Below, piece by piece: positions 1 to 64,000 of a DNA stretch of 64,000 bases (position 1 is its first letter; every line of letters starts with the position of its first letter). The stretch comes from Lophium mytilinum (lineage: Eukaryota; Ascomycota; Dothideomycetes; Mytilinidiales; Mytilinidiaceae). Under the pieces are notes generated by a model. That model was not told the origin of the DNA, did no database searches, and worked only from the letters and a program-made list of their open reading frames with translations. A program made the position numbers and the translations under genes. The stretch covers positions 999,609 through 1,063,608 of the forward strand of contig MU004199.1 of NCBI GenBank assembly GCA_010093605.1, given 5' to 3'.

Positions 1-20931: not shown

Positions 20932-22876
20932 TTATCCCTCCACCCCGGCCAGCCTCGCCACAACTCTAACGACTACAGGCACGGATGTCAACGCTACAGT
21001 GACCGTCCCGAACAAGCTCATTGACAGGCTCGAGAACGCTGCCGCGCGTGGATCGGACGCGAGAAGTAGCGCGGTCGCCATGGCGGACGAGTTCGCACCG
21101 AGCGTCACGCCTCTCGTGATGTAATCATCTACCCACATACGTATTAGCTCTTCTCCTGTCCTTTCGACACGACCAATGCTCATCATTTACCATCAGGTAT
21201 CCTCATGATCCTCAGCATTGCCGGCCCAAGCAAGACACCTAGGATGCCCGATACTATACACAGCACCGCGACTAAGCTGAGGTCTCCGCCTAGGTTTGCG
21301 GTTGCGGGTTGTGCGAGGGCGAGGGTGAGGCTGCGCGAGGCGAAGGAGAGAGAGCGGGTGGGGGCAATGCCGAGGGCATGGCAGAGGGGTGGGTAGCTGA
21401 AGAGGGAGGCGAGGGCGAGGAGGGTATTAGGAAGGAGGATGGGGAGGAACTGTATTCGGGGCGTTAGGACAGGTTCTGCTCACAATGGAAGAAAGAAGAT
21501 AATTAAGATTTGAAGAGCGAAGGACTGAAAAAAGTCTCACGTGTCTGCGAAGTTCGTGCCGGTATTGGAACATTGGTAGCGCGAGTGCAACAATACTGAC
21601 ATCGAGTATCGTGCCGAAGAGATCACCAGCGCCAGGGCGCGGAAGATTAGCCTTGCCCTGCCATAGTTGCGTGTACTTCGTGCCTGTTTTGTAGGCATGC
21701 AGCGCGTGCGTCAAACTATCGCCACGGATAAGCGCGAAGATCCAAATACCGAGGACAGTAATAAGAGATGAGACTAAGACGGGATGGAGGAAACGGCGCC
21801 ATTTAGCTGGTAGCTTCAAGGCGATGAAGTAGGCGATGATATTGAAGGAGAGCTGAATTGGCATCGCGTAGCTGGTACTATAATAGATTGGAACGCCTAT
21901 AAAGACAAAGATGGCGATATAGGATAGGGTGTCTAGATGTACATTGATGAAGGCGGCCCATTTTTGGGCGCGTGTTAGTGGGACTGGATCCTGACGAATT
22001 GCAGTGCTAGACTCCTGGGGTAGCATTGGAGTTGCTTCCGGAGGCCCTCCTGTTCCTGTGATCTGACTAGGGTCTTGAGCTCGAAGAGGCGCCTGGAGTC
22101 CTTCGATCGGTGATGACAGGGATAGTACAGATGGAGCTACCGAAGGAGGCTCCGTGGAAGGCTCTGAGGGGCTCCGGCTATGTGTAAGTGGTATGTCCTC
22201 TCCGCGTGTACCTAGTTCTTCAGCTCTTTCTGTCATTGCTCGTTTCGAAGTCCCGAGAATGTATTGGAGGCCTCGAACTAAGTAGGCTGTGAACGCTGTC
22301 ATGGCGAAGTAGCCGATCACTGGAGAAAGACTCAGTATTTGTTGAACTCCCGGGTTAGGGATACTGACCAAACACTCCTATGATCTTCGCTATCTCAATG
22401 CCTCCAATTGGGGAACTTAAAGGCAACAATATGAATGAAGGAGAGAAAAGAATATTAATGTAGCGGAGAGCGAAACCTCCCTAAGACGAATAAGCAAGCA
22501 TAACGCAGTCACTATATGAGAGGAAGCATACTGGCACATCTACTAAATTCACGACGCGTTTGATCTTTCTATCCCCCAACAGTGACTCGCAGATAATCAA
22601 GGCAAAGAAGAGTATTATCATACACGCGACTGATGCGGGAAAGGAGACGGAACTTAGACCGATAAGGGATTCTACTCCAAAACATGCAAGAAGAACAATA
22701 AGAACACCAGCTGGCACGTAGATCCAGGCTGCGATCATTCGATGCCCTGATGAACGAGCAACCTGTTGACCAATAGGAAATTAGATTCTACTTATGAATG
22801 AAAGAAGGCATTACGGTACCAGCAGGGCTGCTGTCGCAGCATCTTTAACTACACTTGGTTGTCTAGTAGCTGGCAT
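20932..22876 (-). CDS. LrgB-like multispanning membrane protein, 544 aa, six exons
   Basis: Exons: 22876-22820, 22762-22532, 22480-22369, 22319-21541, 21449-21191, 21128-20932; introns are 57, 51, 49, 91 and 62 nt and every phase closes. The N-terminal half resembles LrgA (VARSSGHR, FPASVACMII, FALRYINILFSPSFILLP). The C-terminal half resembles LrgB, with FLPILLPNTLLALASLF, SRSLTLALAQP and DDYITRGVTLGANSSAMATA, the last the LrgB signature. A Ser/Pro-rich cytosolic loop of about 90 residues joins them. The fusion layout matches plant plastid glycolate/glycerate transporter PLGG1 and fungal LrgB-like proteins. The substrate in fungi is not established; a small organic acid is an inference. Confidence 0.87.
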
Positions 22877-23099
22877 TTGATTAGGTCAACTTATGTATTG
22901 TTGGAGTCATGGTGCAAGCATATTGCAGAAGTGAAGAGGCCTTGGCCGAGGTCGGGCATCTCGTAAAGTAAGATGACTAAGGCGCGTATCTAACCTGAAC
23001 AAAGCGGGAGAGGCCAAGTATCTCCATCCAACATTCTACACCCCTGACTTCCTCCCCTCCCTCACACCCTCTGTATATCGCTACAGCCTTCCGTCCACC

Positions 23100-24764
23100 A
23101 TGGCGCTCGCCACGAAGAACGAGTCGCAGAAAATCTTCGAGAAATTGAAGCTCAAGCCCGCAAACAAGGTCAGTTTGCCCCTCCACCGCCCACCGCATCC
23201 CTTTCCGCACGCTGCTGATACCTTGGCTTCTAGATATGTTTCGACTGCGGCGCAAAGAACCCGACATGGTCGTCGGTGCCCTTCGGCATCTACCTATGCC
23301 TCGACTGCTCGGCAAACCACAGGAACATGGGCGTGCACATCTCGTTTGTGCGGTCAACGAATCTCGACAGTACGTGGAGTGAGATCATACACAGAGCAAT
23401 GGCTTACTCGACCACACAGTCTGGCAATGGGATCAGCTACGGATAATGAAAGTTGGCGGCAATGAGTCGGCCACCAAATATTTCCAAACACACGGCGGTT
23501 CCGCCGCGCTGAATAGCAAAGATCCCAAGACGAAATACACTTCCAACGCCGCTACCAAATACAAGGAGGAGCTGACGAGAAGATGTGCTGCTGATGCACG
23601 ACAGTATGTCTCAGTCACTTTTGGCATATCAACTTCTAACATCCCCTAGATTCCCTGACGAAGTTGTAATAACAGAAGCCACCGACACCCCTAGCGGTAC
23701 CAACACCCCCGCGGACAACGAAGATGACTTCTTTTCTTCTTGGGATAAGCCCGCCATCAAACGACCCTCCAACCCGCCCTCACGCACCGGTACGCCCCTG
23801 AGCGGCTCTCGCACTGGCACTCCCTTCCTCAACGCCCCCGCGAACGGAAACGGCACCGCGCGCCCCAAATCTCCCCTCACCGCCTCATCGGATGCCACCC
23901 CACGCGCCATTCCCGCCTCCGCGGTCCGCAAAACAACCGCAGGCGCCGCCCCCCGTAAAGCCAATATCCTAGGTGCCAAGAAGACAAAGCTGGGTGCTAA
24001 GAAGCTGACACCCGCGGATGGGGCGCTGGATTTCGAGGCTGCGGAGCGCAAAGCACGCGAAGAGGCCGAACGCATCGAGAAACTGGGATACGACCCGGAA
24101 GCCGAGAAAGCAGAAGAAGCGGCTAAAGCTGCTAAAGGGAAAGCAGCGGCCGAGAAGGAACTACCTGGCATCGTGAGCCCGACCCCGGTCGCGCCCGCAC
24201 GTGGAGGCTTTGGCTCGACGGGCAAGCCGGAGCGCAGCAGTGCTGAGATGGAACGGTTGGGGATGGGTATGGGACGGTTGGGCTTCGGGCAGGTTGGTGG
24301 CGCGAAGCCAGCGCCAGCAGCGGCGAAGAAGATGGGTGGGTTTGGGAGCACGAGCCGTTCTGCTGAGGGTACGATATGACTTTTTCACTTGGCTGTCTTT
24401 AAGAGTATGCTAACAAACTGCAGATGACGCCGAGAAATACGCCCGTCAAAAATTTGGCACGCAGAAATCTATCTCCTCGGACGAGTTCTTCGGCCGTGCC
24501 GCGTACGACCCCTCTACTCAAGCCGCCGCCAAGGCACACCTCTCGAACTTCGAAGGCGCCACCGCCATCTCCTCGAACGCTTACTTCGGCCGTCCAGAAG
24601 ACGATGTACCGGAAGACGATTATGGTGATCTGGAGGGCGCGGCCAAGGATTTCGTAAGGAAGTTTGGTGTTACGGCAGGTGATGATTTGGAGAATCTGAC
24701 GAGTTTGCTCGGCGAGGGGGCAACGAGGCTGCAAGGGGCTGTCCGGAATTATCTGAATAGTTAG
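23100..24764 (+). CDS. GLO3: Arf GTPase-activating protein, Glo3/ARFGAP2-3 type, 482 aa, five exons
   Basis: Exons: 23100-23168, 23234-23369, 23420-23603, 23650-24368, 24424-24764; introns are 65, 50, 46 and 55 nt. The ArfGAP zinc finger is complete: Cys25, Cys28, Cys45 and Cys48 ([17 protein letters not shown]), followed by [14 protein letters not shown] with arginine finger Arg53. It stimulates GTP hydrolysis on Arf1 during COPI coat cycling at the Golgi. The middle is Pro/Ser/Thr- and Ala/Lys-rich with GFGSTG-type segments near residues 350-375. The C-terminus has the Glo3 motif, ISSDEFFGR then [10 protein letters not shown], which distinguishes Glo3 from Gcs1. Length is typical. Confidence 0.95.
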
Positions 24765-25140
24765 GTGGCGAGGCGGTGAAAACTTGTGGCAAATGAATAG
24801 TAAGCTTAGGAATAAGAAGTCGGTAGACGAAGTCTGGAGGCTTGAGGTCGACCAGAGGGGTTAGGCATGGCATACATGGCGCTCGGGTGCGAAGGTCATG
24901 GATGACGAGCAATGAATGGCTAGTAATTGGTGAAATAGGTATTTATTGTATTAGAGGCTCGGGAAAGCATGCAGCACACGGCAATTCAAAATCTACAAAC
25001 TATCTCTTACTCTCTTTCAAGCTTTCAATTTTTTTATAAGGTGCCCCGGTGTCTTTGGTATCCAGTATATCACGAGCACGCCCCTGCACTCCTCTTTCCA
25101 TCATCATCGCACTCCAGCAGTCTGCTTACGTCAGTCTGGT

Positions 25141-25250
25141 CACATGCCCATACCTGACCTTCCTTTCCGACGAGTACAAAAACCTCGCTCGCTCTTTTTC
25201 TAGTCTTCCTTTCTTCATGGTCTCGCAAGGAGACGGGGGTGGATCAGAAG
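25141..25250 (+). promoter_or_regulatory. Array unit 1 head (weak boxes, good core)
   Basis: The E-box is degenerate (CACATG at 25141), the TATA position reads AGTACAAAAA at 25173, and the core TCGCAAGGAGACGGGG is intact from 25223. Spacing matches units 2-5. Confidence 0.55.
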
Positions 25251-25570
25251 GATAATTTCTGCTGGTTCATGGAGTTGGATCAACTGCAGATGTGCATATC
25301 ATCATGTCCTGGTTCTGGGAAGATTAGATTTCAAAATTAGGCACTCATGCCTGCTATGGGAGTGTAGGTGGTGTTAGAACCAGGGATACGACATGTCTCA
25401 TGGAGTTGGGGTCGTGCTTTGGGCTGAAGTGGGTGTTTCTGGGCCGCGAAGGATTGGCTTGGTGATCAGCATCATTTGTCCGCGATTGTGAAGGTCGTGA
25501 TGAAGGGACGATACGTGAATTCAATACACGAATGACTCGCTAACCGCTTTGAGATCAGTCAGTGGGCTAG

Positions 25571-25678
25571 CACGTGCACCACGTGCCCCCTGCTGGGAGG
25601 TAGGTATAAAATATCCCGCTCAGTTCTCTCTGTCTTCCTTTCTTCGTGGTCTTGCAAGGGGACGGGGTGGGATCAAAA
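25571..25678 (+). promoter_or_regulatory. Array unit 2 head
   Basis: Double E-box CACGTGCACCACGTG at 25571-25585, GGTATAAAAT at 25603-25612, pyrimidine tract, and core CTTGCAAGG at 25651. Confidence 0.7.
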
Positions 25679-25989
25679 GTATCAAAGGTTCAACTTCATG
25701 GAATCGGATCAACACTTCGAGTTATTGGCTCACTCCATGGAGTCGGACCCCCCGGATTGATGAGCTTGATTACGTCACAGTGGTGGGAAGATGGTAGTCC
25801 AAATACCCCATGGTGAGCCTTTATGCTGGGTCTGGAGTTGGCCTGAAGTTGGTGTCGTGGTTAACCTGAATGAGTTTCGAGGATTAGCATCATCTATGCT
25901 CACTTATGAGGGTCGTGGTGAAGAGACTAGGGGTGAACCTGGCTTAAGAACGAATTAATAGCCGTTTCTAGGATTCATCATGTGGTAAG

Positions 25990-26097
25990 CACGTGCAACA
26001 CGTGGCCCCTGCTGGAGGGTAGGTATAAAATCTCTCGCCTACTCCTGTCCATCTTTCTTTTTTCATGGTCTTGCAAGGAGACAGAGGTGGATAAGAA
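25990..26097 (+). promoter_or_regulatory. Array unit 3 head
   Basis: Double E-box CACGTGCAACACGTG at 25990-26004, GGTATAAAAT at 26022-26031, core CTTGCAAGGAGAC at 26070. Confidence 0.7.
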
Positions 26098-26341
26098 ACG
26101 CCCGGGAGAAAATTCCATGTTGTGGAGGTTGGGAACAGTGTTTGTTCCATTCAAAACAAAACGATTCCAAGAGCAATAGAGATGGATTGGGCGGTGTGCT
26201 GAGGGGTATATAACGATTGATGCTCGCCATCATTTCTTTGCGATATCGCAGATTAGCGAAAGAAGGGGGAAGGATGAGACTTGTTTTGTCTATCAGAGGA
26301 ATCGCCACCGCTGTGCGTTCGAAGGCTGATTTCGTGGTCAG

Positions 26342-26454
26342 CACGTGCACCACGTGCCCCTTACCGAGGACGAGGTATAAAATCTCCCGCTCACTCCTCA
26401 AGAACCGGCTTTCCTTCTTCACAGTCTTGCAAGGAGACGGGGGTGGGATTAAAA
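26342..26454 (+). promoter_or_regulatory. Array unit 4 head
   Basis: Double E-box CACGTGCACCACGTG at 26342-26356, GGTATAAAAT at 26374-26383, core CTTGCAAGGAGACGGGG at 26426. Confidence 0.7.
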
Positions 26455-26878
26455 CCGACACAATAGCATACTATGGGCGAGAGCTACAAAACCATGGCTA
26501 ACCCGAGTCAAATGTGCTGGAGGGCGGGATTCTTTCTCTCATGGAGGGCTAGAGAGTAGAATCAAAAAGTGGATCGTGATGAAGTGATGAGCGAGAGCTG
26601 CAAAACGGATCTACGACACCGCTCATGCGGTGGGGACTGGGACGATCAATCGGAGTCGAAATTCGGAGCGATAGGAGTGGTCGAGGTGTGAAAAACGGGG
26701 TTCAGAAAGCACGATGGAGGTGGATTGGTCGGTGTTCCGGGGGCTTGGTGGTGGTTGATGCTTACCATCATTCTTAGACAGTTCCGAAGAACGAAGGAGA
26801 AGAAAGAGTGAGTGCGGCCTTACCGCCTAGGAAATTAAGCCGAGAAAACCTCCCTCTGACCTTGGATTTAGGTGCGTC

Positions 26879-26989
26879 CACGTGTTTCACGTGGCCCATA
26901 ACTCGGTCCAGGTATAAAATCTTCCGCTCGGTCCTCGAAACTTAGTTTTCTTCATCAAGGTTTCGCAAGGAGACGGGGATGGATCAAAA
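26879..26989 (+). promoter_or_regulatory. Array unit 5 head
   Basis: Double E-box CACGTGTTTCACGTG at 26879-26893. The spacer between boxes has changed but both palindromes are kept. GGTATAAAAT at 26911-26920, core TCGCAAGGAGACGGGG from 26963. Confidence 0.7.
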
Positions 26990-27437
26990 ATCACTAGGGA
27001 TGTTGGAGGGCGGAGATCAAAGAGTTAAGAAGTCTGAAATCATGGGAGAGTGTGAGTGTGTTCAAAATATCTATGGAACTCGATGTATGGGAGAGAGCGT
27101 GGTGTACAAACTCTTTCTCCATTCTGGCCGATGGAGTCGTGTCCGGCGGAGAGAGGGGGTCTATTCGAGTGCGGTGATGATAGAAACCTTGCCGGTGTGT
27201 TGATTGTGTTTAAGAATGGGATGGGTTCAAGACAGCGTTGCGGAAGGATGGTGATGTGCGATAGAATAGATGGTGGAGATTTAGAAACTCAATAATATAA
27301 GTAGTGCATGTTTACTTCTAGGGAGGTAGCTTCTGGAGCTCTATAAGATGAATGCTGTATGCTCTATAGCTACCTCCTTTCCTCTTCCCACTCAATCTCC
27401 AGCCTCTATCCTCCTAACAACCTCATCACGCACGAAC

Positions 27438-27540
27438 CACGTGAACACCCCTAAACTAACATATAAAAACATCCCCTATCTCCCTTTCTCTTCCTTTCTT
27501 CAGTCTAGTCTCACACAGAGAAAGCGACGGAGCAAACCCC
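27438..27540 (+). promoter_or_regulatory. Array unit 6 head (diverged)
   Basis: A single CACGTG is at 27438-27443 and ATATAAAAAC at 27461. A pyrimidine tract follows, and the core is barely recognisable (GAAAGCGACGG). Confidence 0.45.
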
Positions 27541-28018
27541 CCAGGGCCTTCCGGTCATGAATTGCGTGCATTAACCCTACATTCCGCATTACGAATGGCG
27601 GTGCCAGGAACTCGGGAGCGCAACTCTTCTTCCTCCTCGACCTATGGACCGTGGGTGGTATTACCTGTGGAAATATAACGACGGCATGAGGTCGGTCGGT
27701 GGCTGGTACTCTAGTGTACTTGAATTAGGTTGATTTTCATCGAGTTTGGTTGGTGGTGGAGTGCACTGTCATAGATAAGTGGCTATTGATAGGATGGGGG
27801 TAGAGTAGTGTTGAGTATGGATCGGGCGGTGACAATGTTGGACATTTCAATAGGGGTTCAATTGGAATAGCTTTATGCCGTCGCGTTAGAGCGAACCTTC
27901 GAGGTCTCTCGGGATCATACCTTGCTAGAAGATCTTCCTTCAGGCTTGTCAACACGCAGTCCAGCTTACCATGTACAATCTTCCCTTCTCTCACCGCCCT
28001 CTCTAATCACGTTATACA

Positions 28019-28125
28019 CACGTGCCCGACGTGCTCCCCCTCCCACATCTTCTATATAAACCCCCCTCCCCACCCCTCAATCTTCCTTCCTCAAGTTCTC
28101 GCAAGAAGGCAGGGGAGGAGTCAAC
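28019..28125 (+). promoter_or_regulatory. Array unit 7 head (diverged)
   Basis: CACGTG at 28019-28024 with a partial second box (GACGTG), TATATAAA at 28053-28060, core TCGCAAGAAGGCAGGGG at about 28098. Confidence 0.5.
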
Positions 28126-28589
28126 ACACGCGGATCCCTTCCCATGGGGATCAACACCAAAAGCCAATTCTCCCCATGCTGCGGTTGGAGCTCCGGGGTT
28201 TCAAAGTATCCAAAGAAGCCTTGAATGGGAGCGGAGGGGGACTGCAAAAGCTTACTCCGCCGCCCGAAATGGAGTTGGTGGTGTGGGGTTGCCTGGGCTG
28301 GCTGGTGCTCGCCGTCGATGGTTGATGGTGGAGTCTGTCAAAGCCGTGGAGTTGTGGCGTGTGTTAGGTGGAGGTGTTGTTGTGGATCTATAGGGTGGGA
28401 GAGAGGGAGTTAGTATCGGTTGCGCGGTGAAGACGTTGACGCTTCGATGATCGTAGGGTCTTCCCATCCCACTCCTATCAACACACCTCATCCCTCCCAG
28501 TAGCGTCTGGTGACTTTCCACCCCTTATCTCCGTTCCCCCATCCCCTGTCTCCCCATCAGCAGCCAAGCCATGAGCCAGCGCCTGATTA

Positions 28590-28696
28590 CACGTGACGCC
28601 CCCCCTCCGTCGAGTATAAAACATCCCATCCATCTTCCTCCTCTTCTTCTTTCATTCCATCAAGGCCTCGAATGGAGATAGGAGCGGTTCAAAAAT
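28590..28696 (+). promoter_or_regulatory. Array unit 8 head (diverged)
   Basis: Single CACGTG at 28590-28595, GTATAAAAC at 28614, a long pyrimidine tract, and a diverged core (CTCGAATGGAGATAGGAG) near 28667. Confidence 0.5.
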
Positions 28697-29409
28697 TGGC
28701 ACACTCTCACATAATGGGGTATATACCTTCCAACATCATAATCGATGCTGTCTGGGAGGACTTGGGGGTCGGCGAAATCGGCCGGCGAGACCCGCGATGG
28801 GAGTGTCTGGGTGGAAATTGAACATGGCAGAAAGAGAAAGTATGGGGTTTCGGCGGCGTTCAAACTGCGCCAGAGAGCTCGGTGATGGATTTGAATTTGC
28901 AGGGCGAGACGCTAGCTTGTTGTTCATCGTTTATGGTTGGTGGTGGTGGCGGCTGTAGATCAAGCTTGATGCTTGCTAGTATAAGGTAAAGGAGACAGTG
29001 AAGAAACTTAGAGTGAGGGAATGACAGTTAGCTTTGCTTGAAAGCGTTGAAGATCATGACTGAGACAATATTTAGACGTGATCCAGCAATGAGTAGACAA
29101 ATGCAAGATCCAATCCATTTTAAGATGTCTCTAGATGCAAATACGCGTTTCAACCCACCCCAAATGGTTTCCAGAGCTTTTTCTGTCCCTCTTGTTTTGA
29201 TAAGAAAGGTGATAAGAAGTCTTCGTCAATACATGCTCAACGCCCAAGCCGAAATCGATACCTAACATGTGAACAGAGACGCCAAACGCCACATATCCCC
29301 TGCTTACAAGTCCTTTTTGTGCCAGGTTTTCAAAATTGCAGCCCGCGCTAGTATGTACGAGTTAGGGAGCTCGACTGCACGCTCCACTGCTCTGTGATAG
29401 TGAAATCGC

Positions 29410-30968
29410 CTACGATGCTGCAGAAGTCTCGGCGCTCTTGCTTGAGCTTGCCACGGTCTCTTCGGACTCGGATGGCGTGCCGGCGTTGATCGCACGGAAG
29501 CCGTTGGGGAAGATGTTTACCGCGCCTGCTTGGACGAGCTATCATATACATCAGTCCCCAGGTGTCTCAAAGCTAGAGTATGACTAAACTTACCGCACGA
29601 CTCAAATCATCCAGCAAGTCCTCAACATCCTCAATGCCAACACACAGCCGGATAATATCCTCAGGCAGCGCCCTCTCGGCCCTCGTCTTCGCATCAATGC
29701 TGGCATGGCTCATGCGGCACGGCATGCTGATCAAGCTGTTCACACATCCGAAACTCACACTAATCGCCCACAGCTTCGCGCTCTCCACAATTCGCTCGCT
29801 GACATTGACGTCGCCGGTCTCGAAAGACAAGACTGCGCCCGCGCCCCGCGCCATGCTCCAGTGCAAGTCGTACTGGGGGTGTGACCGCAGGCCGGGATAG
29901 CGTACTTTGAAGCCGTGGGACTCGAGGAAGACTGCAATGCGCTGCGCGTTCGATTGTTGCTTCTCCATACGTACGCCGAGGGTCTTTACTCCGCGCAGAA
30001 GCAGCCAGGAGTCGAATGGGGAGAGCCCGACGCCGGACGCGTTGATAGTGAAGTAGAGTTTCTCGCCCAATGCAGGATCGTTCACGGCGAGCACACCGGC
30101 CATCAGGTCGTGGTGGCCAGAGAGGTACTTGGTGCCGCTCTCGTAGACGATATCCGCGCCTAGATCAAGAGGGTTCTGTAGGAGTGGCGAGAGCATAGTA
30201 TTGTCCACGGCCACTATGGCTGAAGGATTGGCGGCGTGTGTTATGCTTGATACTCGAGGGATATCGGCGATTTTGATGAGAGGGTTTGTGGGGCTTTCGA
30301 GGAGGACCATGGCGGTCTTGGGCGAGAGGACTTTGCGGACGGCCTCTGGATCGGTGGTGTCGACATGGTGGACAATGATGCCACCATTGGTCGCGAGGTA
30401 CTTCAGAAGACGGTTTGTGCCGCCGTAGAGATCATCTCCAGTCACGACCTCATCGCCCGGGCGAAGTAGGCGGGTTATCACGTCTAGAGCGCCCATTCCG
30501 GAGGAGACGACGAGAGCGCGCGAGGCGTTCATGATCTTGGCCAGGTGCCGTTCGAGATGGGTGCGTGTGGGATTGCCGGAGCGTGTGTAGTCATACTCTC
30601 CGCCGCCGCCAGTTGCTGATTCTTGCTTGAAGGTTGCGGACTGTGGTGTTGAGTTAGCATCGTTCATTGCGACAGAACGTCCTCGGCTTCTACGGAGAGC
30701 TTCCGCGTGTGACCAAGGCCTCTAAACGGCCTTCGAGTTGAGTATGTACCTGGTATATGGGCACGCTGGACGCATTGTACTGGTCGGTGCTCTCGGTGTA
30801 GACCAATTCGGTCGCCAGAGCGTATTTCCTGCCATTTCGAGGACTCGAAGGCGCTGGGCTGGGCGGTAGGTCGTGTCCGTCGAGATCCAGGCCGCGGAAG
30901 GCCTTCCCTACGCCAGTGACCTTGTCCTTGAAGCTCTCCGGGGGTGGAGACGAGGATCCGGATGACAT
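29410..30968 (-). CDS. STR3: Cystathionine beta-lyase (PLP-dependent), 464 aa, three exons
   Basis: Exons: 30968-30750, 30640-29594, 29538-29410; introns are 109 and 55 nt with all phases closed. The enzyme cleaves cystathionine to homocysteine, pyruvate and ammonia in methionine biosynthesis. The Cys/Met-metabolism PLP fold is clear: YDYTRSGNPTR at residues 88-98, SSGMGALDVITRLLRPGDEVV, LYGGTNRL, VDNTMLSPLLQNPLDLGADI, and ESGTKYLSGHHDLM with Lys244 as the Schiff-base lysine. The later RSHP and ISFG-VNSLISMP segments also fit. The N-terminal 45 residues are Ser/Pro-rich and disordered. Beta-lyase is preferred over gamma-lyase from overall motif resemblance to fungal met-2/metG; gamma-lyase cannot be excluded by eye. 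Confidence 0.9.
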
Positions 30969-31862
30969 GGCGGGCGAAGGTATGGGGTATCGTTAGGGGA
31001 CGGATGGAGGGGCAATTTCTTTGTGAGGCGGCGGGAGAAGAGGTTTATGGAGGGCCGGCCGGGATTGCGGGCGGAAGGAGGAAGATATAGGAGTTTCTTG
31101 GGGAGTCCGGGGGAAGGATGGACAGGTCAGATGTGGGCTACGGATGCTGCAGGTACATGGCTAGAAGGCGTAACTTTAGTCGTGGTGAACTTGGCCTGGA
31201 GTCACCGCTCCGATGGCGCAATCGCTGCGCGAGCTGGCGGCACAAACTGAGGCCAACATCACCAAGAACACCCCGTGTGCCCCGAGCGTCACCAGCTCCA
31301 AGTATCTTTCTTGCAAGCGAAACCATAGTTGAATTTACTGCGAGGAGCAAACACAGATACCCAACTTCATGAGTCTTATTTCTACTGACTGGTGTGTTTT
31401 GAGCCTCATCCAACTTGCGAATTACACACCCGTCTGGGACCGGCACTCGTAAAATTTTATATGCCGTCAGAAAAAGTAACAATTAAAAACATCCGAATGT
31501 ACAGGCGCCTACTGAAGCAAATTCGGAATCCTCAGTATGCTCATTCCAACATGGATTACATCACGGCACGATACCTCAAAGACTGAGAAAAACCCCAAAT
31601 AGAATTTTGCTACCTAGAGCCAGGGGTATTGCGAGCCAAAACCATCCACGAGCAGAGAATGCGTTCCTGCGTGCTCCCCGTGCTGTTTGTGCCCAAACGC
31701 CAGGCCGATGAACCCATAACCTCGTGAAGCTCCATGAGTATAGGACATAAACGAGAACCGGGACGGAAAAGGCAGACCCAAAGAAGAAGAAGAAGTAGAA
31801 GCGGCACCAATGTTACGCTCATCCCCATCCAATACGTCCTCATATGTGCAAAAAGAGACCCC
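30969..31862. other. Intergenic, 894 bp
   Basis: It holds the promoter of the leftward lyase gene and the 3' region of the DUF2415 gene. Short open frames are not convincing. No repeat or RNA gene is seen. Confidence 0.5.
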
Positions 31863-34122
31863 CTATCGCGGCACAATAGCGGGGAATAGCTTGCGTTCCC
31901 GGAGGTTGATGTTGAATTCGAAGATGCCGTCTTCTGTGCCGGCATACAGCTTGCGTCCATCTTGGCTCATGGCGAGCCCGGCGGTCCTCACGCCGTTGTG
32001 TGGGTCACTGCGAGGATCGTGCGCGCCAGCCGTCTGCCGTCGTGGTCCCTGTCGCATCATAGCGATTTCATAATCGCTGCCTGGGTGGTCTCGCAGGCTT
32101 CTGATGCGATCCCGCGCGGCTTGCAGTTGGCGTATGCGGTGCGCTTGGCTTGGCTCCGCTGGTGCTCGTGGCGGCAGTGATTCGGGCAGTGCGCTTCGCG
32201 CCATGGCAGCCTCTATCGTCCGCCACGGGTCGCTTGATGACGACTCTGAGGATTCAGCGCGCCTTGCATGTGGCGGTATTGGGTTTGGTGACCGTGATGT
32301 TGGTGTGCCAGTCAGGCTATCAGTGCTGCCGTTGTTGGCCGCGCTGGAACGACCACCCGAGAGAACAACCGACGCTTGTCGCCGTGGTTGATATGAGGCC
32401 CGTTCTGGATCTAGGGCTCGCTCGGCTCGCTCTCGCAGCAGACTACGCACGCGAACATAGTCTGTGAAGTCCCCTCTGCCGTGTGACGATGTATTCTGGC
32501 CTGCGCTAGTTCGCTCGCTGCGCTCGCTGGAGGAATTGTTGAAGGCCGTCCTGAACAGTCCTAGATCGCTAGTATTCGGGTAGCGGATGCTGCGTGGTGT
32601 TCCAGTTTCGCGGGGTCCGTCCCTCTGTCGCGTCATGATCGCATCCAGAACTTGGCGTTCATCCGGGGTCAGTCCGTGAGGGTCATTGTCAGATTCCACC
32701 ACTCCAAGCTGGCGATGGAGCCTTCGTCGGTCCGCTGCTGCTTCGAGGTAGTCCGTCGCATAGTTCGATGCTGCCGTGTGGACTTCTGGGTCCAAAGCGC
32801 GGCGGTATCTACGAATGAAATCCGCCTCGTCACTTATATCACGTAGTTCCGATTGGGTCTGCTGTGCTTCTCGAGGCATCTCAATGTCGAAGTCTGCGAT
32901 GTCGATTTTCTCCAAATCATCGTCCATTGGATCCAAGGCGAGTACCTGCTTGACGCTCAGTCCGCTGCGAATGTCCGCGACGCATACTCTGGCTTGATCC
33001 TCGCTCCATACCAGGAGATCCCAGGGTTGAGGGGAGAAGAGCATGGTTCGCACGGCACCGGGGCCAGCCGTGGAGTCGGGTCGGGACGACTTAACGACCT
33101 GAACGACTGCATCCTCGGCATAATCGCACTCTTTTAGTAACTCAGTATCGAAGACGGTTATGTACCCGCATTCAGACCCCACTGCGCAGAGAGCCCCAGA
33201 GGGTGACCAGGCTGTGGTGAAGTATCCTGCGACGACAGAGCCCGGTGGCACATATAACTGCGCCTCTGCAAAGTTGGACCATTGTACAGGCAGAGATTGG
33301 GGCCGACCTTCGGGTGTTTTCATCATGCTCGGTCGCGGTGTCTTCAAGCGTTCGAAAAAGAAGACCTGCTGATAGTCACCGACAGCAATCAGGAGCTGTC
33401 CATCCGGAGATATGGTTGCATGGTTCATCGCAAACGGCAGCTTCAACTCAGCGACCTCTACGCTTTGCGTTAAAGAGTAGATGCGCACCGTTTTGTCGTT
33501 GCTGGTGAGAACTGCAACCACTTCATCCTCCTCTTCTGCTTCCCCGTGCAGCTTGTGTATTGATATTGAATTGACAATCTCCGAACCAATCCTCTCGACC
33601 CGAACAGAACTCGCCGAGCGTAAAGTAGGCGGCGGCGGTATAGTGGTGCGATTAGGAAGATCCAGGGGCAACAGGGCATCGACGTCGGTGGGGTTGGGCG
33701 GAGGGTAGGCTTCTACCTTGATGGCGGCAAAACAGCCATCTTCGGCTCCTCCCACGCAGACCCAGCCATATCCGGCAGCGGTACACCTGGCATCGAAGGT
33801 AAGTGTAGCTATAAGGGTTTGAGTCTTGGTGACGGTGTTGAGGCAGTAGACATATTGGCCGTTTGCGTAGTAGATGAGGTCCTGCTCCGGGGAGCTGATG
33901 AAGTGCCGCAGTTGGTAGTGTCTGGGCGCGGTCAGTACAATCGCGGGAGTGCAGGTGAGAGGCAAACTGACGAGAGGGGTATAGAAAGCGGATAGAAGGT
34001 CTTGGAGGGCAGGACGAAGGTGTCAGTGTCGCGGCACCTGCAGAGGTTAGCATGCGTCATTTGAGCTATGTCCTCGGGCGCAGAGGCTGGGATGCAACAT
34101 ACAGAAAGTCGTCAACGGCCAT
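31863..34122 (-). CDS. DUF2415-containing WD40-like protein, 714 aa, three exons
   Basis: Exons: 34122-34103, 34037-33972, 33921-31863. The first exon is only 20 nt. The second intron (33922-33971, GTCAGT donor, CTGAC branch, CCCAG acceptor) must be removed to join PLSIPLS to HYQLRHFISSPE; without it the reading frame is interrupted upstream. Residues 30-350 look like WD40-type beta-propeller blades (DLIYYANGQYVYCLN, VVAVLTSNDKTVRIYSL, ATISPDGQLLIAVGD, AWSPSGALCAVGSECGYITVFD). The short DUF2415 signature containing PWDLLVWSED is at 328-337. The rest is Arg/Ser-rich and mostly disordered, ending in one more blade-like segment (GLAMSQDGRKLYAGTEDGI). The function in fungi is uncharacterised. It is divergent from SSC1. 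Confidence 0.85.
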
Positions 34123-34821
34123 CCTGTGTATCAGTTCGGGGTGCACAGCATGGTCTGAAGGGCGCAGAGGATGGAGGGGCCTGGGGCAACAGTGGTATGC
34201 GCGCGGCGTCAAAGTACGTCACAGCGCTGAGGCACGGCGGAGAGTGAAATGGCAGAATCGAATTGCGCGGAGCAGCGTGCTCGACGGGAAGTAGCTATAT
34301 CAGACGAGGACTGTAAGGCTTGTGTTTGGTGGTGGAGCGGGCTTTGTACGAGGTCGGCTTTGTGGACTGGAGGTGACTGCCCTCCGTCAGCCCTCTTGCG
34401 AGCTCTCCATTTGCTTCACGCCATATGCCGATCACGACTTCACTGCACGTGAGCAGAGGCAAGCTATACGAGAGCCGTAGCGCTGACCACGATGGATGCC
34501 TCCGCGCAAACGCCGGCTTGACTGCAGCAAACACCCGGACGAGGGCATCACGAGCCGTGTTCGCAGCCGTGGTCCCTCTCTCCCGCACTTCGGTAGCTCT
34601 TCGACTTCGGCAACTCGGCCTGCACCTCTGCACGTGACCTCAATGCACAGACCACGCATCTAGAAATTTCGTTTCCATCGCCATCCATCGCCTACATAGA
34701 GCTCTTCCGAGTCGCCATCCAAACTTCATCCACCACACTCCCCCATCAATTCTCCCCCTCCTGTCTCCCCCTGTTGCTCAGAGTCCACCCTCAGCGGCGT
34801 CTGCAATTTTCTACCCACATC
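34123..34821. promoter_or_regulatory. Divergent promoter between the DUF2415 gene and SSC1
   Basis: The 699-bp interval separates the two start codons. The right end is pyrimidine-rich (SSC1 leader). It includes a heat-shock-element-like palindrome at 34663-34670 and a CACGTG at 34631-34636. Confidence 0.55.
34663..34670 (+). promoter_or_regulatory. Candidate heat shock element
   Basis: GAAATTTC is an inverted nGAAn/nTTCn pair, the minimal Hsf1 site, with a further TTC two bases on. It lies 152 bp before the Hsp70 ATG, a typical position for heat-inducible chaperone genes. Two and a half units is a weak element. Confidence 0.4.
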
Positions 34822-36963
34822 ATGCTGTCGTCCAGGATATCAAGATCGGTGAGTTTCTTGCCCCTAGAGCTTGAGTGTATTTCTCTGACCTCATGCCATC
34901 AGTTTTTGCCCCGGGCCACATCCGCAGCACGATGGACGCCTGCCGTCAGGAAGCCTTTCGGCTCAGCTTTCATCAGAGGATACGCTGATGGCGGTGAGGA
35001 GAAGGTCAAGGGCTCGGTCATTGGTATTGACTTGGGCACCACCAACTCCGCCGTTGCCGTAATGGAGGGCAAGGTGCCGCGCATCATCGAGAACTCGGAA
35101 GGTAAAATTGCTTCATCACCAATTTTTAAACGGCCGTTGCTGACTTGATGCTTTGCAGGTACGCGCACAACACCATCCGTCGTCGGTTTCACAAAGGAGG
35201 GCGAGCGTCTCGTTGGTATCGCTGCAAAGCGACAAGCTGTTGTGAACCCGGAGAACACCCTCTTCGCCACTAAGCGTCTCATCGGCCGGAAATTCACCGA
35301 TGCTGAGGTGCAGCGCGATATCAAGGAGGTCCCGTACAAGATTGTCCAGCACTCCAACGGTGACGCATGGCTCGAGGCACAGGGACAGAAGTACTCGCCG
35401 TCTCAGATTGGCGGCTTCGTCTTGGGCAAAATGAAGGAGACCGCTGAAGCCTACCTGGGCAAGAACATCAAGAACGCCGTCGTCACTGTCCCCGCCTACT
35501 TCAACGACTCGCAGCGTCAAGCCACCAAGGATGCTGGTCAGATCTCAGGTCTGAACGTTCTCCGTGTGGTCAACGAGCCCACTGCGGCTGCGCTCGCCTA
35601 CGGTCTTGATAAGTCCACCGACAGCGTCATTGCCGTCTACGATCTTGGAGGAGGTACTTTCGATATCTCCATCCTCGAGATTCAGAACGGCGTCTTCGAG
35701 GTCAAGTCCACCAACGGTGACACCCATCTCGGTGGTGAGGACTTCGACATCACCCTCGTCCGCCACCTCGTCCAGCAATTCAAGAAGGAGCAAGGCATCG
35801 ATCTGTCCGGTGACCGCATGGCCATCCAGAGAATCCGTGAGGCTGCTGAGAAGGCGAAGATCGAGCTGTCCTCGTCGCTCCAGACCGACATCAACCTGCC
35901 TTTCATCACCGCCGATGCCTCCGGACCCAAGCACATCAACTCCAAGATGTCCCGGTCACAACTTGAGCAGCTAGTTGACCCCCTGATCTCCAAGACCGTC
36001 GAGCCAGTGCGCAAGGCTCTGAAGGATGCCAACCTCAAGGCTACTGATATCCAAGAGGTCATCCTCGTCGGCGGTATGACTCGTATGCCCAAGGTTACCG
36101 AGTCAGTGAAGAGCATTTTCGGCCGCGACCCCGCCAAGTCTGTCAACCCCGACGAGGCTGTTGCCATTGGTGCCGCTATCCAGGGTGCCGTCCTCTCCGG
36201 TGAGGTCACTGACCTCCTCCTTCTCGATGTCACCCCTCTCTCCCTGGGTATCGAGACTCTCGGAGGTGTCTTTACCCGCCTCATCAACCGCAACACCACC
36301 ATCCCCACCAAGAAGTCGCAAGTCTTCTCCACCGCCGCTGACTTCCAGAGCGCCGTCGAGATCAAGGTCTACCAGGGTGAGCGTGAGCTTGTCCGTGACA
36401 ACAAGCTATTGGGCAACTTCCAGCTTGTTGGTATTCCCCCAGCGCACCGTGGTGTCCCCCAAATTGAGGTCACCTTCGACATCGATGCCGACTCTATCGT
36501 GCACGTGCACGCCAAGGACAAGTCCACCGACAAGGACCAGTCCATCACCATTGCCTCTGGATCCGGTCTCTCCGAGTCTGAAATCGACAACATGGTCAGC
36601 GACGCCGAGCGTTACCAGGAGTCCGACAAGGAGCGCAAGAACGCCATTGAGGCCGCCAACCGCGCTGACAGCGTTTTGAACGACACTGAGAAGGCCCTCA
36701 AGGAGTTCGAGGACCGCCTAGACAAGGCCGAGGCTGAGAAGATCCGTGAAAAGATTGCCAACCTCCGCGAGTTCGTAACCAAGAGCCAGTCTGGCGAGGG
36801 CTCTGCCACCGCCGCCGAGCTCAAGGAGAAGACCGATGAGGTCCAAACCGCCAGCTTGACCCTGTTTGACCAGATGCACAAGGCTCGCGCGTCAGACTCG
36901 AACAACAGCTCTGGCGAGCAAGGCCAGGCTGGTGAGAGCTCCGAGGGCGAGAAGAAGCCATAG
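34822..36963 (+). CDS. SSC1: Mitochondrial Hsp70 (Ssc1), 676 aa, three exons
   Basis: Exons: 34822-34848, 34903-35101, 35159-36963; introns are 54 and 57 nt. This is the matrix chaperone that drives protein import with Tim44/Mge1 and folds imported proteins. The N-terminus is Arg/Ser-rich without acidic residues ([17 protein letters not shown]), a mitochondrial presequence. The ATPase domain shows [13 protein letters not shown] at about 50-62, [33 protein letters not shown] and [12 protein letters not shown]. The substrate domain shows [32 protein letters not shown] and [10 protein letters not shown]. The C-terminal lid ends in a Ser/Gly/Glu-rich tail. Codon use is strongly C-biased at third positions, as in highly expressed genes. 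Confidence 0.98.
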
Positions 36964-37671
36964 ATCTTTTACTAGCTAAAGTTCGATGTCTACCATCTCT
37001 CACATAATTGGGCTCTCTCACGGCACTCAAAAAGCGGTTCTGTCTTTTGCATCCTCTCGGTTCTTGGGATTTAGAAAGCGTCTTCCCTGTCCTTTTACTT
37101 GTACCTATAGCCTTGTTGTTTGATTCACCTCTCATGCTATGTCTACGACCTCAACACACCTTTCTCCGTTTATTGGCTCTGACGTTTTATCATGGCGATT
37201 GGGAGAGTGTGGGGGAGTATCAGGAGGAAGCCGCGTGCTGCAATTTTGAACAAGGAAGATACCGCTGGGGCCAAGAGGCCAGCTGCTGGAAGTGTAAAAT
37301 AGTAGTGTGGGCATGAGGCCTAATGTCATATTCTCCCCTCATGGCGAGTTGTTGTTATTTGTTTCTCATTCATGCTTGTTGAGTGTGACGCACTCGCTTG
37401 ATTCACTAAGCTGACTTTCTGTGTCTGATAGAGGCAGCTCTTAGACGGTACGTCGCCAACAGTGGCGGGTCCTGGTCTTTCTGCTGAATTTCCGATATGC
37501 TAGGGCTAGCTATCCCGAAACGACAGCGAAATCCTTCGATCAGCAGCAATTTACGCCGCTCTGATGGGCATGGCCTAGACTTAGACATCACATATAGGCT
37601 TCTACAAGGCACCAAAGCAATCCTAGCAATATCAAGCACGCTCGCCCATTCTTTTCCTACGCTCACCATAC
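36964..37671. other. Intergenic between convergent genes, 708 bp
   Basis: These are the 3' regions of SSC1 and the acetyltransferase gene. I see nothing else. Confidence 0.5.
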
Positions 37672-38660
37672 TCAACCACTGCCCCTCAACATGTTCCGAC
37701 AACTCTCCCTCAAAGCCTCAAGCGCCGCCGTAGTCGCCAGATCCTGATTCCTCGTGCTCTCCGGCCCTACACGAGTTGCAACCGTCACCCGCCCCGGCTC
37801 TCGCCCCACCGCCTCCTCCCTCAGCGTCCGGCCCATAAAATACGGCCCCAACAACCCCCTCAACTTCTCAACCTCAGCCTCGCTCAACCCTGCCACCCCT
37901 CCATTACCTGGGCTTAACGGGACATGCCGCATCATACTCACGATCGTGCGCTCTTGCTTACACCCCCCCATCCCGATGGGTAGGGAATGCCGGTGCGTTT
38001 CCTGGAAGCCGCGGCGCTGCCAGTACGCGCCGGATTCGGCTTGCGCGGCGTGGAGGCGGAGGCGGAAGGTTTTGCAGGGTGGGGAGGGGGAAGAGGTGCT
38101 TGGTGGTGAGCTGGGATGGGTGCTGGATGCGCTGGTTTGGAGGAGGGAGGAGATGGTGGAGGTGAGGAGGGTGCAGCAGTAGGTTGCGAGGCCGTGCGCG
38201 CGGTAGCGGGGAGAGGGGTGGGTGACGACGGCGCGGAGTTCGAATTCGAGGGGCTGGGGGTGGGTTAGGGGTGTTGTGAGGAGGTGGAGGATTGGTTGGT
38301 TGTGAGAAGAAGAGAACTTACTAAGTTCCCTTCGTCCCAGTATGATCCGACGAGCTCGGCGTTGTCGTTTGGGATGATGCTGGCTGTGGCTACGGGGACT
38401 TCGGTCCCGTTGATGGAGTCGAAGATTACGGCGCATAGACCGGCCTGTCCGAGCATGGTGGTTAGGCTGGAAGGGGAGGGGAAACGGGGGCGGATTTGGG
38501 ATGGGTCCCATAGGCTGGGATTCGCGGCTTTGGCTTGGTGGAAGGTTGAGTTTATGAGGTCTGTTAAGGCGGCGTTTATAGCTGGGTGGGCTTTGAGGTC
38601 GGAGCTAGAAAATATCGAGGATCGGAGACTCGAAGGGAGTTTTGCTAGTGAGGAGTCCAT
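37672..38660 (-). CDS. GNAT-like N-acetyltransferase, 306 aa, two exons
   Basis: Exons: 38660-38322 and 38253-37672; the 68-nt intron has a GTAAGT donor and CCCCCAG acceptor. The GNAT core is suggested by LCAVIFDSINGTEVPVATASI, then FELRAVVTHPSPRYRAHGLATYCC at about 117-140, where RAHGLA fits the acetyl-CoA-binding R-x-x-G-x-A loop, then AYWQRRGFQET, the usual late GNAT strand. Between these blocks lies a Ser/Pro-rich insertion of about 30 residues that is not standard. The substrate is unknown. The first in-frame ATG is at 38825; I chose 38660 because the upstream 55 residues look like translated leader. Family confidence is moderate because the motif matches are short. Confidence 0.7.
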
Positions 38661-39396
38661 TGAGATGCTTGATTGGATGGTCGTCTTGCTTTTTAGCCTA
38701 GAAAGTAGTTTGGGGCTTTTGCTACAAAGCACAGTTTTCAAGCTGTATCTCTGAAAGGGTTCGAGAATGTTGGACTTAGCATCTTGAGAGCAAAAGGCAT
38801 TTAAATGGCTAGTTGAAGTGTTCATATATTACATGAGGACGTCACAAGTCAGCTGGTGGTTTAAGGGAAGCCTAGCGTGGACACCTTACCGTCTCTGGCA
38901 TAGTGTATTGTATAATTAGTTTATCACTTTCCGGTCTGCTCGTCAAAACCATCAACTCTACATCCTTAATGTGATGAAGCTCATCCATACCCCACAGCGA
39001 CGACTGCCAGCCCATCATCTCATGGCTTGGGTGACAGGCTTGTTTGTTATCACGATCAGCGTAAATGCGGGGATGTCACGGTTCGAACCTGGGCCGTATT
39101 TTATATCCACTTCGTCCTTCTACGGAGGACCTTTTGCCAACAACCTTCCCTCGAAACGGCCATTTTGAAACCAAAATAAATTGCGAATTAGCAAATACCT
39201 AACTTTGAGTGAGTGCTCCTCTAAACTGGGATTCTTTGGGCCTAGCATGCCGGTCTGAAAAAAAAGAGGTTCTAGAACCGGGCGATCGCAAAGCCATTCG
39301 AGTGAAAGTCAGGGATTGCGCTGTATCACACTGCAATAGCATTCACTTTTCGACATTCATGATAGCATATGACTTAACTTGGCAAATGGACAGGAT
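38661..39396. other. Intergenic, 736 bp
   Basis: It lies between the acetyltransferase start and the transcription factor stop, both leftward. A GGTTCGAACCT word near 39080 resembles a tRNA B box, but no cloverleaf forms around it. Nothing else is seen. Confidence 0.45.
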
Positions 39397-41026
39397 TTAC
39401 AAGAGGCCCGAAGTAAGCATCACTAAGGTTCCGAATCCATCTACTCCCGCGAACCATTTCTCCCAGGAAGCTGAACTTTTCTTCAATCCATCATATCCTT
39501 CTCTTAAAACCATCAGCTCCCCAGTTTCGGTTAGCCCGAAAATCTCCCGCTCTTGAACACTGCGGTCTATCTCTACGCGCCACTCGTGCGATGTCCTACA
39601 CTCCCATAATGCCTTTTTACAAGGTAAGGGCGCGAGCATGAATTCTGGTACTGGAGATGGCCTTGGGCAGTGCAATCCGCCTTCGATATCTATAAGCATC
39701 ATGATTATTTTGAAGAGCACATGAGTGCTATGACTTGTCAGCGTTTCTATATCCGACAATGTGGCTGGAATACGAACCGTCGTTTTGACTCTTCAAATAG
39801 CCAATCTTGCCAAATTTGCTCTTCATCGACCGAAGGTGAGGGAGCTGACTGTGCAATATTTGCTGCTGGGTTGTCGTATGTTACATCTCCGAATGCCTGT
39901 GCTCCTATTGCGTCGGAGATGGCCTACACAGGTTGGTCATGAGCGCTTCGATGCACCTGGGAGCAGAACTATTTACCTTGAATGCTGGAAGAAGCGGTAC
40001 GTGTATACTCCATTTCTCCAATTCACCATCAATCTCCATCATGATTGTGTATATTAGAAATACCTGTATCCCAGCCCAAAGCTCACGGTCATCGAATTGA
40101 TGGAGCTGTGTACCAATCAGCAGGTCTCTATTAGTCTAGGAATTGCATCACTTACATTCGTCAAAACCCGGTCTCGTTCCATCTGGATAGCTCTCCACAT
40201 GAAATTTTTGGATTCTTTTGTTCTTGTAGTGAACATTTGCGCTACGCTCATGCAGTTCGCTAAAGTCTCCGGAATATCACCACTGGAGGTTCGATATTGC
40301 GGATGAATGAATGGTGGGAAAGTCTCCCTACGAAGCATCATCTCAGGATACGAGCGAATGATCCGGATCAAAAACTGAGAAGACATCTCGGAACCAGACC
40401 TGGCCATCTTTCGTCGCACAATCGGTCTGAAGGGGAGTGATTCTGGATCTGCAAGATAGATGCACCCTTCCGGAGGGATACAATCATTCACGCTGGGCTG
40501 AAATATTTCGGAGATGTTTGGAAAAGTCATATCGATAGAGAACCCTGGGTCAATCTGCGGAGCCCACTTGGCAAGGTCTATCGACATGCCGTCATCTTCT
40601 AATTGCATAAACCCGTCCAACATTTCCTCTTTGTTTACTAGGAGGGCTTGTGGGCTTTTTGATGCTTGCGAAGTAGCAATCGAGTCGCTATTGCTTCTTG
40701 TTGAAAGTATGTCCGAGTCACTTGCAGGTGAACCCCGCTTCGTAACCTTATCGTATCGACATTTAATACCGCTGTGCTCGCATTTCGAGCATCGTGGTAC
40801 TTGGGCATCGCAGCGCGTTTTCGCACGTACACAGGAAGTGCAAGACCGTTTCCTAGAGTTTGGATTCCCGGTCTGCTTTGATCGGCAGTAGTAGCCATGA
40901 CGCTTATAGCTAGATTCTATCTTCGTTAGCGAGGCTTCCTACGATGGAGATGACAGTACCCTTTTCAAACCCTTTGCCGCAAAGAGCGCATGCTAATCCA
41001 CCTATTTTAGAGCTAACGGAGTCCAT
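39397..41026 (-). CDS. Zinc-cluster transcription factor with N-terminal zinc-finger-like segment, about 474 aa, five exons
   Basis: Exons: 41026-about 40955, 40902-40156, 40105-39977, 39923-39778, 39727-39397. The Zn2Cys6 cluster is complete at residues 45-72 (spacing C-x2-C-x6-C-x6-C-x2-C-x6-C), preceded by CALCGKGFEKGT and RHGYYC, which resembles a C2H2-type finger as in some dothideomycete regulators. The rest resembles a fungal-specific factor tail: FLIRIIRSYPEMMLRR, WELL-like RELWAGIQVFLIY, EEQIWQDWLFEESKRR. The first intron is doubtful. The strong-looking donor after the FEK codons puts the cluster out of frame; a weaker GTCATC donor keeps frame but leaves the finger short. An ATG at 41068 is an alternative start. 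It is divergent from the MFS gene, which it may control. Confidence 0.75.
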
Positions 41027-41410
41027 GGTTTGTGCAATCTTCGACTGCTTTTTCAATCTTGTAGGCATCCGCAACTTTTGAACTCTAGCAGGTACCCCGT
41101 GCTCCGGGACAGTAAGCCTCAACACGGGACGTTGAAAGAATACACGGAATTCCGTGAAAAAACCCTGGGTTGGTCAGCTTTTCGGCATTACTAATTAGGC
41201 TTCCCGCATTTGACGGGCCCTGATTGGCTCTTTTGCATTACCCTATGTGTACCTATCTAGACCCATTCACGGGGTTTCAATGTGGTGGTGAGTAACCATC
41301 AGTGAGATGGATTCCTCGTACGTTAAAGAGTACGACCTCCGATCAAATCTTTCATCTATTCATCCCAAGTCTGTGCTGGTCTTTCACATACTCACCTCAT
41401 ACAGCCGAAT
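41027..41410. promoter_or_regulatory. Divergent promoter between the zinc-cluster factor and the MFS transporter
   Basis: A 384-bp shared interval. The arrangement suggests the factor regulates the transporter and perhaps itself. I could not pick out a CGG-triplet pair with confidence. Confidence 0.45.
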
Positions 41411-43505
41411 ATGACTATCCTACGAGACGCTAGCCTAGGCCAATTCATCCATCATGCGAGTAGAGGCAAGTTCTTGAAGTATCCGGAAGAGGAGCCCAAT
41501 TTCGACACAACTTTTCTCCAGGCGCCCCCCGATTCAGATTCTGCGAAAAATGCGGCTATTGATAGTCGATCAATGTCGCGAGATCGTGATGGTTCTGCTT
41601 CTGCTATCGATGTGGACTTGGAGAAAGCAAATACAGCGAATCGAACAGTGACGAGATCGAAAGATGGCACTCTATTAGTCGGATGGTATTCAGAGGGTAC
41701 GGAAATCGCTCTGAGTCACTTGCGTTCGAGTTGTAAAAACTGACATATTTTAGATGATGCAGAAAATCCACTGAATTGGAGCCCGGTCAAGAAGTACAGT
41801 GTCGCACTTATTATTTGGTACGCTCAAAACCTGGTCTAACTCTTGAACTTGACTCTAACTCTTTCTCTTGTCAGTTTTTATACGCTCTCGGTATATCTAG
41901 GCGCGGCTATCTTCTCATCCAGCCAGGAGGGTGTGATGGAAGACTTTGGAGTTGGTCTGACTGCCTCATCGTTAGGAATGGCTCTTTACGTACTTGCTTG
42001 TGGGTTTCCTGTAATTTTCAACCTCGCAAAGAGATGCTAACCTATTGATCAGATGGAATTGGTCCCATGATATTCTCACCTTTGAGCGAGTCAGTATTCT
42101 GCGTGTACTTTCAATGGGCTATACTAACAAAGCGCTTAGAATCCCCGCCATTGGCCGCACTACACCATACATCATCACTTTCTTCATCTTCGTTATCCTC
42201 CTTATTCCGACATCTCTAGTCGAGAACTTTGCCGGGCTGCTAGTCTTGAGATTTCTCCTCGGGTTCTTTGGTACGACATTTCCAGCGGTGAAGCATGAAG
42301 ATCACATCTGACTGTCACCAGGTTCGCCGTGCTTAGCAACGGCAGGAGCATCTTTCCAAGATATCGTAAGCACCCAAACACTAACATTTGAATATCTACC
42401 TGTACTCATTCACTTCAGTTCCCCGGCGAGCAAATGACCTACATCATCGGAATCTGGTCGGCTATAGGTCAGACCGCTGCATGTCTTACTCTAATCTACC
42501 CATCTGACTGTTCTCTAGCCTCTTGTGGTCCATCCCTCGGCCCCGTCCTCGCCACTTTCAGCATCGAGCACTTCGATTGGCACTGGAGCCAATGGGAGTT
42601 GTTGATGCTCGCCGGCCCCGTCCTCATCCTCATGGTCGTTGCTCTCCCCGAAACATCCGCATCAACCATCCTCCTCCGCCGCGCCCGACGCCTGCGAGCC
42701 GCGACCGGCAATCCTGCCATAAAATCGCAGTCCGAGATCGACCAATCACACCTTTCCATCTCTTCCATTGCATTCGATGCTCTAGTCAAGCCGTGGGAGA
42801 TCAACATTCTAGATCCGGCAATGCTATTCACGACCTTCTATACCGGCCTCTTATACGGCATCTTCTACACCTTCTTCGAAGCGTTTCCCTTGGTGTATAT
42901 AGGCGTCTATCACTTCAGCGCCGGCGCGATGGCGCTAGCGTTTATGTCCGTCTTAATCGGGCAGATTATCATCGCGCCAGCATACCTCCTGCACTGGAAG
43001 TACGTGATCCACCCCGGCATCAAGAAGAACGGCATCAAGCAGCTGGAAGACTTCTTGAAGCCGGCGCTGGTATCGTGCTTTGCGCTACCCATCGGGCTCT
43101 TCATCTTCGGTACGTCTCTTCCTTCCACAACACAATTCAAGCTTGCTTGCCGCTAACTCGTCGCCCGCAGCTTGGACCTCCCGCTCTTCCGTACACTGGG
43201 TCGTTTCGATGCTTGGCGTTTCTATTGTTAGCTGTGGCATGTATGTGACGTTGCAAGTCATCTTTATCTACGTGCCGTTGTCGTACCCGAAGTACGCGGC
43301 TTCGCTTTTTGCAGCGAATTCGCTCGCTCGCAGCTTGTTCGCGTTCGCAGCGATCTTGTATGCGCCGCCGATGTTTACGAGTCTGGGGATCGATGGCGGT
43401 GTGAGTCTGCTGGCGGGATGTACGGTGCTGTGCTGTGTTGGGATGTGGGTGCTATACTATTGTGGGCCGTGGTTGAGGGCGCGATCGAAGTTCGCGATTG
43501 GTTGA
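41411..43505 (+). CDS. MFS transporter, drug:H+ antiporter-like (DHA1), 553 aa, nine exons
   Basis: Exons: 41411-41696, 41754-41817, 41875-41999, 42053-42089, 42140-42270, 42322-42365, 42419-42467, 42519-43109, 43171-43505. All phases close; introns are 50-61 nt. The hydrophilic N-terminus of about 95 residues ends at DDAENPLNWSPVKKY, the usual lead-in of fungal DHA1 transporters. Membrane segments follow: ALIICFYTLSVYLGAAIFSSS, ALYVLAYGIGPMIFSPLSE, IGRTTPYIITFFIFVILLIPTSL, RFLLGFFGSPCLATAGASF, then GPSLGPVLATF and LPETSASTILLRRARRLRA, the cytosolic loop motif. The last six spans lie in exons 8 and 9. It resembles Flr1/Caf5-type multidrug or toxin exporters; substrate unknown. Confidence 0.88.
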
Positions 43506-45908
43506 GTGCGAGTGATATTGAGAGTGTGAGTGGGAAGACTTTGTGGTTCAGATCTTTCTCTTCATGAGACCGATGCGTTGCTCCTCTTGAGTACCATGAT
43601 ACTGTTCCCACTAATGTTTCTTTTGTAGCTAGTTGGGGCGCATTGGCATGAAGACTCGAGGATCCGGTAGATTGTTATCCTGGGATAGATGGCGTAGCCG
43701 GAAGAGCTGGTCCATCGATTTGATAAATTGCTCGAAATAATAGAGCTATGCTTCATTTATACCTTCGAGACCATGTTGACGTTGTACCTGGATGTATGAT
43801 CGACCTCAAGCATCTCGAGCGGGATAACCCTCTAATCTACTCGGCATTCAACTTACTATCTGCGAGAAGAGGCCTATATGTAGACGAGAAGATCTCACCC
43901 GTCTACACATAACACCGTCAAGGCTGCAGGCATAGCCCAGACGTCTATGCACACCCGTTTACCGCTGCTTGGGTTCTGCCAATAGGCTTTCAAACATCGA
44001 GGAGCGCGATGCCGACTCCGAAGCAGTGCGAACCTGACTGCTGCTCGACTCTCAGCCCACTAACGAGCTTGGCTACACCTTACAGTGGTATCAAGCAAGC
44101 AAAGTTATTGCCGAACAGCAACGAATCCTATTGTCCAGACTTATAGAGTATTTTCAAACCCACATTGTCAGGTTTGTATCAGCCTCCTTCAACTCATCAC
44201 AGGCTGCGGTGGCGACGTCTAACTGTCGATCCGGGATTGAAAGTACAGTTCATGAACGTGGATGTTGTCAGCTCGATATGGGCGAATCCATAGCCAGCTG
44301 CTAATTCACATCTAGTTCATCCCTACTTTGGTCGGAAAACTCCATTCTTGTGTCCCATGAACGATTTCGACAGACTCCACGTGGAATTGCACCCTCTGGG
44401 TTTAGTTTCGTTGGTCTGGACGCTAGTCTCTTTTCCTGTTCTCAATGTCGAGAGCAGGATACCCCCGATCATATCAATAACTAGGTAATACGTATTAATT
44501 TCCCGGGCCATCAAAAATGGTATCGGGCAGTGATGTCCAGCTCAGCCTAGCTGGAAGATAATAATCGTTTTCTCCGTGGGGTGCTCTATGTGGCTACGCC
44601 CATGTGTGGGTTGTGAACGATTGATTTGATCGATTATCTCGAAGGAGCCGTTCAGCGCTGCTTCTGCGAGATTTTGCCCGATTCATCGAGTGATGGATAT
44701 TCGAGTTTCGAGAACCATTAAGGACATATCGAGGTAACGAAAGGTAGGATGTCACGACTCCTCGTATGAGCAGATCTATCAAGTTGAACTTGTTTGGGTC
44801 TATGTTGACACATGAGGTCGTTGAGTCACCGGTTCTAGCTTGACAGAGCCCGTAGGCGGATGTAGAAATGGTCTTTGGAAGATTCTCCAAAATTGCTGAC
44901 ACCGGTACCATCATGAAAGAGTAGTCTCATTTCTAGCGAGGACAATTACTATTCCAGGAAGCTCTCTTTCAGGATCAACCATCAAATACTTTGTTGTCGA
45001 GGGACGAGCCTTTTTTTCTCTGATGGGCTCTCCACCCCCTCACCATTAATAATCGTAGGCTTTAGATCAGCTAAGTCTCGTAGATTATGACATCCTTGTG
45101 ATCTGTAGGTCTGTCTAGTGGCGATTCCATAACAGGTTGAGAGAAGTAAGCTATAGAAATAGATCTCAACAAACTCCATAAGCGGCCCGTACAGGATATT
45201 TTAGTGCAGCTATGTTGAGCCTTTCAGTGCTGACACCAAGAACCAGGCTGGAGTACATACGGGCTGGTGTGTTCGATTTTGATATGATCACCGAGCCACC
45301 ATGTCAACGATATGAAGGAAATTTGAACAGCGACCAAGCTATGCAGCTGAAACACTTGATACATTTAAAGAATGTGACGATTTTCAATCCTCGCAAGAGC
45401 CATTTGCACTTCCCGACGAAGATTTCCAGACGGTTTGCAGCAGTAGACGAGGTCCTTTGGTCAGTCGTCGGTCCTGCCGATGGTCCTCCGACATGGGCCG
45501 TCATAGTTATCGTGATGATACGTCGAGCATGGCACACTTTTGCCTTTCCGTAGAATAATAATCTTTAAGAGCTGCGATACTAGCGCGGCCAAATCTGGAG
45601 CCATCATGATCCGCTCGCTGAGATCATAATGACTTCGCCCAAGGTATACGTCAGCCTAAACTTGCCATAATGTCTTGCATTAGCCGCGACATGAACTCGC
45701 CGCAATCAGCCCCTCGGTTGCTGAGTTTGCCGATTGTGACTCTAGAAGGCTGAATCATTGGGTGAAGCCAGGACATTGCTGTTGTAGCCTTCGGCTCTCT
45801 CCCACCGACGAACATGGGGTTCTAGAGTGACGAGCCAGGCCCCACATCACGGAGGGGTTTCTCCTCGACGGGCTCCATGCAGGACATCAGGGTTCATGGG
45901 ATCCGGCT
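43506..45908. other. Gene-free 2.4 kb left of the retrotransposon
   Basis: Base composition is normal and not RIP-like. Open frames are short and lack family features. Some phrases recall the diverged repeats at 56-62 kb, but I could not align them convincingly. The GGCT at 45905-45908 is the left target-site copy of the element that follows. Confidence 0.5.
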
Positions 45909-46113
45909 TGTGATATTTCCGATCACGTGATGTAAGAATTTGGAGGACAATAGATGTCAATTCTATGTAGAAATCTAGCTAGTCTATATACACGTTAGAG
46001 AGGCCTATGCAGGCCTTAATTATACTAGATCTATATAGAAAGGTGTTTCTATAGTAGATCTATATATTATATATATAATATCTAAATATTAACTATATAT
46101 TAAGAATTCTATA
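45909..46113. repeat. LTR, left copy, 205 bp
   Basis: It begins TGTGAT and ends CTATA, probably from an original CA end. It aligns without gaps to 55737-55941 with about 20 differences, all G/A or C/T with the A or T in the right copy. The outer part of this copy is the least mutated part of the element. Confidence 0.93.
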
Positions 46114-47129
46114 TCCTCTTCTTTTAGATCTAATTTACTATTAAATTATATTTATAATAGTACGTTGCGCTTACTACTTTATACTATGCGCTATTAGTAT
46201 ATTAGGCTATTAGCTTCTTTAGAAGCTTTAAAGCTTCTAGAGGCATATAATACTATAAAAGGTGCATTAGTAGGTAGTAATATTATAGTAATATACCTAA
46301 GAGGGGTTTAGAATTCTTTAGAGGCCTGCTACTATATTAGTAGGGGGGATAATAAAGGCATTAGAATATTTAATAGCTTAATAGTAAGGAAGAATTAAAA
46401 GAGATTATAAAGTATTTATAATAGAGGGAATTATAAGGTAATATAAATATTAGTATACTAGCGCGCATTAGGTTCTAATATATAATTAGAGCTATAATAG
46501 CTAATAATAGGCTTATTAGAGATCTTATAAAGTCCCTTATAATCTAGTAAAAAGCTTATAATCTTATATAGGTTTAAGAAGCTATTAGTATATTATAGAG
46601 CAGTAAGTAGTAATCTAAAAGTAATAGATTTAAGAATCTAGAGTATATATAAGGCCTTCTTAATGCTCTTATACTTTTTCTTCTATACTTAACTTTCTTC
46701 TTTAAGGTTTAAGCTTTTTTTAGCTTTAAAGGTTTATTAAAGACTCTTATAGCTTCTCTTTTTATTACTATTATCTTTCTTTATTAATTTCTTTATTAGA
46801 ACTCTCTCTCTCTTAGCTTCTAGGCTGCTTCTTCTTACTCTAAGTTAGTATTATAATATTACTTAATACCTAGCTAGGTTCTATAGCCTCTAGCTTACTC
46901 TATAGAAGAGGTAGAGATAATAAAGGTAATAATTCTTTAGACCCTAGCTATAGTTATAAGGTTCTACGCTTTTATAAGTACTTAGGTATCTTAGCTTATA
47001 AAGCCTTATAGGCCTATAGTAAGTTTCTAATAATAGTTTAGCTTTTTCTCTTAATAAAGCTAATAAGATCTAGTTACTATTATACTTATATTAATTATTA
47101 ACCTTCTAATAGTCTAGAGGTTCTATAAT

Positions 47130-47139
47130 NNNNNNNNNN
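47130..47139. other. Assembly gap, 10 N
   Basis: A run of ten N inside the retrotransposon. Fixed-length short gaps often mark an unresolved join, so the true internal length may differ. Confidence 0.99.
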
Positions 47140-50100
47140 TATTAAATTAGCTAGGTATATATATAGGTAGATAGGTAGGTAGAAAAAAGTACTTCTAGAA
47201 ACTTCTAGAAGCTAGAAGGGTAGCTACTTTATATTATAGTATAATAGTAGATTGTAAGAGAAGACCTAATATTAGTATATATAGATAAAGTAGCTATAAG
47301 AGAGAGAGAAGGGCGCGGAGCGCCGGCTAAAAGGTAGGCAAGGCTAGCGCTAAGCCTAGTTATATAATAGTAATTATATACTAGAGGGCATATAACGCTG
47401 TTATATATATTAGAAATATATTATAATAGAAGTTACATTATAGCTATAATAATAGCTTTTAATAATTCTATTTTAATTTCTTAAGCCTTCTAATACTATA
47501 CTATATCTTTTAATTATTTAAACTATACTAAATACCCTCTAAAGTTTAAAGGTAGTAGTAGAGCTTAGAGAAATATACTACTTTAAGAGTTTCTTAGTAA
47601 TATTAGAAATAATAAACTAATTTTAAATAAGAACTATAGCTATACTTTATGCTTTATAGGGCTTCTTAAATAGTATTTAGGCTTAAGGGTAGATTATAGT
47701 AAGAATTCTAGGGCTTCTTCTACCTTTAGGGCTTGCAACTACTACCTAAGAATATTCTTAGAAGGCTGTTAGTTTAGTAAATATATTTAAGCTTATAATC
47801 TAGATAGTTCTTCTCTCTACTAAGAATTCTATATAGAATATTATTAGTAGGGTAGTAAGAGGACTTATTTATTCTAAGGTAAGTTTAGCTTTACTTTTAG
47901 AGTATTTTAGAACTTAGCTAATACCTATTATAGAAGAATAGACTTTAATAGCTTATTAAAAGACTACTAGGGCTTATATTTAATAAGGTTGCTATAATAT
48001 TACTAAGTTTATATCTTCTCTTTATAACTAAGAATCCCTTAAAAACCTAGCTAAGAATGTAGTATACTTAGCCTTAGCTATATAGCTACTAATAGAATTA
48101 ATTTAAAGAAAGACTACTATACTACTATATAATCTAGGTATTTCTTATACTTTTAAATCTCTAATAGCTTAACGTTATCTATAGAGCTCTAGTAGTGCTT
48201 CTACTTAGGCTTCTAGTTTAAGATCTAGCTTCTAGTAATTATCTATAGCTGTATTAGATTTAGAAAATATAGCTACTTTAGGTTCTAGTACTTAAGGTCT
48301 AAGGTAATACTCTCTAACCTCTTCTACTTAGCCTTTAACTTCTTTAACTTCTTTAACCTCTTATTATTCTTCTTTAGGTTCTCTATAGCGCTCTTAAGAG
48401 CCTACTTCTAATATACTATTAAGCCGCCGCTTATTCTAGTTATCTATTAGTAATAATAATAACTCTACTAAAGAGACCCCTTTAAACTCTACTTAGTATT
48501 AGATAGGCTTTCTAAATACTATTCTCTAGAAGAATAGGGCTAGTAAGTATAGCTAAAATATATTAACTTAGAGCGCGCCTTTAAAATAGCCTTAGAAGAA
48601 TAATAATAGCTATTCTAGTAGTAGTAGTAGCTATAGGAGTTCTAGTAGAAGAAGTTCTAGTAGTAGAATAGCTACCTAGAAGGACTAAGAGTGTATTAGC
48701 TTAGCTAGTATTAATAGAAAAGTATTAATTTTCCCTCCCCTTCTAGATATAAGAAGGGTTAAGTATAATAGAAGTATAAGCTTAGCTTAGTTAATCTCTA
48801 ATATAGGTTCTTAAATTTATTATCTTTTTAATTCTCTAAAGATAAAATATAGCTAAATAAGTAATAATAAAGAATTAAACGCTTAAATCTAAATTAATAA
48901 AGGAAATCTAGGTAATAAATATATAGAGTTCTTCTAATACTCTATTAGCTTAAAATAGAAGCGCTATTTAAGCTCTCTTGCGCTTTCTTCTGCGCAACTC
49001 TATATTAAGAGCTTAGGTGGGTTATATTATAGGTATATTAAAATTACTATCTAAATCTAACTTATAATTACTACTAGTATTCTTATTATCTTTAATATCT
49101 ATTATGCTAGTATTACTGCTAGAGAAGCTCTCTAATTAAATATTAGAGTTAGCATTCTTATCTAAGGACTTATTATTTATGCGCATTTTAGTATTCTTAG
49201 CTCTTAAGTTAATTTCTTTATTCTATAGCTCTATAGTATTATTAGTTTAAATAATAGTATTACCCCTTAGCCGCATAATAATAGTATCCCTATTATACTT
49301 ATTATTATCTTAGTATATAGCATTAGGTAATTAGGTAGTAGTATTTATACTCTTAGGTGTTCTATTACTATCTTAAGCTATTTCTAATAGTTTTCTATTA
49401 TTAGTATCTATAGCTAGTACTAATGCATTATTAGGTTATTCTATAGGTGCTGCGTAATTACTAGTTCCCTGCGGAATATTAAGCTTATCTTAACTTATTT
49501 TTAGCTTATATATATAAACTTTCTAATAGGTATTTATAGTAGTCTTACCTGTATCTTTATATTATATAACTATAAAGCTAGTAACCTATGCTAGTATAAT
49601 AGTTAATTAACCCTTCTTAGGTCTCTTTTTCTTAGTAGCCTGTTAGTCTCTCTTAAAAACTCTCTCTTTAAAATCTCTTAGTATTTAATGTAGCTTTAGT
49701 TTAGGCAGTTTCTAAGTATTCTTCTTCTCTTTCTAGAAGAGCTCCGCGCCCTTATGCTGCTATTTTAATTAATACTTAGTAATCTTCTAATTCTATTCTA
49801 CTTTAGAAATTATAGTAAACTTAAACTATAGCTTTCTATTAGTATTATCTATATCTAATATATCCGCAATAGTATTATTACTAGGTTTAACTTCTTCTTA
49901 ATATACAGCACGCTCTTTATTAGTATTATTAAAATCCTTTTAGTTTTAAAGTACTTAGTTATCTTCTAATATATTATTAGAATATTCTAAGCTATATTTA
50001 GGGTCTTTTTAGTTCTAAAACTTTATATAAGCATTAATGCGTGTATTTACTAACCTATTACTATAAATAAGGTTCTTTAATACTTAATTAGTAGGCGTTT

Positions 50101-53100
50101 AAAGCGTATAAGTACTAAGAGAATAAGTAGTAATAATCTTAAATAGACTAAACTATTTTACTCTAAATTTTCTCTTAACCTTATTTTAAAGGAGTACCTA
50201 GGAACTAATCTTCTATTAAGTAACTAGATACTTCTTAGATAGAGGTTGTAGATTCTATAGGCCTGCTATAATTACTTTCTTTAGTAGCTAATCTTCTACT
50301 AGTACATGCATATATTAAACTTTCCTAATGCAGGCTAAATAATACTCTAATTTAGCTTCTTTATCTATAGTCTTATTAAGAGCTAGTACTAAAGTATTAT
50401 TAGGTACTTAAGGATGTCTACTATATATAAGGTAGTAGGAAGTATAGCTATAGAAGGTATTCTAAGTATATATTATATATACTATAGCCGGCAACTAGAT
50501 ATTTTATATAGCTATATCTTAATTAATTATTAGCTTTATAAGAATATTTTCTAAGACTCTATTAAGCCTCTCTACCTTACTATTTACCTAAGAGTAATAT
50601 AGCGTTATAATATTATAGTAAGTCTTAATAAGCTTTTATAGTACTATAATAACTTTAGAAAGAAAGTTTAAACTATTATTAAAAGTAAACGCTGCTAGGG
50701 GTCTATACTAGTAGTAGATTCTTTTATAGATAAATATTACTATAGTCTTAGCTTAAGTATTAGAAAGCGCTATAGCTTTAGGCTAACCTATAGCGTAATT
50801 AATAGTAGTAATAATCTAGTAATTCCTATAGATTAATTATAGCAATCTGCTAATTAAATTAATGCCCTATTTATTAAATAGATCTTAATCTTTAACCTAA
50901 TAAAATATTAGTTTATAAATAATCTTTTCCTTCTATACTAGCTAGCATAAGGTATACTTATAAGCGTATTTATTAGTATTATAACTTATTATTAGCTACT
51001 AGCTATATACTTATAGGGCCTTCTGCATACTATAGTATATAAAGTAGCCTAGCTAGTAGGTTCTATTAAGAACCTATTAATAATAGGAAGGTGCAATATA
51101 TAGTATAGTATTCTTAAGAGTATATAGATCTAAATTACTATTAGGTTTATAAAAGTAATAGTATAGTTCTTCTTTTAGAATTATAAAGTTCTAATATAGG
51201 GATAGATAGATTCTTTAGTAGTAAAGCTAGTGTTATTTTAATTTAGCCTTTAATAGCTATTTAGAGAGAGTAGGCTTAAGGCCTATTATAAGGAACTTTT
51301 TTAAATCTTTAATATACTCTATATTAGAATCTTTATACTTAAAGAGGGCTATAAGGCGTTCTTAGGTAAAATTAGGGCGCCTACTAATTATATTTAGTAC
51401 TATTATAAGGGCTTCTAAGTAATACTATATTATAGGGTTATACTACTAGAAATCCTTAATCTATTAAGTAAGCCTTAGTAAGGCTTTCTTAGTAGTTTAT
51501 AGGTATTATAATAAGTAGTAATTAATTATAATTATTAATTCTTTCTCTTAGATATAGTATTACTAAATTCTAAGTACTTTCTTAATTACTAGAAGTTCTT
51601 TTTTATAAACTAGGTAGTTTAATTTAGCTTTATTAAGCTTCTAACTATTAAACGCAATAGGGTGCTACTTACCGTCTTCTTTTTATTAGAGAAGAACTAT
51701 TCTAATAGTAAAATTAGAAGCGTCTATTTTAATCTAAAAGAGCTTTAACTAGTTAATAAGAGTAAGTATAGGGCGTTTAATAAGCTTTTACTTAAGAAAG
51801 TTAAAAGTAATTTAATAGCTAATATTCTATATAATAGCTTAGTACTTTTTCTTTTATATTATAGTGTTGCTTTCCTTTAGAAGCTTATAGAGAGGTGCTA
51901 ATATATAGGTAAAGTTTTTAATAAACTTTTAATAGTATATTACTAGTCTAATAAACTATTAGACCTTATAGATATTAGTAGAAATAGGCTAATACTAAAT
52001 AGCGTCTAGTTTATTAGTTATTAGTTTTACGGTTCCGTAAGAAACTATATAGCTATAGAACTTAATAGTTTCTTAAGTAATTAAGTACTTATTAGTTTTA
52101 GTAAATAGTTATTTCTTTCTAAAAGCTTTAAATAATAATTAGAGGTAGTTAAGATACTCTTTTAATATTTCTAAAAACACTATAATATTATCTATATAGA
52201 TAAGCATAAATTAATATAGATATAGTTGTAAGGTGTTATTTATAATAGCTTAAAAGGTAGTAGGAGCGTTATAGAGGCTAAAAGGTATAACTAGAAATTT
52301 AAATTTCCCTTTAATTATATTAAAAGTAGTCTTATAGATGTCTAATTAATAAACGCGCAGCTAGTAATATCTAGAGGTTAGATTAATTTTAGTAAAGAAT
52401 CTAGCCTTCCTAAATAACTATAAGTAGTTATTAATGCGTAGTAGGGGGTAGGTATTTTTCTAGGTTACTAGATTAAGTGCTCTATAGTTAATATATATTT
52501 ACTACTTACTATTTAGCTTTAGAATAAAAAGAACTAGAGATTTCTAGGTACTAATAGACTCTTAGATAAGGCCCTATTCTAGTAGCTTATAGATCTATTA
52601 GGTCTATTCTTCTATTTAATAATATAAGAGGCAGTATATAGTATTATTTACTAGCTTTATATTTCTAGTATTAATTAGATAGTTATATCTATGCTTAGGC
52701 GGTAGAATATTAGGAAGGATATTATAGAAATAAGGTCTATACTCTTTAAGAAGCTCTTAGAACTTCTCTTGCATAGAAGTAGTAATATAATTAATTAGAA
52801 GTAATAAATTCTTATCTTCTAATAGTAGATTAGTGCCGGGTTATAGTATCTAATCTAGTATTAGTTTATTAGAAGCTTTTATAATATAAAGGTAAGTAGA
52901 ATTAAGCTTATCTACTAAGAGCCTCTTATACTCCTAATAGGATATTATATTAATAAAACCCTAGTATTCTAGTTTAGGGAGACTAAGGTCTATAATAGGG
53001 CTTAATATATTAAGCTAATAAGCTACTAGTTTAATCTTTAGGTTGCGGCTAACCTGCGTTTACAAGGTAACGGAATTAGTAAAGAAGTTAATAATAGCTT

Positions 53101-55736
53101 AGTATTACTATAGCTAGGTTATACTAAGAATATATTAATACCCTTTAAGGTCTAGAATATATGCGGTTAGAGTACCTAATAGCGTATAGATCTTAAATAG
53201 AATCTTTAAGGCTTTTATACTAATTATAGTAGTACCTAAGGAGAGTTTAACTACCTTAGGGGCTATTATTTTAATGTTTCTTAGCTAATATTAAGTATGC
53301 TTTAATAATATATAGATAGAATTAGCGCTATAGTTAATTAAAAAGGTAGTTCTTTTCTAATAGTTAGATAGTTCTAAAGTTTTCTTATATTCTAAAAGAT
53401 ATTTATCTAGAGAGTTAAGGTAGTAGATTCTTTCTTCTATTAATTTAATAATAATTTAGTTAGAAGAATTATTAAAGGGCGGCTAATTCTTCTCTATTAT
53501 AAGTTTATAAAAAGTAGAAGTTTTATCTTTTAGGTTAGTTAGTTGCTCTAAGGCTACTAACCCTTCTAGTTTTCTAATAGCTTTTTAGCTAGCTAAGTAT
53601 AGTTATATTTAATATAGCCCTTCTTACTATAATTATAGTACTTACGCGTATTAGTATTCTATTAAGTATTACCTTTACTACGTCCGCTATAGCCTTAACC
53701 GCGTTCTTAAAATCTAGTAGTATTTCTACCTTTAAAGGCGTTAAGTTTAGCGTTATTTTTAGCGTCTAGATATTTATATTTATTAGGATTAATATTAGTT
53801 ACTTAGAAGTAATTATTATTTAATTCTTTATTAGCCCTAGAGATAGTATTAAGGCGGCCCTAATAGTTTCTTATTCTCTTATACTAGAAGATCTAATACT
53901 TATTAGCTGTAGCAACCTACGCTATCTATTTATTAAAATTAGGAGGGGCCTACGCTTAGGCGTTAATATAAAACTTAAGGCTAGGTTTTAAACCTACACG
54001 GGCACGTTAATATACTTTAAGATTAGATAAAGCTATATTAAGAGGGTATATATAAGCAGCCCTAATAAGCTTATTAAAGAACTACTAAGTACTAGTTATC
54101 TATACTATCTTATTAAAGTAATATTAGCGTTGCTTTAGTATATCCGCGCTTTTATAGTAGCGGCTAAAGGTAGTAAAAAACTAATCTAATATAGTAAACT
54201 TAGTATTACCTTAGTAGTACTATTAAATATCTTAATTCTATTAAACGGCTACAGTTCTAGCTATATAGCTACCGGCTAGCTAAATCTTTTAAGTTTCTAG
54301 CATCTACTAGTAAACCTATTAATAGGCGTCTACTTATATAGTAATAAAGTTGCGCATCTAAACTATCTAGATAGAGTATATATTATTATTAACTTTACCT
54401 AACTATATAGCGGAAGTCCTTATAAGGACTTTAGGTAGTACTATTAAATAAGGTTCTCTTATAGCTAATATTTTCTTAAAGGCTTATTAGAGCTCTTATA
54501 TAGTTTATTCTAATAGACCTTTATTATAGTCTAGTATTAGATAATCTAAGGAAGCGTTAGATAATAGACCCTAAGAGTAGATAGTACTCTAAGAAGTAGG
54601 CTACTACTAGGGGTTATCTAATATATTCTTAACGCGGGTATAGTAATTAGAAACTATAGCTTATAGCTATCTTAGTATAGTAGCCTACTACTACTATATA
54701 GAAGAAGCTAATATAAAACTAAAGAGTTCTAGTTTCTAGTAATCTATTATATACTCTATTATAGAGGCTTAAAAGCATTAATAGCTATCTAAAGAAGGCG
54801 CAAATAATAGCCCTTAATAGGTAAGCTCTAGATTATAGGCCGGGGCACTACTATAAATAATTAGAGGACCTTAAACTAGTAGCTTAATAGGTTCTAGGGC
54901 AGCGGCCTGCTTAGCCTATAAGGCTAATATTAGATTAGATAGATTATAAAATATAGTGCTAAACTAAGAGAGCCTTTAGAAGAGTTCTTAAAGGTTAAAG
55001 AATAATCTATTAAAATAATAATATCTATTACTAAATATAAAAGAAAGCTAAGAGTTATAGAATATTTAAGGATAAGAAAGAGTAGAAAAGAGTTAATAAC
55101 TATAATATAATTAAATTAAAGAGTAAGAAAAGGGTGCTAAAATAGTAGTATTAAGTTTCTTTCTTAAATACTTTTTAATATCCTATTAGAGAGGAAGAAT
55201 CCTTAAAAGGACTTCTCCGCCTTCTTCTTATAATTAACTTATAAGAATTTCTAATTACTATATAATTATTAGGCTCTATTAAGCTATAATATTATTCTTC
55301 TTACTATTCTACTATTAATCTTACTTTAGTAGCTAATAGAACGCGTAGTTAGTTACATAGAAGTATTAAAAGGAATAGAAAAATCCTATAGTAATATTCT
55401 AGCTAAGAGCTCTTTAGACCTATACTATTTAATTTTTATAAGAATATTTATAATAGGCGGTTATACTATAATACTAGCCTAATGCTAATTAGGGGCTATT
55501 ATTAATAGTTATTATTAATTACTAATTAGGTTAATTTTTAGAAACTATTAATACGGCTTAGTATTATTATAATAATCTAAAAATTCTACTAATTATAGAA
55601 GCTAATATCTTCTATTATTACTAAGGGTTAATTATAAGAATATAGCCTTAGCTAGCTCTATACTATTAAGTTTAAGAACCTAATAGCTCTCTAAGAAGGC
55701 CTTAAAGGCGGCTAGAACTATAACTAAGCTACTAGA

Positions 55737-55941
55737 TATAATATTTCTAATTACATAATATAAGAATTTAGAGAATAATAGATATTAATTCTATATAGAA
55801 ATCTAGCTAGTCTATATATATATTAGAGAGGCCTATATAGGCCTTAATTATACTAGATCTATATAGAAAGGTATTTCTATAGTAGATCTATATATTATAT
55901 ATATAATATCTAAATATTAACTATATATTAAGAATTCTATA
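55737..55941. repeat. LTR, right copy, 205 bp
   Basis: Gap-free partner of the left LTR, more heavily shifted to A/T. GGCT follows directly at 55942-55945, matching the bases before the left LTR. Confidence 0.93.
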
Positions 55942-58900
55942 GGCTTAAAAGACTAATTCCCTCTCTATATAAGCGGACCGATATAAGCTGCTAAATATAC
56001 AAGCTAATGAGCTTAGGTAATTAAAGGGTATTAGCGTGGATCTCGATCTGAAGAAAGTGGCCTTTCTTTCGTAATTTTTGAAACATTGATTCCGTCGGCG
56101 ATCACCAGGTAATGCGCAACCACAACCACGGAAACCCGTAGAGATGTTTATCTCCTACAACGACCATGACACCACTTCGGAGAGGTTTTGCTTTTATCAT
56201 GAAGGAGAAGCAGGCGGACTGTAGGTAGATTGACACTCGCCGCGACTGGACAGAAGCCGAACCCATATCTCTTCAGTGTTCTGGTGTTGGTGCTGATGAG
56301 CGTCTTAGCAGCAACTGGACCCAACACTAGTCCATTGAGCACCGTCCTTCAGATTTTCGACAGGCTTATACTTCCCGGACTCATCGAATTCATGCAAGGC
56401 CGTGTTGATGCCTTGCTAATCGTGGAACGAATCTGATGTATGCGATTTCGAGCACGTGTTTTACTCGCTTAGGGTGTCGCTTAGGTGGATTCGGCGTGGG
56501 TGAAATTGTATCAACGGTGCTCTACATCTGGCTAAACCCTCGTAGAGCTAAAGCTTCCTTTCTCAGCCATCAGGTGTTGTTGATGAACAGCTGGCATGTT
56601 TCCCAGTTTCGAGCCTCAGCCATGGAAGAGCCGTCCTCAGGCTTTAGACTTTAGATAGCAGCTTTTGCTCTAGTCCAAACTGATGCTGAGATCGAGAATT
56701 GTGATCGCTTGACGATTCAGAAGACTCGAAAACTTTCCATAGACCGCGAGGAGACGGTAGCTGATAAGTACCGAGAGGCAGATGTCGTTCAGAAGGAGTT
56801 CTTTGAAAATATTCACCATGGATCAATCGTTTTCCGCGGGACCGATAAACACATATTCCCTTACTGACCAGCCCGTCATGAGCCATACCTGTGCTCGGTA
56901 TTGAAGGCCCATTGTAGTAGCTAAGACCCCTTTTGCTCATGGATCCATTTCTTTCCCCAGACTGACGCTACGATCTCCGGACATCGTAGTAGAAAACGGG
57001 TTGTGTACCGTAGGAGATACAGTAAATCTCGTTTCACCCTGGCTTTTGTGGCGGACTGCCAGCGAGCTCTTGCTCATAAAGTCAAATCAAACAGTACCTT
57101 TGATGTCAATGGTGATCACGCTCCTGCCTCCAAGGCTTCCGATATATTCAACGGCCCTACTTGACTGCTAGAGTGACACATTCCGACCGTTCTCCAGTTT
57201 GACAGCCGGATTTAGATCGACTGGCAACTCCAGGATCGTGTTAGATTTGGGTTCCGGCTGATGAAGTCTTCCAGAGAAGATCCAAACAGAGACATCGCCA
57301 GAGTTTCCACATCGAGTCCTTCATCCGGGAACAGCTCATATCTTAGCGTAAATCGCATGACATAGAAGTACGTCTAGGATTATGCACACTTCTAGTTATC
57401 ATACCAGTAGACAACACGGCTGACATCGTGGCGCTCAACACATCGGATACCCGTTTACTCTCGGAGCCATACAGCTCCATTTCCATTGTTTCTGCATCGA
57501 TTGACAACACCATGACCATGGTTTGAGAGGGTTTCGACTCGGTCTCCCGTAAACGGCTCGTTCCACGGATGGTCCAAGCAGAGACATGAAAGTGAGGGAA
57601 TTCCTGGTGTCGGGCCGGGCCATGCAAATTCTCCAGATTTGTTTCCGATTATGCATGTCGAGGGAGGCAAAGGTAAACACCCCAACAAACATCGTTCATC
57701 TGAGTTTGAGGTTGCGGAATTGCGTGAAGGTGATAGACTCGCGCTGCTATCGTTCAATACCCAATCTTTTCTACAAACCGTTCCACTGCCAAGTCATTCA
57801 AGAGAATTCTAAGTAGAGGCACGTAGCGATTGTAGCGAGAGTTTGAACTGTTTGCAACAGCATTCAAGAATACAGGCTAATAAATTTTGGATCGTATGCT
57901 TTGGTAGTGATCGGAGATCACGGCTCCAAGAGCTGCCACGCGAGCAGACAGGATTTCGGCACCATCCTTCTCTTCCGCTGTCAATTTTGGTGATCCATAG
58001 AGCCATGACGACTAGAACAAGCGTATATGTCGAGTCGCGTTGTGGCCTAATCACGTCCACCAGGAAATTCTCAGCCAGACACATGGAACCGAATATGTTT
58101 ACGTTTTGCGCCGAACACCATGGTCGGCCTAGCATTGTCGTATTGGTCATTTCATATCCTTCTTGAAGGGTTCAACGGCGGCGGCGCCAGAGAACACAAC
58201 TCAGACACCAATAAAGGGCGTTGAGAATCCGGTGGAGTTATTGATGACATACGAGTAGCGATTTTGCCATCCGGGAATTTACTGCGACAGCTTCGCCTTG
58301 CTCATAGATTAGAGTTCATTGTCCTTTGATCTCACCCTTATGTACCGTTCTTTCGGTTTGCGGTGAACCAGGAGGATGTATGTCTAGTGATGGTTTAGAC
58401 CCCAGCAAAAGAACCCCGGAGCCATCGGTTCCCACTACAATTTTGGTTAACCGAACGAATAACCATTTCATCCTATTTATGACGATTTGGACACCAGCCT
58501 CCTTCTTGTGAGATTCGGAGCAAGTTTTGACATGAAACATCACACCTTCCGAGTTTCTTGGTTGAGACCGCAACTGTAACAGCACACGGAGGAAACCGAG
58601 CGAGAGACACATCTCTCCTCGGAGGATTTCATAATCTCACACCGGCTCACCTAAGCTCACTACAAAAACTCTCAGCCAGAAACATCGGACGTATGGAATA
58701 GCGTTGTTGCTACAATTATCCATGGATTCTCTCGACGAGAAGTTCGACCCAAGAACATATCCGCGTCCCATCGCGAGTCTTCGAGATGCCATGCAGCTAT
58801 TCCAAATCTCAGCTTACTCTCACCCATAGGTGTGAAAGGTTTATTTGTTTCTCTGCGCTGCCCATCAGTGCTTTGACTGGGGAAACGCACTCAGACTCAT

Positions 58901-61900
58901 GGGTCTGTGGAATGCTCCCTTTTGCAACGCTCGTACGTTGGCAACCTTGCGGAGCTGTGAAATCAGCCATCACCATTCGGTTTGTCTTCTCATTCATTTG
59001 GGAAATGCAGAATACTCTTTTGATAGGAGTCTGCGCACACATATTTATGGGAGGCGGCTCAGTATCTTAGAAAGATCCATCCCAGGTTTAAAATTCCATT
59101 TTATCCAAGTTGAAGCGATTCGAGCCACTGTCGATCGACCCATACCGTTGTTTGAAAGGGGTGTACTAGTACAGTGCCCTGCCATAGATGTTGGTACACT
59201 GTCGATTTGTGTGTACTATGTTGACACTGTCTGGAGGACCATTAGGAGTTTGCTAGTACTCCAAAATCCCGAACCTCCCTCGTATTCGGGACGCTGAAAA
59301 TACCCTGAGGCTCCTCAAGCAGTGGTAAAGGAGTGCACGGGATATTATGACGAGTGACTGTAGGAGGTTAAAAGTCCAGGAGCAAGGTCATGACTGTAGT
59401 TGCTGGACCATTACTACTCTTCTGATCTAAGAGTTGCTGCGGCGTCGGAAGACCACGCTGGAGAAGCTGTGCCAGGGACATATCGGAATTGGCTCTGTGG
59501 TGCTGTAACGAAAACCGTGCAATCACTTCAGAGAATGCACAGCCAGGCATGGGTCTCGGGCAACGAAAATTTGTGCCCACAACCATGTTTCCCTTGATGA
59601 GACCACTTTAAAGAACTTCTTTCTTCTCTTCCAGACACAGGCAGCCATGGGAAGTACGAACCTACGATTTCAATTTCGAAAACGGCAGGACTACCGCATG
59701 GCCTCCAAACACGACGCCACTTATCATACATTAGGAAGGAGTCATGTTTGATGTCATAGCTGCAGGACTGTTACAATGGCGATATGCTCCTCGATGCGCT
59801 CAGTCTAAGATGAACCCTCTCACTCATAAGAGTTTTCTCTCCGGATGAGTGATCCCTATGCAATCGTGATAGTCGAGTGCCACTCTTCCGCCCGTAAAAC
59901 ACGATTTGTGACCAGTATTCACTTCTGCCGGGAACCCAAATATGGAAACTTGCAGCACTTTCTTTCAATACCGCAAACAAGCGCGAGGAACTAAATGGCG
60001 GACCCGGTCTAACAATTGGTCATAGAGGAATAGTGTCCGATATCTCAGTAGACCCTGGCCAAATCCACATATGACGACACTGATCACGATTTGGGGACAC
60101 CGCACAGGAGTGCCGGAGACTCACATTCTGCGGAAATAGCAGCATGATTGACCTCCGCCGGGGTTCCGCACATAAAATCGTACGGTTTCGAGTTTCAAGA
60201 CGCTGGGCAAGAATTCCGGACACTAACATGCGCGCCTCCCTTCTGCATACTTTTTAATGTTGAGTCCACCAAGGAGCCGAACATGGTATGTCCCACTGTG
60301 TCTTTTTGAGTTGCCTTTGAGTTTGAAAATGCCGGATCCGAACATTGTCGGTGAATGTCCAGATTTTGACTTCCAGCAGAGACCCACACATGTGTCGTAT
60401 GCCTCCGGTCTTTTGTTGGAACTCCACGGGTGCCCAAGACACTACCACGAGGATGCTTTGACATGGCCGCGATCTTTTGTTCGTTTTTATGAGTACTCTC
60501 CGCGCGCAACAGACGCATAAACATATTCGAATACCGGTGTTGGAACTGCAGGGAAGAATGCCGTACGCGGACATCCTTCTCCGGTCTTCAGTAATTGACT
60601 GTCACATCAGGACCTGGCAGAAGATGTTCACGCACATACCGTCGCATCTCTTGTAGTACCTGATATCCACCGCATGATCCGTTCGATATCTTCAAGTTGA
60701 AGATACTGCAAACGAGCGCTAGAGACGACCATGGCGGATGGCCATAAATCATTTCACTACCGTACTGAGTTCCACAAAGAACAGACGCGTCCCATGTACC
60801 AGTCTTTCGGGTTGGAGATGTTGGGAGGGAATGGCAGACAGCGACACAAGTTTCTTCACTTTCGTCTTTGACACCACCGCGAACCCTAAGCATCATCCGA
60901 GCATGTTTTCTAAATTCAAGCAGTTCAACACCCTCTGAGGCGGCCTGGAGTGCTATCAGGCTTGCCAAAGCCATTTTTTTGAGAATAGCAATAGCATACT
61001 GGTGGACCCCAAACAATGCTATACAAGAGTATGTAAGCACATACTTACTGTGTATGCCACTGGACAGGAATGCCAGAGACCGACATGCAGAAAATTGTTG
61101 CCGTGTTATGATCCCACCAGAGGCCAGCACATAGAGCGAACTCTGCCAACCTTTTGTACTGGAGAATTGGCACAGGAACCCCGATAGCACCATTCCAGAA
61201 GGTGTAGGAGGTATTTTCATCCGCCGGGAACCCACACATCAGATTACCAGTTGACTCATTTTTCAAAAAAACCAGACCTGAATTCCACAGCCAACATAAT
61301 TTCAGATGCGTTTACGTTGACTTTCGCCGCAGTCCACTCATAGTCCTTGTCTGATTCTCGATTGGCTGCTGAAGCTCGTTTCCGCTCTTTCCCACGGTTC
61401 GGCCACATGTGAGCCTTTTGGCGGTAGAGATGAATGTGCTCCAGAAACTCATCCACGCATCGGGGTCTGCGTCGTCTTATCGTCGAGATACACCAGAATT
61501 CGCTTCTTCCTCTTCCACGTGGTTTCGGATCGTTCGATGACAGAATGCCGAGACCCACAGGGCAACCACCCATAGGGCATGGGGGATCCCGCTTTTTCCC
61601 AATCGTGGGAGATACCGGACAAGGTCGCTTTTCGCTCCTATGGAGGAACATGTGTGCGACGAGTTGAACAGCGACCGGGAGTTCGCGATGAAACTCGTTC
61701 TTCGAGATTTGGTTTCGAAGACACCCCAAAGCACTCCCGGTACTCTCCATTTGCGGTTGGCAAATGAGATGAGTGTTGGGCGGTATCGACTTCCAGCCAG
61801 AGACCCACACATGAGATATTTATACTGGTTGTTTCACCAGCCTCGTAGTTCTCTCCACGGCAAGATCCATCTCTCCCTGTGGATACGATATTGATTCCCC

Positions 61901-63120
61901 AAGAAACCCACACATCCAACAAAACTTTTGAAGGCGTCGTTGAACACCCCAAGCACACAACACCCTCCCCATCGAAGTAAGTGGTAAAGAAAGTTCAACG
62001 ACATCCCACCAAGTCCACATAATCTCTTGGTCTGCTCCATCTTTCGAGACACCCCAACCTCCCACCAACCTCCACATGGCATACACTCTAGGAGCGTTTT
62101 TGGCGCCACCAACGCCCACCAGACCCAGCACGCTCCACCCAGCCCATGATGGAATGAGTGATTGTTTTCGAAGACCCCCACCCTCCCACTCCCATAGCCA
62201 GTCCAATCCCCTCAAAGTCCACCGAACACTGCCCTGAAGAATCGACCTTAGACTCGGGGGACGCCATTCTCTTATACCCCAATCCCGCCGACCTCGGAGC
62301 TCTGCACGCCCGGCTGTCGGCGAGGATGCCGACGCGGGACACGTATGGTAACAAAAAAGGTGTCATTTGGCACGGGAGGTTGAGGAAGGAAGACAGCACA
62401 GGGAGCCAATCGGGGTCCGCGACTAGTCGAGAGACGGGCACAGAAAGAAGAAAGATGGGACATAGTAGTATCATTGATGTTACGTTGAGGGAGAACACGT
62501 GAAAAAGGGAGAACATTGACCAATTGACGAGTTCGATGCAGCAGCTGAGCTCTCCGAAAGCCGCCGACGGGCACGAGGTAAGAAATCCTGTACTACCTAC
62601 AGTGACAGACCACGAGTCTGGGCACACTGGTACGCCACTGCTTGGGGTACCCCCACAGGGTTTCGGAGACTTAAGGCCGATGTCAAGCGTCAAGCCGTGC
62701 AGATTAGACTGCCTCTTGAATAATTGCCAGCTCAGCAACCAGGCTATCCCCGACAGTGGTGTTCAGTGGGCAGGTTCGAGCCGAGTCCGTATGCCTAGAC
62801 CTGTGGCCTGGGACTGTACCGTGGAGATAGGAGTAAGTCTACCCAATCCAAGGTAACCCGTGTCGTAAATCGACCATGTGGTAACAACAGCAACGGCTCG
62901 AAGCCCCCGAAAGAAGCCGATTCGTATTGTGAACTCACCGCTACGAAAATGCTGCCCAATCCCACGCAATCATATGCCAAAATCCCACCTCATGACGCTG
63001 TATGTACCGCGAACGCCCTCAAATGCCACATGCGCTGCTCAAACGCTATCACAACGCTATCACACGCCGCGGAACCCGTTCCGTCAACCACTTGTCCCCC
63101 TGATTACACTCAATGGCGGA
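55942..63120. other. Gene-free 7.2 kb right of the retrotransposon
   Basis: The first 100 bp are still A/T-rich, consistent with RIP spreading past the element. The rest has normal composition, no convincing gene, and many diverged copies of a short minus-strand repeat (56822-61916). From about 61700 to 62200 there are further local near-repeats of a CGAAGACACCCC type. The last 250 bp are the 3' region of the AFG1-like gene. Confidence 0.55.
56822..61916 (-). repeat. Scattered family of diverged short repeats, at least twelve copies, minus strand
   Basis: Minus-strand copies share a core close to TGTGTGGGTCTCTGGCGGAA. They lie near 56822-56853, 57264-57295, 57561-57588, 58070-58085, 58671-58686, 59911-59943, 60150-60174, 60366-60392, 61062-61087, 61211-61239, 61541-61560, 61785-61813 and 61891-61916. 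Spacing is irregular, about 100-1200 bp. Some pairs share longer flanks (61062 and the sequence near 60110). Divergence is high and individual copies could be chance matches; the number in one orientation is what argues for a family. Confidence 0.45.
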
Positions 63121-64000
63121 CTACAGCGTATCTTCCCGCCAACGACTCCTGACGCGGTCCCACCCCTCCTTCTCTTTCAAGCCTCCCTTGTTTTCCAGAC
63201 CCATCCCTCTCTCCACCCACTCACGTCCGCCCATCTCACTCAGCCGGCTCAGCGCTCGCGCAAACGCAAACCGTTCTTCATCGCCCGAGAAGAGTGACGA
63301 GTTCTTCAGCATACTCATATTCATCCCCAAATCATCCATCAAGTGCCGCATGACATCACTCACGTCCTCATTATCATCGCCCTTCGGGATCGAACCATCA
63401 GACTGTCCGCCTTTCATCGCATCGTCAAGCTCGTTGTGGCTGAGGAACAGCTCCGAAAGGGGCACGGCAGTAGTGAGGACAAGCTTAGCACGTGACTCGT
63501 AGACAGCGTCAATGAAGGTGATGAAACGGCGTGCTAGATCGCGACTACGAGTGTCCATCCCCGGGACATCTGTCACGATAAAGGCTTCGTAGTGCCGCAT
63601 CAGCTCGAGGTAGTCAGCTGCACCTGTGGCACGGCGAATGATTTGGTCGAAAGTGAACATGGCGGCTTTCCCGCTGGCTTTGGCGACTTCGATGTCGCGG
63701 CCCCATACTTGGTGCACGGCGTGGTGCGGGGGGTCGTTTTCGAGATCGCCGAGAAAGCGGAACCAACGCTCGGCGTGCGTTTTCGCGGCGGCGTTGAGGG
63801 GGTGGTGGTATACGCCTGAGGGCGGGCGTGGGATGCGGCGGTAGTCGGTTTCCGAGTCAAGGTTTAGGACTTGAAGGCGGGATTTGAGTAAGTTGATTGC
63901 GGGGATGAAGCTCTCGCGTTGGATGCCGTTTTTGTAGAGGTCGTCGGGGTGTCGGTTGGAAGTTGTTACTAGAACGACGCCGTGTGACATGAGGGATTCG
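63121..64000 (-). CDS. AFG1: AFG1-like mitochondrial ATPase, C-terminal 292 aa (5' end outside window)
   Basis: The frame is open from the right edge to the stop at 63121. It begins ESLMSHGVVLVTTSNRHPDDLYKNG, the AAA-type sensor region where a conserved Asn precedes RHPDDLY, followed by GIQRESFIPAINLLK. Later blocks match the family: DYRR near the start, DVPGMDTRSRDLARRFITFIDAVYE, and FSGDEERFAFARALSRLSEMGGREWVER at the end. Afg1/LACE1 is a conserved inner-membrane-associated ATPase in mitochondrial protein quality control. The Walker A and B motifs lie beyond the window. A Gly/Asp/Ser-rich insertion follows LSHNELDDAMKGG. No intron is seen in this part. Confidence 0.95.
   Translation of the reverse strand, partial: ESLMSHGVVLVTTSNRHPDDLYKNGIQRESFIPAINLLKSRLQVLNLDSETDYRRIPRPPSGVYHHPLNAAAKTHAERWFRFLGDLENDPPHHAVHQVWGRDIEVAKASGKAAMFTFDQIIRRATGAADYLELMRHYEAFIVTDVPGMDTRSRDLARRFITFIDAVYESRAKLVLTTAVPLSELFLSHNELDDAMKGGQSDGSIPKGDDNEDVSDVMRHLMDDLGMNMSMLKNSSLFSGDEERFAFARALSRLSEMGGREWVERGMGLENKGGLKEKEGWDRVRSRWREDTL

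Follow-up and report, generated by a model that had tools for sequence, protein, structure and literature searches.

Tandem units in Lophium mytilinum point to a dispersed family of short, putatively RNA-only genes with E-box promoters and a measured cassette

In the 64 kb stretch of Lophium mytilinum DNA analysed here (the window), eight plus-strand modules lie in tandem and form one array of a family that extends through the genome. The reading that we favour, on balance and on the evidence of sequence, is that this array represents a single locus within a scattered superfamily of short, bHLH-controlled, RNA-only genes carrying measured cassettes; we infer transcription of the units, a bHLH factor as their driver and a function for the cassette. 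A first-pass annotation of the same DNA had proposed tandem short noncoding transcripts or very small peptides under a common E-box promoter, of which the former is still the best interpretation, while the latter found no support. If the units are transcribed, they would make up a large class of genes with RNA as their only product, sharing one switch and carrying an insert of measured length, and would raise the question of the use made of the many Argonautes in those fungi that have them.

Organization of the array

The array lies, as originally described, between the 3' ends of two genes, an ArfGAP gene on the plus strand (Pfam ArfGap, 8.1e-21, from an internal exon) and a cystathionine beta-lyase gene on the minus strand, and direct inspection of the window confirmed the positions of the eight heads (Table 1). 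The double E-box CACGTGNNNCACGTG occurs four times in the window, heading units 2–5 with the spacers CAC, CAA, CAC and TTT, respectively; the double palindrome reported for these units, with its altered spacer in unit 5, is thus borne out, and the pattern fits the selection on binding sites that had been suggested. A box had also been placed exactly 32 bp after the start of the E-box in units 1–5: GGTATAAAAT does begin at precisely this distance in units 2–5, and unit 1 keeps the geometry with degenerate boxes. The core is a seven-copy repeat family within the array, with a more diverged version in unit 6. Taken from the G of its GCAAGG-like word, the distance behind the TATA box is 46–55 bp in all units except unit 6, close to the 42–52 bp previously given for all eight. 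All six plus-strand TATAAAA sequences in bases 1–46000 of the window fall inside array units, and 11 of the 29 CACGTG sites in the window lie within 25571–28590.

Table 1. Features of the eight array units (window coordinates)
Unit	Span	Strand	E-box	TATA-type element	Core	Cassettes
1	25141..25570	+	degenerate, CACATG 25141	TACAAAAA 25175 (TATA-like)	25211-25249	25244-25272 (TCAGAA-N19-ATGG); 25331-25359 (TCAAAA-N19-ATGG)
2	25571..25989	+	double, 25571/25580	TATAAAA 25605	25640-25678	25673-25701 (TCAAAA-N19-ATGG)
3	25990..26341	+	double, 25990/25999	TATAAAA 26024	26059-26097	weak only: 26092-26120 (TAAGAA-N19-ATGT); 26156-26185 (ACAAAA-N20-ATGG)
4	26342..26878	+	double, 26342/26351	TATAAAA 26376	26415-26453	departing: 26449-26476 (TTAAAA-N18-ATGG); 26562-26590 (TCAAAA-N19-ATGA); 26689-26717 (TGAAAA-N19-ATGG)
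5	26879..27437	+	double, 26879/26888	TATAAAA 26913	26951-26989	27017-27045; 27062-27090; 27106-27134 (ACAAAC); 44-45 nt apart
6	27438..28018	+	one exact, 27438	TATAAAA 27462	diverged	weak: 27532-27560 (GCAAAC-N19-ATGA)
7	28019..28589	+	CACGTG 28019 and GACGTG 28028	TATATAAA 28053	28087-28125	28201-28228; 28244-28272
8	28590..29199 (3' limit approximate)	+	one exact, 28590	TATAAAA 28615	28656-28694	28689-28717; 28772-28800 (GCGAAA); 28860-28888

A genome-wide family of heads

Heads combining an E-box with TATAAAA numbered 175 genome-wide, a figure that includes some double counts and other repeats, against 14 for the reversed control, an enrichment beyond chance. The family comprises about 160 strict heads above the control, and perhaps 270 units by a rough correction. 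Measured upstream from the TATA box, E-box positions peak at about 24, 34 and 45 bp, and 99 of 114 E-boxes occupy 11 of 29 positions, picked after the histogram had been viewed. Arrays are dispersed through the genome in both orientations, with C5 being rich in heads (26 of the 96 used from C1–C12), and among 20 ORFs lying beside arrays eight gave Pfam matches above the cut-off, to ordinary families throughout. A double E-box does not by itself mark an array: with N5 spacing it was found 84 times against three, most of the listed copies appearing, by eye and uncounted, to lie away from the listed heads.

The presence of CACGTG sites at a set distance from the core promoter is the arrangement expected of bHLH target promoters of the Pho4/NUC-1/Cbf1 type. 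The heads share this core site with the PHO-type promoters of Neurospora, where NUC-1 goes with GCACGTG and NUC-3 with GGCACGTGA (PMC12506109). Those, however, are promoters of protein genes (PMC12506109), whereas the present E-boxes, at fixed spacings from TATA, stand before units that appear noncoding.

The first-pass annotation had named genome-wide hits revealing a dispersed transposon as grounds for refutation, and half of this condition was borne out, in that heads are numerous through the genome, in arrays of both orientations. On this view the units would be pieces or remnants of a scattered family of mobile elements. A BLAST search with the whole head matched the window array only; a 25-nt core, with up to three mismatches, was found in five window units and at four other loci (control 0), which places one subfamily core at four further loci. 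Alignment extends beyond the head in the paralogues L033/L034 (330 and 187 nt) and in two units of L065 (225 nt), and units 1 and 2 as well as units 3 and 4 align weakly. At the thresholds used, however, most units share heads, motifs and spacing and not a body, the window array is free of the RIP signature displayed by the AT-rich block at 46–56 kb, and the motifs have been kept whereas spacers and flanks seem saturated, the spacers also looking neutral. A mobile element family is a very unlikely source of the units.

The bipartite cassette

Behind the heads lies a bipartite cassette, consisting of GG[A/T]TCAAAA, 18–20 unconserved bases and ATGG, which was found 126 times genome-wide against 11 in the control (13 against 1 in a stricter form). 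Pairs with a gap of 18–20 numbered 76 in 90 units, compared with a permuted mean of 8.8 and a maximum of 20 in 2000 permutations; 49 of them were in the 56 units from loci chosen by the double E-box together with the window, and 27 in the 34 units chosen only by E-box and TATAAAA. With strict motifs and a gap of 17–21, a cassette was present in 53 of the 90 units and in four of seven in the window, where units 3, 4 and 6 hold only departures from the strict form. Nine strict cassettes lie in the array, and the other ~60 kb of the window contain three on the plus and four on the minus strand. Of the 63 cassettes listed on C1–C12, 32 have a strict head no more than 3 kb away, where random shifts would predict 1.3, and 31 have none at that distance; 13 are on the same strand as a strict head and in the 400 bp behind it. 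An EM motif scan placed 223 instances of the cassette in 76 of 89 units; as its training set was these same sequences and its threshold was lax, the count is not relied upon. Both the cassette and the genome-wide extent of the family were absent from the first reading of this DNA.

When units 1–5 were compared ungapped at the first cassette, identity was 0.25 in the spacer, 0.78 in the hexamer and 0.65 in the core; the ATGG block averaged only 0.32, because unit 4 is shifted by one and unit 5 lacks ATGG there. Under a lenient cassette definition, the paralogues L033/L034 have identical columns at 24 of 57 spacer positions, 43 of 51 motif positions and 59 of 78 positions in between.

Cassettes are located mostly at +50..+320 and follow the direction of the promoter: within +45..+320 of the 90 units, 71 have the same orientation and none the opposite. 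With the gap widened to 17–21, there was a single reverse cassette at +225..250; all others were at +300 or beyond, in the territory of opposing units. Since the cassette points with transcription, it would be expected to work as RNA. A plausible, if minority, alternative is a DNA site, on which a rigid complex would assemble along the double strand, for instance with an HMG-box-like protein contacting GATCAAAA and another domain contacting ATGG, 24–25 bp apart; transcription would then be incidental or serve to clear or load the site. A gap held to within one base with free sequence is typical of a helical ruler, and the E-boxes are likewise spaced in ~10-bp steps; on the other hand, free-standing DNA sites as a rule tolerate inversion, and the 71:0 agreement with the promoter, the confinement of most cassettes to the region behind it and the excess of G over C on the sense strand of 70 of 89 units all argue against such a site. 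The fixed length, free sequence and direction would be explained together by a co-transcriptional signal, in which TCAAAA leaves the polymerase exit channel while the active site is at ATGG and the G-rich stretch, leading to pausing or early termination; ~17–20 nt of nascent RNA lie inside RNA polymerase II. However, we know of no bipartite pause signal of this kind, so many dispersed copies would be left unexplained, and we regard this reading as unlikely.

Coding potential, folding and known families

Very small, fast-evolving peptides could account for the recurrence of ATGG and for the longest ATG ORFs exceeding those of shuffles (median of 51 versus 38 aa); the mean for open frames is above that of shuffles (61.9) on the sense (70.8) as well as the antisense (67.2) strand. 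Against this, stops per codon in frames 0, 1 and 2 after 225 ATGG are 0.029, 0.030 and 0.032, with no frame signal, the gaps are of 18, 19 and 20 nt and paralogues differ by 1-nt indels, leaving no conserved reading frame of the kind that marks a protein-coding family. No ORF common to the eight units was seen in their ORF listing, none of eight window ORFs gave a Pfam match above the cut-off (one laminin-EGF match fell below it) and the longest plus-strand ORF among these, of 74 aa, had no homologue. Peptide products are extremely unlikely. Distances from ATGG to the next CAAAA are uneven modulo 3 (42/30/17).

Spacer hairpins were no stronger than those of shuffles. Transcript folding, computed on no more than the first 60 of the 90 units, had a z of -0.18 +/- 0.10 and was not unusual. 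As regards a Pol III type of gene, TTTT occurs within +60..+300 in 29 of 89 units, the shuffled fraction being 0.40. Screening of the 64 kb window against 4227 covariance-model families of Rfam yielded no gathering-score match, no tRNA was found in it under a bacterial-code setting and a narrow search of the open-access literature returned nothing relevant on such arrays. Provisionally, for one genome, Rfam and this limited literature search, the pattern matches no known RNA family.

Possible mechanism and comparison with known systems

In the proposed mechanism, one or two E-boxes before the TATA box, set in ~10-bp steps (about -24, -34 and -45), are the probable binding sites of a bHLH factor. 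The likely start of transcription is where a pyrimidine tract ends, about 40 bp downstream (TTCA), and the resulting RNA would be ~250–300 nt long and often carry one to several tandem cassettes, each with GG[A/T]TCAAAA, 18–20 unconserved bases, ATGG and a G-rich stretch. Our tentative first choice for the role of this RNA is an Argonaute-linked small-RNA precursor, in which the cassette ends may mark a measured insert of ~19–25 nt for processing or loading. Next comes a multivalent RNA on which an RNA-binding protein would dock, a credible but doubtful option; for plain docking, a gap of fixed size in RNA without structure would be surprising.

The genome contains about ten genes, or pieces of genes, with a Piwi domain. 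Of eight Piwi loci, two are no more than 4 kb from an array, an association noted post hoc. A bolder and rather unlikely extension is a fungal guide-RNA repertoire, in which hundreds of bHLH-switched noncoding genes, with tandem cassettes of variable insert, would be cut into small RNAs and loaded on an expanded set of Argonautes, some encoded beside the arrays, giving an ascomycete a store that resembles piRNAs or CRISPR. Because two single spacers had no exact second copy, a guide role gains no target support from them; with two mismatches allowed, they matched themselves and, respectively, two and one further places, where the controls gave none, and such numbers are too small to weigh. When 30 spacers were joined into one query, there were no matches, even to its own source loci, and the query is hence uninformative. 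A search of viral contigs gave 11 matches.

In C. elegans, a ~50-nt upstream motif precedes the 21-nt RNA of the 21U-RNA (piRNA) genes, which resemble the present units as many tiny autonomous transcription units with a conserved motif, a variable ~20-nt piece and clustered loci (PMC3597512). The motif at a fixed distance beside a variable piece of ~20 nt recurs here, in many small units, as TCAAAA-N18-20-ATGG. In contrast to 21U-RNA genes, however, the variable piece is flanked on both sides and repeated within the unit, the promoter is of an ordinary E-box/TATA type and a 5' U is not preferred (T at 0.29 in position 1 of 48 spacers of 19 nt). CRISPR-type arrays combine a conserved repeat with a variable spacer of fixed length, as the cassettes do, but here the host is a eukaryote, the repeat amounts to two short motifs with a loosely conserved middle and the spacers appear neutral. 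The meiRNA of Schizosaccharomyces is noncoding and carries clustered Mmi1-binding UNAAAC sites; like it, the units would yield noncoding RNA in which short A-rich sites recur and might tie up a protein, although their motif is [T/G]CAAAA, in general not UNAAAC, and is bipartite, with a fixed gap, at many loci. YTH-domain genes are present in the genome.

Genomic context and coding potential

The window corresponds to G000:C19:999609-1063608 of the Lophium mytilinum genome, which comprises 43.18 Mb in 24 contigs. As proposed in the first-pass annotation, the array of eight units (u1-u8) is placed between two 3' ends, that of an ArfGAP gene on one side and that of a cystathionine beta-lyase gene on the other; the Mytilinidion resinicola counterpart of the latter displays 99% identity in a protein comparison. 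A HET-domain (heterokaryon incompatibility) gene is found at window 3286-5271 (-) and a long run of the 9-base tandem repeat gggagtaat at 20720-20860. The stretch at 46000-56000 is AT-rich, its G+C content being 27%, and its RIP signature is strong (TpA/ApT 1.77; CpA+TpG/ApC+GpT 0.16).

The suggestion that the units encode very small peptides was rejected, as they show no reading-frame signal: their ORFs do exceed those of shuffled sequences in length, but in sense and antisense alike and without frame preference. A fold test against shuffles, covering at most the first 60 of 90 collected units, revealed no unusual structure.

Conservation and genome-wide distribution of the heads

All eight heads (E-box, TATA box and core) were found as described, although small corrections were necessary, the boxes of unit 1, for example, being degenerate. 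Among u1-u5, mean ungapped pairwise identity is 0.69 for the E-box block, 0.88 for the TATA box and 0.65 for the core, and 0.24-0.31 for upstream flank and body stretches, with weak similarity left in some bodies (u1/u2, 65% over 112 nt; u3/u4, 71% over 66 nt). The heads seem to be mainly what selection or repeated conversion keeps in the array units.

Genome-wide, the double E-box with a three-base spacer occurs at 27 places (two for the control). Of the 20 regions fetched around such sites outside the window, 16 contain one or more E-box+TATA heads, which in some cases lie away from the double site. The strict head, E-box-N15-39-TATAAAA, was counted 175 times against 14 for a reversed control; this count takes in one site twice (C5:1243918/1243927), as well as heads resembling copies of other repeats, with three look-alike pairs among the matches listed. 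Since TATAAAA is present in 29 of 49 units gathered regardless of the exact TATA box, the excess of 161 heads over the control would correspond, as a very rough estimate, to 270 units in the genome. Heads and cassettes, [T/G]CAAAA-N18-20-ATGG, group into at least 41 clusters with two or more members inside 3 kb among the matches listed, in which heads are complete to C12. Contig C5 has 26, and C6 one, of the 96 strict heads taken from C1-C12 among these matches. The pattern CACGTG-N5-CACGTG occurs 84 times (control, three), mostly off the listed heads as judged by eye among the matches listed; paired E-boxes may thus have another, broader use at this spacing.

Promoter geometry

A set of 90 units was drawn from the fetched loci (E-box at -22 to -50 from a TATA box; units sharing their first 60 nt counted once), including seven of the eight window units, unit 1 failing the criteria. 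E-box positions relative to the TATA box show three maxima (-24/-25, -33 to -36 and -43 to -45), a geometry that implies regulated transcription from the TATA box, predicted as likely to be by RNA polymerase II, with polymerase III as the alternative. Fungal bHLH factors such as NUC-1 are described as binding GCACGTG (PMC12506109). The window array runs wholly in one direction, while unit orientations are mixed in other arrays.

The cassette and a possible Argonaute link

The cassette was first seen in distance histograms and tested afterwards. At gaps of 18-20, 76 pairs were found against a permuted mean of 8.8 (maximum 20 in 2000), a result that holds in both locus subsets; genome-wide there are 126 cassettes (control, 11). 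Window units 1, 2, 5, 7 and 8 contain the strict form, from which units 3, 4 and 6 depart in hexamer, gap or ATGG; nine strict plus-strand matches fall in the array, with three plus and four minus elsewhere in the window. ATGG-to-ATGG spacing is raised at ~31-58 nt (44-45 nt in unit 5). Most forward cassettes are found at +50 to +250 and a few farther on, and in +45..+320 cassettes pointing with the promoter outnumber those against it 71:0, which favours action as RNA or through transcription, while the strict gap favours a ruler. In the paralogous loci L033/L034, identical columns number 24/57 in spacers, 43/51 in motifs and 59/78 between cassettes; spacer length thus matters, and its sequence apparently does not.

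In the leading model, ranked ahead of a docking RNA, a DNA complex and polymerase pausing, the cassette would serve small-RNA processing. Consistent with such a role, the genome holds ten Piwi-domain (Argonaute) genes or pieces at eight loci, stops inside some matches possibly reflecting introns or decay, and arrays lie 3.0 and 3.9 kb from two of these loci (C1:829-840 kb and C15:439 kb; P 0.002, post hoc, under random placement regardless of gene density and with one contig's extent approximated). Against it, the spacers display no 5' U preference and the two single spacers searched had no exact second copy in the genome.

Narrow term searches of the open-access literature listed no relevant paper on such arrays. 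The 1981(-) unit of fetched locus L023 contains GAGAAGATTAGCATG, which is present also in U6 snRNA, a sharing that is probably due to chance.

Positions of neighbouring genes, Piwi-domain loci, look-alike heads and a mixed-orientation array
Feature	Position	Strand	Remark
Cystathionine beta-lyase gene	window 29573-30667	-	100% identity to Lophium mytilinum protein
Piwi locus	C1:829218-839602		three genes in tandem
Piwi locus	C1:942505		
Piwi locus	C1:2120465		
Piwi locus	C1:2188517-2189567		
Piwi locus	C1:1345		match with 15 internal stops
Piwi locus	C2:2071323		
Piwi locus	C12:1292186		
Piwi locus	C15:439442		
Look-alike head pair	C3:1885293 with C5:1438093		
Look-alike head pair	C8:1212228 with C8:1212766		
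Look-alike head pair	C7:2212796 with C12:236205		
Array of locus L022	~C15:472.2-474.9 kb	three plus, four minus units	partly convergent pairs
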